NCBI GenBank assembly: GCA_027487775.1
Contig: JAIYCY010000024.1
Span: 62,001 to 126,000, forward strand
Length of the DNA: 64,000 bases
Direction: 5' to 3'
Origin: Planctomycetaceae bacterium
Lineage (GTDB): Bacteria; Planctomycetota; Phycisphaerae; Tepidisphaerales; Tepidisphaeraceae
The notes beneath the pieces were generated by a model. It was not told where the DNA came from. It saw only the letters and a program-made list of their open reading frames with translations, and ran no database searches. This document shows, in pieces, positions 1 through 64,000 of this stretch. Numbering within the stretch: position 1 is the stretch's first letter; every line of letters starts with the position of its first letter. A program made the translations under genes and the position numbers.

Positions 1-224
1 GACGCGACAAAAAACAGGAGCGAACACGCAACGAAACAAGGGTTCCCGCGCGCGACGATCGCCACGCATACATCTATACATAGTCCCGATCCCGCCCCAC
101 CACGGCGTCGCACGAGCGACGGCCCTCCACATCGCAGTGCGTGCGCCGAACCTCCTATCGGACGACGGCTAACGCAACTCTGATCGGCGGTGTGGGGCCG
201 TGATCCTGACGGTATCATCCCGGC
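1..224. other. Non-coding stretch at window start
   Basis: No open frame with family resemblance, tRNA or clear promoter was seen here. The stretch precedes the zinc-ribbon gene that starts at 225. Confidence 0.4.
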
Positions 225-773
225 ATGCCGAGTTGTCCGCGATGTTCGGTCACGCTGAAAGACGCCCACACATTCTGCCCGCGATGCGGCAGGTCGACCG
301 ATAGCACCCTTCCCACACAACCCCAAAAACGATGCACACGATGCCAACACCAAAACCCCTGCTTCGCAGCACGCTGCGCTGCTTGCGGACATGAACGACT
401 GCGAACCCACCCACTCATCCAATCGAAAATCACATCCGGCCTGCGGGCCGGACGCGCCCTGATCGGCTCGCTCATTCGCATCGCATTCGGCAGCTTCAAT
501 CGCGTCTGGATCACCCTCGGACTCTATCTCGCCCCCATCGTCGCCCACCTGCTCTATCAACTCCAACGCGCCGACCTCACGCCAGACATCAAAAACAACT
601 GGCTCTGGGTGCCGGCGGGCAACTGGTTTTCACTCCTCGCCGCCGGCGATTCCGCCCACGGCCCGCCATACGATCACGCACCGCTCCTCGCTGCACTCTG
701 CGCGGCATTCCTCGTCCTCTGGATCGGCGCAGGCTTCATCCTGCGATACCACATCCGATCAGCGCGACGCTGA
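225..773 (+). CDS. Zinc-ribbon membrane protein, function unknown
   Basis: The 182-residue protein begins with two zinc-ribbon-like modules. CPRC near residue 4 pairs with CPRCG near 18, and CTRC near 37 pairs with CAACG near 51. Two hydrophobic segments follow, at about residues 92-112 and 153-173, so it is probably a membrane protein with a cytosolic metal-binding head. Similar zinc-ribbon/TM proteins are common in planctomycetes and have no assigned role. The ATG at 225 lacks an obvious Shine-Dalgarno sequence. The gene converges with the large helicase gene, with about 50 bp between the stop codons, so it is probably transcribed alone. No substrate or partner can be inferred. Confidence 0.7.
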   Translation: MPSCPRCSVTLKDAHTFCPRCGRSTDSTLPTQPQKRCTRCQHQNPCFAARCAACGHERLRTHPLIQSKITSGLRAGRALIGSLIRIAFGSFNRVWITLGLYLAPIVAHLLYQLQRADLTPDIKNNWLWVPAGNWFSLLAAGDSAHGPPYDHAPLLAALCAAFLVLWIGAGFILRYHIRSARR

Positions 774-826
774 ACACGAGATTCACGCAAGCACCCTCCA
801 ACACATGATCAAACCCATGCTTCGCC

Positions 827-3800
827 CTAGGCCTGCGGATCACGCAAGGCGTTCATCGCGCCCTTCGGATCGCGGAACATCAGCGGGCTCCAGTGGCGGT
901 CGAGCTTCCAGCCCGCACGCTCCAGAACCGACTGCCGGAAAATGTCCCAGCTCACCGGATCGATCGAACCCGTGAAACGAGAACCATCCACAAGAACCCC
1001 ACGACCACCCGGCGTCGGATCAGCAAGCGTGCCCAGCGCGAGATCCACCCGGAATCCCTCGTTGCCAAAATAACTCAACACCGACGCGTCAGATCGCTTT
1101 AACCGATCCGCAATCGCATCGACCAGCACGCTGCGAACCGGCTCGGCACCGATCGAGCCCGACTCGATCCGCGCGCCCTCGGCGAACGCTCGCGTCACTT
1201 CGTCGGCATACTTCAGATAAGCAAACAGCAGCCATCCGCCGCCGGCGCTGGTGCCCTCGGGGATCGGCGGCAGCGTCGAGTATTCGCCCGTGGGAACACT
1301 CGTCACCACATGCACCGCCTCCTTCGCACGCGTGACCAGCACATTCAATCGACGCCCGCCGCCCTGCTGCTGGAGCGGGCCGAATCGCTTGTAAAAACGC
1401 CCCGCCTTGTCCGGGCCGTACGTCGTACTGATGATCATGTGGTCACGCTCATCCCCCTGCACGTTCTCCAGATTCTTGACGAACAATCCCTCAAAGCCAC
1501 CCTTGCCCGTCCGCGATCGCGCAGCGTCGAGTCGCCTCGCGAATGCCTCGTCCTCCTCCGCAAACGCATCCAACGCTGACGCAATCGCATCACGCTGCTG
1601 CACGTTCATCGCCGCAATCCCAATGCTCGGCGGACTCTTGGACTCCAGCAACTCACGCACGATCTTCACGATCGCATCCGCCTCCGCGATGTTCACACTC
1701 TTTTCATATGTCCCATCAACCCGCACAAGCCGTATCGGCGCAGACGGCACACGCTTTAGCGGATGACCCGGAATCGCCTGCAAACGATCACGATAAAACT
1801 GCGTATTGCTATATCCAATCAACGCCGCGTGCCGCGAACGATAATGCACATCCAGATACGCCTCCTGCACCTCAAGCTGAAGCGCCGCGCCAAGCAAGTC
1901 TTCGGTCTGACTCTGCTGCAACTCGAACAGCCCCTGACTGTCGTCGGCCTCAATCGAATCGACCGACTCGATGTCAGATTCAAAGAAACGCGTCGGCGGA
2001 AGCTGCTTCTCATCGCCGGCGATCACCATGCGCCTGGCGCGGAGCAGCACGGGCAGCGATTCCTCGAGACGACACTGACTGGCTTCATCAAAGATCACCA
2101 CATCAAACATCGCCTTCCTCGGGAAAAGCTGCGCGACCGTCTCCGGACTCGCCATCCACACGGGCCGCAAATCAAACAACGGATCGCCGTCGGGAATCGC
2201 ATTGCCCAGCGCAATCACCTTCCGCAAACGCATCGCGTTCTTGCCCGTCATCGTAAAACGACGCTTAAGATCCGCGCCCAGCGGATTGAGCCGATTGCCC
2301 GTCGCATTGATCAGCCTCGACCTCGCACGGCCCACCCACAAACTCACCGTCTGCCTCTGCACAAGCAACTGCCGATCACGCTCCAGATCGCCCAGCCGCT
2401 TCATCGCGCTCTGGATCTTCTGCCCGTCGTATTCGGTCAACCTCGGATCCGCCGCGAGTCGCGCTGCAATCTGTCCGGAAAGCGCACGCTTCTCGAGCGC
2501 CTCACGCGCACCTTGGGCCCCCGATCCACCCGCAAGCAAGCCGCCGATCGCCTGACCAACCTCCGGCGGAAGCTCGGCAAGCGCCTTCTCGATCCGCACC
2601 ACCGACTCATACGTCGGCAGCGCACTCAACCAACCCTCCGCCACCGCACGCATCGGCTCACCCGATCGCACGCGAACATCGAGCCTACTCAATCCACTTC
2701 CGCTGAACAGCTTCGACTCACGCAGCCCAGCCTCCCAACGCTTCACCGCCTCGGCTCGCGCGGGCATCTTCGCAAGCAGCACCGCAAGCTCCTTCGCCTT
2801 GAGCGAATCCACAAGCGCATTGCCAAAGCGATCACGCTCATCCACCAACATCCCGACCGAAAGCACCTCGACCGAAGCAACCATCGATTCAACGTCAACG
2901 AGAAGCTGCTCATCCGACATCGCCGGCGCAGCATTCGCGCCCAGAAACGCGCCGCGGACTTGCGTCAGCTCGATACGCAATCGCCAGGCTTCCAGGAACG
3001 CACGCAGCCGCGCAACATCAGCAGGACTCGTGCCAAGACCGAACGGCTTGGTCACCGCACTCGCCGCACCACGCCGCCCCATGCCGATCATCCCAAGCAA
3101 CCCGCCGCCCTCACTCTGAAATGACTCCAGAGCCTTGATCTGCTCCTCAATCAACACGCCCGAAAGATTCAGCCCACGCATCACCGGCACAAGCTGCTGA
3201 TCAAGCGGCTGCGCGATCGCAGACGACCAGAGCGACCGCACACGCACTGCATCCTGCGACCATCGCAACAGCTCCGCCTCGCCCAGCGACACCGCACGCC
3301 TGCGCATCACATCCGACATCGACTGCAGTCGTCCAAGCAATTCGCCAGCATCAGAGAGTCTTCGCGCGTCGATTGTTACATCACGACTTGCCACCGGAAG
3401 CTTCGGCATGCCCTCGACGATCGTCATATCCAAAGAGGCCGCAGCTTCGCTCAACTTCGAAACAGCCGCCCTCATCTCATCGACCGGCCGCGCGAGAACC
3501 GTCTGCACATCCGCGCTCGCAACGCCCGCCCAGGCATTGCTCGCATAACCCGACGCATCCGCCCGATCGAACAACTCACCCAGCGACGACGCATGTTTCT
3601 CAAGCGCACTTGACGCAATCGACAGACCGCTCAGCTTCGCATCGGCATCATCCGGAAGCGCAAGCCAGCGACCCACGAGATCGCTGAAGCTGCGACCCGC
3701 CGCATCTGGCGACTGCATCAGCGAGCGATGAAACCGACTCAGGCCGGCATGCAGCTCGTTGATCTCCGCCTCGATGGCCGCAAGTTGCTGCTCGGCCCGG

Positions 3801-5155
3801 GCGTCGGTCTTTTCCTCGATGAGCCCGTCGAGTTGATCGCGCACACGTCGATAGAAATCGCGCTGATCCTTCTGCGGATCATGCACGACTGCCGCAAGCC
3901 CGGAGAGCCCGACGGAATCGAGTCGATTGAGCACGACATCGAGTGCGGTACGCTTATCAGAGACAAACAGCACGCGCAGGCCACGCGAAAGATGATCGCC
4001 GATGATGTTGAGGATCGTCTGGCTCTTGCCCGTGCCAGGCGGGCCGTGCACGACGACTCCACGCGCGCTGCGGGCAAGGCGAACGACCTCGCGCTGACAC
4101 GGATCAGCGTCGGCCACGAGCTTGACGCTCGTCGGTCCGACGGGCAACGACGGGTCATCGCTCCGCACCGGAGGCAACGGTGGAGGCCCGCCGAGACTCA
4201 CGCCCACCTTCACAAAACCCGCCGCCGGTCCGTCGAGCTTCTCGCCCTCCACCATCGCCTTCACATCCTGAATCAATCCCTGATTCGCCATCGGAAAGAG
4301 ACCCATCACCGCCGACGGCAAGAGCCGCGCGTCTCCGCCCAATTCATCCGTATTCGGCGTGGGCAACAGCTTGAATGTCTCGGGCAACACCAAATCGGGC
4401 GCCTCCTCGCCCGCCTTCTCCGCATGACCGGCGGGAATGAATTCCGGCACAGCCATGTTCAGCGCTCGACACGCCGCCGTCGCAAGCGTGACGATCTCGC
4501 GCAGCGGTCGTTCTCCCGCCTCGTCCTCAAACAGCCGAATCAAATCCTCCTGGCCGCTCAACCGACTCAGCCACGTAAACAACGCGACATTCGGCACGAC
4601 GCGATCAACACCCTCGCCGTAACACTCAAGCTTCAACGACGCATTCGCCCCACGCGTGAGCGTCAGCTCGATCGGTAGGAACGCGATCGGCGCGAGCACC
4701 CGACGCGTCACCTCACGCCCAAGCAGGCCCGGCGGAAGTGAGAGCAGTGGAAATCCAAGCGAAAGAACATGCGCTCCCGTGTCCTGCTGATAGACGTTCG
4801 CCTCGCTCGTGATGAGCCTGAGCTTGTTGACGATGACGCTGAGCGCGCGATACCGCGCGATCTCGCCCGGTTCGTTTCCCGATTCGTCAGCAGAAACGAT
4901 CTCACGCGGGCCGAATCGCTGCCGCACGCCCGGCGGAGGCAACGGCACACGACTCGTCAGCTTCGCCTGCTGATCCTCGCCGAGCATCGCTCGCAACACG
5001 TCCAGCGATGCCACATCCTCAAAGCGATCCAACGCCGTCAAATCAATCCGCAATCGCGAATTGTGCGGCCGACAGTTCATCGAAGGCCCGCTCAACAGAC
5101 CGGCCATCAGTCGATCCAAAAGCGTCGTGAGCAATAACGATCCGGACGTGTTCAT
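827..5155 (-). CDS. DUF4011-like / superfamily-1 helicase / Vsr-like nuclease protein
   Basis: The protein has 1442 residues. The N-terminus (LLDRLMAGLLSG then NSRLRIDLTAL) resembles DUF4011. Residues about 355-500 carry the Walker A motif GPPGTGKSQ and FVSDKRTALDVV. The Walker B motif VIFDEASQC lies near residue 1020, followed by AGDEKQLPPT, NVQGDERD and a motif VI-like RRLNVLVTRAKE, an order typical of Upf1/Dna2-type SF1 helicases. The last ~100 residues (FRVDLAL, VDGSRF, ERAGWKLDRHWSP) resemble the Vsr/REase fold often found at the end of such helicases. DUF4011-helicase-Vsr is the architecture described for the Hhe anti-phage protein. Membership of that group is inferred, and this protein may be shorter than Hhe. 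It lies 80 bp downstream of mutS on the same strand, so a DNA-repair role is an alternative. Confidence 0.8.
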   Translation of the reverse strand: MNTSGSLLLTTLLDRLMAGLLSGPSMNCRPHNSRLRIDLTALDRFEDVASLDVLRAMLGEDQQAKLTSRVPLPPPGVRQRFGPREIVSADESGNEPGEIARYRALSVIVNKLRLITSEANVYQQDTGAHVLSLGFPLLSLPPGLLGREVTRRVLAPIAFLPIELTLTRGANASLKLECYGEGVDRVVPNVALFTWLSRLSGQEDLIRLFEDEAGERPLREIVTLATAACRALNMAVPEFIPAGHAEKAGEEAPDLVLPETFKLLPTPNTDELGGDARLLPSAVMGLFPMANQGLIQDVKAMVEGEKLDGPAAGFVKVGVSLGGPPPLPPVRSDDPSLPVGPTSVKLVADADPCQREVVRLARSARGVVVHGPPGTGKSQTILNIIGDHLSRGLRVLFVSDKRTALDVVLNRLDSVGLSGLAAVVHDPQKDQRDFYRRVRDQLDGLIEEKTDARAEQQLAAIEAEINELHAGLSRFHRSLMQSPDAAGRSFSDLVGRWLALPDDADAKLSGLSIASSALEKHASSLGELFDRADASGYASNAWAGVASADVQTVLARPVDEMRAAVSKLSEAAASLDMTIVEGMPKLPVASRDVTIDARRLSDAGELLGRLQSMSDVMRRRAVSLGEAELLRWSQDAVRVRSLWSSAIAQPLDQQLVPVMRGLNLSGVLIEEQIKALESFQSEGGGLLGMIGMGRRGAASAVTKPFGLGTSPADVARLRAFLEAWRLRIELTQVRGAFLGANAAPAMSDEQLLVDVESMVASVEVLSVGMLVDERDRFGNALVDSLKAKELAVLLAKMPARAEAVKRWEAGLRESKLFSGSGLSRLDVRVRSGEPMRAVAEGWLSALPTYESVVRIEKALAELPPEVGQAIGGLLAGGSGAQGAREALEKRALSGQIAARLAADPRLTEYDGQKIQSAMKRLGDLERDRQLLVQRQTVSLWVGRARSRLINATGNRLNPLGADLKRRFTMTGKNAMRLRKVIALGNAIPDGDPLFDLRPVWMASPETVAQLFPRKAMFDVVIFDEASQCRLEESLPVLLRARRMVIAGDEKQLPPTRFFESDIESVDSIEADDSQGLFELQQSQTEDLLGAALQLEVQEAYLDVHYRSRHAALIGYSNTQFYRDRLQAIPGHPLKRVPSAPIRLVRVDGTYEKSVNIAEADAIVKIVRELLESKSPPSIGIAAMNVQQRDAIASALDAFAEEDEAFARRLDAARSRTGKGGFEGLFVKNLENVQGDERDHMIISTTYGPDKAGRFYKRFGPLQQQGGGRRLNVLVTRAKEAVHVVTSVPTGEYSTLPPIPEGTSAGGGWLLFAYLKYADEVTRAFAEGARIESGSIGAEPVRSVLVDAIADRLKRSDASVLSYFGNEGFRVDLALGTLADPTPGGRGVLVDGSRFTGSIDPVSWDIFRQSVLERAGWKLDRHWSPLMFRDPKGAMNALRDPQA

Positions 5156-5235
5156 ATCACGATGCTACCAGCATCAAGTGCCCGATTGAACGCATCACAG
5201 ATGAATTCATCGACCTGTCACCGACACCTAACCGC

Positions 5236-7944
5236 TCAACCGAACTTGCGCTTCCACTCACGCAATAAATCATGTGCTTCGCGCGGAGACAATTCGTCCG
5301 GGTCGATCTTGTCGAGCGCCTGCGTCAGACCGCTCGGCTCGAACGCAAAGAGCGACAACTGCTCGCCCGGCCGATCCGCACGATCCGAATCGGAATGCCC
5401 GGCATTCGGCTTCGGAGCACTCACCACCACCGGCCCGCTGCCGACGTGCTGCACCGCAAGCTGCCCCAGCAAATCACGCGCTCGATCCAACACCTCACGC
5501 GGAAGGCCCGCCAATCGACCGACATGAATCCCGTAACTGCGATCGGTTCCACCCTCGACAATGCGATGCAGAAACACAACCTGATCCTCCCACTCGCGCA
5601 CCGACACGTTGAAGTTCCGCACGCCGGGATCGCTCTCAGCCAGTTGCGTCAGCTCGTGATAATGCGTCGCAAAGAGCGTCCTCGCGCGCACTCGAACCGC
5701 CAAATGCTCCGCGATCGCCCAGGCCAGCGACAGCCCGTCGAGCGTGCTCGTCCCGCGGCCGATCTCGTCGAGCACAACGACGCTGCGATCGGTCGCGTTG
5801 TTCAGGATGTTGGCAGTCTCGGTCATCTCGACCATGAAGGTGCTCGCGCCTGAATGGATCTCATCGCTCGCTCCGATCCGACTAAAGATGCGATCGCAAA
5901 GCCCAATGACAGCGCTACGCGCTGGCACAAAACTGCCGATGTGCGCCAGTAGCGTGATGAGCGCAGTCTGCCTGATGTACGTGCTCTTACCCGCCATGTT
6001 CGGGCCGGTGATCAGCGAGAGCGTGTGATGCGATTCAAAGTGCGTGTCGTTGGCAACAAACTGCGTCGCCGAGCCTGCGATCGCACCGCGCGCGACCTGC
6101 TGCTCCAAGACAGGATGCCGCCCGTCGACAACATGCATCACGCGATCCTCGACCAACTCCGGACAGACGTATCGCTGCTCGACTGCGATCGTCGCAAGCG
6201 CGCTCGTCACGTCCAATCGCGCAACCGCCGCTGCCAGTTCCTGTAGCGCCGCGGTCTCAGGCAGAAGCGACTGTCGCAATTGTTCAAACAACTCCGCCTC
6301 GAGTCGGATCGATCGCTCTCTTGCAGTCAGCGATTCATCCTCAAACTTCTTCAACTCTTCGGTGATGTAGCGCTCGGCGTTCTTGACCGTCTGACGCCGG
6401 CTCCATGTTTGCGGAACCTTCGTGCGATGCGCATCGGTGACTTCGATGTAATAGCCAAAGACCTTGTTGTACGCGACCTTGAGGCTGTTGATCTGCGTCT
6501 CGGCCTGAAGCTTCAACTGATAGTCCGCCAGCCACGCCTGGGCGTTGATCGCCAGCTCGCGCAATCGATCAAGCTCGGGGTCATATCCTGATGCGATCAC
6601 GCCCCCCTCGCGAAGATGCGGCGCGGGGTCTTCGCGGATCGCGCCACTTAGCAACCGGCTCAATCGGGCGCACAAATCTCGCAGCTGATGAAGCTCCGTC
6701 AACGCCCCAGACTCGGCCCGCCGATCAAGCGTCAACGCGGCGAGGCGATCGAGCAGCTCCGGCAAAAGACCGAGCGTCCGACCGAGCGCAAATAAATCGC
6801 GCGGGCTGACACGGGCGACGTTGATCCGCGCGACAATCCGCTCGATATCACACACATCATCCAACGCCGCAACCACAGCAGCCCTCGCGTCGGGCGAATC
6901 GATGAGCTGCCTCACCGACGCCTGACGCGCGCGGATGTGATCGATGTCAGCCAGCGGAAATCGAAGCCATTGGCGGATGAGTCGTGCGCCCATCGTCGTC
7001 CGCGTGCGGTCGATCGAATCCAGCAGCGAACCGTCCGTGCTGCCGGTGCGCGTCGTACGCTCGATCTCGAGCGAGCGATACGTCTGCGGATCAATGAGCA
7101 GATGCTCGCTCACCACATGCGGGCGCGGCGGCTTGAGATGCGGAACCAGCGAACGCTGCGTCTCCTCAAGATAACCCAGGATCGCACCCACGCTGGTCAG
7201 ACCCGCGTCGTCGTCGATCGCAAATCCAAAACCCGCCGCCGACTGCACCCGCCATTGCCTGCGGATCAGCTCGATCGCGTGATGCGGCGCGTGCTGCCAG
7301 CCTGGCCTGACCGTGATGTTCCGAATCCCCGCAGCACGAATGCGATCGGCGATCGGTGGCTCAGTGCCGTTGACCGTCTCAGGCACCAACACCTCAGCCA
7401 CGCTCAATCGCGCCAACTGATCGATGATCTCACCCTCCGTGCCGCTCATCGCCCAACATCCGCCCGTACTAAGCTCGGTCCACGCGAGCCCCGCGCGATG
7501 CCCGTCGCTCCTGGTCATCACCAGGCTGATCGCCGCCAGATAATTGTCACTGCGACCTTCGAGAAACCCCTCATCCGTCAGCGTTCCGGGCGTGATCAGC
7601 CGTGTGACATCACGCTTAATGATTCCCTTGGCCTGACGCGCATCTTCGGTCTGCTCAGCTAGCGCCACACGAAAACCCGCAGCGATCAAACGACGCAGAT
7701 ACCCCTCCACCGAATGAAACGGAACCCCCGCCATCGGAATTGGGTTTTCGCTGTTCTTATCGCGCGTGGTCAGCGTGATATTCAGAACCCCCGCCGCTCG
7801 CTTTGCGTCCTCCCAGAACATCTCATAAAAATCCCCCATCCGGAAAAGCAAAATGTAATCCGGATACTGGCGCTTAAACTGCGCATATTGTTTCATCGCC
7901 GGCGGAAGCCGGGCGTCGTCGAGATGTGCCGTCGCAGCAGACAT
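5236..7944 (-). CDS. mutS: DNA mismatch repair protein MutS
   Basis: The 902-residue length matches bacterial MutS1. The mismatch-reading Phe-x-Glu motif is intact (GDFYEMF, F39 and E41). The connector and core domains follow, with FGYYIEVT in the clamp region. The ATPase carries Walker A TGPNMAGKST, SRIGASDEIHSGASTFMVEM, Walker B VVLDEIGRGTST and ATHYHEL. The C-terminus (SPREAHDLLREWKRKF) matches the usual helix-turn-helix end. The protein binds mismatched DNA and recruits MutL, but no mutL is in this window. It is divergent from the endonuclease-like gene at 8031 and is followed after 80 bp by the large helicase-nuclease gene on the same strand. Co-transcription with that gene is plausible, since no terminator hairpin was seen between them. 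Confidence 0.97.
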   Translation of the reverse strand: MSAATAHLDDARLPPAMKQYAQFKRQYPDYILLFRMGDFYEMFWEDAKRAAGVLNITLTTRDKNSENPIPMAGVPFHSVEGYLRRLIAAGFRVALAEQTEDARQAKGIIKRDVTRLITPGTLTDEGFLEGRSDNYLAAISLVMTRSDGHRAGLAWTELSTGGCWAMSGTEGEIIDQLARLSVAEVLVPETVNGTEPPIADRIRAAGIRNITVRPGWQHAPHHAIELIRRQWRVQSAAGFGFAIDDDAGLTSVGAILGYLEETQRSLVPHLKPPRPHVVSEHLLIDPQTYRSLEIERTTRTGSTDGSLLDSIDRTRTTMGARLIRQWLRFPLADIDHIRARQASVRQLIDSPDARAAVVAALDDVCDIERIVARINVARVSPRDLFALGRTLGLLPELLDRLAALTLDRRAESGALTELHQLRDLCARLSRLLSGAIREDPAPHLREGGVIASGYDPELDRLRELAINAQAWLADYQLKLQAETQINSLKVAYNKVFGYYIEVTDAHRTKVPQTWSRRQTVKNAERYITEELKKFEDESLTARERSIRLEAELFEQLRQSLLPETAALQELAAAVARLDVTSALATIAVEQRYVCPELVEDRVMHVVDGRHPVLEQQVARGAIAGSATQFVANDTHFESHHTLSLITGPNMAGKSTYIRQTALITLLAHIGSFVPARSAVIGLCDRIFSRIGASDEIHSGASTFMVEMTETANILNNATDRSVVVLDEIGRGTSTLDGLSLAWAIAEHLAVRVRARTLFATHYHELTQLAESDPGVRNFNVSVREWEDQVVFLHRIVEGGTDRSYGIHVGRLAGLPREVLDRARDLLGQLAVQHVGSGPVVVSAPKPNAGHSDSDRADRPGEQLSLFAFEPSGLTQALDKIDPDELSPREAHDLLREWKRKFG

Positions 7945-8030
7945 CGAGCCTCGCTACACTACTTGAAGTGTCTTCATCTGACCAACCAACATTCACCCGT
8001 CCGACATCGATTCACGCTAAAGGATCCTCC

Positions 8031-9104
8031 ATGCCACTCCACCGTCTCATCACCCGCGTCGCCGCGGTCGCAGCCCTCGCATCGTGCGCTTCAACGTCCA
8101 TCGCACAAAACGCGCCCTCCACGCAGGCTCCTGCTCCTTCGCCCGAGACCGTCCGCGTCGTCTCCTACAATATCGAAAACTGGCGACACAATTTCGACGG
8201 CTTCCGCCTGCGCAAGCTCGCTCAGGCGAACCCCAACTGGCCTCAGGAGTTTCTCGATCTCATCGCCCGCGAATCTCGTGAGGACGACGAGGAAAACTGG
8301 GAAGTCGCCCGCGTACTGCTCCATCCCGAGGTGCTGCCCGATATCCTCGTCGTTCAGGAAGGGGCCACCCAAAGCGACGTTAACTTCTTCAATACGCAAT
8401 TTCTCAAGGGTCACTTCGAATACATCCACACGCTCAAGTCCAACACCAATCGCGATCAACATCTGCTCATCCTCGCCCGGCCCGGATTCAAGGTCATCGA
8501 GGTGCGCGAAGACTACCACGAAAAACCCGACGCCGACGACATCGTGCCCGAACTCGATCGACTCTTTGCACGCGGGCCCGGCTTTGTCCTCTTCGAAACG
8601 CCCGGCGGACATCGCGTGTGGGTCGGCACCAATCACCAAAAGAGCCGCGGATTCAGCGCCGAACGAGGTGAGAGCGGCGTGAGCGTCGCGCGATGGCGAC
8701 TCGCCGAGGCCAAAGCAACCCACAAGATCATCCAAGAACTCGCACAAACAGCGACGCCGCACGTACTCTTCCTCGGCGATATGAACGACGAAATCGACAT
8801 CCAGGAATTCGAGGAAGAAGCAGGCGGAAGCGCCATCGAAGCCATCGCAGGCACCGGAGATTTCACGCTCAGCGTCCTCACCGCTCCGCTCGAAGCTGCC
8901 GGCGAAATCAGCTTCGGCGGGTATCGCTCGGCCCGGTATCGCAGCCTCATCGATCACGCCTTCGCAACGCCCTCACTCACGCCATTCGTCACAGGCGTAC
9001 GTTCGTTCCGCGCCGACATGGCTGACGTCGCAAGCGACCATTACCCGATCGTCGTCGAACTCACGCTCCCAGCTTCTTCATCCACCCGAAGCACAAATCC
9101 CTGA
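8031..9104 (+). CDS. Secreted endonuclease/exonuclease/phosphatase family protein
   Basis: The 357-residue protein has a signal peptide (MPLHRLITRVAAVAALASC, then STSIAQ), so it is probably exported. The EEP fold is supported by RVVSYNIENW near the N-terminus, VVQEGATQ at the metal-binding Glu position, TNHQKS, FLGDMNDE with the catalytic Asp and Asn, and a terminal SDHYPIVVEL with the Asp-His pair. The family includes DNase I-like nucleases, sphingomyelinases and inositol phosphatases, and the substrate cannot be told from sequence. The frame is open upstream to 7926, but that part overlaps the mutS start. The ATG at 8031 follows an AAAGGAT-type ribosome site and begins the signal peptide. 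The ABC-2 permease gene starts 42 bp downstream. Confidence 0.85.
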   Translation: MPLHRLITRVAAVAALASCASTSIAQNAPSTQAPAPSPETVRVVSYNIENWRHNFDGFRLRKLAQANPNWPQEFLDLIARESREDDEENWEVARVLLHPEVLPDILVVQEGATQSDVNFFNTQFLKGHFEYIHTLKSNTNRDQHLLILARPGFKVIEVREDYHEKPDADDIVPELDRLFARGPGFVLFETPGGHRVWVGTNHQKSRGFSAERGESGVSVARWRLAEAKATHKIIQELAQTATPHVLFLGDMNDEIDIQEFEEEAGGSAIEAIAGTGDFTLSVLTAPLEAAGEISFGGYRSARYRSLIDHAFATPSLTPFVTGVRSFRADMADVASDHYPIVVELTLPASSSTRSTNP

Positions 9105-9146
9105 TCTTCCACCCTCTTCATCCATCACCCAAGATTCGCCCCACCC

Positions 9147-9917
9147 ATGGTCGCTGCCTTCGCTCTTGCTCAACGCGAACTCGTTCGCTTCCTGCGTCAA
9201 CGCAGCCGCGTCATCGGCGCACTCGTCACGCCCGTCGTCTTCTGGGCCCTCATCGGCACCGGCGTCGGCGATTCGTTCCGATCGCCCGGTGCTGAGGCCT
9301 CTTACAGCAATTACTTCTTCCCAGGCGCGATCCTCATGATCGTCCTGTTCACCGCAATCTTCTCCACTGTCAGTGTCATCGAAGATCGACGCGATGGGTT
9401 CCTCCAGGGCGTGCTCGTCTCCGCTGTACCTCGTTGGCAGATCGCCCTCGGCAAAATCCTCGGCGGGGCAGCACTCGCGTCGCTCCAGGCCTTCCTCTTT
9501 CTCCTGCTCGCCCCGCTCGCGGGTGTCAGCCTCTCATGGCAGGCACTGCCCATCCTTCTCGGCTCCATCGTCCTCGGCAGCGTCGGCCTGACCGCACTCG
9601 GACTCTGCCTCGCCTGGCCCATGTCCAGCACACAGGGATTCCACGTCATGATGAATCTACTGCTCATGCCGATGTGGTTTCTCTCCGGCGCGCTTTTCCC
9701 ACTTCGCGATTCGATGTTCGCGCCGATGAAGTATCTCATGCTCGCCAATCCCATGACCTACGCGCTGGCCACCTTTCGACACGCCACTCATTTCGGCGAT
9801 CAGGCTCTACGCGCCACGCTACCCCCGCTCGGCGTTTCGATCGGCGTCATGCTCGTCTTTACCCTCGTCATGATCGCTCTTTCATCCGTCCAGGTCCGCA
9901 AGCACGGCCGAACCTGA
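9147..9917 (+). CDS. ABC-2 type transporter permease
   Basis: The 256-residue protein has about six hydrophobic segments. Its N-terminus (AQRELVRFLRQRSRVIGALVTPV) is typical of ABC-2 permeases, and it contains IEDRRDGFLQGVLVSAV, the conserved cytoplasmic loop. FLSGALFPL and NPMTYALATFR match the last third of the family. Such permeases need a separate ATPase, and none is encoded beside it, so the partner must lie elsewhere. The substrate is unknown. Relatives include drug/O-antigen exporters and proteins annotated NodJ or DrrB. It converges with gpmI, 32 bp apart. Confidence 0.88.
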   Translation: MVAAFALAQRELVRFLRQRSRVIGALVTPVVFWALIGTGVGDSFRSPGAEASYSNYFFPGAILMIVLFTAIFSTVSVIEDRRDGFLQGVLVSAVPRWQIALGKILGGAALASLQAFLFLLLAPLAGVSLSWQALPILLGSIVLGSVGLTALGLCLAWPMSSTQGFHVMMNLLLMPMWFLSGALFPLRDSMFAPMKYLMLANPMTYALATFRHATHFGDQALRATLPPLGVSIGVMLVFTLVMIALSSVQVRKHGRT

Positions 9918-9949
9918 CCCAACAACACTCCACCCCACCTGCCGTGCCG

Positions 9950-11518
9950 TCAGAGCTTGCCTTCGAAAAGCGGCTTGCCGGTCATGTCCGACGGGACGGC
10001 AAGGCCCATCATCGCCAGGGCCGTCGGGGCGAGATCCGCAAGGCGTCCGCCGGTCCTAAGCGATCGGCCCTTCAGCCTGGAATCGACCAGGATCGCCTCG
10101 ACCGGAAACGTCGTATGCGCCGTGTGCGGGCCCTGCGAACCGGGATCGAGCATCTGCTCCGCGTTGCCGTGATCTGCCGTCACGATCGCGCTGCCGTTCA
10201 CCTGCCCCAACGCGGACAGAATCTTCCCAACACACTCATCCACCACTTCGATCGCCCGCGTCGCAGCCTTCAGGTTGCCCGTGTGCCCCACCATGTCTCC
10301 ATTCGCAAAGTTGATCACCAGCAGATCAAACCTCCGGCCCTGGATCGCTTTCACGGTCGCGTCCGCGATCTCGTAGGCACTCATCTCCGGAACCAGATCG
10401 TACGTCGCAACATCCTTCCGACTCGGGCAAACCACGCGCTCCTCGCCGGGATAAGGCTCTTCTCGATAGTCATTAAAAAAGAACGTCACATGCGGAAACT
10501 TCTCCGTCTCGGCACACCGAAACTGCTTCATCCCCAAACTGCTCAGATACTCGCCCAAAATGTTCTTCATCTTCGGCGGCTTTGGATAAGCCACCTCCAC
10601 CGGCAGGCCCTGCTCGTAAGCGGTCATCGTGGTGAAGCGAATCTTCAGCGGCTTCCGCGCAAAACCCGCAAACGCCGGATCGACAAATGCACGCGTCAGC
10701 TCACGCGGACGATCTCCCCGATAGTTGTAAAAAATCACCGAGTCGCCGTCCTTCACCACGGCCAGCGGCTTTCTCGCACTGTTCATCATCACGCTCGGCG
10801 GGACAAACTCATCGCCGGCCAGATTCGGCTCGGTCGGGTGATCGTAGTAATACTGAACCGCCTCCTCGGCACTGCCAAACATCGGACCCTGCGCCTCGGC
10901 GATCGCTCGATACGCCCTCTCCACACGCGGCCAGCGGTTGTCGCGATCCATCGCCCAATAACGACCGCTCACACTCGCGATCTTCCCCACGCCCAGCTCT
11001 TTCATCTTCGACTCGACCTGCCGGATGTACCCAAGACCCGATTTCGGCGGGGTGTCGCGACCGTCCGTAAACGCATGAAGATAAACGCGATCAAACTTCT
11101 TCCGCTTCGCCAGTTCCAAACATGCGTACAAATGCTCCAAAAGTCCGTGCACACCCGCATCCGAAACAATCCCAAACAGGTGCAGATCGGACGCGCATGC
11201 GATCGCATGATCCACCGCCGCCACCAACGCGGGATTCTCGTAGAACGTGCCGTCGCGAGCCTGCTTGGTGATACGCACCGACTCCTGATCCACTACCCGA
11301 CCCGCCCCGATGTTCTGATGCCCCACTTCGCTGTTGCCCATCGTCCCCTCGGGCAAACCCACATCAAAACCGCTCGTCGCTATCAGCGCCGTCGGATATT
11401 CACGCACCAACGCATCACAAACCGGCGTCTTCGCCTGGCGCACAGCGTTGGTCGCGTCGAGCGAACGGTCGGGATGCGATCCCCATCCGTCGCGGATAAT
11501 GAGGGCAAGTGGCAGCAT
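9950..11518 (-). CDS. gpmI: 2,3-bisphosphoglycerate-independent phosphoglycerate mutase
   Basis: The enzyme interconverts 3- and 2-phosphoglycerate in glycolysis and gluconeogenesis. The protein begins MLPLALIIRDGWG, the usual first strand with a metal-binding Asp. MGNSEVGHQNIGAGR contains the phosphorylated catalytic Ser. TDGRDTPP, SGRYWAMDRD, NYRGDRPRE and TADHGNAEQM supply the other phosphate- and Mn-binding residues. From the ATG at 11518 it is 522 residues, close to the family norm of about 510-520. The frame is open a further 40 residues upstream, but that part has no resemblance to the family. The gene is monocistronic and divergent from the aminotransferase gene. Confidence 0.96.
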   Translation of the reverse strand: MLPLALIIRDGWGSHPDRSLDATNAVRQAKTPVCDALVREYPTALIATSGFDVGLPEGTMGNSEVGHQNIGAGRVVDQESVRITKQARDGTFYENPALVAAVDHAIACASDLHLFGIVSDAGVHGLLEHLYACLELAKRKKFDRVYLHAFTDGRDTPPKSGLGYIRQVESKMKELGVGKIASVSGRYWAMDRDNRWPRVERAYRAIAEAQGPMFGSAEEAVQYYYDHPTEPNLAGDEFVPPSVMMNSARKPLAVVKDGDSVIFYNYRGDRPRELTRAFVDPAFAGFARKPLKIRFTTMTAYEQGLPVEVAYPKPPKMKNILGEYLSSLGMKQFRCAETEKFPHVTFFFNDYREEPYPGEERVVCPSRKDVATYDLVPEMSAYEIADATVKAIQGRRFDLLVINFANGDMVGHTGNLKAATRAIEVVDECVGKILSALGQVNGSAIVTADHGNAEQMLDPGSQGPHTAHTTFPVEAILVDSRLKGRSLRTGGRLADLAPTALAMMGLAVPSDMTGKPLFEGKL

Positions 11519-11687
11519 GTTTCCAATCTCGTGTATGCGGGATTCGTTTCGAGCTTTCCCGTCGGATCGATCAACAACTCTGACCCGACGCAGCGAATGT
11601 AGCAGAACCACGCGCGGTGAAAAGGAGGACCACGCCATCAGAACATGCCGCTCGACTTTCCACTTCGATCAAACGACAATCAAACGC

Positions 11688-12824
11688 GTGAACATCCCGC
11701 TATCAAAACCCGACATTACCGAACGTGAAATCGAGGCCGTCGTCGAGGTCATGCGCAGCGAAGTCCTCTCGATCGGACCCAAAGTCGAAGCCTTCGAACA
11801 GGCCGTCGCCAAAATCGCGGGCAGGCAGCACGCCGTCGGTGTCAGCTCCGGCACCTCCGGACTCCATCTCTGCATGATCGCCGCTGGCATCGGGCCCGGC
11901 GACGAGGTCATCACCACGCCCTTCAGCTTCGTCGCCAGCGCCAATTGCATCCTCTTCGTCAATGCAACACCCAAATTCGTCGACATCGACGCCCGAACGC
12001 TCAACATCGACCTCGATCAAGTCGAGGCCGCCATCGGACCGCGCACCAAGGCCATCGTCGCCGTCGAAACCTTCGGACATCCCGGCGGAATGATCGAACT
12101 CGAACAAATCGCCCAGAAAAACGAACTCGTCCTCATCGAAGACTGCTGCGAAGGTTTCGGCGGACAAGCCAGCAAACGCCCCATCGGATCCTTCGGACGC
12201 GCTGGCGTCTTCGGGTTCTACCCCAATAAACAAATCACCACCGGCGAAGGCGGCATGATCGTCACCGACGACGAACGATTCGCAGACCACTGCCGCAGCC
12301 TCCGCAACCAAGGCCGCAGCGGCATGAGCTGGCTCGCTCACCAACGACTCGGATACAACTACAGACTCACCGAAATCGCCAGCGCCATCGGCATCGTCCA
12401 ATGCGAACGCATCGACGAAATCCTCGCCCAACGCAGACGCGTCGCCGCTCTCTACGTCGAACGACTCATGCTCAACAAATACGTCATCCTCCCCACACTC
12501 GGCGAGGACGACCACTGCTCATGGTTCGTCTTCGTCGTTCGACTCAACGACCTCTTCGAACCCGGCGATCGCGACGAAGTCATCCGCGAACTCAGACTCA
12601 ACCAAATCGGAACCAACAACTACTTCCCGCCCATCCACCTCCAACCCTACATGCGCGACGCACTCGGCCATCAACCCGGCGACTTCCCCATCTGCGAATA
12701 CGTCTCCGAACGCACCCTCGCACTCCCCTTCTTCAACACCATGACACCCGCCATGGTCGACCACGTCGTCGCTACACTCAACGCCTGCTGCGAAAAAGTC
12801 CTCACCAAACGCAAATCCAGATAA
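11688..12824 (+). CDS. DegT/DnrJ/EryC1/StrS family sugar aminotransferase
   Basis: This 378-residue PLP enzyme belongs to the family that transaminates nucleotide-linked keto-sugars. It begins VNIPLSKPDITEREIEAVVEV, the standard N-terminus. GVSSGTSGLHL binds PLP phosphate, EDCCEGFGG contains the Asp that contacts the pyridine ring, and FGFYPNKQITTGEGGM holds the Schiff-base lysine. LGYNYRLTEI and NNYFPPIHLQPY follow as expected. The start is taken as the GTG at 11688, because no ATG lies near this point in frame. An AGGAGG at 11623 is about 60 bp upstream, too far to serve this start. No sugar-biosynthesis cluster surrounds it. It probably acts on a surface-glycan precursor, but the substrate is not known. 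Confidence 0.92.
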   Translation: MNIPLSKPDITEREIEAVVEVMRSEVLSIGPKVEAFEQAVAKIAGRQHAVGVSSGTSGLHLCMIAAGIGPGDEVITTPFSFVASANCILFVNATPKFVDIDARTLNIDLDQVEAAIGPRTKAIVAVETFGHPGGMIELEQIAQKNELVLIEDCCEGFGGQASKRPIGSFGRAGVFGFYPNKQITTGEGGMIVTDDERFADHCRSLRNQGRSGMSWLAHQRLGYNYRLTEIASAIGIVQCERIDEILAQRRRVAALYVERLMLNKYVILPTLGEDDHCSWFVFVVRLNDLFEPGDRDEVIRELRLNQIGTNNYFPPIHLQPYMRDALGHQPGDFPICEYVSERTLALPFFNTMTPAMVDHVVATLNACCEKVLTKRKSR

Positions 12825-12941
12825 CCCACCACCGACACAACGACCGGCAATGCCCGACTGCCACGTCGATCCGCAATCGTCAATCCCGATCCCGTTTGTC
12901 GCACCCGATCGACGCCCAACGCTCGACGCGCACCGCTCAAC

Positions 12942-12961
12942 GGAGCGAGGGGACTCGCTCC
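12942..12961. repeat. Hairpin GGAGCGA-N6-TCGCTCC
   Basis: GGAGCGA at 12942-12948 pairs perfectly with TCGCTCC at 12955-12961 around a 6-nt loop. No T-run follows, so it is not an obvious terminator. It lies 65 bp before the 21-bp array, and a hairpin beside an array is also seen at 26266-26700. Confidence 0.6.
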
Positions 12962-13026
12962 CTCCATGGTTGGGGTACCCGGGATTTGATTGGCGGTCGT
13001 TTCGACTGATGACTTTCCGCCCTGAT

Positions 13027-13152
13027 GCCGATGTATGTCGCATTGTCGCTCACGTAGAGCGTACGGGCGCCGATGCAAGGCGTATTGGCGCTGATCGATG
13101 CCGTGCTGTCGCCGGCGTAAGGCGCGCTGGCGCCGATGTTTGCCGGGCAGCA
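13027..13152. repeat. Degenerate tandem array, six 21-bp units
   Basis: Six contiguous units begin at 13027, 13048, 13069, 13090, 13111 and 13132. The consensus starts GCCGATG, has GGCGT in the middle and ends CTGGC. There is no spacer between units. The period is exactly 21 bp, so every frame reads as a 7-residue repeat, for example AD-x-CR-x-x on the plus strand and x-IGA-x-TP on the minus strand. Neither frame has a convincing start or ribosome site. The array is therefore scored as DNA structure, not as a gene. Confidence 0.75.
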
Positions 13153-13376
13153 GGACGCAGAGGGCGCGAGGAACACCTTCTGGCGATGGCAGCACCGCTC
13201 TCGCCGAGACGCGTGTCCGACGTTGGACGGATGCACCGATCATCTTCCCGCTCGTGCGAGAGTCAGAATGACAACGTTCGACGCGGGGGTCGGGCTCAAG
13301 ACGGCTCGTCTGCACCTGCCGACATGTCGCGGCGGAGATGTCTGGCGCGCTCGCCTGCCGGGCCGTCGCGATGACG

Positions 13377-14804
13377 TTATTCTTTCTTCTCCGCGCGGAT
13401 CACGTAGCCCACCCCGCCGGCGTTGATGAACCACGCACGGGCGAGCTCCTGGCTCTTGTAGACGATCGCTTCGCCGCGCTGACGACTCGCCGGGTCGTTG
13501 ACGATCGCGTCGCCCTCGGGCGTGAAGCCGCGGATCACGATCAAATGACCCGCCGTCTCGTTCATGATGTTGCTCGGAAACTCACCCGCCCCGAACCGAA
13601 TGCTCGCCACCACAGGCTGACCCGCGGCCACATAGCGCCTCACCTCGTCCATCGAGCTGAAGCGTTCAAGCCACGCCTCCAATCCCAACGAACCCGCATG
13701 CTGCACCGCGCGATTCCAATTCCCAAAAATCCCATACTCATCGTCATAAATCGCAAGCGCATGCTCGAGCGTCGGTCGATCCAAACCCGCCGCCGCGATC
13801 ACCATCCCCACGCTCGTGGGCGAGCAGATGTCCGACCGAACCGCGTCGGCCTCGATCCCCTGCGCACGAAACGGAACCTCCAGCTTCTTTGCCCAATCAA
13901 CCGCCGACTTCGCACTCTTATCCTGCACATCCGCCTGCATCAGGCCCGCCGACGCGTCGGAACTCTCAACCGAATACGCCATCGCAAGACGCTTGAGCGT
14001 TGGCAGCGTCTGACCCGACGGATCGAAACCAAAACTCGTCACACGCATCTCAAACTCATCCGCAGGCCGATCGAGGACGAGAATGTCCACCTCCACGTTC
14101 GCGCCCGGCCCGGCGATGATGCGATCATTCGCGCGAATCCTCGAACCGTCGGCCCGTGAAAATGACTGCACGCCCGCATCCGTCCCCGAACCACCACGCG
14201 CGACAACCGCACGCACACGATCACCCTGCGGAATGCGTCCCCAGCGTCCCATGTAAAGCCACGGGCCCCACGTCTCGCCCTCGCGACGCACACGCACATC
14301 CACGCGGAACCCGGTCCCGTCTGGCGTGAGCAGATTCCAACTCGGCAAAAGCTCCGTAAACGCGAACGACGTCTTCACCGGGCCGACCGTCGCGACCTGT
14401 CGAATCGGAAAACGCAGCCGCTCGACACGCGCGGGATCGGCGGGCTGCGGGGAAGTTGTGGTCGTCGATGGGGTGCCGGGTTGCGCGATGCTGTTGGGCT
14501 GCAGGGCGTCGGTCTGCGTCGCGACCCTGTCGCCGCGCGTGGCGAGCGGTTCGAGTCTGGCATCCCTGGCGGTGAAACGAAGCAGCCCGTGCCGCATCGG
14601 ACGCTGCTGCGCCGGATTGGTCGTCGCAGGCTCAGGGTCTTGCAAACCCGCACCGGCGACGACGCCCGATGCATCATCCGTCGATGCGACCCGCGCCGGG
14701 GCATTCGACCGATGCGCCAGAGTCGCGGTCACGATCAGGATGAGGATCGCGCCCAAGACAAGCGCACCCACGCCGAGGCGTTGTGTTTCCGATAGCGACT
14801 GCAT
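13377..14804 (-). CDS. C39-like papain-fold peptidase, membrane anchored
   Basis: The 475-residue protein has an N-terminal membrane anchor (about residues 11-30), then a Ala/Thr/Pro-rich linker to about residue 120. A beta-rich domain follows (FAFTELLPSWN, GTGFRVDVRVRR, WGPWLYMGRWG) that commonly precedes the peptidase in this family. The C-terminal peptidase_C39_2-like domain shows the Cys in SDICSPTSVGMV, the His in AGHLIVIRGF and the Asp in VNDPAS, giving a Cys-His-Asp triad outside the membrane. The substrate is unknown. The start lies 12 bp after the stop of the DUF2959 lipoprotein gene, and the likely Shine-Dalgarno GAGG overlaps that stop codon, so the two are probably co-translated. 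Confidence 0.85.
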   Translation of the reverse strand: MQSLSETQRLGVGALVLGAILILIVTATLAHRSNAPARVASTDDASGVVAGAGLQDPEPATTNPAQQRPMRHGLLRFTARDARLEPLATRGDRVATQTDALQPNSIAQPGTPSTTTTSPQPADPARVERLRFPIRQVATVGPVKTSFAFTELLPSWNLLTPDGTGFRVDVRVRREGETWGPWLYMGRWGRIPQGDRVRAVVARGGSGTDAGVQSFSRADGSRIRANDRIIAGPGANVEVDILVLDRPADEFEMRVTSFGFDPSGQTLPTLKRLAMAYSVESSDASAGLMQADVQDKSAKSAVDWAKKLEVPFRAQGIEADAVRSDICSPTSVGMVIAAAGLDRPTLEHALAIYDDEYGIFGNWNRAVQHAGSLGLEAWLERFSSMDEVRRYVAAGQPVVASIRFGAGEFPSNIMNETAGHLIVIRGFTPEGDAIVNDPASRQRGEAIVYKSQELARAWFINAGGVGYVIRAEKKE

Positions 14805-14816
14805 GGTGGAGAATCC

Positions 14817-15530
14817 TCATTTCGCCTGCGCATCGGACGCCGCCGGGGCCGACTCGGCGGCTGGCATCACCGGCGAAAGCTCGGCCTCAAAACGCGTCAG
14901 CTCGCTCTTCACCGTCTCCAACGATCCACGCACAACACCCGCACGCTTGATCGCAGACTCGATCATCGGCCCCACCGCAACACGACCCGCCGCCGTCAGG
15001 TCGTGGGCCAGGAACGCCTTCACATCCAGCAAATCCTCCATCAACGGCGCGAACGCCACCTTGCCCTCCTGCAGCGCGGCATTCACCCGATCAAAGCTCG
15101 CTCGCGCCTCCACCAGACGCGCATTGCCCTGTCGCTGCAGACCCGGCGCATTCAAACTCTGATTTTGCTTACTCCATGACGCAAAGTAATCCTCCGTTCG
15201 CGCACGCATCGACTGCACACGCTTACGCACACCCTCCGCTGTCGCTTCTACCCGCTTCACGTCGGCACTAAACACCGAAAATGGCTTGCGAAGGTCATTG
15301 ATCTTCGGATCATTCAACTGTTGCAACGATCCGGTCGCGCGGTCGAGCAGATCCAACCCACGCTCGACCTGCATGCGAACATCCGACACGCTATCGATCG
15401 CACCGACCGACACCTTCGCCCGCTGCTCACCCGATGACGCACAACCACCCATCGTTCCGCCGACCGTTCCCAGTCCGACGATCAACAGACCCGTCGTCAT
15501 CCACGCCATGCCCTGCTTGCGATTCAACAT
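14817..15530 (-). CDS. DUF2959-like lipoprotein
   Basis: From the ATG at 15530 the protein has 237 residues. It starts with a charged segment and a hydrophobic stretch ending GGTMGGCASSG, a lipobox-like site with Cys near residue 29, so it is probably a lipoprotein. The rest is helical and resembles DUF2959 proteins: RTEDYFASWSKQ, ARLVEARASFDRVNAAL, VAFAPLMEDLLDVKAFLAHDLTAAG. The function of DUF2959 is not established. The frame continues 129 codons upstream but only into the antisense of mtnP. The chosen ATG follows GAGGAG at a good distance. It forms a two-gene operon with the C39-like peptidase. Confidence 0.8.
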   Translation of the reverse strand: MLNRKQGMAWMTTGLLIVGLGTVGGTMGGCASSGEQRAKVSVGAIDSVSDVRMQVERGLDLLDRATGSLQQLNDPKINDLRKPFSVFSADVKRVEATAEGVRKRVQSMRARTEDYFASWSKQNQSLNAPGLQRQGNARLVEARASFDRVNAALQEGKVAFAPLMEDLLDVKAFLAHDLTAAGRVAVGPMIESAIKRAGVVRGSLETVKSELTRFEAELSPVMPAAESAPAASDAQAK

Positions 15531-15759
15531 GCGATAACTCCTCGAAAAATCGATGCGTCCAGCATTCTTGAGCAGCACCCGCTGCAACAGTCCGACACTC
15601 GATCGGCCGGCAGATTCTACCACAGCCTGCTCTCCTGCATGCAACGAATTCCTGACCCGAGAACAAAGCCGGATCGATCTCGGCCTGGCGATGTGATCGA
15701 CGGCACTCGAGGGCGCAGGACGTGGTGAATCGGTCGACTCTTCGCGTATCATCACGCCC

Positions 15760-16713
15760 ATGAGTGAAAGCGACAGCAACATGATCCAGTCCGCCGCCGA
15801 CCGGGCGGGCATCAAGGTGGGCCTGATTGGTGGCAGCGGTCTCGGAGATGCCCTGATGGCACGCGAAACCGGCACGCCCATGTATATCGACACGCCATTC
15901 GGCAAACCCTCCGCCACGATCTTTGAGACGCGCTGGGCCGGCGTTCCCGTGCTGGTCTTGCCGCGCCACGGAAAGAGTCATGTCTACCCGCCCAGCCTCG
16001 TTCCATATCGCGCCAACATCTTCGCGCTCAAAGCACTCGGCTGCACACATATCATCGCGTCGGGCGCCGTCGGATCCTTGCGCGAAGAATACAAGCCGCG
16101 CGATCTCGTCGTCGTCGATCAGATCATCGACAAAACCATCCACCGCGCGTCCAGCTTCTTCGAACGCGCTGCCGTCCATGTCGAATTCGCCGAACCCTTC
16201 TGCCCCGTCCTGCGACAGATCATCCTCGAATCCGCAGAAGGCACCAACGGGCACGCAGTCCATCGCGACGGCTGTTACGTCGCCATGGAAGGCCCGGCAT
16301 TCAGCTCCAGGGCCGAGTCGATGATGCACCGACTCTGCGGCGGTGATCTCATCGGAATGACCGCCATGCCAGAAGCCAAACTCGCACGCGAAGCCGAAAT
16401 GCCCTACGCGATGATCTCTCTCATCACCGATTACGACTCCTGGCGGCCCCGACCCACCAGCGACACCCAGGCTCCGCCCGACCCCCATCTGCTCCTCAAT
16501 GAGATCATCGGCAACCTCAAAGACGCAACCGAGAACGCCATCAACCTGATGAAACGCGCCGTCGAACGCATCGGCCAGAATCCCGCCCGTCTCGACGCCT
16601 GCCCCGCCCGCAAAGCACTCGAATTGGCCATCTGGAGCGATCGCGCACACATCGACGACGACGAAGTCAAAAAACTGTTGCCCATCTGGGGCAAGTACCT
16701 CAAACCGAACTGA
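15760..16713 (+). CDS. mtnP: S-methyl-5'-thioadenosine phosphorylase / purine phosphorylase
   Basis: The 317-residue enzyme belongs to the PNP/MTAP family. GLIGGSGLGDAL forms the phosphate-binding loop, and LPRHGKSHVYPPSLVPYRANI, ASGAVGSLRE and VVVDQIIDKT line the purine pocket. YVAMEGPAFSSRAES contains the ribose-binding Met-Glu, and IGMTAMPEAKLARE and LITDYDSW end the core. The TDYD and MTAMPE motifs are those of the MTAP branch, so cleavage of methylthioadenosine for methionine salvage is the best call. It is divergent from the DUF2959-C39 operon. A short C-terminal extension after about residue 270 ends in KKLLPIWGKYLKP. No other methionine-salvage genes are in the window. Confidence 0.92.
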   Translation: MSESDSNMIQSAADRAGIKVGLIGGSGLGDALMARETGTPMYIDTPFGKPSATIFETRWAGVPVLVLPRHGKSHVYPPSLVPYRANIFALKALGCTHIIASGAVGSLREEYKPRDLVVVDQIIDKTIHRASSFFERAAVHVEFAEPFCPVLRQIILESAEGTNGHAVHRDGCYVAMEGPAFSSRAESMMHRLCGGDLIGMTAMPEAKLAREAEMPYAMISLITDYDSWRPRPTSDTQAPPDPHLLLNEIIGNLKDATENAINLMKRAVERIGQNPARLDACPARKALELAIWSDRAHIDDDEVKKLLPIWGKYLKPN

Positions 16714-16812
16714 TCTCCGTCGAAAACCCGAAATGCCACAGCCAACGTCATCCGATCACAGCGTGCCGTCGACGGGCTGCGCTGCGATTTCGCGCCGTCT
16801 CGTGCACAGAAC

Positions 16813-16840
16813 TTGAAAAAAGTCAATTCTTTGGTACAAT
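16813..16840 (+). promoter_or_regulatory. Predicted sigma70 promoter TTGAAA-N16-TACAAT
   Basis: TTGAAA at 16813-16818 and TACAAT at 16835-16840 are separated by 16 bp in an AT-richer patch that stands out from the surroundings. It reads toward the XRE gene, 420 bp downstream, so the transcript would carry a long leader. Confidence 0.55.
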
Positions 16841-17003
16841 CCTTATGTCGATTCGAAGGATTCGTCATAGTTTGAGTATGGGGTCCCACCTCAGCCCGTG
16901 CTCTAGACGATTCAGATTCATCATTCGATCGACGTTGATTCAGTTTCATAGTCAGTCTTGTAGCCGATGCTTCGGCCGGTGCCGCAGTATATGTCGTGGC
17001 GGC

Positions 17004-17048
17004 TTGTGACAGGGCGGTTTGTGACAGGGCGGTTTGTGACAGGGCGGA
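17004..17048 (+). repeat. Three 15-bp direct repeats (TTGTGACAGGGCGG)
   Basis: Units at 17004, 17019 and 17034 are identical except for the last base of the third. They lie between the predicted promoter and the XRE gene. Tandem sites of this size could be operators for the adjacent regulator, but this is inference. They are too few and too isolated to call iterons. Confidence 0.7.
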
Positions 17049-17259
17049 ACCAGCTCGTGTCGCGGATTTGTCATGGTCTGTGCGATGGCCCGTGTTGCGC
17101 GCTGCGGCGATCTCATTCGAACTGATTCTTTGCTTGGGCGGGTTGTTTACATCCAAAATTGACACACGGTCGGCCGCCCGGTTGGCGGGCTTGACCCGGC
17201 GTCCCCACGCCACCGCGAGGCCATGACGCCTCAACGTGCTCTACCCAGGGAGGTCACTG

Positions 17260-17841
17260 ATGGCGTTCTATTTCAAACATTTCGGCCAACTGGTTTCGTC
17301 AACACGCGAACGGGCCAACCTCACGCGCGAACAACTCGCCAAAATGATCGGCTATGCGAATCTACATAAAGGCGCGAATCGAATCGCACGCATCGAAGAC
17401 GGTGCGGGGGATTACCCACTGCAGACAAGCCGGATCCTCAAGGTCCTTGAGATCTCTGATGAATCCGTCGAGCGCGCGATGCAACTTGATCAGGAAGCCC
17501 AACAAAAACAATATCTTAAGGCCATCAAAACGCCGATCGAGCCGGAACTGGCGGTCCGATTGATCCCGGGCTTCATCGCCAATATCACGCTCCCCAAGGG
17601 CGTAACAGACCACGCTCAACTCGAAGAATACGCCTGCACGGTCGCCAAACACTATCGAGCCAAATCCTATCTTGTTCTTCCCAATCGCATCGGCTTGTCC
17701 ATCAACGAAGCCGGCGAAGTTTGCAGCATCAACGAACCGGACGCCGCCGGCGAACCCTACCTGCCGGGCACACGGCTCAAGAACGCACGCTCCATGAAAT
17801 TCTTTGTGGAGTTTCAACAGCGACGCGCTCGTGGTCGCTAA
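17260..17841 (+). CDS. XRE-family helix-turn-helix regulator with unknown C-terminal domain
   Basis: The 193-residue protein begins MAFYFKHFGQLVSSTRERAN. Residues about 15-65 fit an XRE/Cro HTH: LTREQLAKMIGYAN, then RIARIEDGAG and a closing helix SRILKVLEI. The C-terminal 100 residues (from about PELAVRLIPGF to FFVEFQQRRARG) match no family I recognise and could be a ligand or dimerisation domain. The ATG at 17260 is preceded by GGGAGG. An upstream in-frame GTG at 17236 is less likely. It is probably autoregulated through the upstream 15-bp repeats, by inference. It converges with the GT11-like gene. Confidence 0.8.
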   Translation: MAFYFKHFGQLVSSTRERANLTREQLAKMIGYANLHKGANRIARIEDGAGDYPLQTSRILKVLEISDESVERAMQLDQEAQQKQYLKAIKTPIEPELAVRLIPGFIANITLPKGVTDHAQLEEYACTVAKHYRAKSYLVLPNRIGLSINEAGEVCSINEPDAAGEPYLPGTRLKNARSMKFFVEFQQRRARGR

Positions 17842-17934
17842 CCAACCACCGCGATCATTCTCGCTCACGAACTCCTGAACATCGCCGAACTCATCACGAA
17901 TTGCTCGCGACTCGATGAGACCATCGTGACGTCG

Positions 17935-18807
17935 TTACAGCGATGTCGGCTCGAAACTTCCGCCCGGGTCGGCCAGCATCATCTTGGGAAGATCATCCCG
18001 AAATGCGTCGTAATAGCGCCCGGGATACCACACCGACGGCATCTGGCCGAGGAAGACACTCCACGCGCTAAAGGTGCTGCTGGCCGACGGAATCACCGCC
18101 TCCGCGCGGGCCATATCGAGAATGTCCACGATCGAAGGCTGATCGGGCGCACGTTTGACGCCCGGCTCTTTCAAGATCTCATCGATCTGATCATCCGTCC
18201 CGTCCGAATAGACACGCACCGGCAGACTCGGATCCATCTTGCTTCGCAGAATTCGTAACGCCTTCACGAACCAGGCGCTCGGAAGCCCGTGATTGGTATC
18301 CACCCTTGGCGTGCCGGCGGGCAACACCGGCATATCACCCCGGCGAACATGCACGGCTATGAATCGCTCTGCCGGCAGTCGGTCGTACATACTCCGCAGC
18401 GGCGCTGCCAGCATGTCGATCAGCCGTCGATGCAACATCTCGCGATGCGCCTTGATGGGCCCGAAAAACCCATCCATGTCCTTAAACTCAATCAGTTCTA
18501 TCCCCGACAATGATCGCGATCCAAGCCCCGCCAAAGCCGATTCGGCATCGGCCTCATGAATCACCCGCCCACGAAACAACAGCCATTTCCGTTGAAGGCC
18601 GCTGATGTATCCGTCATCCTTGAAAAGGCCTGTGTAGAGCCGCTTGTCACGTTCACCCCTGAGAAACGGCCCCAGCTTAAAACGAAGCCATTGAGGCGCG
18701 ATGACAGGCAATTGATGTCGCCGCGCAAAAACCTCGCATCTCGCCCACGGATAAAGCCGATTCGCGAGCCCCGCCGACCCAATCTCAGCGTGACAGTAAA
18801 TTGCCAT
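17935..18807 (-). CDS. GT11-like (fucosyltransferase-type) glycosyltransferase
   Basis: The 290-residue protein starts MAIYCHAEIGSAGLANRLYPWARC, comparable with the GNxLFQYA-type opening of GT11 enzymes. The key motif FIAVHVRRGDMP matches the HxRRGD nucleotide-sugar motif of the alpha-1,2/alpha-1,6-fucosyltransferase superfamily. RVYSDGTDDQ and SASSTFSAWSVFLG match the later conserved blocks (YSD and SNSTFSWW). It probably transfers a GDP-sugar onto a surface glycan, but the donor is not certain. The ATG at 18807 was chosen because the 65 codons upstream are unlike the family and a GGGGAG lies about 15 bp before it. The promoter region is shared, divergently, with murG. Confidence 0.8.
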   Translation of the reverse strand: MAIYCHAEIGSAGLANRLYPWARCEVFARRHQLPVIAPQWLRFKLGPFLRGERDKRLYTGLFKDDGYISGLQRKWLLFRGRVIHEADAESALAGLGSRSLSGIELIEFKDMDGFFGPIKAHREMLHRRLIDMLAAPLRSMYDRLPAERFIAVHVRRGDMPVLPAGTPRVDTNHGLPSAWFVKALRILRSKMDPSLPVRVYSDGTDDQIDEILKEPGVKRAPDQPSIVDILDMARAEAVIPSASSTFSAWSVFLGQMPSVWYPGRYYDAFRDDLPKMMLADPGGSFEPTSL

Positions 18808-19188
18808 CTCGAGGAGCTTTCTCCCCCCCCCGCCCTGTCTGATCACCCGATTCAACCAAGTCGGTCGGAAACCAGCGCATCGCCCGATCGACAGGGCAAA
18901 CCAGCAAACACAGCATTCCGTCACGAAGCCCTGCGAAATGCTCAACACAAACACATCGTTCGCAACGCAAACTATCACTTCAACACACGACCTCTGCAAC
19001 AAGGGAACGCCAAGGATTCGAAAAAAATTCCAACAAAATCCATCAACGTCTGGCGATTGCCCTTATCGGACAACTCGCATCGAGATCGCTAAACCTTTCC
19101 TGCCCGCGACACTCCATCAAAAGTCAAAGGCGATGTCGAACTCCGCTCGTTTGCCTAACCCACCATTCCCCCGTATCACCCTGAGATC
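18808..19188. other. Divergent intergenic region between GT11-like gene and murG
   Basis: This 381-bp stretch includes a run of C residues near 18825-18834 and an AT-richer part around 19015-19045. No confident promoter, hairpin or small gene was found. Confidence 0.4.
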
Positions 19189-20319
19189 GTGCTCAGCGGT
19201 ACAATCCTCTTCGCAGGCGGTGGAAGCGGCGGACACCTCTATCCCGGGGTGGCTGTTGCGGAATCTCTCGTTCGCATCGCCCCCGGAATCAAGCCCCTCT
19301 TCCTCTGCACCCAACGCGAAATCGATTCCACCATCCTCAAATCCACGCCCTTCGAGTTCCTCACACAGCCGATCGTCCCGCCACGCAAAAGCGTCGGCGG
19401 ACTCATTCGTTTTTTTCGCGCATGGACTGCCACTCAAGACGTCATTCGCCAAACGCTGCGCGACGTCAAACCGATCGGAGTCCTCGGGCTCGGCGGATAT
19501 GCCGCGGGTGTGGCCGTCAAAGCCTGCGCCAAAGCCAAAATCCCCGCTGCACTCCTGAATCCCGACGTCGTCCCGGGACGCGCTAACCAATACCTCTTCC
19601 CCTTCGTCTCTCGCATCTACGGCCAATTCGAAGCCACACGCGAGCAGCTCCCAACCGCACACCGTCACAAATTCGTCCTCAGCGGCTGCCCGATTCGACA
19701 AGATCTCGTCAACCTCCCACCACGCGACGAAGCACGACGCCGACTCGCTCTCGATCCCTCCCTCCATACCCTCCTCGTGACCGGCGCAAGCCAAGGCGCA
19801 GTCTCTGTCAACGATGCCGTCCTCGAAGTCCTCTCACGAATGAAGAAGGCCGACCGCGAATTGCAAGGCTGGCAGATTCTACACCTCGCAGGACGCGACA
19901 ACGCAGACGCCGTCCGATCAGCCTACCGCGAACTCGAACTCCCCGGACGCGTCGTCGATTTCACGCCCGCCATGGCCGACGTCTGGGCCTCATCCGACCT
20001 CGCCGTCTCAAGATCCGGGGCGAGCAGCTGCGCCGAACTCACCGCCTGCGGCGTGCCCTCCATCCTCATGCCCTACCCCATGCATCGCGACCAACATCAA
20101 CGCATCAACGCCGAACAACTCGTCCTCGCCCACGCCGCTCTCGTCATCCAAGATAAAAAAGACCGCGCCGCAAACGCTGACCAACTCCTGCCCATCATCG
20201 ACAGCCTTCTCTACGACGTCCCACGACGCCGCGCCATGGCCGACGCCGCACGCTCAATCGCTCGACCCAACGCCGCCGACATCGTCGCCCAATCCCTCCT
20301 CGATCTCATCCGCGCCTAA
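19189..20319 (+). CDS. murG: MurG: lipid I to lipid II N-acetylglucosaminyltransferase
   Basis: The 376-residue protein matches MurG in length and motifs. The glycine-rich loop FAGGGSGGHLYPG lies at the N-terminus, and LGLGGYAAGVAVKA follows with a Leu-Gly-Gly-Tyr element. The C-terminal domain carries VTGASQGAVSVN, VVDFTPAMADVWASSDLAVSRSGASS and CAELTACGVPSILMPYP with the HRDQHQ that binds UDP-GlcNAc. It acts at the inner face of the cytoplasmic membrane in peptidoglycan synthesis. The GTG at 19189 is used as start, as no ATG precedes the loop. It stands apart from a division/cell-wall cluster, since no other mur or fts genes are in the window. Confidence 0.92.
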   Translation: MLSGTILFAGGGSGGHLYPGVAVAESLVRIAPGIKPLFLCTQREIDSTILKSTPFEFLTQPIVPPRKSVGGLIRFFRAWTATQDVIRQTLRDVKPIGVLGLGGYAAGVAVKACAKAKIPAALLNPDVVPGRANQYLFPFVSRIYGQFEATREQLPTAHRHKFVLSGCPIRQDLVNLPPRDEARRRLALDPSLHTLLVTGASQGAVSVNDAVLEVLSRMKKADRELQGWQILHLAGRDNADAVRSAYRELELPGRVVDFTPAMADVWASSDLAVSRSGASSCAELTACGVPSILMPYPMHRDQHQRINAEQLVLAHAALVIQDKKDRAANADQLLPIIDSLLYDVPRRRAMADAARSIARPNAADIVAQSLLDLIRA

Positions 20320-20484
20320 CATCCTCAACACGCCCCAAAACCACCCTGGCATCTCCCCTCCATCGATTCGCCCGCACGACCCACACCATCACTCCCACCC
20401 CACCCAACCCATCGATCAACCCTGTCGAAAAAGTGATTGTCGGACCCGTCAATCGTCCGCATTGCGGTAACTTCGACTGCATCG

Positions 20485-21984
20485 ATGCCGCTCCGATTCG
20501 CATCACGCCTCCTACTCGCACTCCTCGTCATCTCGACGTCGACACACCACGCCCTCACACACGCATACGCCCTCACACACGCATACGCCTTCACACGTCC
20601 ACTCGCTCACACAGACCCCCACGTCCCGGCTAGCCCCCACGTCCCGGCTAGCCCCCACGTCCCGGCTAGCCCCCACGTCCCGGCTAGCGCCCTCACTGAC
20701 GCCGCACCGACCAACCCCGTCGAACAGGTCACCCCTCAATCACCCATCGCCAACCTCGAACCCGCACGCTCGGTCTATCGCATCACCGCCCTGCTCGAAA
20801 TGCCTTCCGACATCGGCATCTATCAACACGAACAATCGCACGCTCGATTCATCGACGCCACGCTCAATCTCCGCCGTGCCCGCGGACTCGGATTCGCACT
20901 CGACCATCACGGTACAATCCTCACGCTCGCCCACGTCGTCGCAGGATCCAACAGCGTCTGGGTCGTCGATCACCTCGGCGTCGTCAGGCCCGCCCTCGTC
21001 GTCGGAACCGACCCGCGCAGCGACCTCGCCGTCCTTCGAATCCACGCTCTGACCCAGCCCCTTCCGATCTCCGCCGACGCGTCGCAGGTCCGATCGCTTT
21101 TCGCCCGCTTCAAGCCCACCGAGGGCCCAGAGCCCTCCTCGCACGCGTCCGCATCCACCGACCCATCCCACGAACCCCTGCACCAAATCAACGCACGCTT
21201 CATCGGCACGAATCGCTGGCTACCGACCCTCAGTCGTCGCACAGGCCGCTCCTTCGATCGGCTCATCGAGGTCCGCGCTGAAAATCGCCCCGGCGATTCC
21301 GGCGCCGTCGCGCTCGATCTCCACAACCACGCCGTCGGCATCCTCACCGCAGTCATCGAACGACCCGACACCTCACCCGACCACTCCGGCTCCAGCAGCG
21401 CATTTCTCCTGCCTCTCGATCCGATTCAACTCCACCGTATACACCAACTCCAGGCGGGTCGAACGATCCCACACGCTTACATCGGCGCGCGACTCACAGA
21501 TTCGCCCGCCGGCGTTCGCGTCGATGCCGTCGACCCCGAATCCCCCGCACACGGCTCGCTACTGCCAGGCGATCTCATCATCGCTATCACCCCCGACGCA
21601 GCCGTCACTTCCAGCATCCCCGATCCACGTGAAGCTCGATCCGAAAACACCGAACTCGCCCTATTCCACCCCACATCCCACGGCACACACTCCAACGCCT
21701 CATCCGCTCAACCTTCCATCATCAATCGCCAACACGTCGTCGATTCGCTCACGGCCTCAACCGACCGACCGCTGCGCATCCTCGTTCAACGCGGGCCGAA
21801 AACCCTCAGCGTCCTGCTCCACGCCCGACTCCGCGTCCTTCCCGAATCATCCATCACACGCGAAACCCGACGCTTCGCCTGGAACCGCACCATCCACCTC
21901 AATACCCCCACCATCCAATCCGCCGACGCAGCCTTCGATCGACTCCGCACATCAACCGTCCCCCAACCGCTAGCCCCACACTGA
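20485..21984 (+). CDS. Secreted HtrA-like trypsin/PDZ protein with low-complexity linker
   Basis: From the ATG at 20485 the protein has 499 residues and a signal-like start (MPLRFASRLLLALLVIS). A repeat-rich linker follows (HALTHAY, then four exact PHVPAS units). The protease domain shows LTLAHVVAG (His), DPRSDLAVLRI (Asp) and RPGDSGAVALD (Ser), so the chymotrypsin-like triad looks complete, although GNSGGP is replaced by GDSGA. A PDZ-like part follows (AYIGARL, GVRVDAVDPESPAHGSLLPGDLIIAI) and then a divergent C-terminal region. It probably acts outside the cytoplasmic membrane in protein quality control. The upstream in-frame GTG at 20437 is less likely because it would precede the signal peptide. 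Confidence 0.75.
   Translation: MPLRFASRLLLALLVISTSTHHALTHAYALTHAYAFTRPLAHTDPHVPASPHVPASPHVPASPHVPASALTDAAPTNPVEQVTPQSPIANLEPARSVYRITALLEMPSDIGIYQHEQSHARFIDATLNLRRARGLGFALDHHGTILTLAHVVAGSNSVWVVDHLGVVRPALVVGTDPRSDLAVLRIHALTQPLPISADASQVRSLFARFKPTEGPEPSSHASASTDPSHEPLHQINARFIGTNRWLPTLSRRTGRSFDRLIEVRAENRPGDSGAVALDLHNHAVGILTAVIERPDTSPDHSGSSSAFLLPLDPIQLHRIHQLQAGRTIPHAYIGARLTDSPAGVRVDAVDPESPAHGSLLPGDLIIAITPDAAVTSSIPDPREARSENTELALFHPTSHGTHSNASSAQPSIINRQHVVDSLTASTDRPLRILVQRGPKTLSVLLHARLRVLPESSITRETRRFAWNRTIHLNTPTIQSADAAFDRLRTSTVPQPLAPH
20617..20688 (+). repeat. Four perfect 18-bp tandem repeats inside a CDS
   Basis: CCCCACGTCCCGGCTAGC is repeated exactly four times and encodes PHVPAS each time. Perfect identity implies recent expansion. 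The repeat lies in the linker of the HtrA-like protein and keeps its frame, so copy-number change would only alter linker length. Confidence 0.95.
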
Positions 21985-22014
21985 TCTCGCCCCGCTACTC
22001 GATTCAAACATCCA

Positions 22015-22818
22015 TCAATCCCGCTCGGTTCCATCCGCATTCAACAGCCCCGCCGCGATCAATCGCTTCTCCTCCGCCTCCGCTCGCCTCACATACAAAG
22101 GCTCCAGCCCCCACGCATCACTCGCAACGCCCCTCCTCGCCCGATCATCACCCAATCGACCCACAACCGACGCGCGGCATCGCCACATCCACTCCGGACA
22201 CAGCCACACCCCTCCGACCACGCCCGCCAACTTCTCACGATCTTCCCCCGGCTCATCCGCCTCCCGCGCAGCCAGTCCTTGATCATCACAATCACGCGCA
22301 CCCATCCGCTCCAACGCCTCACGATGCATCGCAATCCCCTCCCCAATCACAAAGATCGGCCCGCCTGCACACGCCAACATCGTCTCGATCCGCGTCAACG
22401 CAGGCACTCTCAACACCCGCCACACTCCACCCTCACGCTCATACAGACCCGCAAAAACCTGCCCGCGCTTGGCATCCAGCAGCGTCATCCCCAGCCGCGC
22501 CTCATTCGGCAGATTCTCCGCCAATACGTCGCCGCTCGGCACGCCCACCACCTCCACGCCCAGCGTCATCGACAACATCTTCGCGATCGTGATCCCCACG
22601 CGCAAGCCCGTAAACGAGCCCGGCCCCTGCCCCACGCACACCCGCCCCACATCACGCGCTGACATCCCCAACTCGCTCAACAACCCATCCATCGCCGGCA
22701 CGATCGCGGCCGCATGTTTCAAACCATGCTCGATCGTCTTCTCCCCCAACACGCAACCATCCCGCAGAACCGCAATCGATCCCACTCGCCCCGAGGTCTC
22801 TATCGCAAGGGTATTCAC
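22015..22818 (-). CDS. tsaB: TsaB, tRNA threonylcarbamoyladenosine biosynthesis protein
   Basis: The 267-residue protein resembles TsaB, the non-catalytic partner of TsaD in t6A37 formation. It begins VNTLAIETSGRVGSIAVLRD, the first ASKHA-fold motif. LKHAAAIVPAMDGLLSELGM and VCVGQGPGSFTGLRVGITIAKML are the most diagnostic blocks, followed by LLDAKRGQVFAGLYE. The last ~60 residues diverge, as is common. The GTG at 22818 is preferred over a TTG at 22842, because a GGGGGAAG ribosome site lies between them. It runs convergent to the HtrA-like gene, and upstream on the same strand is the MCE-domain gene, 63 bp away. Confidence 0.88.
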   Translation of the reverse strand: MNTLAIETSGRVGSIAVLRDGCVLGEKTIEHGLKHAAAIVPAMDGLLSELGMSARDVGRVCVGQGPGSFTGLRVGITIAKMLSMTLGVEVVGVPSGDVLAENLPNEARLGMTLLDAKRGQVFAGLYEREGGVWRVLRVPALTRIETMLACAGGPIFVIGEGIAMHREALERMGARDCDDQGLAAREADEPGEDREKLAGVVGGVWLCPEWMWRCRASVVGRLGDDRARRGVASDAWGLEPLYVRRAEAEEKRLIAAGLLNADGTERD

Positions 22819-22881
22819 AATTCCGCTTCTTCCCCCCAACAACCCAATCCCTCACGAGCAACCCGCTTGCAAGACCCTTCA

Positions 22882-23910
22882 TCAGCGCAGCCGCAGCTTC
22901 ACGCCTTCCTGTTCGATCTGCTGCGCCACACGCTGAATGTCCTTGATCGTCGCGGCCAGCAATTCCGTCGCGCTCACCAGCGTATTGTACAGCCGCGGAT
23001 CGTTCACCAACGCACCCGCCGTTCCCTTGCCTTCATCCACCTTCGCCGTCACCGATTTCACATCCGCAAGCACGAGCGCAATCCGATCCAGATTCTCGTT
23101 GATTCGCCTGGAAACATCCTCGATCCGCTCGTCCGTCTTGCCGATCGCCTCCCGCGCATCCGACACGCCCGATCGAATGTCCGTCATCACCGCGCTCGCC
23201 TCACCCGGCAGAGGCTCCAAATCCGCAGCCAGCTTCTCGAATCGCTCCGCCACTCGCGCGGCACGCTCGCTCGTCGCGCGAAACTCCGCAACCGTCTTCT
23301 TCAAATCCAGCTTCACATTCTCGTCACCAATCACTTCATTGATATGGTCCAGCGTCGTCCCAAGCTTCAACGCCTGATCATCAATATCCGTCACCAGCTT
23401 GTTAAAGTTCGCCACCACCCCACTCGCACGAAGCTCCTCCACCACACCACTCAACGCGTTGGCCAGCTTCGTCACCTCCGGCGGAATGATCCCAGTCCCC
23501 ACAAACTCCGCCTCGATCACCTCACCCCCCACCAGCTTCACCTCGCTCGGCACAGGCGTCGTCAAAAACAAATCGATCACCGCGTTCGCACCCAGCAAAT
23601 TCGGCAGCCTGATCTCTCCCCGAATGTTCGCCGGTACCGGCTTGTCCAAATCCAGCTCCGCCCTGATCAGCACATCATTGTCCGATCCGAACGCGACATC
23701 CTTCACCGTACCCACCGGAATACCACGATACTTCAGCACCGAACCGCCACTAATTCCGTCCGCCGTCGGCGCACGCAACGACACCGCAATCTTCTTCCCC
23801 GAAAAAGGCGTCGCGATGCGATCACCAAACTGCACCACCATCCAACCCAGAATCACCAGCGCCGACAGCACCGTCACCCCGACCATCACGTTCCGCCGAT
23901 ATGGAGACAT
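22882..23910 (-). CDS. MlaD/MCE-domain protein
   Basis: The 342-residue protein has a single N-terminal membrane helix (VMVGVTVLSALVILGWMVVQF). An MCE domain follows, containing ISGGSVLKYRGIPVGTV and LPNLLGANAVIDLFL. The remaining ~200 residues are predicted helical and coiled-coil-like (VKLDLKKTVAEFRATSERA, VSRRINENLDRIALVLADV). MCE proteins carry lipids between envelope membranes as part of MlaEF-type ABC importers. No MlaE permease or MlaF ATPase lies beside this gene, so partners must be elsewhere. The ATG at 23910 directly follows an in-frame GTG at 23913, and either may be used. It diverges from recG. Confidence 0.88.
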   Translation of the reverse strand: MSPYRRNVMVGVTVLSALVILGWMVVQFGDRIATPFSGKKIAVSLRAPTADGISGGSVLKYRGIPVGTVKDVAFGSDNDVLIRAELDLDKPVPANIRGEIRLPNLLGANAVIDLFLTTPVPSEVKLVGGEVIEAEFVGTGIIPPEVTKLANALSGVVEELRASGVVANFNKLVTDIDDQALKLGTTLDHINEVIGDENVKLDLKKTVAEFRATSERAARVAERFEKLAADLEPLPGEASAVMTDIRSGVSDAREAIGKTDERIEDVSRRINENLDRIALVLADVKSVTAKVDEGKGTAGALVNDPRLYNTLVSATELLAATIKDIQRVAQQIEQEGVKLRLR

Positions 23911-24015
23911 CACCGCACGCTAGCCACACCCCGCAACCAATTCAAGCACACGACACACACCATCCATCGTTTGATTCATCGTTCTCCACCGGGTCTCCGT
24001 TATCATCATCCGCAG

Positions 24016-26112
24016 ATGTCCGATCCGAGCCGATCCCCAAAACTCCCACTCGACGCCCCCGTCACCAGCATCACCGGCGTCGGCGCAGCCCGTGCCGCCC
24101 GTCTCGCCGCACTCGGACTCGCAACCCTTCGCGACCTCCTCGAGTACTACCCACGCAGATACCAGTTCGAAAGCCACGAAACCGGCATCGACGCGCTCCA
24201 GCCAGACCAAATCCACACCGTCCGCGGAGAAATCGTCGCCGCTCAATACACCTCCGGCTCGTCACGCGGACGATTCGAAGCCACGCTCGACGACGGACGC
24301 GACCGACTCAGCCTCACCTGGTTCAACGGCACCTGGCTCCGCGGGCGACTCACACCCGGCATGAACGTCCGCGTTCGCGGAAAAGTCGGATTCTTCCGAA
24401 ACATGCCCCAAATGGTCAACCCACACTGGCAGGCCATCGATCCCCAAAACGACGACGCCAACGCCCCCGTCGAATCCAAACTCCGCCCCATCTACCCCGC
24501 CACCTCTGACCTCTCCAGCGCCGTCCTCGAACGCACCATCACCTCCGCACTCGATCACGTCGATCCTCCACTCGAATGGTTCGATCCCGATCTCCTCACC
24601 TCGCGCAGGCTCATGTCACGCGCCGACGCCTCTGTCCAAATCCACAACCCACGCAATCACGCCTCCGCCTACGCAGCCCGCCGCCGACTCGTCTATGACG
24701 AACTCATGCTCCTCCAGGTCGGACTCCAACTCGCCCGCCAACAACGCACCGATCGCCTCAGCGCCCCGGTCGTCCGCTGCGATCGACTCCTCGACGAACG
24801 CATCCGCAACCGTTTCCCCTTCCCGCTCACCCAGGCCCAGGAGCGCGCCTGCTATCAACTCGTCCGCGACATGCAATCCGGACTCTCGATGAACCGACTC
24901 CTCCAAGGCGACGTCGGCAGCGGAAAAACCGTCGTCGCCCTCTACGCCATGCTCGTCTGCGTCGCCAACAAACTGCAATCCGTCATCCTCGCACCCACCG
25001 AAGTCCTCGCCGAACAACATCACCTCTCCCTCTCGCGCTTCCTCGCCGGCTCGGGCGTCCGCGTCGGGCTCTTCACCCAACGCTCCAAAAAAGCCCAAAA
25101 AACCATCCGCGACGATCTCGCCTCCGGCGCCATCCACCTCGCCGTCGGTACCCAGGCGCTCATCCAGCCCGATATCGACTTCGCCAACCTCGGACTCGTC
25201 GTCATCGACGAACAACACCGCTTCGGCGTCCGTCAACGCGCCTTCCTCAAGGCCAAAGGCCTCAGCCCCCACTACCTCGTCATGACCGCCACGCCCATCC
25301 CACGCACACTCGCACTCAGCTACTTCGCCGACTTCGACGTCAGCACCATCGACGAACTCCCGCCCGGCCGCCAGCCCATCCATACCGAATGGCTCCGCAA
25401 ACCCCAGGCCGACCTCGCATGGAATCGCGTCATCCAACAAGCCAAACTCGGACAACAAGCCTACATCGTCGTCCCACGCATCGACGGCAACGGCTTCGAC
25501 GAAGACACCGCCAGCCTCGAAGAACGCTACGAATCCCTCCGCACCGGCCCCCTAAAATCGCTCCGACTCGGCATGCTCCACGGACGCATGAAACCCGACC
25601 AAAAAGCCGCCGTCATGGAACAATTCCGCTCACACCAACTCGACGTCCTCTGCGCCACCACCGTCATCGAAGTCGGCGTCGATGTCCCCAACGCCACCGT
25701 CATGGTCATCGAGTCCGCCGAACAATTCGGACTCTCACAACTCCACCAACTCCGCGGACGCGTCGGACGTGGCACACACCAAAGCTACTGCCTCCTCATC
25801 TCCGACGCTCCCACCGAAGAAAGCGTCCTCAGACTCGACGCCATGACCCGCACCGGCGACGGCTTCGAACTCGCCGAAGAAGACCTCCGACAACGCGGAC
25901 CCGGCGACTTCTTCGGCACTCGTCAATCCGGACTCCCCGACCTCAAAGTCGCAGACCTCTCCCAGGAACTCGACCTCCTCAAACAAGCCCGTGAAGACGC
26001 ACAGAGACTTCTCACCGACGATCCGACCCTGTCGCTTCCCGGCCATCGCCTGCTGCACCATGAATTGCTCCGCCGATTCGGCCGAGCCCTCGGCCTCGGC
26101 GGCGTCGGATAA
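24016..26112 (+). CDS. recG: ATP-dependent DNA helicase RecG
   Basis: The 698-residue protein has the normal RecG length. The wedge/OB region opens with PVTSITGVGAARAARLAALG and YYPRRYQFE, and contains WFNGTWLRG. The helicase core has QGDVGSGKTVVAL (motif I), LAPTEVLAEQH (Ia), VVIDEQHRFGVRQR (II, DEQH), VMTATPIPRTLALSYF (III), GRMKPDQKAAVMEQFR, TTVIEVGVDVPNATVMVIE and QLRGRVGRGTHQSYC (VI). It remodels stalled forks and Holliday junctions. The open frame extends far upstream into the antisense of the MCE gene, but the ATG at 24016 begins the family homology. It is followed by the 797-bp repeat-bearing intergenic region. Confidence 0.96.
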   Translation: MSDPSRSPKLPLDAPVTSITGVGAARAARLAALGLATLRDLLEYYPRRYQFESHETGIDALQPDQIHTVRGEIVAAQYTSGSSRGRFEATLDDGRDRLSLTWFNGTWLRGRLTPGMNVRVRGKVGFFRNMPQMVNPHWQAIDPQNDDANAPVESKLRPIYPATSDLSSAVLERTITSALDHVDPPLEWFDPDLLTSRRLMSRADASVQIHNPRNHASAYAARRRLVYDELMLLQVGLQLARQQRTDRLSAPVVRCDRLLDERIRNRFPFPLTQAQERACYQLVRDMQSGLSMNRLLQGDVGSGKTVVALYAMLVCVANKLQSVILAPTEVLAEQHHLSLSRFLAGSGVRVGLFTQRSKKAQKTIRDDLASGAIHLAVGTQALIQPDIDFANLGLVVIDEQHRFGVRQRAFLKAKGLSPHYLVMTATPIPRTLALSYFADFDVSTIDELPPGRQPIHTEWLRKPQADLAWNRVIQQAKLGQQAYIVVPRIDGNGFDEDTASLEERYESLRTGPLKSLRLGMLHGRMKPDQKAAVMEQFRSHQLDVLCATTVIEVGVDVPNATVMVIESAEQFGLSQLHQLRGRVGRGTHQSYCLLISDAPTEESVLRLDAMTRTGDGFELAEEDLRQRGPGDFFGTRQSGLPDLKVADLSQELDLLKQAREDAQRLLTDDPTLSLPGHRLLHHELLRRFGRALGLGGVG

Positions 26113-26265
26113 TCTTCCGCCCCCACCCACTCCCGAGCGAAAGAGCCCCCACCCGCCAACCCTTCCCACTCACGCCCAACCCATCCCCGCCCTCGCCCAC
26201 CTCACGCCACCAGCAGCTTCGACACATCCGCCGCCTCGATCACTCGACCACTCGGCGCGGGGAGG

Positions 26266-26347
26266 GTGCGTAGGGTCCGGTGTACTCACCGGACCGTCGT
26301 TGCGTCGCTGGCGAAATGGTCCGGTGAATACACCGGACCCTACCTGC
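26266..26347 (+). repeat. 82-bp hairpin element, copy 1
   Basis: This copy contains a near-complete inverted repeat. GTAGGGTCCGGTGTA (26270-26284) pairs perfectly with 26329-26343. After a 2x2 mismatch, CACCGGACC (26287-26295) pairs with GGTCCGGTG (26318-26326), leaving a 22-nt loop. It is identical to copy 2 except at one base, in the 2-nt mismatch. It has the look of a non-autonomous mobile or REP-like element, but no transposase is present. Confidence 0.85.
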
Positions 26348-26478
26348 CCTCAAACTTGAGTCACGAACCCCCCATCCAAGAGCCGCTCACATCCCCCGAT
26401 AAAAACGGCACGCCGACAACTGAAGGGGCCACGGCTTTCGCCGGAGACGAATCGGCAACTCAGATTTCGAAGTTACCA

Positions 26479-26616
26479 CCGACCGAAGTCGGCGCGAAAT
26501 CGATCGAAGCCAGCTCAAGATCGATCGAAGTCGACGTGCTTTCGATCGAAAGCGCGGCATTTTCGATCGAATACGACACGAAAACGATCGAAAGCGAGTT
26601 GGAACCGATCGAAACC
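26479..26616. repeat. 21-bp array of phased TCGATCGA palindromes
   Basis: Palindromic TCGATCGA cores start at 26500, 26521, 26542 and 26563. One-base variants follow at 26584 (ACGATCGA) and 26605 (CCGATCGA), and a weaker unit sits at 26479 (CCGACCGA). The spacing is exactly 21 bp, about two helical turns, while the 13 bp between cores vary. In frame each unit reads x-SIE-xxx, but no start or ribosome site supports a protein. Confidence 0.85.
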
Positions 26617-26618
26617 GA

Positions 26619-26700
26619 GTGCGTAGGGTCCGGTGTACGCACCGGACCGTCGTTGCGTCGCTGGCGAAATGGTCCGGTGAATACACCGGACCCTACCTGC
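26619..26700 (+). repeat. 82-bp hairpin element, copy 2
   Basis: This is a direct repeat of the element at 26266-26347, matching 81 of 82 bases. The inverted-repeat arms are unchanged. The pair brackets 271 bp that carry the phased 21-bp array. No target-site duplication was seen beside either copy. Confidence 0.85.
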
Positions 26701-26909
26701 TACACGACTCAGTGAGATGACCGGCGATCGACTTGACCGTGGCCGTTCTTCACCTTCGTGGTCGTCTTGGTGGTTCAATGGAAATCGCTTCGATCCTTTA
26801 CCGCTGCGTGTGGAATCGCCCTGCTTCGTGTGAAGCCGCAGGCGCGGGGAGGGGATGCGATCCGCATCGCCCACGCGAAACGGCTCGACTCGGTATAACA
26901 TACAGCACT

Positions 26910-28030
<1,121 letters not shown>

Positions 28031-28034
<4 letters not shown>

Positions 28035-29035
28035 AGCGCATCCGTGCCAACGCCTCAAAGTCAGGCGCAAAAGCATCATCCGCCGATCTGCCCGATGATC
28101 CCGATCAGCTCCGCATGAGCCTCGGCGAACATCTGGAAGAACTCCGCCGCAGGCTCGTCCGGGCGCTCTGGGGGTTTGTCCTGGCGTTCGTCATCTGCCT
28201 TGCCTTCGTCAAAGACTATGTCCTGCCCTTCTTCTGCAAACCACTCCTCGATGTCCTGCGAAACTATGACCTGAACACACAACTCTACAGCACCGACGCC
28301 GCCGACACCTTCACGCTCTACCTCCGCGTCAGCGCCATCGCCGCAGCGGTCATCGCCGCGCCGTGGATGCTCTATCAGCTCTGGCAATTCGTCGCCGCAG
28401 GTCTCTATCCGTCCGAACGCCGAACCGTCACACGATACATCCCACTCTCCATCGGCCTGATGATGTCCGGCATCTGCTTCGCCTTCTTCCTCGTCCTGCC
28501 ATGGACACTGCAATTCTTCCTCTACTTCACCGCCGACATCAAACTCCCATCCAGCTTCCAACCCTCAACCTCCACCGAAACCCCCGCCAGCGTCTTCACC
28601 GTCCCCATGCTCACCGCCGACCCCGCAAAACCAAGCGAAGGTCAACTCTGGTTCAACACCACCCAACAACGACTGAAGTTCAGCCTCCATGACGACGTCC
28701 GCATCCTCGCGTTCGGGCCCGCCAATCTCGTCGCACCCATCATCACCATCCCCGGATACGTCAGCCTCGTCCTGGTCATGCTCCTGCTCTTTGCACTCTC
28801 GTTCCAACTCCCCATCGTCGTCATGACCCTCGTCACGCTCGGAATCGTCGATATCGATGAACTCAAGAGCATGCGAAAGGTCGTCTACTTCGTCATGGTC
28901 ATCGCCGCCGCCGTCATCACGCCGGGCGATGTCATCGTCGCAACACTCGCCCTCGTCGTCCCCCTCTGCCTGCTCTACGAACTCGGCATACGACTCTCAC
29001 GCCCGAAACTCGAAGCCGAATCGAACGCCACCTAG
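28031..29035 (+). CDS. tatC: Sec-independent protein translocase TatC
   Basis: The 334-residue membrane protein matches TatC. The N-terminal region has MSLGEHLEELRRRLVRAL with the conserved Glu and Arg that read the twin-arginine signal. YLRVSAIAAAVIAAPWMLYQLWQFVAAGLYPSERR is the conserved TM2-loop-TM3 block. Later helices include FALSFQLPIVVMTLV and AAAVITPGDVIVATLALVVPL. It is longer than the usual ~250 residues because of an insert of roughly 60 residues after about residue 170 (from LPSSFQPSTSTE to LKFSLHDDV), probably on the periplasmic side. It exports folded proteins with TatA/B, which are not in this window. It overlaps htrA by 4 bp. Confidence 0.95.
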
Positions 29036-29228
29036 CCCCACAACTCGAACTCTGCAAAAACAGACCCGCTCACGCTAGGCCACACCATTCCACGTCGGGC
29101 CACATCAGCTCAAGCCCAGTCCGGCGGAAAACGGCCGGCGTGCGGACGACCCGCCTGACAGTGCAGGCTCCGCGAAATCAGATTCAGCGTCCATCCCCCG
29201 AGCGAAAACAAAAACCGCGGCATCAAAT

Positions 29229-30353
29229 TCATTTTCCACCTCGTCTCTCGATCGCTTGCCGACGCCTCGACATCGTCGGGATCGGATGAAACACATAAGC
29301 CTTCCCGCCCGATAGCGATTCGTCCGGCAGATTCGCCCCCGCTAGCGCATCCAACATCTCACCCGCAGACACCCTCCCGAAACGATCCGCAATCATCCGA
29401 TCAACCGCCAACACCTGTCTCCGACCGATCGCCGGGAACACAAAGAGCGACGCAAAGCTGAGCAGCGTCATCGTCGCAATCAACGTCAACACCACCGACG
29501 GCACGTGCGACGCAATCGAATCGCCCATCAATCGAACGATCAAAAACGTCAGACCAATCCCAACGCACAGCGACACAAAACTGATACCCGCACTCTGCAG
29601 CCGATGCAGCTTCGACTGATGAACAAGCTCCCGCGCCACCAACGTCGCCGCCTGCAACGCCGACGCCTCCGACACTGCACGGCTCACCCACACGCGACCA
29701 CGACCCATCCATCCACCCGCCAGCGTCGTCTCCCCCGTGTCGATCACCACCAAACGCGGCACCGGTAATCCGACCTCCGCAAGGCGAGACCCAACATCTC
29801 TCTCCCAATCATCCCCATGCGGCACCACGCTGCCCGCTGGCCTTTCTGGCACCACACATCGAATCAGCACGCCCAACCCCGTCAGCACCATCAATACGAT
29901 CGGCCACGCAGTCGGCAACATCCCCACGATCCACGACGCCACCCCCGCGGTCGCCACAAAGCAAACAAGCCATCGCACCGATTCCAAAATCCCTCGAAAC
30001 GCGATCGCCCGGCTCGGAACCGATGCAGACCCCGTATGCAGCCGATGCGCTGCGTCCAACCTTCGACCCGCTGCGTCCAAAATCCCCTGCCACACCACCA
30101 TCAGCCCACCCAAACACCCGGCCCCAATCACCGCCGCCAACATCCCCCCGCCCAACTTCGTCACAATTCCGCCCAACGTCAGCACCATCACCCCGGCCGA
30201 CATCAACACGCCCACTCCGACCCCCAAAATGCCCAGCCGAAGCCGCGCCCGCTGATAATCCGCACGACTCGTCACCGACACTTCACCAACCCAACCCACC
30301 ACGCCACGTGCGATCGAGTCGGCCTTATCAATTTGATCTGTCAGTTGCGTCAT
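29229..30353 (-). CDS. M48-like membrane protein with degenerate metal site
   Basis: The 374-residue protein has several hydrophobic segments: two near the N-terminus, two around residues 130-175, and two near 270-320. VIDTGETTLAGGWMGRGRVWVSRAV matches the region before the active site in M48/HtpX peptidases. At the HExxH position it reads VARELVHQSKLH, with the first zinc-binding His replaced by Arg. The third-ligand region VDRMIADRF lacks the usual Glu three residues before AD. It is therefore probably an inactive homologue. Starts at 30353 (MTQLTDQ) or 30368 (MFGTEM) are both possible. It converges with tatC. Confidence 0.6.
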   Translation of the reverse strand: MTQLTDQIDKADSIARGVVGWVGEVSVTSRADYQRARLRLGILGVGVGVLMSAGVMVLTLGGIVTKLGGGMLAAVIGAGCLGGLMVVWQGILDAAGRRLDAAHRLHTGSASVPSRAIAFRGILESVRWLVCFVATAGVASWIVGMLPTAWPIVLMVLTGLGVLIRCVVPERPAGSVVPHGDDWERDVGSRLAEVGLPVPRLVVIDTGETTLAGGWMGRGRVWVSRAVSEASALQAATLVARELVHQSKLHRLQSAGISFVSLCVGIGLTFLIVRLMGDSIASHVPSVVLTLIATMTLLSFASLFVFPAIGRRQVLAVDRMIADRFGRVSAGEMLDALAGANLPDESLSGGKAYVFHPIPTMSRRRQAIERRGGK

Positions 30354-30440
30354 TTCAGTACCGAACATTAGGCACAGCCCCGCCGACCGATGAATTGAAC
30401 AATGGTTTTGAAATCTCGATTCAGTCCCAGCACCCATGAA

Positions 30441-30471
30441 AAAGCCCCCGGGACGTTCTCCCGGGGGCTTT
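30441..30471 (-). terminator. Rho-independent terminator of the Bax-inhibitor-like gene
   Basis: AAAGCCCCCGGGA (30441-30453) pairs perfectly over 13 bp with TCCCGGGGGCTTT (30459-30471) around the loop CGTTC. On the minus strand the stem is followed by TTTTT-type sequence. It lies 35 bp past the stop of the gene at 30506-31240, which it should terminate. Confidence 0.9.
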
Positions 30472-30505
30472 ATGATCTCAGACAATCATCAAGCATCATG
30501 ATTGC

Positions 30506-31240
30506 TCATCGACGATCGCCAATGATGCGCAAAATCGCAAGGAAGAGGTTGATGAAGGCAATGTAGAGCGACAACGCACCGACGACCGCCATCCGACCAC
30601 GTTGATCCGCGCTCGCGCCCGACATCGCAAAGTTCTTGAGCTCCTGCGTCTTCCAAATCGTAATCACAGTAAAGACGATCACGATCGCATATGTGATGAT
30701 CCAGCCGAGCAGATCATTCTGAAGGAAAATGTTGACCATTGACGCAATGAACAGCCCGATCGCACAGAAAATCGCGATCATCCCGATCTTCGTCAGATCA
30801 ACCTTGGTCACAAAGCCGATCAGGCTCATCACCGCAAAGCTTCCGCCCGTCAATATGAAGGCCGCCCCGATCGTCGGGCCGGAATAGACCACCCAGATCG
30901 GCGCGATCATCAGACCGATCAGCGACGCATAGAGGAAGAACATCGCCAAACCCGCACCCGCGCTGACCTTCATCGCAACGCGATTCGTCGCAAGCGAAAC
31001 CACAAACGCACCGAGCGCGCCAACCACCGCGATCCAAGGATTCGCGATCATCAGGCCAGGCATGAAAAACGCGATCCCCGCCGACACCGCTGCCGTCACC
31101 GCCAGACCCACCGCCATCCACAAGTAAACAATATGGAAAAACTTCGCCACATCGCCCACACCCGTGTCGGCGTATCCATACTCAAGCTCCATCGCACGCG
31201 CTCGCGCACCGTCCTGCATCGGATTCGGATACTGACTCAT
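30506..31240 (-). CDS. Bax inhibitor-1 / YccA family membrane protein
   Basis: The 244-residue protein has seven hydrophobic segments. It begins MSQYPNPMQDGARARAMELEY, and FFHIVYLWMAVGLAVTAAVSAG opens the membrane part. YASLIGLMIAPIWVVY and AAFILTGGSFAVMSLIGFVTK are characteristic family blocks, and IAFINLFLAILRIIGDRR is the typical C-terminus. Family members are pH-sensitive calcium-leak channels or interact with FtsH, and the role here is not known. The ATG at 31240 follows AGGAGAAG, a good ribosome site, so a longer frame from 31276 is rejected. An inverted repeat at 31282-31304 lies just upstream, and a strong terminator follows. Confidence 0.93.
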   Translation of the reverse strand: MSQYPNPMQDGARARAMELEYGYADTGVGDVAKFFHIVYLWMAVGLAVTAAVSAGIAFFMPGLMIANPWIAVVGALGAFVVSLATNRVAMKVSAGAGLAMFFLYASLIGLMIAPIWVVYSGPTIGAAFILTGGSFAVMSLIGFVTKVDLTKIGMIAIFCAIGLFIASMVNIFLQNDLLGWIITYAIVIVFTVITIWKTQELKNFAMSGASADQRGRMAVVGALSLYIAFINLFLAILRIIGDRR

Positions 31241-31281
31241 CTGCTTCTCCTGTAAAAGAAATGGACTCTCATCCAATCGCT

Positions 31282-31304
31282 CTGACCCGCCCCGGGGCAG
31301 TCAG
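31282..31304 (-). promoter_or_regulatory. Inverted repeat upstream of Bax-inhibitor-like gene
   Basis: CTGAC (31282-31286) pairs with GTCAG (31300-31304) around an inner GC-rich palindrome GCCCCGGGGC. It sits about 40 bp upstream of the start codon and could be an operator or a leader hairpin. The function is unproven. Confidence 0.35.
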
Positions 31305-31408
31305 ACTCCCCACGCTGAAATGAACGCCCCCGAATCTACCCCACGCCATACAAAAAACGCAATCCATTTCTCCCAAGCAAACAGCCCCGATCTCAAGTCA
31401 GTCCTCAT

Positions 31409-33235
31409 TTATGAGCGATTGGTTAAATCCTCCCAACGCGCATAAAGCCGATCAACCTCCGCCTGCTGTTTCGCTGCCGCCTCGTAGGCAGCGTTGGCCT
31501 TCACGTAATCGCTCGATAACAACGGGTCCGCGGTCGCGGCCTGCAGTTCTGCCAGCCTCGACTCGGCGGCGTGGATCGTCTCCTCCATCTTTTCCAGCTC
31601 GCGCTGCTCGTTCCACGTCAGCTTCTTCTTCGCCGCTGTCGATCCCTGCTGCACGCTCGGCACAGACGCTCGATCCGCGCTCGCCTCCTGACGCGCCATC
31701 CGTAAACGCTCCGCCTCCTTGCGGTCGGCCTCGTACTTCGCTCGCTCCCACTGCTCAAGACTCGCAAACGCTCGATGACCACCTCGCCCATCGAGCGACA
31801 AAATGCTCGTACTCAATCGATCCAACAGATATCGATCGTGCGTCACCAACACCACCGCACCCGCGAAATTCTCCAAACTCTCCTCCAACACATCCAGCGT
31901 CGGAATGTCCAGATCATTCGTCGGCTCGTCGAGGATCAACACGTCCGCAGGCACCTGCATCAGCCGCGCAAGCAGAACACGCGCCTGCTCGCCTCCCGAC
32001 AATTCACTCAGCGGCATGTCCAGCTGCTCGTTCCTGAACAAAAACTTCCTCGCCCATCCACTCACGTGCATCGCCTGACCGTTCACCACCAGATTGTCCC
32101 CGCCCGGACTGAGCGCCCGCCGCAATGTCTGCTTTGGATCAAGCTGCTCTCGATGCTGATCGAACACCACCACTTTCAAACTGTCCGCACACACGATCTC
32201 CCCACGATCGGCCTCCAGTCGCCCGGTCAATAGCCCGATCAAAGTCGATTTCCCAGACCCGTTCGGCCCGAGCAATCCAAGCGTGTCCTTCGGCGAAAGC
32301 ACCAGCGACAATCCATCAAACAACTTACGACCACCCATCGACTTCTCAACCGACTTCAATTGAATCAACTTCCGCGTCTGTCGACGCGTCGCATTGAAAT
32401 CAATCTCGGCGGCCTGCTGCTCGGCGTTCCGCGTTCGCAGATCCGCTAGATCCGCAATCATCTCGCCGGCCTTCTCAATACGGCCCTTGGCCTTGGTCGT
32501 CCGAGCCTTCGCACCACGACGCAACCACTCAATCTCCCGCTTCACCGTGCTCGCCAGCGCCTGCTCCCGACTCTTCTGCGCGATCAAAAACTCACTCCGC
32601 TTCTCCACAAAATCGCTATATGTCCCCACATGACTCAAAAACCCTTCCGGATAAACCGTCCCGATCTCAATGATCCGACGACTCACCTCCTCCAAAAACC
32701 GACGATCGTGACTCACAATCAACGTCGCAAAGTCGGCGGCATCGATGAGGTCTTCGAGCCAGTAGATCCCTTCCAGGTCGAGATGGTTCGTCGGCTCGTC
32801 CAGCAGCAGCAATTCCGGCTCACGCGCGATCTGCTTCACAATCGACAAACGCTTCTTCCATCCGCCGGATAATCGCTCTGCCTGCTGATGCTCATCGACA
32901 AACCCCGCTCGCTCCAGAATCCGACCGGCCCGCAAATGCCGCTCATGGTCATCCAGATGCGGATCGATCACGCCCGCCACCGCGTCGATACACGAGAGCC
33001 CCTCGTCAAACCGTTCCTCCTGCGGCACATACCCCACACGCAAGCCCCGACGAAGATTCAGTTCACCCTCATCCGGCTGCTCGAGCCCGGCAAAAATCCG
33101 CAGCAGGGTCGATTTCCCCGAGCCGTTGGCACCGATCAATCCGACGCGCTCGCCCGGCGCGAATCCGAGCGTGATGCCCTGAAACAAGAGCCGCGGACCG
33201 AACCATTTGCTGAGATTTCGTCCCGTCAGAAGCAT
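31409..33235 (-). CDS. uup: ABC-F ATPase, Uup-like
   Basis: The 608-residue soluble protein has two ABC cassettes. The first has GANGSGKSTLLRIFAG, the signature RLSGGWKKRLSI and LLLDEPTNHLDLEGI. The second has GPNGSGKSTLIGLLTG, LSGGEQARVLLARLM and LILDEPTNDLDIPTL. The ABC-F linker with Arg/Lys-rich helices (EIEWLRRGAKARTTKAKGRI) lies between them. The C-terminal tail (KKLTWNEQRELEKMEETIHAAESRLAELQ) is the coiled-coil domain typical of Uup. ABC-F proteins act on ribosomes or nucleic acids rather than in transport. The ATG at 33235 (MLLTGRNLSKWFG) is the family start, and 31 extra codons upstream look spurious. Confidence 0.94.
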   Translation of the reverse strand: MLLTGRNLSKWFGPRLLFQGITLGFAPGERVGLIGANGSGKSTLLRIFAGLEQPDEGELNLRRGLRVGYVPQEERFDEGLSCIDAVAGVIDPHLDDHERHLRAGRILERAGFVDEHQQAERLSGGWKKRLSIVKQIAREPELLLLDEPTNHLDLEGIYWLEDLIDAADFATLIVSHDRRFLEEVSRRIIEIGTVYPEGFLSHVGTYSDFVEKRSEFLIAQKSREQALASTVKREIEWLRRGAKARTTKAKGRIEKAGEMIADLADLRTRNAEQQAAEIDFNATRRQTRKLIQLKSVEKSMGGRKLFDGLSLVLSPKDTLGLLGPNGSGKSTLIGLLTGRLEADRGEIVCADSLKVVVFDQHREQLDPKQTLRRALSPGGDNLVVNGQAMHVSGWARKFLFRNEQLDMPLSELSGGEQARVLLARLMQVPADVLILDEPTNDLDIPTLDVLEESLENFAGAVVLVTHDRYLLDRLSTSILSLDGRGGHRAFASLEQWERAKYEADRKEAERLRMARQEASADRASVPSVQQGSTAAKKKLTWNEQRELEKMEETIHAAESRLAELQAATADPLLSSDYVKANAAYEAAAKQQAEVDRLYARWEDLTNRS

Positions 33236-33296
33236 GGGACGCACGAGGATAGACACTTTCCGGCAAAGCGACAGACCGGGCGTGAAGAGGGGCGAT

Positions 33297-34718
33297 TCAC
33301 GGCAATCGACGACCACACCGTCCGCCACGACGGATCATGAGCACGGCAGCACCGAGACACCCTGACAGCACCACCGGCTCAGGCACGACTGCTTGCGCGA
33401 GCAGCCAATCGCTCATGAACGATTCGCCTGCGTTGGACAACTCCGCCTGATCCGATATCGAAAGCGCGAGATTGTAATTCCTCGACAGGGCGAGCAGATC
33501 CGTGAAGTCGACGCGCCCGTCGCCGCTGAAATCGCCTTCCGACCAAAGCCTGTTCAAGCGATTGTAGTTTCGGGCCAGCGCAAGTAGGTCAGTGAAATCG
33601 ACGCGTCCGTCTGCATTGGCATCGCCTTGTAGAAGCGGGTTTTCGACTGCGTTCAGGATCGACTCGTGCATCGCGTCGGCGAGATCGACGATCAGACCGA
33701 ACGACGAGACATCCGTGGAGAAGGCAAACGCCAGGCCGTGCGAGCGATCGATCCACGCGTGGAAACCTCTTGCCCCGCCCGCCAGCGCATCGACGGTGTT
33801 CGTGCCGATTCGGTCAAGTTGATCGATCCACGCGCCGATGCCGTAGCGGTTGTTATCGACGGACGGCGGAGTGTTGATGATGGTCTGCGTGTCGTTGGTT
33901 TGCCTCGTGGTCATCGCGGCGACTGAGGCGGGTTGTAGAACGACGTTGCCCGTGCTGCGATCGATGCCGTTGTTGAGGAGCATGTCCATGAAGCGGGCGA
34001 AGTCGGTGGCAGTCGATTCGATCCCGCCGGCCACGCGTGGGTTGCTGTCGCTCGCGAGCACGAATCGCGTATCGGTCAGTTGCATCGGCTCCACAATCCG
34101 CTCGTTGAAGAAATCGACATAGGTCGATTGCGCCGCCGCCTCCAGTGCAGCGCCCGCCGCCTGCATGGACAATCCGCCGTAGGCGAACTTCGAGCCCGGC
34201 GGTCCCGATGCGAGTGGCTGCTGCGCGATCAGATTCGCCGACTGCTGCAACGTGATGACGGGATTGAGAAGCGCTGAGTTGGTGTCCGCGGTGGAGATGC
34301 CCGAAGTGTGGCTGAACGCCTGACGAATCGTGATGTCGCGCTTCTGGGGTTGATTAAACGACGGCAGAAAATCCGCGAGCTTCGCATCCAGCGAAAACCC
34401 CGAACCCGCTACCTCCGTCCCCGCCATGATCAAGGCGCCGCTCATCGTCTTGGTGCTGCTATCAGAATTGGCGGGTCGATCGAGCGACCAAGTGCCAAAG
34501 CTCTGGTGATAGACCGGCACGCCGTCACGCAAGAGTCGCATGTCGAATCCGCGCACCGGACTCGGCACCCCCACGCCCGCCTGCGCGTTGCGGGCGAGTT
34601 GCGTCAGCGGATCGAAGTTAAAACCGAGCTGCTCCGCCCGCGCCGAACCCGCACTCCACGGAAAGGCCCAACACGAAACCCCCACCAGCGTCATGATCAT
34701 GCAGCGGCCGATTCTCAT
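33297..34718 (-). CDS. Secreted beta-lactamase-fold serine hydrolase with dockerin-like and PEP-CTERM modules
   Basis: The 473-residue protein has a signal peptide (MRIGRCMIMTLVGVSCWAFP). The serine-hydrolase domain shows SSTKTMSGALIM (SxxK), FSHTSGIS, KFAYGGLSMQ at the YxN position (here Tyr-Gly-Gly) and ARGFHAWID near the KTG/HxG position. It thus resembles class C beta-lactamases/DD-peptidases and related esterases. Residues about 375-425 hold two EF-hand-like loops (GDANADGRVDFTDLLALARNYN type). The C-terminus VVPEP, a hydrophobic stretch and an Arg cluster form a PEP-CTERM sorting signal. The ATG at 34718 was chosen over 34745 because the shorter N-terminus is a cleaner signal peptide. 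No exosortase is in the window. Confidence 0.85.
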   Translation of the reverse strand: MRIGRCMIMTLVGVSCWAFPWSAGSARAEQLGFNFDPLTQLARNAQAGVGVPSPVRGFDMRLLRDGVPVYHQSFGTWSLDRPANSDSSTKTMSGALIMAGTEVAGSGFSLDAKLADFLPSFNQPQKRDITIRQAFSHTSGISTADTNSALLNPVITLQQSANLIAQQPLASGPPGSKFAYGGLSMQAAGAALEAAAQSTYVDFFNERIVEPMQLTDTRFVLASDSNPRVAGGIESTATDFARFMDMLLNNGIDRSTGNVVLQPASVAAMTTRQTNDTQTIINTPPSVDNNRYGIGAWIDQLDRIGTNTVDALAGGARGFHAWIDRSHGLAFAFSTDVSSFGLIVDLADAMHESILNAVENPLLQGDANADGRVDFTDLLALARNYNRLNRLWSEGDFSGDGRVDFTDLLALSRNYNLALSISDQAELSNAGESFMSDWLLAQAVVPEPVVLSGCLGAAVLMIRRGGRCGRRLP

Positions 34719-34799
34719 GCCCCTACAACGTAGCGAACGGACCATTTATTGCGACACAATTCCACACCACTTGTGCCCCAATCAGAATGCAAGGCCCCT

Positions 34800-36050
34800 C
34801 TACATCGCCCGGCCCGATGAGCTTCGACGCTTGCGGCCGAGGAGGAGGGCCGTGCCGGTGAGAAGTGAGATCGTCACGGGTTCGGGCACGAGAGCGGTGG
34901 CGCGGAGCCAATCGTTCATGAAGGCCTCCCCGCCGACGCCTGAAAGCGCAGATGCGTTCGTGGGCGAAAGGCTGATGTTGTAGTTTCGGGCCAGTGCGAG
35001 CAGGTCGGCGAAGCCGACGTTGCCGTCGTAGTCGAAATCGCCGTGAATCCATGATCTTCCCGTAAGGTTGTAGTTTCGTGCCAGAGCGGTGAGGTCAGAG
35101 AAATCGATGTCACCATCGGCATCCGCATCGCCGGGCGTGTGGGTGAAGTGTTGGTTGAGGAACTGCAGGCCGATGCCCGTTTCGAACATCCGTTTTCCGT
35201 CATGGCCGATGCCGGGCACAACCTCCAGAGGGATGTTGGCAACCCCGAGCGGCATGAGAATGTTATTGAGGTACTGGTTGTACGACTGGTTTACGTTGAG
35301 GAGCGTGTCGTTACCGCCAATGAGCATTCGGAACCTGACGTTCAGCCCCGCGATGGTCTGGGCGTTTAGGAGTGTCTGGTCGTAGACGCTGTAGGGTGTG
35401 AAGTTCGTCTCGACCGAGTTGTACATCGGGACCTTGGCATTGGGTTGCAGTCGCGCCCAGTTTTGATAGGCCCCGCTGTATCCCACGCCCGCGCTGAAAA
35501 GGTCCGGGCGCTTGGTCGCGTACATCATCGCTCCGAACCCCCCCATGCTGAATCCCTGGACGGCACGGAAACGCCTGTCGCCTACCGTTCGATAGTTGGC
35601 GTCGACGTAGGGCAACACTTCTTCGATGACGTTGCTATACACCTGCTTGTGTCCGTCGAACGCGTCACCCCAGAAACTGGCAGACTGCGGACTCGTCTGT
35701 CCGTCGCCGAAGACATAGATCATCGGCTGAACGGACCCGGCACGGATCGCCGCGTCGAGGTACGGAATGATCTGTTGATTGCCCCGATTGATCGAACTGC
35801 CGCCGATGCCATGCAGATCGAGCACCATCGGGTAGGCCCGCGCGGAGGTCGCGTAGTCGGGCGGGGTGTAAACTACAAAGTTCACGTTCCTGCCGTTCGA
35901 CGGACTGTAGAGCGAGACCGTCTGACTTCCCGCGCGGGCGACGGACGAAACCCCCGCGAAAACAACGGCGAACACGACGAAAGCGATACCCGCAGCCGTA
36001 CGCGAATGTGTCGTCATCCGTGCTCGAAGACGCGAAACAGTAATCCTCAT
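34800..36050 (-). CDS. Secreted CE1/esterase-D-like hydrolase with dockerin-like and PEP-CTERM modules
   Basis: The 416-residue protein has a signal peptide (GIAFVVFAVVFAGVSSVARA). The alpha/beta-hydrolase domain shows PMVLDLHGIGGS (oxyanion region), VQGFSMGGFGAMM with the nucleophile Ser, IGGNDTLL with the Asp and GIGHDGKRM with the His. This resembles the esterase/feruloyl-esterase (CE1) group, so a cell-surface carbohydrate esterase is plausible. Two EF-hand-like loops follow (DADADGDIDFSDLTALARNYN and DYDGNVGFADLLALARNYN). The tail LVPEP, hydrophobic stretch and RKRR make a PEP-CTERM signal. It lies in a same-strand run with three other PEP-CTERM genes, but gaps of 80-130 bp do not prove an operon. 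Confidence 0.86.
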   Translation of the reverse strand: MRITVSRLRARMTTHSRTAAGIAFVVFAVVFAGVSSVARAGSQTVSLYSPSNGRNVNFVVYTPPDYATSARAYPMVLDLHGIGGSSINRGNQQIIPYLDAAIRAGSVQPMIYVFGDGQTSPQSASFWGDAFDGHKQVYSNVIEEVLPYVDANYRTVGDRRFRAVQGFSMGGFGAMMYATKRPDLFSAGVGYSGAYQNWARLQPNAKVPMYNSVETNFTPYSVYDQTLLNAQTIAGLNVRFRMLIGGNDTLLNVNQSYNQYLNNILMPLGVANIPLEVVPGIGHDGKRMFETGIGLQFLNQHFTHTPGDADADGDIDFSDLTALARNYNLTGRSWIHGDFDYDGNVGFADLLALARNYNISLSPTNASALSGVGGEAFMNDWLRATALVPEPVTISLLTGTALLLGRKRRSSSGRAM

Positions 36051-36180
36051 GCGATCAGAACGCTTCAGACAAATCGATTATTGCAGCCGGCTTGCTTGGG
36101 GCATGTCTGAACTTGTCCGGGGGGTGAAACGTGATGGCCTTTATGGGCGTGCCCGTTGTTGAGCATCGGATCCTCAGGCG

Positions 36181-38457
36181 TCACGCCCCCGGCGACCTTC
36201 GTCGTCGTCCGAGCAGGACGGCCGAAGTGCCGAGCAGGCTTGTGATGATTGACGGCTCGGGCACGAGGCTCCGCGCGAGCGACCAGTCAGAGGCGAATGA
36301 CTCGCCCAGAGATGCAGACTCCTCAAGCGAGAGCGATTGGTTGTAGTTCCGGGCCAGGGCGAGCAGGTCGGAGAAGCCGACGTTGCCGTCATAGTTGAAA
36401 TCGCCGTCGGCCCAGAACCTTCCAGTGCCGTTGTAGTTGCGGGCCAGCGCCAGCAGATCCGGAAAGCCGACCGCTCCACTGAGGTCGGCATCACCTTGCA
36501 GGGTGAGCTTGACGGTCATCGAGCCGAACTGCGCGTCGGGGAAGTTGACGTAGCCCACGCCCAGCCGCGCGTCGAGCTGGGCTGCGCTGGACGAGATGCC
36601 TGATGAGCCGTTCCATGCACCGTTGTTGAAGCCCGAGAGGATGTAGCCGCGGATCGTGTTCAGCGGGGCGGAGGCCGCGCCGTAGTTGATGGAGATCTCC
36701 GCGCCAGGCTGCATCAGAATCCGGCTGTTTCCGGTCATGCTCAACGCGTCGACGACGATGGCCGGGCTCTCGCCTTCCGTGAAGAGAGCGGCGTTGCCGG
36801 TCATGTTCAGCGTGCCGTCGACGAGGAACTGGGTGACCTGCCCCAGCGCGGTGTTGTTGCCGACGGGATCGTTGAGGGTCATCTGCGCGCCCGAGCCGAG
36901 GTTGGCGATTCCGAAGACCGTGACAAACCCGCCGTTGAGGTTGATGATCGCGTTGGACGTGCCCGTTCCGCCGACGGTGAGCCCGGTCGTCTCGATACGC
37001 CCGTTGCTGAGGACGTTGACGGTCGCGCCGCCCGAGTTGGCGATACGGAGCACGCCCATGTTGATCCGCCCGTTGGAGCGAACGGTGGCGGTGGTGACGG
37101 TGCCCGTGGCGCTGGCCCAGTCGGTGGTGATCGCACTGGCGGGCGAGTTGTACTGAGCGCTCGATTCCACCAGCAGCGAGCCGTTGCCGATGTCGAAGTA
37201 TTGGGCAACGCCGAAGCGTGCGAACGGACCCTTGACTTCGATGCTCGCTCCGCTGGATAGGATCTGCCCGCCGGTGGTGGTGTCGGCATAAACGCCGCCG
37301 TTGACGATGAGCTTCCTACCGCTGGCGATGTTCATCGTCCCGCCGGTGCGGTCGATGCGCGCGCCTTCGTTGACGGTGGCGTTCTGGTTGATGTTGAGCG
37401 TGCCGGAACTGAAGTCGAGGTCGGCCTGGTTGTTGAAGGTGGATGTGCCATTGAGCGTCAGGGTGCCCGAGTCCTGCACCGTGAGGTTCACCGTTCGCGA
37501 CGCGGTCCCGCCGCCGGCCTCGAGCGTGCTGTTGACCGTGAGTGCACCTCCTCGGACGCGCATGGTCGCCTGCGAATCAACGGTACCGACGCGAAGGGCG
37601 CTGACCGCTGAGGTCGTGCCGGCGTAAAACTCGACCACCGCATTGCTGCCGGCACCGCGGCCCCAGTCACTGACGTTGCTTTGCGCCGTGATCGACGAGC
37701 CGGCCCCGAAAGCTGTTAGAAATCCGGTCCCCCCATTACCTACATCGATGAAGCTGGCGCCGACGATGTCCCCGCCGCCCTGTGCTCGGAGCAGCGTGCT
37801 GTTGGTCACGTTGTACCCGCCGGAGAAGTTGAGCGTTGCATTCTCATTGACGTTGAGCGTCGAGTTCGCGCCCAGGTTCAAGGTTCCGCCGTTGACGTTC
37901 ATCGTGCTCGTCTTCCACATGTTATGAACGCTGTTTGCCGCAAGATTGAGCGATCCACCGCTCAGGTTGAGCACGCTGCTGTTCTCCATCGTCATCCCAC
38001 CCGTGGTTGAGATGACCGACGATCCAGCAATCGCCAGGGTGACCGAACTTTCGACACGGAGCGTATTCGACGTCATGGAGAAGCTATTCAGCGACGTGGT
38101 CGAGTTCTCCCCTCCGAACCTTGCGCCATGGCTGACTGTCAAGACCGCTCCGCTCGACCGCGTAAACGAATACGGGCCGACGATGAAGTGGGGGCTGAAG
38201 ACATCCAAACTCGCGATCGTGCGATTCTGATTGAGCGTGACGCTGGTTCGGATGACCGGCAGGAGAACGGAACTAAACGTGACACTGTCGCCAGCTGCGG
38301 GCTCGGTGGCATCGAAGCCCAGCCAGTTGCTGCCGGTGGTCCAGGTACCGCTGGAGGTGCCCACCCATTCCTTGTTCGCCCCCCATACGGCCGAGGGCGC
38401 CGCCGACAAGATCGCCAGGCCGAGAATCGCCGCTACCGACTTCTGATTGGGTCGCAT
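36181..38457 (-). CDS. Beta-helix-like PEP-CTERM surface protein A
   Basis: The 758-residue secreted protein begins MRPNQKSVAAILGLAILSAA, a signal peptide. The body is a long series of short Asn/Gly/Ser/Thr-rich repeats (VLNLSGGSLNL, TMNVNGGTLNLGANS, LNVNENATLNFSGGYNV) that resemble the passenger beta-helix of autotransporter-type proteins. EWVGTSSGTWTTGSNWLG near the N-terminus is a common opening of such proteins. Two dockerin-like loops (GDADLSGAVGFPDLLALARNYN and DYDGNVGFSDLLALARNYN) precede LVPEP, a hydrophobic helix and RRRR, a PEP-CTERM tail. GGAGG lies 13 bp before the ATG at 38457, so an earlier in-frame ATG is rejected. It is a close paralogue of the gene at 38554. Confidence 0.85.
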   Translation of the reverse strand: MRPNQKSVAAILGLAILSAAPSAVWGANKEWVGTSSGTWTTGSNWLGFDATEPAAGDSVTFSSVLLPVIRTSVTLNQNRTIASLDVFSPHFIVGPYSFTRSSGAVLTVSHGARFGGENSTTSLNSFSMTSNTLRVESSVTLAIAGSSVISTTGGMTMENSSVLNLSGGSLNLAANSVHNMWKTSTMNVNGGTLNLGANSTLNVNENATLNFSGGYNVTNSTLLRAQGGGDIVGASFIDVGNGGTGFLTAFGAGSSITAQSNVSDWGRGAGSNAVVEFYAGTTSAVSALRVGTVDSQATMRVRGGALTVNSTLEAGGGTASRTVNLTVQDSGTLTLNGTSTFNNQADLDFSSGTLNINQNATVNEGARIDRTGGTMNIASGRKLIVNGGVYADTTTGGQILSSGASIEVKGPFARFGVAQYFDIGNGSLLVESSAQYNSPASAITTDWASATGTVTTATVRSNGRINMGVLRIANSGGATVNVLSNGRIETTGLTVGGTGTSNAIINLNGGFVTVFGIANLGSGAQMTLNDPVGNNTALGQVTQFLVDGTLNMTGNAALFTEGESPAIVVDALSMTGNSRILMQPGAEISINYGAASAPLNTIRGYILSGFNNGAWNGSSGISSSAAQLDARLGVGYVNFPDAQFGSMTVKLTLQGDADLSGAVGFPDLLALARNYNGTGRFWADGDFNYDGNVGFSDLLALARNYNQSLSLEESASLGESFASDWSLARSLVPEPSIITSLLGTSAVLLGRRRRSPGA

Positions 38458-38553
38458 CTTTTTTTCCTCCATGTGTTGATTCAATTTCAAGACTCTTGTT
38501 CATCGGGGCGTTTGAACCCGGAACGGACTCGAACCATTGACCCGACGTCAATT

Positions 38554-40851
38554 TCACCGACGCCGGCGGCCGCACAACAGGCCCACTCCCGCTGCCAACG
38601 CCAACGTCGTCGGCTCGGGCACCACCGCCATCGCGCGGCTCCATTCATCCACGAACGACCCGCCGCCGGCGTCGGAGAGCGTGCTAAGCTGCCCGCCACT
38701 CAGGGTCTGGTTGTAGTTCCGTGCCAGGGCGAGCAGATCGGTGAAATTGACGTTGCCGTCGTAGTTAAAATCGCCGGTCTGCCAGAACAGGTTCGTGCCG
38801 TTGTAATTGCGTGCCAGCGCGAGCAGGTCGGTGAAGTTGACGGTGCCGTCGAGGTTGGTGTCGCCCCGGAGGGTGAGCTTGACGGTCATCGAGCCGAACT
38901 GCGGGTCGGGGAAATCGACGTAGCCGACGGCGACGCGCGGGTCGGTGGTGATGGCGTCGGAGAAGAGGCGTGACGCGGCGACATAGCCGCGGATCGTATT
39001 CAGCGGGGCGGCCGTCGCGCCGTAGGTAACCAACAGCTCCGCGCCAGGGCGAAGAACGATCTGAGATGGCGAGGTCATGTTCAAAGCATCGACGCTGATA
39101 ATCGGATTCTCGCCGGTGGTGAAGATGATGGCGCTGCCGGACATGTTCAGCGTGCCGTCGACGAGGAACCGGGTGAACTGTCCGGTGTTGCTGCCTGCGG
39201 GATCGTTGAGATCCATTCGCGCGCCCTGGCCGAGGGTGGCGCTACCGAAGACGGTGACGAACCCGCCGTTGACTGTGATCTGCCCGGTCGAGGTGGATGA
39301 CCCGCCGACGGTCAGGGCGTTGGTTTCGAGTCGGCCGTTGCTTTGGACGTTGACAGCCGCGGAGCCGTTTTGGGCGATGCGGAGTGCGCCCATGTTGATC
39401 AGCCCGCTGTTGCGGACGGTGGCGGTCATGCTGGTGTTAACGCTTTGCGCCCAGTCGGTGGTGGCGGCGGTGGCGCGCGAGTTGTATTGACCCAAGTTTT
39501 CGACCAGAAGCGAGCCATTGGCGATGTCGAAGAATTGATTGACATTAAACCGCCCGGCCCCGCCGCGGACTTCGATGCCCGCGCCGCTCGAGAGGACCTG
39601 TCCGCTGGTTCGGGTGTCGTCGTAGACGCCGTCGTTGATGATGAGTTTTTTCCCGCTGGCGATGTTGAGCGTGCCGCCGGTGCGGTCGAATCGGCTGCCG
39701 GCGTTGAAGGTGGCGTTCTGGTTGAAGTTGAGCGTGCCAGAACTGAAGTTGAGGTCGGCCTGGTTGTTGAAGACGGCCGCGCCGTTGAAGGTCATCGTGC
39801 CGGAGCTTTGCAAAGTCAGTTGCACGGTGCGGAGAGTGGTGCCGCCGCCGGCTTCGAGTGTGCTGTTGACGATGAGCGACCCGCCGAAGACATCAAGGTT
39901 TGCTCGTGCGTTGTCGGTGCCGACGCGCAAGGCCGCGACCGTCGCAACCCCGCCGTTCAGGATGTCCACGTCCGCGTTGCCGCTGGCACCCCGTCCCCAG
40001 TCGCTGATGTTGGTCTGGGCGGTGAGAGTTGAACCGGTCTGATTGACCGTGAGGAAACCGGCCCCGCCGTTGCCGACGTCGATGAAGCTTGTGCCGACAA
40101 CGTCTCCGCCGTCCTGGGTGATGATCCCACCGTTCAGGATGTTGTAACCGCCTGAGAAGTTAAGCCTGCTCGTTCCGCTGAACAAACTTAACCTTGTGTT
40201 CGCACCCAGGTTCAACGCGCCGCCGTTGACGTTCATCGTGCCGCTATTGATGTCGTGCCGGCCAACCGCGCTGAGGTTGAGCGACCCGCCGTTGAGGTTC
40301 AGCACGCTGCTGTCGTTGATGCCCAACCCCCCGGAGGTGATGTTCGCGCTGCTGTTGAGGTTGAGCACGCTGCTGTTGAACAGATCCAGATCGCCGGTGG
40401 TGTTAATGTTGGCGTTGCCGGTGACAACGCCGGTCATCTGGCCCGACAAGGTGAGGGTAGTCGTGTTGAGTAAAAACCCGTCGAGCGTGACCGTCGACGT
40501 CGTCGTGCTCGCATCCCCAAAAAACGTCGCTCCGGTCACGGTCAGCACCGCGCCGTTGATCCGGCTGAACGAATAAGCACCGGTAAACGGGTGGTTGCCC
40601 TGCACCTGCCACCCGGCGATCGTCGTGTTTTGCGAAAGTTTGACCGCCCCTCTCAAGACAATCGCAGACACGCTGTCATCGAAATTTGCCACGTCGGCAG
40701 ACGTCGGCTGGAACAGGGGCGCCCAGTTGCCGCCGTTGTTCCAAAACTCGGAGAAGTTGCCCGCCCAGTCCACAATACCCGCCCGCGCGGGCGCGGCCGA
40801 CAGGACCGCAAGACCCAGGATCGCCGCCACGGACATTCGCTTCGATTTCAT
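38554..40851 (-). CDS. Beta-helix-like PEP-CTERM surface protein B
   Basis: This 765-residue paralogue of the downstream gene has the same layout: signal peptide (MKSKRMSVAAILGLAVLSAA), an N-terminal WAGNFSEFWNNGGNW block, Asn/Gly-rich beta-helix repeats (SVLNLNGGSLNLSAVGR, MNVNGGALNLGANT), then FGSMTVKLTLRGDTNLDG. Two dockerin-like loops (DGTVNFTDLLALARNYN and DGNVNFTDLLALARNYN) and the tail VVPEPTTLALAAGVGLLCGRRRR follow. Long stretches align with the paralogue without gaps, such as VDGTLNMSG, FVTVFGSATLGQGA and YGATAAPLNTIRGYV, so the pair arose by tandem duplication. GGAGAG precedes the ATG at 40851. The role is presumably structural or adhesive at the cell surface or in the matrix. Confidence 0.86.
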   Translation of the reverse strand: MKSKRMSVAAILGLAVLSAAPARAGIVDWAGNFSEFWNNGGNWAPLFQPTSADVANFDDSVSAIVLRGAVKLSQNTTIAGWQVQGNHPFTGAYSFSRINGAVLTVTGATFFGDASTTTSTVTLDGFLLNTTTLTLSGQMTGVVTGNANINTTGDLDLFNSSVLNLNSSANITSGGLGINDSSVLNLNGGSLNLSAVGRHDINSGTMNVNGGALNLGANTRLSLFSGTSRLNFSGGYNILNGGIITQDGGDVVGTSFIDVGNGGAGFLTVNQTGSTLTAQTNISDWGRGASGNADVDILNGGVATVAALRVGTDNARANLDVFGGSLIVNSTLEAGGGTTLRTVQLTLQSSGTMTFNGAAVFNNQADLNFSSGTLNFNQNATFNAGSRFDRTGGTLNIASGKKLIINDGVYDDTRTSGQVLSSGAGIEVRGGAGRFNVNQFFDIANGSLLVENLGQYNSRATAATTDWAQSVNTSMTATVRNSGLINMGALRIAQNGSAAVNVQSNGRLETNALTVGGSSTSTGQITVNGGFVTVFGSATLGQGARMDLNDPAGSNTGQFTRFLVDGTLNMSGSAIIFTTGENPIISVDALNMTSPSQIVLRPGAELLVTYGATAAPLNTIRGYVAASRLFSDAITTDPRVAVGYVDFPDPQFGSMTVKLTLRGDTNLDGTVNFTDLLALARNYNGTNLFWQTGDFNYDGNVNFTDLLALARNYNQTLSGGQLSTLSDAGGGSFVDEWSRAMAVVPEPTTLALAAGVGLLCGRRRR

Positions 40852-41082
40852 TTGCTCTCCGATTCAACGCAGCCCTGAACGATGCGGGTACCCCTCACGG
40901 AACCCGCACTCTACAGGCTTCTACGGATTTCACCGGACTAATCCTGCGCGGGAAAGGCGAAGAAAGCCGGACGCCACACTGACATCAGGTCGCTCTTTCC
41001 GTTTAACGGGCTTAAACAGCAACATTTATGCCAACGAAGCCGGCGTTCGTTGGCCAACAATAACGCGTTTGTTTGGACTTCG
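40852..41082. other. Gap between kinase and PEP-CTERM genes
   Basis: GTTTAA (41001-41006) and TTAAAC (41012-41017) form a small inverted repeat around CGGGC. It could be an operator or a weak hairpin. Nothing else was recognised in this 231-bp stretch. Confidence 0.3.
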
Positions 41083-43614
41083 CTAAGGAACCTGAGCTTG
41101 GTCGATGCCGAAGGATTTGAGCAGGTCTTCGGCCTCGGTGATGCGGCCGGTGTCGGCGAGGACGATCGCGAGCGCTCGGACGGTGAGCAGCGTCGGTGGT
41201 GCCTGCTCGCGGATCGCCCGTTGAATCGCGAGCGCTTCACGCAGGAGACGCTCGGCCTCCTCCAGATCGTCCTGATCGATGCGAACCAGCGCGAGTCGAT
41301 AAAGCGTGTCGGCGATTCGCGGATCGCCGTCAGGAAGCGCGGCCCGTCGGATTTTTAAACATTCAGAGAAACCTTGCGCCGCTTCTTCGAGCTTGCCCAG
41401 GGGATATTGCACGCGTGCGAGGTTATCCAGCGCCACGGCCAGGTCCGGATGGGCATCGCCCAAGGCCACTCGGCGCATCGCGACCGCCTCGACGCAAAGC
41501 GGCTCGGCTTCCGTGAACTTCTTCTGATCGCGCAAGACCACGCCAAGGTTCATCATGCTCTGGGCGATATGCGGATGGCCTTGGGGAAGCGCCGCGCGAC
41601 GGGCTTCGAGCGTCTGTCTGACGATCGGTTCGGCCAGATCTAGGCGGCCCTGCTGCCAGTAGATCGATGCGAGGTTGTTCATCGCGCTGATGGTGTCCGG
41701 ATGGGCATCCCCGAGCAGTTCGCTTCGGATCGACAATGACTCACTCAGGAATGCGGTCGCCTCTTCGAACAACTTTCGCTCTTTGAGGATCATCGCAAGA
41801 TTGAGCTTCGTAATCGCCATGGAGAGTCGATCGTCGGGGTGATGTTGCTGGTCCAGGCGCAGCACCTCACGATAGATCGTCTCGGCCTCGTCGAGCTTTC
41901 CCTGCTGCGTGAGCACGTTCGCCAGATCGGAAAGCGTGACAACGATTTGCCGATCGCTGGGGAGTCGATGCGTGAGATCGAGCGTGCGGGCCTTCTCGAG
42001 TTGCGGGACGGCTTCGTTGTAGCGGCCGAGCGAGCGATAGGTTGTTCCGATCACGTAGCGGACCATGGCTTCGGTGATGGGTTCGACGCTGAGTGTTCCG
42101 TCGTCGAGCTTTTTGACGGCTTCGTCCATCGCCTGCACGATGGTGACGTCGTCGCCGAGGGATTGGGTCGGATCGGCGTTGCGGAAGATGTTGGCGAGGA
42201 AATTGGAGCTATCGTCGGCGATTCTGGCCTGTCTTTCGGCTTCGGCGCGCTGGCGTTCGGCTTCGGCGCGCTGGCGTTCGGCTTCGGCGCGCTGGCGTTC
42301 GGCTTCGATCGTTTGTCGTTCGGCATTTGATCTCTGTTGTTCGACTTCGATCAGCGCCGCCGATGTGCGGGCCTGCTCGGCGCGGATGCTGTACACATAC
42401 CCCGAAAGCCCCGACAACAGCATCACAGACCCGATGCTTGTCCCCAGCACCGCCGAACGATTCCGCCTCACAAACTTCCTCACGCGATACGTCCGCGTCT
42501 CCGGGCCGGCCACCAGCGGACGCTTTTCCAGGTAGTTTCGCACATCCTCCGCAAGCTGCGCCACCGACGCATAGCGACGATCTCGCTCCTTCCGCATCGC
42601 CTTCAGCGGAATCCATTCAAGCTCACTCCGCAATCGCCGCGCAAGCGTATCGAGCTTCAACTGCCGACGATCCGCCAGCTCCGCAGCATCCAGCCCCCCG
42701 ATCGAAAGCCGTGTGCTCGGGCGTGGCGGATCCACCTCGCGAATGATCCGCCTGATCTCCGCATCCACCACACCCACCAGCGTCGTGTGGTCAAATGGCT
42801 TAGAACCCGTCAACAACTCATAGAGCAACACGCCGAGCGAATAAACATCCGATCGCGTGTCAATGTCCCGCGAACCCTCGACCTGCTCGGGGCTCATGCA
42901 CTCGTACGTCCCAATCGCGCGACCGATGGCCGTCTGCAACGTCTCGCCCGGGCCCTGTTCCACGCCGAGCGCCTTGGCAATCCCGAAGTCAATCACCTTC
43001 ACCGCCGGCACACCGTCCTGCAAATACGCCAGCACGTTCGACGGCTTGATGTCACGATGCAAAATCGCCTTGGTGTGCGCGTGCGTCACCGCATCACAAA
43101 TCCGCATGAATAGCGTCAGACGCGCCTCGATCGAAAGCCGCTCCGCATCGCAAAAGCTCGTCACAGGCGTGCCATCAACATAATCCATCACAAAATAACT
43201 ACGCCCGGAATCGGTCGTCCCCGCATCCAATACCCGCGCGATCCCCGGATGATCCATCATCGCCAACGTCTGTCGCTCGGCCTCAAATCGACGCACAATC
43301 TCCCGGCTGTTCATCCCCAACTTGATCACCTTGATCGCTACCGTCTGCCGCATCGGTGTCGATCGCTCGGCGAGATACACCTCACCCATTCCGCCCTCGC
43401 CAAGCAGACGAATCACCCGGTACGCGCCGATTTGAGCGAGCATCTCACCACGCTCAACCACGCCCCCACCATCCGAACTCAATTCACCCAACACCGATTC
43501 ACCCAATACAGAATCACTGAACACAGAATCAGCCGATTCCGGATCGCCCGATTCATTCTGAAAAGAGTCGCGCTCCGCGGAGTCGCCGGGCGGGTCTTTT
43601 GGGGAATCGCTCAT
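41083..43614 (-). CDS. Membrane Ser/Thr protein kinase with coiled coil and TPR domain
   Basis: The 843-residue protein has an acidic Ser-rich N-terminus. A Hanks-type kinase domain spans about residues 65-365 (LGEGGMGEVYLAE, VAIKVIK, LHRDIKPSNVL, VIDFGIAKAL, SPEQVEGSRDIDTRSDVYSLG), with all catalytic residues present. One membrane helix lies near 388-410 (VLGTSIGSVMLLSGLSGYVYS). A coiled coil of heptads (AERQRAE, about 428-464) leads into TPR repeats from about 510 to 840 (DLANVLTQQGKLDEAETIYR, NNLASIYWQQGRLDLAEPIV). The ATG at 43614 has a GGAGAG ribosome site, and an upstream frame to 43761 overlaps the sigma gene. It follows the sigma factor gene after 82 bp on the same strand, a recurrent planctomycete pairing. 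Confidence 0.93.
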   Translation of the reverse strand: MSDSPKDPPGDSAERDSFQNESGDPESADSVFSDSVLGESVLGELSSDGGGVVERGEMLAQIGAYRVIRLLGEGGMGEVYLAERSTPMRQTVAIKVIKLGMNSREIVRRFEAERQTLAMMDHPGIARVLDAGTTDSGRSYFVMDYVDGTPVTSFCDAERLSIEARLTLFMRICDAVTHAHTKAILHRDIKPSNVLAYLQDGVPAVKVIDFGIAKALGVEQGPGETLQTAIGRAIGTYECMSPEQVEGSRDIDTRSDVYSLGVLLYELLTGSKPFDHTTLVGVVDAEIRRIIREVDPPRPSTRLSIGGLDAAELADRRQLKLDTLARRLRSELEWIPLKAMRKERDRRYASVAQLAEDVRNYLEKRPLVAGPETRTYRVRKFVRRNRSAVLGTSIGSVMLLSGLSGYVYSIRAEQARTSAALIEVEQQRSNAERQTIEAERQRAEAERQRAEAERQRAEAERQARIADDSSNFLANIFRNADPTQSLGDDVTIVQAMDEAVKKLDDGTLSVEPITEAMVRYVIGTTYRSLGRYNEAVPQLEKARTLDLTHRLPSDRQIVVTLSDLANVLTQQGKLDEAETIYREVLRLDQQHHPDDRLSMAITKLNLAMILKERKLFEEATAFLSESLSIRSELLGDAHPDTISAMNNLASIYWQQGRLDLAEPIVRQTLEARRAALPQGHPHIAQSMMNLGVVLRDQKKFTEAEPLCVEAVAMRRVALGDAHPDLAVALDNLARVQYPLGKLEEAAQGFSECLKIRRAALPDGDPRIADTLYRLALVRIDQDDLEEAERLLREALAIQRAIREQAPPTLLTVRALAIVLADTGRITEAEDLLKSFGIDQAQVP
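42239..42301 (-). repeat. Three perfect 21-bp repeats encoding coiled-coil heptads
   Basis: GCTTCGGCGCGCTGGCGTTCG is repeated exactly three times and encodes the heptad AERQRAE on the minus strand, next to degenerate units. This is a coding repeat within the kinase linker, unlike the intergenic 21-bp arrays. Confidence 0.95.
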
Positions 43615-43696
43615 CACTTGCTCTCCAGAAGTGCCCGCAGGCGATCCGCGCGATCGATCGCGTGAAAAACCAGACCGGCCTGACGCGGTTGATTCT

Positions 43697-44443
43697 TCAT
43701 GCACGCGCCTGAGAAAAGATACGCCAAAGATCGACCACTTCAGTTCGTATCTCCTCGTCATTGATCGCGTATCGCGCGACCACCGACTTGAACGCCCGCG
43801 TAAACATCCGCTTGGCGGTGATCAGCAAATTCCCCGCCTGCCGTGCATCCTGCAGACCCAATCGACGTGCGATCGTCTCGTGCGGCTCGGGCTCCGTCCC
43901 CTCGATCGCAGGCCGCAAGTAACGCGCGTCGAACACCTCCCACATCTTCGCATGATCGTCGGTCGTGCACTGCTGACGCATCAACGACAGAACCTCGTCA
44001 ATCACCTCACGCGCCCATACTCGGTCAAAATCACTCGCGTCCGCTGCAGGGATCGTGTCACGCATCTCGTCCACGTTCATCACGCCCTCGCGCGGCCGAC
44101 GCTTCTGCGCCGAAGCACGGCGATGCTCATCAATCACATAGCGGTCCAATGCCGCAAGCAGAAACGTCCGAAATCGCCCACGATTCGCTTCCGCACATCC
44201 GATCAGACGCGCCTCAAGCACCTTGTCGGTCAGAAAACCCTGCAACAAATCCTCCGCCCGATGCACATCGTTCCGCGTGCGATGCAGCAAATGCGCACGA
44301 AGCGCAGGCGCATAAAGATGAACAAGCTCCGAAACGGCTGCCAGCGTCGCATGCGAATCTGCGCCCGCTGCGCGATCAACCAACGTCCACCGCGTTGGCG
44401 GGAAACGCCCGGCGTCGTGCGGATGATCCCTCTCTTCTGGCAC
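43697..44443 (-). CDS. ECF-type RNA polymerase sigma factor
   Basis: The 248-residue protein has the opening RFPPTRWTLVDRAAG, which is common in planctomycete ECF-like sigma factors. Region 2 runs from LVHLYAPALRAHLLHR through RAEDLLQGFLTDKVLEARLI and FRTFLLAALDRYVIDEHRR. Region 4 includes HETIARRLGLQDARQAGNLLITAKRMFTRAF, the -35-binding HTH. The start is uncertain. GTG at 44443 gives ten residues before RFPPTRW, while ATGs at 44524 and 44599 would add a hydrophobic segment not usual for this family. The TPR kinase gene follows directly and may control this factor by phosphorylation, by inference. It diverges from the retropepsin-like gene. Confidence 0.85.
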   Translation of the reverse strand: MPEERDHPHDAGRFPPTRWTLVDRAAGADSHATLAAVSELVHLYAPALRAHLLHRTRNDVHRAEDLLQGFLTDKVLEARLIGCAEANRGRFRTFLLAALDRYVIDEHRRASAQKRRPREGVMNVDEMRDTIPAADASDFDRVWAREVIDEVLSLMRQQCTTDDHAKMWEVFDARYLRPAIEGTEPEPHETIARRLGLQDARQAGNLLITAKRMFTRAFKSVVARYAINDEEIRTEVVDLWRIFSQARA

Positions 44444-44646
44444 CCTCGTGACGATAATCCTCCGCAAGCACGACAACAACGTAAAAACCAAATCCACAAA
44501 CGGCTGATAAATCGCCCCAACCATCCACCCTATTGCCCACCCGATCCAAAAATCTGTTGTACCGCCCGGCGATCGTGCGATGATCTGTCGGGAAAGCATT
44601 CAGGGCGATCATTCTTCCGCCCCTTCGATCCATCACGGAGGTCCCA

Positions 44647-46149
44647 ATGTTCTGCCGAACCGTAGCGGGTGTAGCGATCGTACTCACTGCCTCAGGATTC
44701 GGGCTCACGCCATCCAGCCACGCCGAACCGTCCCTCAACTCCATACCGTCACTCAACTCCACACCGTCCCTCAACTCCACACCGTCCGCCAACGATCGAC
44801 CGTCAAACTTGGCATCGCTCAACGCACCATCGCCTTCAACCCCGGCGGATCGCAGCAGCCCAAAGGCCCGCCCCATCGACGTCCAAGGCGTGCTGCCCGC
44901 TTCACTCGATCAGCCTCGCATCTACATCGCGCTCTTCACCAGCCCAAAATCCGAGCCGCTCGTCGTCCAACAACAGGCAACCATCGCAGGCATGCAACAA
45001 CTCCGCGAAATGGGGCTGCTCGATGACGCCGACATGCAGCCCACTTTCGCGATCGAGGCTTTCCTCGACACCGGCGCAAGCGGCATCATGCTCAGCAAAC
45101 CCACCACCGACGCGCTTGGCCTGATCCCACACAAAATGCCCGACGGCAAAGAGGCCGAATTCTTCGACGTCGGCGTCGCTGGCATGGAAGGCTTCGCCGT
45201 CTCACAACCCCTCTACGTCCGAACGGCCGCGTATGGCGGTGACGCAAGCAGCACCGACCGGTCCCAGTACCACCCCGCCGCCGCTGGCGTTCGACTCAAA
45301 CTCCGCAAGGAAAGCTCCATGCTCGACACCATGACCGGCGGTGTCGATGTCGCGGGCATGCCCGTCATGATGGGCCGCGTCATGCTCGTCGACGCTCGAC
45401 CCCTTCGCGATCTCAGCCTCCTCGACACCCGACTTCTACCGCCAGGCGATCCATCCATCCCACGCGCAGACTCCACCATCCGACTCACCTACGTCGATTT
45501 CACTCGATTCACACAACGCGATCCCAAACATGCCCCGCCAGCCACCTTCGCACCCAATCCGCTCATCGGACCCGATCCATTCAAGCCCAACGACACCACA
45601 CCAGGCATCATCCTTCGTCACGCCGACCAAAAAACCTCTCGCACACTGCTCCTCGACACCGGCGCTGCTTCCAGCTTTATCTCCAGTGACACCGCTCGCT
45701 CACTCGGCATCCAAATCGACGAGGAAGGCAACTTCACCAACGTCCCGCCAAACGACCAATTCTCTCTACCCATCGGAGGCGTCGGCGGAATCAAAACCGT
45801 TCAAGGCCTCTACATCGATGGCATGGATTTTCCCTCCGCCTCCGGACGACCCGTTCGCTTGCACCGCGTCCCGGTCATGGTCCTCGATATCAGCGTCCAG
45901 GACGAATCGTCCGGACAAACCTACACACTCGACGGCGTGCTCGGCATGAACCTCTTCGTCGCCAGCGCCAACATCACCGGCGGATCACTCGCAGGACTCG
46001 ACCAAGTCCGCGAAGGCGCCTTCGACTTCATCACCATCGACCACCGCGCCGGCACTCTCGCACTCACACTGCGAAAGGACCTCGACGAATCCTCCAATCA
46101 ACCTAAAGATTCCAGCCCCAACACCCCACGCAACCGCCGCGGGCGATAG
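44647..46149 (+). CDS. Secreted retropepsin-like aspartyl protease with two DTGA motifs
   Basis: The 500-residue protein has a signal peptide (MFCRTVAGVAIVLTASGFGL), then a short repeat linker (SLNSTP three times). Two separate aspartyl-protease motifs are present. FAIEAFLDTGASGIMLSK lies near residue 140 and RTLLLDTGAASSFISSDTARSLG near residue 340, each with a hydrophobic flap-like region after it. DGVLGMNLF near residue 440 matches the Ile-Gly/Leu-Gly element that closes such lobes. Single-lobe retropepsin-like proteins are common in bacteria. Two lobes in one chain suggest a pepsin-like pseudo-dimer. A ribosome site CACGGAGG precedes the ATG. The substrate is unknown. Confidence 0.78.
   Translation: MFCRTVAGVAIVLTASGFGLTPSSHAEPSLNSIPSLNSTPSLNSTPSANDRPSNLASLNAPSPSTPADRSSPKARPIDVQGVLPASLDQPRIYIALFTSPKSEPLVVQQQATIAGMQQLREMGLLDDADMQPTFAIEAFLDTGASGIMLSKPTTDALGLIPHKMPDGKEAEFFDVGVAGMEGFAVSQPLYVRTAAYGGDASSTDRSQYHPAAAGVRLKLRKESSMLDTMTGGVDVAGMPVMMGRVMLVDARPLRDLSLLDTRLLPPGDPSIPRADSTIRLTYVDFTRFTQRDPKHAPPATFAPNPLIGPDPFKPNDTTPGIILRHADQKTSRTLLLDTGAASSFISSDTARSLGIQIDEEGNFTNVPPNDQFSLPIGGVGGIKTVQGLYIDGMDFPSASGRPVRLHRVPVMVLDISVQDESSGQTYTLDGVLGMNLFVASANITGGSLAGLDQVREGAFDFITIDHRAGTLALTLRKDLDESSNQPKDSSPNTPRNRRGR
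44728..44781 (+). repeat. Three 18-bp tandem repeats inside a CDS
   Basis: Units start at 44728, 44746 and 44764, with the pattern CCGTCCCTCAACTCCACA and one or two changes. They encode PSLNS-x repeats in the linker after the signal peptide of the retropepsin-like protein. Confidence 0.9.
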
Positions 46150-46298
46150 ACAATTTCCGCACATCCGCCGCGCGATGTTCGAACCCCCAACCGACACGAT
46201 CAACCAAGCGATTCTCGGACCACCGCCTGCGTCGGTGATTCTCGTGCGGATGCTCGATTTCATTTGACTTCTCGGTTGCTCAATTGGATCTCAAATGT

Positions 46299-47441
46299 AT
46301 GGGAGTATCGCTCAAGCAATCCCTGATTCTCCGCCGCGTGAACACACGCGGCAACGTCCTTATCCTGACCGCCGTCTGCATCTTTGTACTCGTCGGGTTC
46401 ATGTCGCTTGCCGTTGACTACGGTCGGGTTTCCGTCGCAAAGGCCGAACTTCAAACCGCTGTCGATGCCGCGACTCGACACGCAGCACGAACCATGCGCA
46501 GCCTCAACGGCGATCAATCTGCCGCCTCCGCAAGCGCCGCCGCCGTCTTTGCCGAGAGCAAGGTCGACGGCGCCGCTCCCTCTTTCCAGCCCAACTCCGA
46601 TATGACCCTGGGCATCTGGAACTCGAACACCCAAACATTCACTCCCGCTACCGTCGCGCAAGGCGCGAACGCCGTACGGATCCAGGCGAACGTCGTTCTC
46701 GGAAATCAACAGCGGCCACTTACGCTCCTCTCGGCGCTTCGAGGACCCGTCACTCTCAACGCAGATTGCATCGCCACGGTCTCTGGCGTTACATCCGATA
46801 CCTACGTCTCCGGCCGGGGAAACCCATGGCTCGCGGGCATGCCCAGTGGCTCGAGAAGTGATAACCTCCGGCCCGATGCACCGTCTGTCCACGACCACGC
46901 CGGACCTAATCCCAACGACATCAGCTCGCCCGGAATGATCAATCTCGCCAACGCACAAATCGTCGGCGGACAAACCATCTTCTTCGATAACGTCGTGGGC
47001 GGCGCAAACAACACCGGCGGCTCACACCGATTCACCGCCGACGGAAACCTGGGATGGATCGTCAGCCTCGGAACAGCAAGCGACGCCAACAGCGCCAACT
47101 GGTCTCGATCGGTCAACGGCATCAGCAACGTCAAAGCGCCCATCAACTCCATGATCGCCGTCTTCCTCAACGACAATCCGCCCAACACCACACCCGCGCC
47201 CGCTAATCTCGATTTCTCCACTCCCGAATCTCGTGACTACACAGCCCTCTCACCCCAACTCAAACAAGTCTTCTTCGTCGGCGATGGGCGCCGAAGCAAC
47301 GGCGAAGTGCATCAGATCGTCGTCCCCGACGGCGCTACAAGACTCTTCATCGGCAACATGGATGCATGGCAATGGCACGACAACGTCGGCGGATACACCA
47401 CGACCATCAACTCCACCCGAAACGTCACCACCGTTCGCTGA
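46299..47441 (+). CDS. TadE/TadG-like membrane protein with lectin-like C-terminal domain
   Basis: The 380-residue protein opens like TadE/TadG pilus-assembly proteins. A basic segment is followed by RGNVLILTAVCIFVLVGFMSLAVDYGRVSVAKAELQTAVDAA, one membrane helix and the conserved amphipathic part. FAESKVDG and GIWNSNTQTFTP align with the two later TadE-like genes in the window. The C-terminal ~200 residues (RGNPWLAGMPSGS, FTADGNLGW, VVPDGATRLFIGNMDAWQW) resemble the LecA-like galactose-binding domain found on planctomycete and cyanobacterial surface proteins. It may display a carbohydrate-binding module. The ATG at 46299 is preferred to a TTG at 46284. No other tad genes adjoin it. Confidence 0.75.
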   Translation: MGVSLKQSLILRRVNTRGNVLILTAVCIFVLVGFMSLAVDYGRVSVAKAELQTAVDAATRHAARTMRSLNGDQSAASASAAAVFAESKVDGAAPSFQPNSDMTLGIWNSNTQTFTPATVAQGANAVRIQANVVLGNQQRPLTLLSALRGPVTLNADCIATVSGVTSDTYVSGRGNPWLAGMPSGSRSDNLRPDAPSVHDHAGPNPNDISSPGMINLANAQIVGGQTIFFDNVVGGANNTGGSHRFTADGNLGWIVSLGTASDANSANWSRSVNGISNVKAPINSMIAVFLNDNPPNTTPAPANLDFSTPESRDYTALSPQLKQVFFVGDGRRSNGEVHQIVVPDGATRLFIGNMDAWQWHDNVGGYTTTINSTRNVTTVR

Positions 47442-47687
47442 CACCACACGCTTCCCTCCCATACCAGTTATCGAAACGTCGCGCGCCGATATCAGATTGC
47501 ACGCGCCGACTTCGACGACATTTGCTTGAGGATCATCGGTGCGAGACATTCCCTGGCTCAGTATCGACCCTGGGCATTCTCCTTCGACCCAAAAGTCACC
47601 CACAGCAATCAGAGCTTTTGTTCGTTGCCCCGGCCGGCCTGTAGACCTACCACTCGCTCGCCCGTCTCCCCACCAAGCCCTGCGCGA
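47442..47687. other. Gap with no recognised feature
   Basis: This 246-bp stretch separates the TadE-like gene from a convergent zinc-ribbon gene. No hairpin with a T-run, RNA gene or coding frame was recognised. Confidence 0.4.
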
Positions 47688-48083
47688 CTAGATCAGCCCC
47701 AACGCAAAGGCCGCCACCAGCAATCCGCCAGCCAACAGAAAGCCGACCGCCATCAGCAGCTTCTGCTTCTCCTTCTTCGCCAGTTCGTTGGTCTCCCCAC
47801 CACCACCCGATTTGGCCAGCCCCGCGCAACCCTCACATGTGTACTGACCTTTCGATCGCACAAGCTCACGAATATGCGTCGGCTTCTTGCACCTCGCACA
47901 AAGCTGAACCATCGTGCTCTTGCCGTCCTTGGCCTTTTGTGCCTCGTCTTGCGAACCGCAGTCGTAGCACCAATAGTTCCCCTTGCTGTCTTTCATCCGA
48001 CGATGCCCGTCCAGACTCTTGCGACACTTCACGCAATTCTTCGACAAGGCGGCGGACTCTCGGGCGGCGGTGTCTGTGCTCAT
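47688..48083 (-). CDS. Zinc-ribbon protein with C-terminal membrane anchor
   Basis: The 131-residue protein has two zinc-ribbon modules, CVKCRKS with CYDCG (residues about 17-42) and CARCKKP with CEGCAG (about 62-87). A linker and one hydrophobic helix (LLMAVGFLLAGGLLVAAFALGLI) reach the C-terminus, so it should be tail-anchored with the metal-binding part in the cytosol. It resembles no characterised family. It is divergent from the acetyltransferase gene. Function is unknown, and no neighbour suggests a pathway. Confidence 0.7.
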   Translation of the reverse strand: MSTDTAARESAALSKNCVKCRKSLDGHRRMKDSKGNYWCYDCGSQDEAQKAKDGKSTMVQLCARCKKPTHIRELVRSKGQYTCEGCAGLAKSGGGGETNELAKKEKQKLLMAVGFLLAGGLLVAAFALGLI

Positions 48084-48383
48084 GGAGGCCTCAATCCTGA
48101 GTCGACGCGCGTTTCCACGTCGAGCCGAAGCTGATTATAGAACCCCATCCGCTTTAAACCAACGAAAAAACCTCCCACCTCCACGCGAACCAACGTCCCA
48201 GTTCATCCCCACAACCCGCATATCCCGCCAAACAACCAACCCAACACCACGCGCAGCTCTTCCCCTAAAAACCCGAGCAGCAGCATCGACGAATCCTCTC
48301 GCTTTGACTCTCGCAACAACCCACCTCACATCCACTGCAACATCTGCTGCAACATATCTCGCCCGCTCGCTATCCTCTTAACC
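48084..48383. other. Divergent intergenic region
   Basis: This 300-bp region lies between the divergent zinc-ribbon and GNAT genes. Short repeats of GCTGCAACAT occur near 48335-48357, but no promoter could be called with confidence. Confidence 0.35.
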
Positions 48384-48839
48384 ATGATCCGACTCGCCCG
48401 CATCGACGATCACCCCGCCATCGACGCATTCGATCCCTTCGCAGGCGATCGCACACCCGCCATCGCGGCCGGACGTTGCTTCGTCGCGTGCCCCAACAAC
48501 ATCGCAGCAGCCTTCCTCATCTGGCAACCCGCAGGTCCCGAAGGCTTCGTCGGACGGCCCTTTGTCCAGTTCCTCGCCGTCCATCCCAATCATCGCCAGC
48601 AAGGACTCGCACGCTCACTCCTCGACCACATCCTCACACAACTCCCACCCGGCGAACGACTCTTCATCTCCACCGAAGCACACAACTCACGCATGCAAGC
48701 CGTCCTGCAACAACTCGACTTCACCTTCGCAGGCGAAGTGGCAGCCGCCAATGACGACGCATCACCCGAACGCTTTTACTATCGCCCCACAGGCCAACCC
48801 ACGCCACATTCCCCACGCGACCCAACACTCACTCCCTAA
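48384..48839 (+). CDS. GNAT-family N-acetyltransferase
   Basis: The 151-residue protein has the GNAT order. MIRLARIDDHPAIDAF forms the first strand and helix, AAFLIWQP is an early core strand, and FLAVHPNHRQQGLARSLLDHIL contains the acetyl-CoA-binding RxxGxA motif. EAHNSRMQAVLQQLDFTFAGEV matches the later NxxAxxLYxxxGF-like motif. It acetylates an unknown amine. The stop lies 5 bp from the stop of convergent metF. The last ~20 residues are Pro-rich and probably unstructured. Confidence 0.85.
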   Translation: MIRLARIDDHPAIDAFDPFAGDRTPAIAAGRCFVACPNNIAAAFLIWQPAGPEGFVGRPFVQFLAVHPNHRQQGLARSLLDHILTQLPPGERLFISTEAHNSRMQAVLQQLDFTFAGEVAAANDDASPERFYYRPTGQPTPHSPRDPTLTP

Positions 48840-48844
48840 GCCCC

Positions 48845-49705
48845 TCACGCCCTAAGCCTCTGCACAATGTCCACCGTCGCAGGACTCTTGTTCAGCGTGT
48901 AAAAGTGCAAGCCGTCCACGCCGTGAAACAGCAGGTCGCGACACTGATTCGCCGCATACTCGATGCCCGCCCGATAGACGTCGTCTGGATTCCCCTCCAG
49001 CGATTCCAGCTTCGTCAAAAGCCGATTCGGAATCCGCGCACCGCACATCGTCACAAAACGCTTGATCTGCTGCACGTTCGTGATCGGCATGATCCCAGCC
49101 ACGATCGGAACCGTCATCCCGATGTGACGACAATCATCCCTGAATCGCAGGAAGTCAGCGTTATCAAAAAACAGCTGCGTCACGATCGCACCCGCGCCGG
49201 CGTCGACCTTGCCCTTCAAATGCTCCAGATCACGACGAAGATTCAAACACTGCGGATGACCCTCAGGAAATCCCGCACAAGCCACAAATGACTTCGACAC
49301 CGATCGAATATGCGCAACAAGCTGATCCGCATGCTCAAATCCACCAGGCGTTCGCGTCCACACGCCCCCGCCAGGCGGATCGCCTCGTAACGCCAGCACA
49401 TTGTCCACATTCTGGGCGGCGAGCTGCTGAACGATCCCCGTGATTTCGTCGGCGGTATGACCCACGCACGTCAGGTGCGCAAGCACATTGATCCCAATGT
49501 CATTCTGAATCCGACCCGCCAGTTCCACCGTCTTGGCTCGCGTGCTCCCGCCCGCGCCGTACGTCACACTGACGTAACTCGGGTCGAGCGGCTTCAACTT
49601 ATCGATCGTCTGATAAAGACTCGTCCAACCCTCGTCGGTCTTGGGCGGAAAAAACTCAAAACTGATACTGGCCCGCCCGGGGGCGAAAATCTGGTCAAGT
49701 CGCAT
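48845..49705 (-). CDS. metF: 5,10-methylenetetrahydrofolate reductase
   Basis: The 286-residue enzyme is a TIM-barrel flavoprotein that makes 5-methyl-THF for methionine synthesis. Diagnostic parts are ISFEFFPPKTDEG with the catalytic Glu, YVSVTYGAGGSTRAKT, NVLAHLTCVGHTADEI, LALRGDPPGG (NAD(P)H/folate site), GAIVTQLFFDNADF and VPIVAGIMPITNVQQIKRF. CRDLLFHGVDGLHFYTLNKS ends the barrel. Length matches bacterial MetF (about 290). The ATG at 49705 begins the homology. The longer frame to 49834 is not supported. A 10-bp hairpin lies 40 bp upstream (49747-49774). No riboswitch could be identified in the short leader. Confidence 0.95.
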   Translation of the reverse strand: MRLDQIFAPGRASISFEFFPPKTDEGWTSLYQTIDKLKPLDPSYVSVTYGAGGSTRAKTVELAGRIQNDIGINVLAHLTCVGHTADEITGIVQQLAAQNVDNVLALRGDPPGGGVWTRTPGGFEHADQLVAHIRSVSKSFVACAGFPEGHPQCLNLRRDLEHLKGKVDAGAGAIVTQLFFDNADFLRFRDDCRHIGMTVPIVAGIMPITNVQQIKRFVTMCGARIPNRLLTKLESLEGNPDDVYRAGIEYAANQCRDLLFHGVDGLHFYTLNKSPATVDIVQRLRA

Positions 49706-49746
49706 GGTTAAGACAATACATCGCCAAAACGGGCAAGGCCAGTGCA

Positions 49747-49774
49747 ATCCATCCATGCTTCCGGATGGATGGAT
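49747..49774 (-). promoter_or_regulatory. 10-bp hairpin upstream of metF
   Basis: ATCCATCCAT (49747-49756) pairs with ATGGATGGAT (49765-49774) around an 8-nt loop. It lies between the membrane-protein gene and metF, both on the minus strand. There is no T-run, so it may be a leader or processing structure rather than a terminator. Confidence 0.4.
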
Positions 49775-49834
49775 GGACGAACGATCTCCTAGGTCGGAGC
49801 AGCGACAGTCTCCCGTAGCAGTCGCAACGATCAC

Positions 49835-50872
49835 TCACGGCAAGTTGCCCTGATCCGGCGATTTCGCGGGGGAAACTCCCTCGATTTCAAAGACGTTTCC
49901 CCCCAACGTTAACCCGTACAGATTCAACTCACGCCTGAAAATCGGAATCGTCACCGTTGCTCTCGGTAGTGATCGCATGTCCTCGTCTGAGCGTCGCACC
50001 CACATTCCGAATTGTCGGGTCCACTTATCGAGAAAAACAAATCCCTCGGCCCGCTTCAGCATCTCATCCAGAGGGATCGCAGCACGCCATTCCAAAAGAA
50101 CGCGCCGACCATCTTCAAGATGAGCAACCTTACCCTCGAGGCGCTCGACCTTCGCCATATCTTCGAAGGGTCGCAGATCGGCCCAAACGTAGTTCGTAAA
50201 GCTCACCCAATTGTTCTTGACCGCAGCCTCACCGCCCAAGACGACGACCGTCAAAAGCCCGCCCCCGATCAATAGCCGCTTCAGCAAGCGGTCGGACCGC
50301 TCCTTGAGCACCGTATGACGCGACACCGCCATCGGGATATCCGAACCCCCGTTGCTTTCCACCGACCGGTCACGAACGTGACGCGCGAAGATCGCAACGT
50401 TGCCCGCGAATCGCCTGCGATACGACCTCACAAATATCACCGCTGCACCAATGCTCACGAGCACAATCAGCACCATCCACAAATCGATCATCACAACATG
50501 ATGAACAAAGTATCCCGACGTAACGGCCTCAAACCGCTCCAAGCGCAGGTGATGCAGACTTCGGGCCACAGACTCCTGCTTCAAGTCGTACTGCCCGTGC
50601 ATCATCCGGTGACGCACGCGCGGGTCCTGTGGCGGAGGCACTGACGTTCTGCGGACCTCGATCGCCAGGTATCGCCCCGACAGGCCGATCGATCGGTCCA
50701 ACTGGTCGGTCGCGGTCAGCATCCGAGTCAAGAGAAACACCGCGTTCTTCGACTCACGCCTCTCCAAAAGACCCGCCATGATCACCAGCGTTAGCCCGAT
50801 CGACAACAGCACTCCCACACTGATCGCCTCCCATTCGTTGCTGTTGGAATGTCGCGTGGGTCGTTCGTTCAT
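49835..50872 (-). CDS. Hypothetical membrane protein
   Basis: The 345-residue protein has three hydrophobic segments: near residues 17-36 (AISVGVLLSIGLTLVIMAGLL), 125-148 (MIDLWMVLIVLVSIGAAVIFV) and 198-215 (LLIGGGLLTVVVLGG). Between the first two is a soluble loop of about 85 residues (LTRMLTATDQLDRSIGLSGR), and the C-terminal ~130 residues are soluble. I recognise no family. The layout is reminiscent of a sensor without a catalytic output domain, but nothing supports that assignment. AGGTGAG precedes the ATG. It is divergent from the rbfA-like/rtcB leader region. Confidence 0.6.
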   Translation of the reverse strand: MNERPTRHSNSNEWEAISVGVLLSIGLTLVIMAGLLERRESKNAVFLLTRMLTATDQLDRSIGLSGRYLAIEVRRTSVPPPQDPRVRHRMMHGQYDLKQESVARSLHHLRLERFEAVTSGYFVHHVVMIDLWMVLIVLVSIGAAVIFVRSYRRRFAGNVAIFARHVRDRSVESNGGSDIPMAVSRHTVLKERSDRLLKRLLIGGGLLTVVVLGGEAAVKNNWVSFTNYVWADLRPFEDMAKVERLEGKVAHLEDGRRVLLEWRAAIPLDEMLKRAEGFVFLDKWTRQFGMWVRRSDEDMRSLPRATVTIPIFRRELNLYGLTLGGNVFEIEGVSPAKSPDQGNLP

Positions 50873-51127
50873 AGCTCACCTGGGATTCGAGGCCCACCCA
50901 GCCTCGCCTTGCGTTCGCCTTAGATTTACAACACAGGCGAGACGCCCATCCTAACATCGCCGAGCAGAAAGCAATCGCAACAAATGCAGACAAAATGCGA
51001 CAACTTGCCCCCGATACGGCTTGGCTCTTCCATCACAGACAATCCCGCCGTCACCGCCACCCAATCAAGTAGCATATGAAGGGTACATACTCCAACACCC
51101 TAAGGTATCGATCATCAAACCAATGCC

Positions 51128-51156
51128 TTGACGTCCGCAGGGGGCTCACTTATATT
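51128..51156 (+). promoter_or_regulatory. Near-consensus sigma70 promoter TTGACG-N17-TATATT
   Basis: TTGACG at 51128-51133 and TATATT at 51151-51156 have the ideal 17-bp spacing, and each box differs from consensus at one base. Transcription would start near 51163, about 320 nt before the rbfA-like start codon. This is the best promoter-like sequence seen in the window. Confidence 0.7.
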
Positions 51157-51202
51157 TTCGTTTCTGGAGATCTTTATGTCGCACCTGCAATCCTCATCCC
51201 CT

Positions 51203-51367
51203 CTTGCGATCCGCCTCTGAGCTAGGATTATCCGGCTCAGAGAACCCCTTTTGATCGCAAGCTCCCGATCTCTCGCTCAGGCGGGCCAATCTTGATTTTG
51301 CTCGGAGATCCGTAGGTCGGGTCGCATGTATCAGTGCGATTTGCCGATCTCACGGCCCGTCCCGACC
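51203..51367 (+). ncRNA. Candidate structured RNA or leader (nested stems)
   Basis: Two nested structures follow the promoter. In the first, CTTGCGATC (51203-51211) pairs with GATCGCAAG (51253-51261), 9 bp, and inside it CTCTGAGC (51215-51222) pairs with GCTCAGAG (51235-51242), 8 bp. In the second, GGTCGGG (51315-51321) pairs with CCCGACC (51361-51367), with TCGCA/TGCGA (51322-51326/51335-51339) inside. GAGATC at 51305 can also pair with GATCTC at 51267 or 51346, allowing alternative folds. No known RNA family could be assigned, and whether it is a separate RNA or the 5' leader of rbfA-like/rtcB is open. Confidence 0.5.
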
Positions 51368-51483
51368 ATCGGTCCGATCCGCCGGGCGTTGATCTATTTC
51401 ACACTTTTGCCGTTCCCTTCTAGAACCGAGTTATACCGATCTTTCATAGTTCGCGCCGATCGGCGTGAACGGAGAATCTTGTT

Positions 51484-52059
51484 ATGGGCCAACGACCCGA
51501 TTCACGCAGCACATCGCGTGATCAACCCAATCCTCGCGATCCACGTGGCAAGCGCGATCACGGCAAACCACACAACGACCGACGATCGCGACAGAACAAA
51601 CGATCACGTCGCGACCTCGCCGACCAGCGGCAGCACTTTCTCTCCGCTCTCGCGGCTCATGAACACCGACACAACAAAACCGACCACAAGACCGCCATGC
51701 TCTGCCGACAAATCCAACGCGCCCTTTCACTAGCCTTTGGCGGAGAGATCGCCGACCCCCTGCTCGCCCAACTCATCATCCTCGACGTTCAGCCGCTCGA
51801 CGGCGCGAGTCACCTGCTCGTCGAGGTCGCCTTGCCCAACTACGCAAGTCACTCCGATTCCGATTTCCACTCAGACTCAGAGGCCAAGGCCGAGGTCAAC
51901 GATCCCCGTCTCGATCCCCACACGTCCGTGCTCGCCGAAGTCGTTCGCCGTCTCTCGCACGCGCGGCCCGCGATCCGCTCAATCATCGCCTCATCGATCA
52001 CGCGCAAGCGGGTGCCCGAACTTTCCTTCATCCCAACCCTTCGCGGAGGTGACTCATGA
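51484..52059 (+). CDS. RbfA-like ribosome-binding factor with basic N-terminal tail
   Basis: The 191-residue protein has a highly basic, probably disordered N-terminus of about 60 residues (many Arg, Lys, Asp). The rest matches RbfA: CRQIQRALSLAFGGEIADPLLAQLIILDVQPL, then ASHLLVEVALPNY, VVRRLSHARPAIRSIIASSI and KRVPELSFIP, corresponding to the LRSELxxRLxLRYxPELxF end of RbfA. An Asp/Ser/His-rich insert lies near residue 125. RbfA binds the 30S subunit and helps 16S rRNA maturation. Whether this is the housekeeping copy is unknown, because infB/truB/nusA are not nearby. Its stop codon overlaps the rtcB start by 4 bp, implying coupled translation. Confidence 0.72.
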   Translation: MGQRPDSRSTSRDQPNPRDPRGKRDHGKPHNDRRSRQNKRSRRDLADQRQHFLSALAAHEHRHNKTDHKTAMLCRQIQRALSLAFGGEIADPLLAQLIILDVQPLDGASHLLVEVALPNYASHSDSDFHSDSEAKAEVNDPRLDPHTSVLAEVVRRLSHARPAIRSIIASSITRKRVPELSFIPTLRGGDS

Positions 52060-53177
52060 CCGCACGCATCGAACTTTGGACCAGCGAATCCCTCGAACCC
52101 AGCACCAAAGCCATGATCCAACGCACGCGGCAGCTCGACGATGTCGCACACCTCGCCGTCCTTCCCGACGCACACGCCGCAAACGATGTCTGTGTCGGCA
52201 CAGCTATGGCCACCCGATCGCTCATCTATCCCAGCGCCGTCGGCGGGGACATCGGCTGCGGCATGCTCGCCCTCGCCTTCGACGCCGATGCCGACGCGCT
52301 CTCCGACGGACAACGCGCCGGAAGAATCCTCCGCAAGCTCGCCGAGCGAATCCCCGCATCGCGCCGCTCGCGTCGAACCAAACTCTCCTTCCCAGACGAT
52401 CTGACACCTTCGCTAAGCCATGACCAACTCAACGCCATCGCGCATTCTGATGGATCGCTTCAACTCGGGACACTCGGCTCGGGCAATCACTTTGTTGAGC
52501 TGCAATCCGATGAAGATGATCGACTCTGGCTCATGCTCCACACAGGCAGCCGTGCGATCGGTCAGGCTGTCCGATCACATCACCTCGCACACTGTGAACC
52601 CGGACAACTCCCGCATCTTGATGCCAACTCCGAGGCCGGCCGCGCCTATCTGCATGACGCTGCCTGGGCAGGTCGGTTTGCCCGAGCGAATCGTCACGCC
52701 ATCGCGCAGCAGGTCATCGATATCCTTAGCGATACCCTCAACACCCGCGCCATCGAGTCCACACGCATCGAGTGCGACCACAACCACGTCCGACGCGAGT
52801 CACACTTTGACGTATGGCTCTACGTCCATCGCAAAGGAGCGATCAGCGCCGAAGCGGGCAGCTCGGGCGTCGTGCCAGGATCAATGGGCACGCTCAGCTA
52901 TCACGTCCGCGGACTCGGGCATCCGCCGTCTCTGAAGAGCGGAGCACACGGCGCCGGTCGACGATTCAGTCGCGCACAGGCCCGCACGCGATTCACCTCC
53001 GCCGATCTCAAACATCAGATGCGTCGCGTCTGGTTCGATCCCCGACAATCCTCAAATCTCCGCGACGAAGCGCCCCACGCCTACAAAGACGTTCGCAGTG
53101 TCATGACCGCACAACTCGACCTCGTCCAAATCACCCGAACCCTCAGGCCGCTACTCGTCTACAAAGGCAACCGATAA
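52056..53177 (+). CDS. rtcB: RtcB-type RNA ligase
   Basis: The 373-residue protein is a compact RtcB, which joins 2',3'-cyclic-phosphate and 5'-OH RNA ends using GTP and Mn. Motifs are VLPDAHAAN, SAVGGDIGCGMLAL with the metal-binding Asp and Cys, LGTLGSGNHFVEL, WLMLHTGSRAIG, ECDHNHVRRESHFDVW, VHRKGAISAEAGSSGVVPGSMGTLSY and SGAHGAGRRFSRAQA with the His that takes GMP. Canonical RtcB is about 400-480 residues, so this is a short form similar in size to the RtcB2 group. No archease gene is adjacent. It overlaps the RbfA-like gene (ATGA at 52056-52059), which suggests a joint role in rRNA repair or maturation, by inference. Confidence 0.92.
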   Translation: MTARIELWTSESLEPSTKAMIQRTRQLDDVAHLAVLPDAHAANDVCVGTAMATRSLIYPSAVGGDIGCGMLALAFDADADALSDGQRAGRILRKLAERIPASRRSRRTKLSFPDDLTPSLSHDQLNAIAHSDGSLQLGTLGSGNHFVELQSDEDDRLWLMLHTGSRAIGQAVRSHHLAHCEPGQLPHLDANSEAGRAYLHDAAWAGRFARANRHAIAQQVIDILSDTLNTRAIESTRIECDHNHVRRESHFDVWLYVHRKGAISAEAGSSGVVPGSMGTLSYHVRGLGHPPSLKSGAHGAGRRFSRAQARTRFTSADLKHQMRRVWFDPRQSSNLRDEAPHAYKDVRSVMTAQLDLVQITRTLRPLLVYKGNR

Positions 53178-53310
53178 GACCGTTCGCCCCCCTGATCGCA
53201 TCGTCAACACCATCCCGAATCAAGCAACGCACCGCGAGGAAGGGGCTCGCGGTGCGTCGGCGTGGTGGGGATTTCTTGCTCTCGTCAGGCGGTGCGTCGG
53301 ATGTGTCCGA

Positions 53311-54234
53311 TCACTCGACCTGCGTCATCCGCCTCGGTGGCGCGGGTGCTGGCGTCGTCGTACCGCCCCTTTCCCAATGCCCTTCGGTGCTTTCTGAATG
53401 GTTGCGTTCCTCTTCCGCGCGACGACGCTGCTCTTCTTCCCACGCGATCCGCTCTCGCTCCTCACGTTCCAGCCGCTCAACCTTCGCCCAAGGATTCGCC
53501 GCCTCATAAGCATCACGCTCGGCGATCCGCTTGGCCTCGGCGGCCATCCACTCGGCGTGACGTCGCTCCTCCTCTTCCCGCTCGAGTCGCTCACGCTCAG
53601 CCTTAATCTGATCGAAGTACGCCGTCGCATTCGCTTCCGTCAGAACCTCTTCAGAGTTTCCCGTCGTCGTGCCGGGAACCCACCGCTCCCAACTCGTCGA
53701 ATCCCATCCGCCGGGCGCATCGTCAAACAGCACCGTCGCTCGGTGAGTGATCGTCTTCTCACCACTGCTAAATATGTTCGCAAAGTTGAGCCGATCCGAC
53801 TCACGACCGAATTGATGCGTCAACTCAATGCGAATCGCGTTCGAATACGTCGGGTCGGCAGTCTCAAAGAAGCGACGAAGATTGGTGTCATACACGCCAA
53901 ACTTCACGTTCTGTGCACGAACGACCACCGATTTGCCATCGACCTTGTTCTCATTGGCAGCACCCACCGCCGCCGCAAGGATCTCACCCGTCGACCCGTT
54001 CTCCAACATCTTCTGACCCGCCGCTCGAACCGCCGCATCCGTCGCGGCCTGCAACTCTGTCTTCGCGACCTGCACCCGACCCAAATCCACCGCAAGCACC
54101 GCTATCCCCAGCATCACCGCGATCGAGAAAAACGAATAGATCAACACCGATCCACGCGCAGCACGCTCGCACACCTCTCGCCCGCGTGCTCGATTTGTCG
54201 CCGTCGTCTTGCAGTTCGAATGGACATTTCGCAT
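53311..54234 (-). CDS. TadE-like membrane protein with Arg/Glu-rich tail, copy 1
   Basis: The 307-residue protein has a basic N-terminus, a membrane helix in a TadE/TadG context (RGSVLIYSFFSIAVMLGIAVLAVDLGRVQVAKTELQAATDAA), then a compact ~130-residue domain (ENKVDGKSVVV, VKFGVYDTNLRRF, IRIELTHQF, HRATVLFDD). From about residue 190 it is a charged helix (IKAERERLEREEEERRHAE, VERLEREERERIAWEEEQRR), followed by a Thr/Pro-rich end closing in PPRRMTQVE. It is paralogous to the next gene. GGAGGTG directly precedes the ATG at 54234. The tail is predicted to be a long single or coiled-coil helix. The function is unknown, and no Tad secretion genes are nearby. Confidence 0.8.
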   Translation of the reverse strand: MRNVHSNCKTTATNRARGREVCERAARGSVLIYSFFSIAVMLGIAVLAVDLGRVQVAKTELQAATDAAVRAAGQKMLENGSTGEILAAAVGAANENKVDGKSVVVRAQNVKFGVYDTNLRRFFETADPTYSNAIRIELTHQFGRESDRLNFANIFSSGEKTITHRATVLFDDAPGGWDSTSWERWVPGTTTGNSEEVLTEANATAYFDQIKAERERLEREEEERRHAEWMAAEAKRIAERDAYEAANPWAKVERLEREERERIAWEEEQRRRAEEERNHSESTEGHWERGGTTTPAPAPPRRMTQVE

Positions 54235-54380
54235 CACCTCCGATGTCCAATTCACTCTCCATCCTTACAAATCGATATTCTTATTCGACGTCATATATAC
54301 ACCCTTCAGCCTTCACCGACGTCCGAGAAGCGGTACTCCTTCAGTCCCATACATCGTGCCGTCCACACCACTATTGAAGA

Positions 54381-54407
54381 ACAGACCTCCGAGCCTCGGA
54401 GGTCTGT
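54381..54407 (-). terminator. Hairpin terminator after TadE-like copy 2
   Basis: ACAGACCTCCG (54381-54391) pairs perfectly over 11 bp with CGGAGGTCTGT (54397-54407), loop AGCCT. It lies 31 bp past the stop codon at 54438. On the minus strand TCTT follows the stem, a weak T-run, so termination is likely but not certain. Confidence 0.75.
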
Positions 54408-54437
54408 TTCAATCACTCGAGTTATCGAACCCTGCAT

Positions 54438-55379
54438 TCATTCGACCTGGAGAATCCGTTTCGGCGGAAGCGGGGTCGGCGTCTGGGTGGTCGTCGTTGT
54501 CGTCGAGCCCGGATTGTTCCACTGCGTGCCCGGAATCACCGTCTTGTTCCTCTGCTCGTTTCGTGCCCGCTCCTCGGATTCGCGACGTTCACGCTCACGA
54601 ATCTCCCAAGCCCGACGCTCACGCTCCTCGCGGGCCAATCGATCGATCTTCAACTGCGGATTCGCACGCTCACGAGCATCCCGCTCAGCAATCCGACGAC
54701 GCTCTTGCTCCTTGCGACGATCCTCTTCAACGCGACGCTTCTCCTCCTCGATCTTTCGAACTCGTTCCTGCTCGACACGAATCGCAAGCTCGCGAGCCTC
54801 ACGTTGTTGGCGGTAATACTCGGTGACGGTTTCTTCCGTGATCACCGTATCCGGTGTCGAGCCCGACGAACCGGGATTGAATTGTGTGAACGTCTGCACA
54901 TCAAAGCCCTTGGGGACATCACCGATCAGTACGGTCGCACGATGATTGATCGTTCGCGTCCGTTCTCCGAGCAACGGTGCAAAGTGCAGGCCGTCCGAAT
55001 CGACGCCAAATGTATGAGACAACTCAATGCGAACCGCGTTCGCGAGCGTCGGGTCATTGGTAAAGACGAAGCGACGACCTGCTGCATCCCACACCCCAAA
55101 CTGAAGATTGCTCCAGCGAACCGTCACTGAACGCCCGTCAATCTTGTTGTTGCCCGCCGCTCCGACCGCAGACGCCAAAATCTCCCCAGGCGTCCCGCCA
55201 TCCAACATCCGCTGACCCGCCGCACGAACCGCCGCATCCGTCGCGGCCTGCAGTTCGCTCTTGGCCAGTTGCACCCGGCCAAAATCGACCGACAACACCG
55301 CAAAGGCCAGCAAAACCATGATCGCAAAAAATGAGTAGATCAGGACGGAGCCGCGCTGATGAGTTCGCGATGACTTCAT
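54438..55379 (-). CDS. TadE-like membrane protein with Arg/Glu-rich tail, copy 2
   Basis: The 313-residue paralogue of the preceding entry has the same order: RGSVLIYSFFAIMVLLAFAVLSVDFGRVQLAKSELQAATDAA, then NNKIDGRSVTV, LQFGVWDAAGRRF and HRATVLIGD. A longer charged helix follows (RVEQERVRKIEEEKRRVEED, RRKEQERRRIAERDARERAN, LAREERERRAWEIRERERRE). Both copies share a NP-x-x-K-[IV]-[DE]-RL-x-REERER-x-AWE block and end in PP[RK]R[IM]-x-QVE. The ATG at 55379 gives a short basic N-terminus (MKSSRTHQRGSV). Tandem duplication is evident. Each copy seems to have its own upstream region, and a hairpin separates them. Confidence 0.8.
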   Translation of the reverse strand: MKSSRTHQRGSVLIYSFFAIMVLLAFAVLSVDFGRVQLAKSELQAATDAAVRAAGQRMLDGGTPGEILASAVGAAGNNKIDGRSVTVRWSNLQFGVWDAAGRRFVFTNDPTLANAVRIELSHTFGVDSDGLHFAPLLGERTRTINHRATVLIGDVPKGFDVQTFTQFNPGSSGSTPDTVITEETVTEYYRQQREARELAIRVEQERVRKIEEEKRRVEEDRRKEQERRRIAERDARERANPQLKIDRLAREERERRAWEIRERERRESEERARNEQRNKTVIPGTQWNNPGSTTTTTTQTPTPLPPKRILQVE

Positions 55380-55591
55380 GCATCAAATCTGCCACGCCAA
55401 CATCAGCAGGCCCTATTTGAATTCTTTCAATGCAACGTCCCAGTCAGACCTGCACGTCTTTTCACCTAGTCAAATGCAAAATTCGATTGATACGCCTCAT
55501 TCAATCGCTACAGATTCACACCCCGTCAATGGGTTTCCAAACCATCAGACGCATTTGTCGCGCCACGATTCGATCCGTAATCTCATGATCG
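55380..55591. other. Divergent intergenic region upstream of ruvX
   Basis: An inverted repeat TTGAA-N4-TTCAA lies at 55417-55430, about 45 bp upstream of the minus-strand TadE-like start, and could be an operator. Nothing else was recognised. Confidence 0.35.
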
Positions 55592-56101
55592 ATGAGAACG
55601 CTCGCCATCGACTACGGCCGTCGACGCATCGGACTGGCAATGTCCGACGAGGGCGCTCGTTTTGTCTCGCCGCTCGAAGTTCTTCAAGTCGAGCATCCCG
55701 ACCATGCCCTCACCGACATTCGCACGCTCATTAAACGCGAAGCCGTCGCGCGGCTCGTCGTCGGACTTCCCCTCAACATGGACGATTCGCTCGGCGAGTC
55801 GGGCCGTGAAGTCCTCGCGTTCGTCCAGCAACTTCTCGGTCAAGACATCCACCTTCCCGTCGTCTTCGTCGACGAACGACTCAGCAGCTTTGAAGCCGAG
55901 CAAAATCTCATCGCTCAAAAACGCCTCGGGGCAAAAATCTCCAGACAACAAAAAAAACGCCGACTCGACGCCGTCGCGGCTGCCGGCATTTTGCAGGGGT
56001 TTCTTGACGGAAATCTACCCGCTGTCCAAGTCCCGGTTTCATTCGACCCATCCACCACCCCCCAACTTCCCACCCCAAGCCCCACCGAAAACGACCGCTA
56101 G
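55592..56101 (+). CDS. ruvX: RuvX/YqgF, Holliday-junction resolvase-like nuclease
   Basis: The 169-residue protein begins MRTLAIDYGRRRIGLAMSDE, with the catalytic Asp of the RNase H fold. VARLVVGLPLNMDDSLGESGREV and VVFVDERLSSFEAEQNL contain the other acidic residues, and KKRRLDAVAAAGILQGFLD ends the domain with DAVAA. Known YqgF proteins act in 16S rRNA 5'-end processing or junction resolution. A ~30-residue Pro-rich tail follows the domain. The ATG at 55592 starts at the first strand, so no longer N-terminus is needed. The ATP synthase epsilon gene follows 42 bp downstream on the same strand. Confidence 0.93.
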   Translation: MRTLAIDYGRRRIGLAMSDEGARFVSPLEVLQVEHPDHALTDIRTLIKREAVARLVVGLPLNMDDSLGESGREVLAFVQQLLGQDIHLPVVFVDERLSSFEAEQNLIAQKRLGAKISRQQKKRRLDAVAAAGILQGFLDGNLPAVQVPVSFDPSTTPQLPTPSPTENDR

Positions 56102-56143
56102 GACTTGTCCAATCCCCATCTCTTTGACTAACCTACAGGCCTT

Positions 56144-56530
56144 ATGTCCTTCAAGTGCACGCTCGTCGCCCCGGATCAGCAACTCTTCGACGGCCCGATC
56201 AACGGTGCCGTCCTGCCCGCCGTCGATGGACAGATCGGCATTCAGTCCGATCACGCCCCGATCCTGCTTCGACTCGGCTCAGGAAGACTCACGCTTCACC
56301 GACAAAACGACTCCGATGTCGTCCTCTTCGTCAGCGGCGGAGTCGCACAAATGAAGGCCAACACCCTCACCGTCCTCACCGACGAGGCTCGCGAACTCAA
56401 CACCATCGATAGACAGGCCGCCCAAGCCGAACTCGACGCCCTGCTCGCAACCGCCAACCCCACCGCCGAAGAAGCCCGCACCATCCGCGACCGCAAAATC
56501 GCCCGCGCCCGAGCCATCATCAGCGCCTAA
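56144..56530 (+). CDS. atpC: ATP synthase epsilon subunit
   Basis: The 128-residue protein matches AtpC. MSFKCTLVAPDQQLFDGPINGAVLPAVDGQIGIQSDHAPILLRLGSG is the N-terminal beta-sandwich, with VLFVSGGVAQMKANTLTVLTDEA following. The C-terminal helical hairpin is present (DRQAAQAELDALLATANPTA then ARTIRDRKIARARAIIS). Epsilon connects the rotor and regulates F1 ATPase. Normally atpC is the last gene of the atp operon after atpD. Here it is alone behind ruvX, with no other ATP synthase gene in the window. It could be a displaced single copy or a second copy. Confidence 0.9.
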   Translation: MSFKCTLVAPDQQLFDGPINGAVLPAVDGQIGIQSDHAPILLRLGSGRLTLHRQNDSDVVLFVSGGVAQMKANTLTVLTDEARELNTIDRQAAQAELDALLATANPTAEEARTIRDRKIARARAIISA

Positions 56531-56692
56531 CGCTCGGCCACTGTCACAACGCTACAGCTCCCGCCATCTCGCCCCAGCCTTCATCGTGCTCCAACCTAAG
56601 GTGCAAGCTGCACCCCTGCGTCCGCGTCCGCGCAGCACGAACCCCATCTAGATTCCATCCCAAAACCGCACGCCCTCCCCCGCCCCATCTGT

Positions 56693-57082
56693 TCAGCCCC
56701 CACGACATTCGCCGTCCGCGTTCCACAGCATGATCCCACCCGCCATGCTACGAACACGCTTGAAACCATTCTGCCTCAGAATCTGCGCGAACTGCAAACT
56801 ACGCCCCCCAACCTTGCAATACACTACCACCTCACGCTCCTCACGGCCCGCGAGCTTGTCCTCAAAATGCGCCGCAATCAGTTGCAGCGGAATCAACGTC
56901 GCGCCCTCAATTCGCGTCTGCTCCCATTCCAGCGGCTGCCGACAATCGATCAAATCAAAGTCCCGACCCGACCGACGCATCGCCGCCACCTCGCGCGGCG
57001 TGATCTCCCACTCTTCCCTGAACGCATAGCCCGCAGGCAGTCCGCGTTCATCCAATCCGCTAGCCGATTTTTCCTGCGACAT
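56693..57082 (-). CDS. Rhodanese-like domain protein
   Basis: The 129-residue protein is a single rhodanese domain. WEITPREVAAMRRSGRDFDLIDCRQPLEWEQTRI matches the N-terminal half, with IDCRQPLEW in place of IDVRxPxEF. VVVYCKVGGRSLQFAQILRQNGF contains the active-site Cys and loop CKVGGRS, and GFKRVRSMAGGIMLW is the typical end. It may transfer sulfane sulfur, but the acceptor is unknown. The short basic loop CKVGGRS resembles those of thiosulfate sulfurtransferases of the GlpE/PspE type. It is divergent from the glycosyltransferase gene at 57230. Confidence 0.9.
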   Translation of the reverse strand: MSQEKSASGLDERGLPAGYAFREEWEITPREVAAMRRSGRDFDLIDCRQPLEWEQTRIEGATLIPLQLIAAHFEDKLAGREEREVVVYCKVGGRSLQFAQILRQNGFKRVRSMAGGIMLWNADGECRGG

Positions 57083-57229
57083 GTTTTTACATCCTCGTCG
57101 TTAAACCGCACCGAATCATGCACGGACAGCCCGCGATTGTCGATTCAAACCATCACCATCTGACGATGCTTTCATCATCGCTCGGTTCCTGCATTCCGCT
57201 TCGCGCGATCCACGCCTACACTCCCGTTC

Positions 57230-58501
57230 ATGCGCTTGTTGCTCATCACGCTCGGCTCGCACGGCGACGTCCATCCCTTCGTCGGCATCGCACAAGCCCT
57301 ACACCGTCGCGGACATGATGTCACCGTGATGACCAACCCGCATTTCGGCCCACTCGTCGATCGGGCGGGCATCGCCTTTGAACCGGTCGGCTCCCTCGAG
57401 ACCTTCAATCGCTGGATCGAAGACCCCGATCTTTGGCATCCGCAGAAGGGCCCGGCGCGCGTCATGCAAGGCGTGGCCGAGATACTTGAACAAACCTTCG
57501 ACCGCACTCGGCAGGTCGCGTCGCGCATGGATGCTGTCGTCGGAAGCTCGCTCTGCCTCGGCAGTCTGACCGCCGCCGAGCGATTCGGTTTCCCCTACGC
57601 CACCGCTCACCTCGCGCCCATCTGCGTCCGCAGCAACATCCAACTCCCCACCCTGCCCGGCGGAATCAATCTCAGTTTCATGCCACACTTCATGAAGAAA
57701 AAATTCTGGGATGGCGCTGACCAATGGTTCATCGATCCCAATATCGCTCCCGCGCTCAACAAACTCCGCGAAGCCCACGGACTCACCCCAGTCAAAAACA
57801 TCCTCGGCTCACACTGGAACGCTCCCGCACTCACCCTCGGACTCTGGCCCGATTGGTTCGGACCTAAACTCGCAGACCATCCCGCACAGCTCAGGCTCAC
57901 CGGATTTCCACTCTACGACGAAGCCGACGTCACACCTCTCTCACCCCAACTCAATTCATGGCTCAATGCCGGCGACCCACCGATCGCATTCACACCCGGC
58001 AGCGCCATGAAGCACGGCCGATCGTTCTTCCAAACCGCCTCCGATGCCTGCCTCCGAATCGGTCGTCGCGGAATACTCCTCACGCGACACGCCGAGCAAA
58101 TCCCACTCAATCTGCCCGATCAGGTGATTCATGTTCCCTATGCGCCTTTCGGCTCGCTCCTGCCACGCGTCGCTGTCATGGTCCATCACGGCGGAATCGG
58201 AACCACCGCACAGTGCCTCCGCGCTGGCGTCAGGCAATGCATCATGCCCATGACTCACGACCAACCCGACAACGCCGCACGCTGCGTCAAACTTGGCGTC
58301 GCACGCACACTCCCACGATGGCGATTCAGCAAACGCGCTCTCGCCCGCACACTCAGCCAACTCCTTCACGATCCCAACATCCATCGCGCCACCCAATCCG
58401 TCGCCCAACGATTCCAACTCCAACCCGCGCAGCCTCAACCCATCGACCTCACCTGCCAACTCATCGAACAACTCGCTCGCGAACCGACCGCTGCACACTG
58501 A
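57230..58501 (+). CDS. UDP-glycosyltransferase (GT1/GT28-like)
   Basis: The 423-residue protein has the two-domain GT-B layout. MRLLLITLGSHGDVHPFVGIAQALHRRGHDVTVMT is the N-terminal acceptor domain start, shared with macrolide and sterol glycosyltransferases. The donor domain has FTPGSAMKHGRSFFQ, VPYAPFGSLLPRVAVMVHHGGIGTTAQCLRAGV and MPMTHDQPDNAARCVKLGVARTL, where HHGGIGTT and the following DQPDNA bind the UDP-sugar. It probably glycosylates a lipid or small molecule. No acceptor can be predicted. It is an isolated gene, ending 7 bp from the convergent mutarotase gene. Confidence 0.92.
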   Translation: MRLLLITLGSHGDVHPFVGIAQALHRRGHDVTVMTNPHFGPLVDRAGIAFEPVGSLETFNRWIEDPDLWHPQKGPARVMQGVAEILEQTFDRTRQVASRMDAVVGSSLCLGSLTAAERFGFPYATAHLAPICVRSNIQLPTLPGGINLSFMPHFMKKKFWDGADQWFIDPNIAPALNKLREAHGLTPVKNILGSHWNAPALTLGLWPDWFGPKLADHPAQLRLTGFPLYDEADVTPLSPQLNSWLNAGDPPIAFTPGSAMKHGRSFFQTASDACLRIGRRGILLTRHAEQIPLNLPDQVIHVPYAPFGSLLPRVAVMVHHGGIGTTAQCLRAGVRQCIMPMTHDQPDNAARCVKLGVARTLPRWRFSKRALARTLSQLLHDPNIHRATQSVAQRFQLQPAQPQPIDLTCQLIEQLAREPTAAH

Positions 58502-58508
58502 CCAACGC

Positions 58509-59429
58509 TCACTCCAGTCCTTCCACCCAAATCCGCGCCTCGATCGTATGCTCACAACCCGCCGGCAGTCGCATCGCACACACGCCGATCGCTGCCGTCT
58601 CGATGCACAACATCCGCGTCCACTCACCCTCACCCAGACCAATGCTCGCACGCGCAAGCGCCTCCCACGGATTCCACACCACCGTCGACATCGAACCCGA
58701 CTTCTCAATCACCACTGTCCTAGCCAGCCTCGGATCACGAATCTTCACCGTGCCCAAGGTCTGTTGATAAATGCGATCCGTGCGATCCGTCAGCTTCAGC
58801 GGCGTCGAAATCCCCGCCGTATGCGCAAAGCCGTGAACCTTGTCCAGATAATCCACCCCCTCCAGGCCGCTCACCTCCACCTCTCGCACATCACCCACAC
58901 TAAAATAGGTGTGCAGCGCACCCTCCACCACCGCCTCCCCTGCAGGATGCGAATTGGTCGTCGTCATCCGCATGACAAGCGTCTTGCCGATCGTCATCTC
59001 GACCACCAGCTTCAAATCCTCCGAACCAGAAATCTTCCGCGCGACCGCCGTCGCCTGCATCTCCAATGCAACGCGAATGTCATCACCCACTCGCTCGATC
59101 GACATCAACTGAAACGCACTCGTTCGCGCAATCCCATGCAACGGCGCATCCGCATCAATCCCGCTCGGCGGACTCCCAAACCAGGGCCAGCACACCGGCA
59201 CGCCCCCGCGAATCGCCTTGCCCAACGCAAACTGCGCCTTCTCCGTCAAGAACAACACCGGCGCAGCACCCCTCGGCTGCCAATGCGTCAAATGCGCGCC
59301 TTGCAAATAAAGCCGCGCCGAACACGACGCCGTCTCAATCACCAACGAACAAAGACCTCCCTCTCCCCCAGCATCCAGCCGCACACCTTCCGGAATCCGC
59401 ACGCCCGCTGCCATTGGTTCTACTTGCAT
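58509..59429 (-). CDS. D-hexose-6-phosphate mutarotase
   Basis: The 306-residue protein belongs to the aldose-1-epimerase superfamily, YeaD-like branch. ARLYLQGAHLTHWQPRG, VLFLTEKAQFALGKAIRGGVPVCWPWFG and APLHGIARTSAFQL (catalytic His) are the main blocks. EGALHTYFSVGDVREVEVSGLEGVDYLDK contains the second His. VVWNPWEALARA and MLCIETAAIG come near the end, with the catalytic Glu in CIETA. It interconverts the anomers of glucose-6-phosphate and related sugars. ATG at 59429 is preferred, while a TTG at 59438 and an ATG at 59414 are alternatives. Confidence 0.93.
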   Translation of the reverse strand: MQVEPMAAGVRIPEGVRLDAGGEGGLCSLVIETASCSARLYLQGAHLTHWQPRGAAPVLFLTEKAQFALGKAIRGGVPVCWPWFGSPPSGIDADAPLHGIARTSAFQLMSIERVGDDIRVALEMQATAVARKISGSEDLKLVVEMTIGKTLVMRMTTTNSHPAGEAVVEGALHTYFSVGDVREVEVSGLEGVDYLDKVHGFAHTAGISTPLKLTDRTDRIYQQTLGTVKIRDPRLARTVVIEKSGSMSTVVWNPWEALARASIGLGEGEWTRMLCIETAAIGVCAMRLPAGCEHTIEARIWVEGLE

Positions 59430-59522
59430 GCCAACCAATTTAATCGCTTTCGACTCACGCTTCGAGATTTTGGTCGAATCTCAAGTTGACAGATTTGTCA
59501 TCACACGAGCAGGATCACTTGC

Positions 59523-61055
59523 ATGAGCGAGAGCTTCTGGATTTTCTTCATGCGTCTCGGGCAGACCGTTCTCCAGCAGGCGCCATGGCTCTTCGCGGGC
59601 CTGCTGGTGGCGGCGATCATTCGACGCATTCCCGCCGACCGCGTTCGTGCACTTCTGGGCGGTGGCCACAGCGCGCCATTCCGGGGCGCGATCGTCGGAC
59701 TTCTGCTGCCGGTTTCGTCGCTCGGTCTGATCCCGGTGCTCATCGAACTGCATCGCCGCTCGGTCGATCGACGCGCCTGGCTCGCCATCATGATCGCCGG
59801 CGCGACGATCAATCCGCTCTCGATCATCTACCTCCTCGAAGGACTCAGCGGCATGTGGCTCGGCCTGCTCATCGCGCAAACCCTCTTCATCGCAGCAACA
59901 TGCGGATTCATGGTCGGCCGGGATCGACCCGATTCTGCTCATCTTGCCGACGATCGATTCGACGTGGCGATCCGCGATACATTCAAGGGCGTCGCGCGAT
60001 CGATCATGGCAGGCCGCGGGCTGTCGCGCGGCTGGCTTGCGATCCTGCTCGCCGTCCTAGCTTCGACGCTCGTTGCGACCTTCGTGCCTGCGGGCCTGCT
60101 AGGGCATGCGCTCTTTGACGAGGGGCGAAACATCCACGGCCTCGCAGAGGTCGCACTCGTCGCCCCCTTCGCGCTGCTCACGCCCGAAGACGCAGCCATG
60201 CAAACACGCGAAATCGCCAACCTCGGCACCGCACCGCCCGCCGTCATTGTCTGGCTCATCGTCGGAGGAGGACTTCACGCCGGCCTCTTCATGCTTCTTT
60301 TCGCGCGATTCAAACTGCTTCGCGCAATCAGTATCCTCATCACGCTCGCGATCTGCCTCGCCGCATGCGCCCTGACCAACGATCGACTCACCTTTGACGA
60401 AACCCGACTCGCCACAAGCGACACGCACGCGCTCGATCCCGTCACCCGACCCTTCAAACTCACAGGCAGTCCCGACGAACTTCCCCGCGACGCCGCCTTC
60501 CGCATCGTGCGACGCGACGCGTCTCCCATCGCCCTCGCCTCCCTCGCCGCGCTCGGTTTGCTCGCGTTCGTTGGCACGTTTCGCAAGCCACTTCTTTCAG
60601 ACGTTCCCCCCCGCAGCTCCGCATCCGTTGATCGCCCCATCATCGTTTGGACGAAACGCGCGCTCGTCGTCGCAACGCTCCTCGGGATCGTGGTGACGTC
60701 GCTTTACGCCTACTTCCCCGCACCAACCGTCATCGCGCGCGAACTGAAAATGCTCGATGCCGAACTCACGATCCCGATCCGGGAGAGCGACGAACTCGCA
60801 CTCACGCGCACGCTCGACACCATCCGCAAACGCCTCGACGACATCCGCTGGAGCATCCTGCTTCGAAAACCCACTCACATCCGCCGATTCGATCCACTGC
60901 TCGATCGCGCACGATCCGCCGCCGACGCCCTTCAAGCACTCCCCGCCGCCGACCGATCACTGACGCACCCCAGCATCGTCGAACTCAACCGATCACTCCG
61001 CGAAATCGAAATCAAACTGCTCTCGCCCACACAAACCCGATCCGCCCGACCCTGA
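59523..61055 (+). CDS. YraQ/UPF0718-type permease with C-terminal extension
   Basis: The 510-residue membrane protein's first ~280 residues match the UPF0718 permease family. LQQAPWLFAGLLVAAIIRRI, APFRGAIVGLLLPVSSLGLIPV and AWLAIMIAGATINPLSIIYL resemble the GxPxPxCSCGVxP region, although the Cys pair is replaced (PVSSLG). More helices follow to about residue 285. Then comes an additional part with two more membrane helices (ASLAALGLLAFVGTF and ALVVATLLGIVVTSLYAYF) and a soluble helical C-terminus from about residue 410 (IRESDELALTRTLDTIRKRL). Family members are implicated in metal or organic-ion export. The lost Cys motif and extension suggest a different job. Confidence 0.75.
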   Translation: MSESFWIFFMRLGQTVLQQAPWLFAGLLVAAIIRRIPADRVRALLGGGHSAPFRGAIVGLLLPVSSLGLIPVLIELHRRSVDRRAWLAIMIAGATINPLSIIYLLEGLSGMWLGLLIAQTLFIAATCGFMVGRDRPDSAHLADDRFDVAIRDTFKGVARSIMAGRGLSRGWLAILLAVLASTLVATFVPAGLLGHALFDEGRNIHGLAEVALVAPFALLTPEDAAMQTREIANLGTAPPAVIVWLIVGGGLHAGLFMLLFARFKLLRAISILITLAICLAACALTNDRLTFDETRLATSDTHALDPVTRPFKLTGSPDELPRDAAFRIVRRDASPIALASLAALGLLAFVGTFRKPLLSDVPPRSSASVDRPIIVWTKRALVVATLLGIVVTSLYAYFPAPTVIARELKMLDAELTIPIRESDELALTRTLDTIRKRLDDIRWSILLRKPTHIRRFDPLLDRARSAADALQALPAADRSLTHPSIVELNRSLREIEIKLLSPTQTRSARP

Positions 61056-61079
61056 TTCCGTCCAGCCAATCCACTTGCA

Positions 61080-62948
61080 TCATCGCCTCGGAGCGGTCAC
61101 CGCCGGACCGTGTGTCGAACCCGGCTCGCCCGCCAATCGATACACCGGAAGCCGGATGCTGAACGTCGCGCCCTCGCCCGGACGACTGCTCGCCGCGATC
61201 GTCCCCCCGTGTTCCTCGACGATCTTTCTCGCCACCGCCAATCCCAAGCCGGTCCCGCGATTTCCCTTGGTCGAGTGAAACAGCTCGAACAAATGCCGCA
61301 TCATGCTCGCTTCGATGCCCACGCCGTTGTCCGAAATATCGATCTGACACTCGCTTTCATCCGGATCAAATCGCGCTGCAACCTTGATCAGTCCGTTGGC
61401 GTTCGGTCGCAGGGCATCCAGACTGTTGGCCAGCAGATTCATGATCACCTGATGCATCCCATCCGCATCCATCGGCACCGCTGGCGTGTTGCGATCCACA
61501 TCCGCGACCGCCATCGCACCTCGCTCGTTGCACACCGGCGCGATCAGCTCGACGCATTCGTTGATCAGTGCCGCCGGATTCACCATCGCAATCTGCGGCT
61601 CGCGCGGCCTCGAATAAGCCAGCAGGTTCAGCGTCAGATTCAAAATCTTCTCAAGGTTCCGATCCACCACACTCCAGCCCTTACGCGCCTGCTCCAAATT
61701 CGCATGCTTCAGACCGATCTCCACCACGTCCGCACCGCCACGCAAAGCCTGCAAAATGTTCTTGATCGAATGACTCAGCGCCGCCGTCGTCTCACCGATC
61801 GCCGCCAAACGCTCCGCCTCCAGCCCCGCCTGATAAAGCCGCGCGTTCTGGATCGCCAAACCAGCCTGCAAGCCGATCGACGTCAAAAGACGCAACTGAT
61901 CCGTCGAATACGTGTAATTCTTCACCGAACTGTCAATGTAAATCACCCCAATCACATCCTCGGCCGCCCGCTTGTCGATGGCAGCCTGCTCAACGCTCAT
62001 CGACGTCGATGGCGACGACGCCGGCGCCGCACGCGCGTCCAGCTTCTTCACCTTGATCGGCACACACAAACACGACCGAATCCCCATGTCGTGCACGCTC
62101 TTGCCCTTGCGAAAACGCGGGTCCGCCATCGCGTTGCTCGACAACACGCCGTCACCGCTACGCAACACCGTCTGAATGATCGTGCGCGACGCCTGAACCT
62201 TCTCGAGCGCCTCCGGCGCGTGAATCGACGTAGACGCCGTTCCCCCGCCAGAACTCGACCCGACAACCCCACCCGTCGAGCCAACCGCACCCGTCCTTCC
62301 CACCTTGACCCCCGCCTCCACGCGCGGCTTCACCGTCTCATCCCGCACGCGAACCACCTTCGCATGAACCTTCTCCGGCTCACGCGTATCCACCAAAAAC
62401 AAAATCCCCCGGTCCGCCTGCACATGCTCGAACACAAGGTCCATCACCACATCGCAAATCTGCTCCAACTTAAAACTCGATCCCAAGGCCGCCGACAAGC
62501 GATAGAGCACCTTCAGGTTGCTCATCGCCGCAACCGCAGGCTCCGGAACCGCCAGCACCATCGAATCGTCACTGCTGGGCAGCGTGTTGATGATCGAGGA
62601 ATCCATCCCGGACTCCTCACCCATCAGTTCAACCCCCGCACCCGCCTTCACCATCCCGAGCTGCGCACCAAACACCAGCAGCGTCCGACCCACACGCATC
62701 TGATCGCCCAGCTTCAACGTCACAGGTCGATCCGCACGCTGGCCGTTCACATACGTCCCGTTCGACGAACCCATGTCCCGCAAAACCCACTCACCACGCT
62801 CGTTTAAACGCAAGTCACAGTGACGACGCGAAACCGTGTTGTCCGTCAAAGGCAACTGACGACTGTCCCTGCCAATCAACAACGGAGCATCCGGCAATTC
62901 AAATCGCCGCCCCTTGTCCGGACCCTGCAGGACAACCAGCGTCAGCAT
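61080..62948 (-). CDS. Histidine kinase with FHA and GAF domains
   Basis: From the ATG at 62948 the protein has 622 residues. An N-terminal FHA domain (LIGRDSRQLPLTDNTVSRRHCDL and DMGSSNGTYVNG, about residues 20-95) binds phosphothreonine. A GAF domain follows at about 150-390, with a variable Gly/Ser-rich and Ala/Ser-rich insertion. The transmitter has AALSHSIKNILQALRGGAD with the phospho-acceptor His, MNLLANSLDAL (N box), DISDNGVGIE, GTGLGLAVARKIVEEHGG. No receiver domain is fused and no response regulator adjoins. The FHA domain suggests input from a Ser/Thr kinase, by inference. The upstream frame to 63029 has a hydrophobic segment but overlaps the carA region. Confidence 0.93.
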   Translation of the reverse strand: MLTLVVLQGPDKGRRFELPDAPLLIGRDSRQLPLTDNTVSRRHCDLRLNERGEWVLRDMGSSNGTYVNGQRADRPVTLKLGDQMRVGRTLLVFGAQLGMVKAGAGVELMGEESGMDSSIINTLPSSDDSMVLAVPEPAVAAMSNLKVLYRLSAALGSSFKLEQICDVVMDLVFEHVQADRGILFLVDTREPEKVHAKVVRVRDETVKPRVEAGVKVGRTGAVGSTGGVVGSSSGGGTASTSIHAPEALEKVQASRTIIQTVLRSGDGVLSSNAMADPRFRKGKSVHDMGIRSCLCVPIKVKKLDARAAPASSPSTSMSVEQAAIDKRAAEDVIGVIYIDSSVKNYTYSTDQLRLLTSIGLQAGLAIQNARLYQAGLEAERLAAIGETTAALSHSIKNILQALRGGADVVEIGLKHANLEQARKGWSVVDRNLEKILNLTLNLLAYSRPREPQIAMVNPAALINECVELIAPVCNERGAMAVADVDRNTPAVPMDADGMHQVIMNLLANSLDALRPNANGLIKVAARFDPDESECQIDISDNGVGIEASMMRHLFELFHSTKGNRGTGLGLAVARKIVEEHGGTIAASSRPGEGATFSIRLPVYRLAGEPGSTHGPAVTAPRR

Positions 62949-63056
62949 GATCCAAATTGTAAACAGTCCAACCCTGCTTGTCAGGATCAATCCCCACCAT
63001 ACGCCCTCCCGGTCAACTCGTGCCTTCACCCATCAAAAACGCTATCATCCCACCCG

Positions 63057-64000
63057 ATGTCAGATGAACCCCTCGCCAAGCTCGCACTCGAAGACGGCAC
63101 CATCTTTACCGGCGTCCATTTTGGCGCACACGGAACCAGCGAAGGCGAAGTCGTCTTCAACACCTCCATGACCGGGTATCAGGAAATCATCACCGATCCA
63201 AGCTATCGCGGGCAGATCGTCACCATGACCTATCCGCTCATCGGCAATTACGGCATCAATCTCGAAGACGTCGAGAGTCGTCAACCCCATGTCGCCGGCT
63301 TTGTCGTACGCGAACTCGCCAAACTCCACTCCAATTGGCGCGCCACCATGTCCCTCGATGCCTATCTCAAGCAGGCGGGCATCGTCGGCATTCAACGCAT
63401 CGACACCCGCGCGCTGACCCGCAAGCTACGCGTCTCGGGCGCGATGCGCGGCATCATCAGCAGCCAAATCCTCGATGACCAGCAACTCATTAACAAAGCC
63501 CGAAGCGCCGCCCAAATGGAAGGCGCTGACTGGGTCCAATGCGTTAAACCCGCTGGCCCCAGCCAATGGTCGGAAAAGCTGAGTCCGTTCAAGGGCATCG
63601 AAAAAGTGCGCGGCGACGGACTGCACGTCGTCGCCATCGATTGCGGGGCCAAGCACAACATCCTCCGACATCTCGCAGAACGCGGCGTAAAGGTCACCGT
63701 CGTCCCCCCCGAAACATCCGCCGCCGACATTCTTGCGCTCAGGCCCGACGGCCTCTTCGTCAGTAACGGCCCGGGCGACCCCGCCGCACTCGACTACGCC
63801 GTCAACCCCCTCCGCCACATGATCGACAAACTCAAAGCCGGCTCGGGCGTACCCATCTTCGGCATCTGCCTCGGCCATCAACTCCTCGGGCGTGCCATCG
63901 GCGCGCAAACCTTCAAACTCAAGTTCGGCCATCGCGGAGGCAATCAACCCGTCAAAAACCTCGACACCGGACGCGTCGAAATCACCAGCCAAAATCACGG
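63057..64000 (+). CDS. carA: Carbamoyl-phosphate synthase small subunit, 5' part
   Basis: The gene is cut by the window end after 314 codons. The N-terminal domain reads LALEDGTIFTGVHFGAHG, VFNTSMTGYQEIITDPSYRGQ, TYPLIGNYGIN and IDTRALTRKLR, all typical of CarA. The amidotransferase domain has VAIDCGAKHNILRHL, LFVSNGPGDPAAL and FGICLGHQLLGRAIGA with the nucleophile Cys, then KFGHRGGNQPV. The His-Glu pair lies beyond the end. The subunit hydrolyses glutamine and passes ammonia to CarB for arginine and pyrimidine synthesis. The ATG at 63057 has no clear ribosome site. It is divergent from the histidine kinase gene. Confidence 0.97.
   Translation, partial: MSDEPLAKLALEDGTIFTGVHFGAHGTSEGEVVFNTSMTGYQEIITDPSYRGQIVTMTYPLIGNYGINLEDVESRQPHVAGFVVRELAKLHSNWRATMSLDAYLKQAGIVGIQRIDTRALTRKLRVSGAMRGIISSQILDDQQLINKARSAAQMEGADWVQCVKPAGPSQWSEKLSPFKGIEKVRGDGLHVVAIDCGAKHNILRHLAERGVKVTVVPPETSAADILALRPDGLFVSNGPGDPAALDYAVNPLRHMIDKLKAGSGVPIFGICLGHQLLGRAIGAQTFKLKFGHRGGNQPVKNLDTGRVEITSQNH

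Follow-up and report, generated by a model that had tools for sequence, protein, structure and literature searches.

Iterons and other phased binding-site arrays are built of repeats placed at about two helical turns. A different kind of repeat, the REP, is recognized by a GTAG at the outer foot, a stem of 5-13 bp, a loop of 2-20 nt and partners located 20-100 bp apart (PMC3733652). GTAG REPs can be arranged head to head as a dimer (PMC3733652), the structure known as a REPIN (PMC3116915), and they have been reported previously in Planctomycetes (PMC3116915; PMC3733652). The BrickBuilt MITE of Porphyromonas gingivalis is an intergenic, non-coding minisatellite of 23-nt units, with a leader and a tail, that varies in its number of units and is dispersed in the genome (PMC4596501). 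Finally, HIP1 (GCGATCGC) of cyanobacteria is a palindrome centred on CGATCG and very abundant in the genome (PMC4390886).

The window analysed here is a stretch of 64,000 nucleotides (G000:C19:62001-126000, G000 being the genome). It contains a block of repeats at 26266-26700, the coordinates already given by an initial annotation, that lies between recG (ending at 26112) and the gene of an htrA/degP-like protease (ATG at 26910), which is followed by tatC. The block starts with a first 82-bp hairpin element (26266..26347, + strand), continues with a 131-bp leader (26348..26478) and a 21-bp array (26479..26618), both without strand, and ends with a second copy of the 82-mer (26619..26700, + strand) that directly abuts the array. 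As originally described, the two copies are in direct orientation and identical at 81 of 82 positions. Neither a promoter nor a terminator consensus was detected, and the recG-htrA adjacency was not found in the family. No clear bias emerged in the orientation of flanking genes. The block is probably a mosaic in which intergenic repeats of two independent kinds, REPINs and a 21-bp minisatellite, lie side by side. Our favoured explanation, with a probability of about 0.6, is that the minisatellites are hairpin-prone and that both kinds of repeat are selfish or neutral; a host function would be unnecessary to account for the block.

The 82-bp element and the Y1 genes

Folded as ssDNA, the two 82-mers reach -32.6 and -31.4 kcal/mol (z of -7.8 and -7.0, respectively), values that none of 200 shuffles equalled, with an outer stem of 15 bp and an inner one of roughly 10 bp, which bears out the hairpins initially proposed. 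Each copy is a doublet composed of GTAG (26270-26273 in the first copy and 26623-26626 in the second), a REP hairpin with a 9-bp stem and a 4-nt loop (26274-26295 and 26627-26648), a 22-bp spacer (26296-26317 and 26649-26670), the inverted REP (26318-26339 and 26671-26692) and CTAC (26340-26343 and 26693-26696), and the REP reads GTAG-GGTCCGGTG-loop-CACCGGACC in both orientations. The tag, the stem, the loop and the distance between partners all agree with those described for REPs (PMC3733652), and the two inverted REPs jointly form a hairpin. As a head-to-head dimer of GTAG-tagged REPs, the 82-mer is a REPIN, and its family is an ordinary one, known in kind.

A whole-genome search retrieved about 16 such doublets, of which 13 are >=97% identical and three 81-89%, together with single halves, so that the 82-mer is indeed a dispersed hairpin element. 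The doublets occupy separate loci with different flanks, mostly extragenic by a rough check only, and most of them are found without any array. The family shares with the REPINs described before (PMC3116915; PMC3733652) the outer GTAG, the inverted REPs with their 9-bp stems, 4-nt loops and 22-bp spacer, the single long hairpin and the dispersed intergenic copies. Unlike them, it has few copies, a quarter of which abut 21-bp arrays, and no Y1 gene flanked by its REP was found. None of 25 other family genomes had the strict doublet pattern; the sole match in a relative (G012) was discarded, as it misses the second hairpin and has no doublet structure. We also observed that REPINs mark the joints between mosaic flanks, with left sides that differ between loci: what follows the C29 REPIN on the right recurs at C16, and the right flank of the C13 REPIN recurs at C31.

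A search for a Y1 transposase encoded elsewhere had been suggested, and there are in fact two Y1_Tnp (IS200-like) ORFs, one in C34 and another in C3 that is cut by the contig end. The former resembles NCBIfam REP_Tyr_transpos with a score below the cut-off, and the latter has a REPIN about 1 kb upstream. Both are bordered by GGGACAGCCCC repeats, a repeat different from the REP of the 82-mer, and for this reason mobilization of the REPINs by these two ORFs is something that we can only infer. The REPINs would spread as non-autonomous elements, probably with a Y1 (RAYT-type) transposase acting in trans, but no REPIN-flanked Y1 gene was found in the assembly (94.7% complete, 34 contigs). In the ORF of C34 (148-838 of the examined stretch) a 20-bp tandem duplication near the start (TTTAACTCACGCAAAGACTA twice) shifts the frame.

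The CGATCG array and its relatives in the genome

The array of the window begins with a degenerate unit at 26479, followed by six units in which CGATCG starts at 26501, 26522, 26543, 26564, 26585 and 26606, in exact 21-bp steps just as the initial annotation had it, while the linkers between cores vary. The full 8-mer TCGATCGA is present in four of these units and the other two have ACGATCGA and CCGATCGA. The match at lag 21 is 0.66, against <=0.21 at lags 18-20 and 22-24. When CGATCG was searched in the genome with a free spacing of 15-30 bp, the regular clusters were mostly 21/21 bp, with one 18/18, and the rest were irregular singletons.

The leader was found only once more, at G000:C29:184564, in a copy that differs from that of the window by a few substitutions and a 1-bp indel and is followed by about 20 units in the same order as in the window; a REPIN in the same orientation directly abuts the array on its right. 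The window array is devoid of internal units and of everything past unit 9 of the C29 order, which is where its REPIN joins. Within the 22 units of both paralogues conservation reaches 96% in the best block of seven columns (P=0.0045 when compared with columns in random order). To the left of the C29 leader there is neither a REPIN nor a recognisable remnant, the best REP-remnant match being no better than shuffles. The window block is probably a shortened copy of a leader-array-REPIN segment like that of C29, with an extra REPIN on the left. A third CGATCG array, at 52.4 kb of C4, is also abutted by a REPIN in the same orientation as in the window; it has another leader, whose similarity to that of the window was no better than shuffles, and no left REPIN was found there. 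The fourth, at 172.5 kb of C29, has about 23 units and no REPIN nearby. In this last region (C29:172.4-172.9 kb) the consensus of the 23 strict 21-bp units shifts along the array, from TCGGCC... to ACGATCG... and then to TCAAGAGG....

Taking all the REPINs together, 4 of 16 have a lag-21 array at their 5' side (null of 1.9% per site, P 1.8e-4), against 0 of 16 for arrays of lags 18-20 or 22-24. The independent cases of this association are three, since the window and C29 are paralogous. It had been proposed that the block could move or be excised as a unit by means of its flanking hairpins, and this is not supported, because the C29 paralogue carries its REPIN on the right only. A fuller form of the same idea would be that REPIN, leader, array and second REPIN make up one composite mobile element with REPIN ends, moved as ssDNA by a Y1 transposase much as IS200/IS605 elements with a passenger. 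The two near-identical REPINs in direct orientation around the block would fit, as would the leader, array and right REPIN being together again at C29 and the REPIN abutting the C4 array. However, the same ends do not appear at every copy of the cargo, the left REPIN or its remnant being missing at C29 and C4, and besides most REPINs are free of arrays and there are arrays without REPINs. We consider such a composite decidedly unlikely.

When the arrays were folded as RNA or ssDNA, z was -3.9 for that of the window (RNA) but only about -0.5 to -2 for the C29 paralogue and for C4, and therefore we do not take the fold as a consistent structure; a search of RNA families gave sub-threshold matches only, to eukaryotic, archaeal and other RNA models. 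The 21-bp period would be accounted for if the array encoded a heptad (coiled-coil-like) repeat peptide, 21 being divisible by 3 and a 149-aa frame spanning the window block. However, 2-4 of the 11 substitutions between the window and C29 are synonymous in any frame, which amounts to no coding bias, the indel of the leader is of a single base, and the frame of the C29 copy that matches the 149-aa one meets stops. All six frames are closed in a 23-unit array of the same class, and neither Pfam nor NCBIfam gave a match. On these grounds the peptide was rejected as extremely improbable, and the 21-bp arrays are treated here as non-coding.

The 21-bp arrays as a class

We compared lags 14-30 in two independent genome samples, which comprise 137 kb of DNA called intergenic by our own simple codon-usage gene caller, after masking the known loci. 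At lag 21, arrays occupy 1.6% and 2.1% of this intergenic DNA, against <=0.6% for the other lags from 14 to 30, and arrays within coding DNA favour lag 18. The 16 arrays in these 137 kb would extrapolate to about 75 for the whole genome. In 54 kb of intergenic DNA from four relatives of the family there were none, when the density seen in this genome predicts about 6.3 (P about 0.002, a Poisson estimate). A second array of this type is found in the window itself (13002..13169, intergenic, no strand), with an unrelated unit and no adjoining REPIN; its match at lag 21 is 0.59, against <=0.31 at lags 18-20 and 22-24, and its unit was negative in the dyad test. Unit sequence differs between loci. 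With array borders set by eye, here as in the analysis of phase, dyad-symmetric units were significant in 10 of 25 arrays (against column permutation; Fisher 3e-13, or, leaving out the four CGATCG arrays, roughly 1e-9 when calculated by hand from the P values). Such units include CGTCGAG-TCC-CTCGACG, CCAGTTT-GCG-AAACTGG and TCGGCCC-GCTG-GGGCCGA. Covariation of the arms at the dyad axis was weak and only suggestive (Fisher 0.03, rank sum P 0.13). Arrays of 22-23 units hold their phase with zero indels though neighbouring units are ca. 35% mismatched, which hints at a constraint. The class as a whole has a fixed period, no coding constraint, dyad symmetry in many of its arrays and adjacency to REPINs. 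The window array is probably a member of this class, an unusual and lineage-specific one of non-coding, exact-21-bp units, with a sequence particular to each locus and often dyad-symmetric. One spacer (G000:C18:310.8-311.6 kb) packs four or more different 21-bp arrays into less than 1 kb.

The initial annotation read the window array as a set of phased sites for a protein. The 21-bp spacing is real and extends to the whole class, but in a 464-kb sample of the genome CGATCG ranks first in frequency among all hexamers and is not over-represented, being at 0.91 of the 5-mer expectation, and other arrays have other sequences at the same period; because of this high background the case for sequence-specific binding is weak. 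Along similar lines, HIP1 (PMC4390886) shares with this genome a very abundant CGATCG, but here the hexamer stays below the 5-mer expectation and the feature is an array and not dispersed sites. A functional platform, on which a host protein would contact a single DNA face at dyad motifs spaced by two helical turns (for nucleoid, segregation or regulatory purposes), would agree with the exact phase kept without indels across up to 23 units, with a core that is better conserved than the linkers in the window and C29, with the dyad symmetry of many arrays and with the recurrence of core and spacing in a different Phycisphaerae family. On the other hand, conservation of a motif is confined to within some arrays, as with CGATCG in that of the window and C29, and the unit sequence varies from one array to another, the arrays were not found in the sampled relatives, and the copy number is specific to each locus. 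The distance of about two helical turns is like that of iterons and other phased binding-site arrays; unlike these, there is no nearby replication gene, no motif common to the class and no known candidate for the binder. We regard the platform as unlikely.

What would set the unit length

In the explanation that we favour, selfish or neutral minisatellites and REPINs, palindromic or hairpin-prone units would gain and lose copies by slippage or unequal exchange, a step that we propose because the paralogues have about 7 and about 20 units, and template switching would maintain the palindromes. REPINs would insert at the edges of the arrays, since REPIN transposition would use hairpin-forming ssDNA. 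This mechanism explains the symmetry and the adjacency, but not a single unit length of two helical turns, as slippage by itself predicts no single length, and the phase kept by the 22-23-unit arrays, the weak covariation of the arms and the failure to find a REPIN-flanked Y1 gene also speak against the favoured explanation. It is possible, and we put it forward tentatively, that dozens of unrelated intergenic loci in this lineage owe their dyad-symmetric arrays of exact 21-bp units to an unrecognised process of formation or maintenance, with REPINs settling preferentially beside them. In such units the sequence would be free while length and symmetry would be fixed, and therefore the ruler would be structural rather than sequence-specific, e.g., a DNA-binding or repair enzyme. 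Minisatellites edged by REPINs, together with arrays of fixed length irrespective of sequence, would provide a natural test of what sets the unit length of bacterial minisatellites (helical phasing, hairpin formation and enzyme footprint being the candidates), and also of the landing sites of hairpin transposons.

Among 397 genomes of the taxonomic class, four phased CGATCG sites were found in only three, G000, G030 and G394, and in the last the array is a nearly uniform repeat. A further 16 genomes of this class have single TCGATCGA pairs spaced by 21 bp, which are isolated and probably due to chance. In G030 (the Phycisphaerae MAG AS06rmzACSIP_467, from another family) about 40 matches, some of them within one copy, trace dispersed elements of about 430-540 bp, in which imperfect TIRs (TAAATTATATTAATAAACGCC ... 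GGCGATTAATGATACTTATC) enclose a leader, an array of 7-10 units such as TCGATCGACAAATTGAAAAAG and a tail, so that the TCGATCGA array at 21 bp is internal to the element; many copies lie at contig ends. Eight near-full copies could be aligned and have sharp ends and imperfect TIRs. This element has the same layout as BrickBuilt (PMC4596501), TIRs included, although we do not claim homology and its unit is of 21 bp and not 23. The arrays of G000 differ further from BrickBuilt, having no shared TIRs, unit sequences that change with the locus and, in some cases, an abutting REPIN; the window/C29 block itself is represented by two paralogues only, without TIRs in common.

In other phyla, CGATCG arrays detected in a genome scan were discarded as relatives, as most of them consist of uniform tandem repeats whose sequence is unrelated. 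The cyanobacterium Phormidesmis priestleyi and the Planctomycetota Dive96_bin4.162 have degenerate arrays of CGATCG with 21-bp spacing, like that of the window. A 21-bp array of the AS06rmzACSIP_467 kind also occurs on a contig, probably mis-binned, that was assigned to Candidatus Methanofastidiosia archaeon AS22ysBPME_302.
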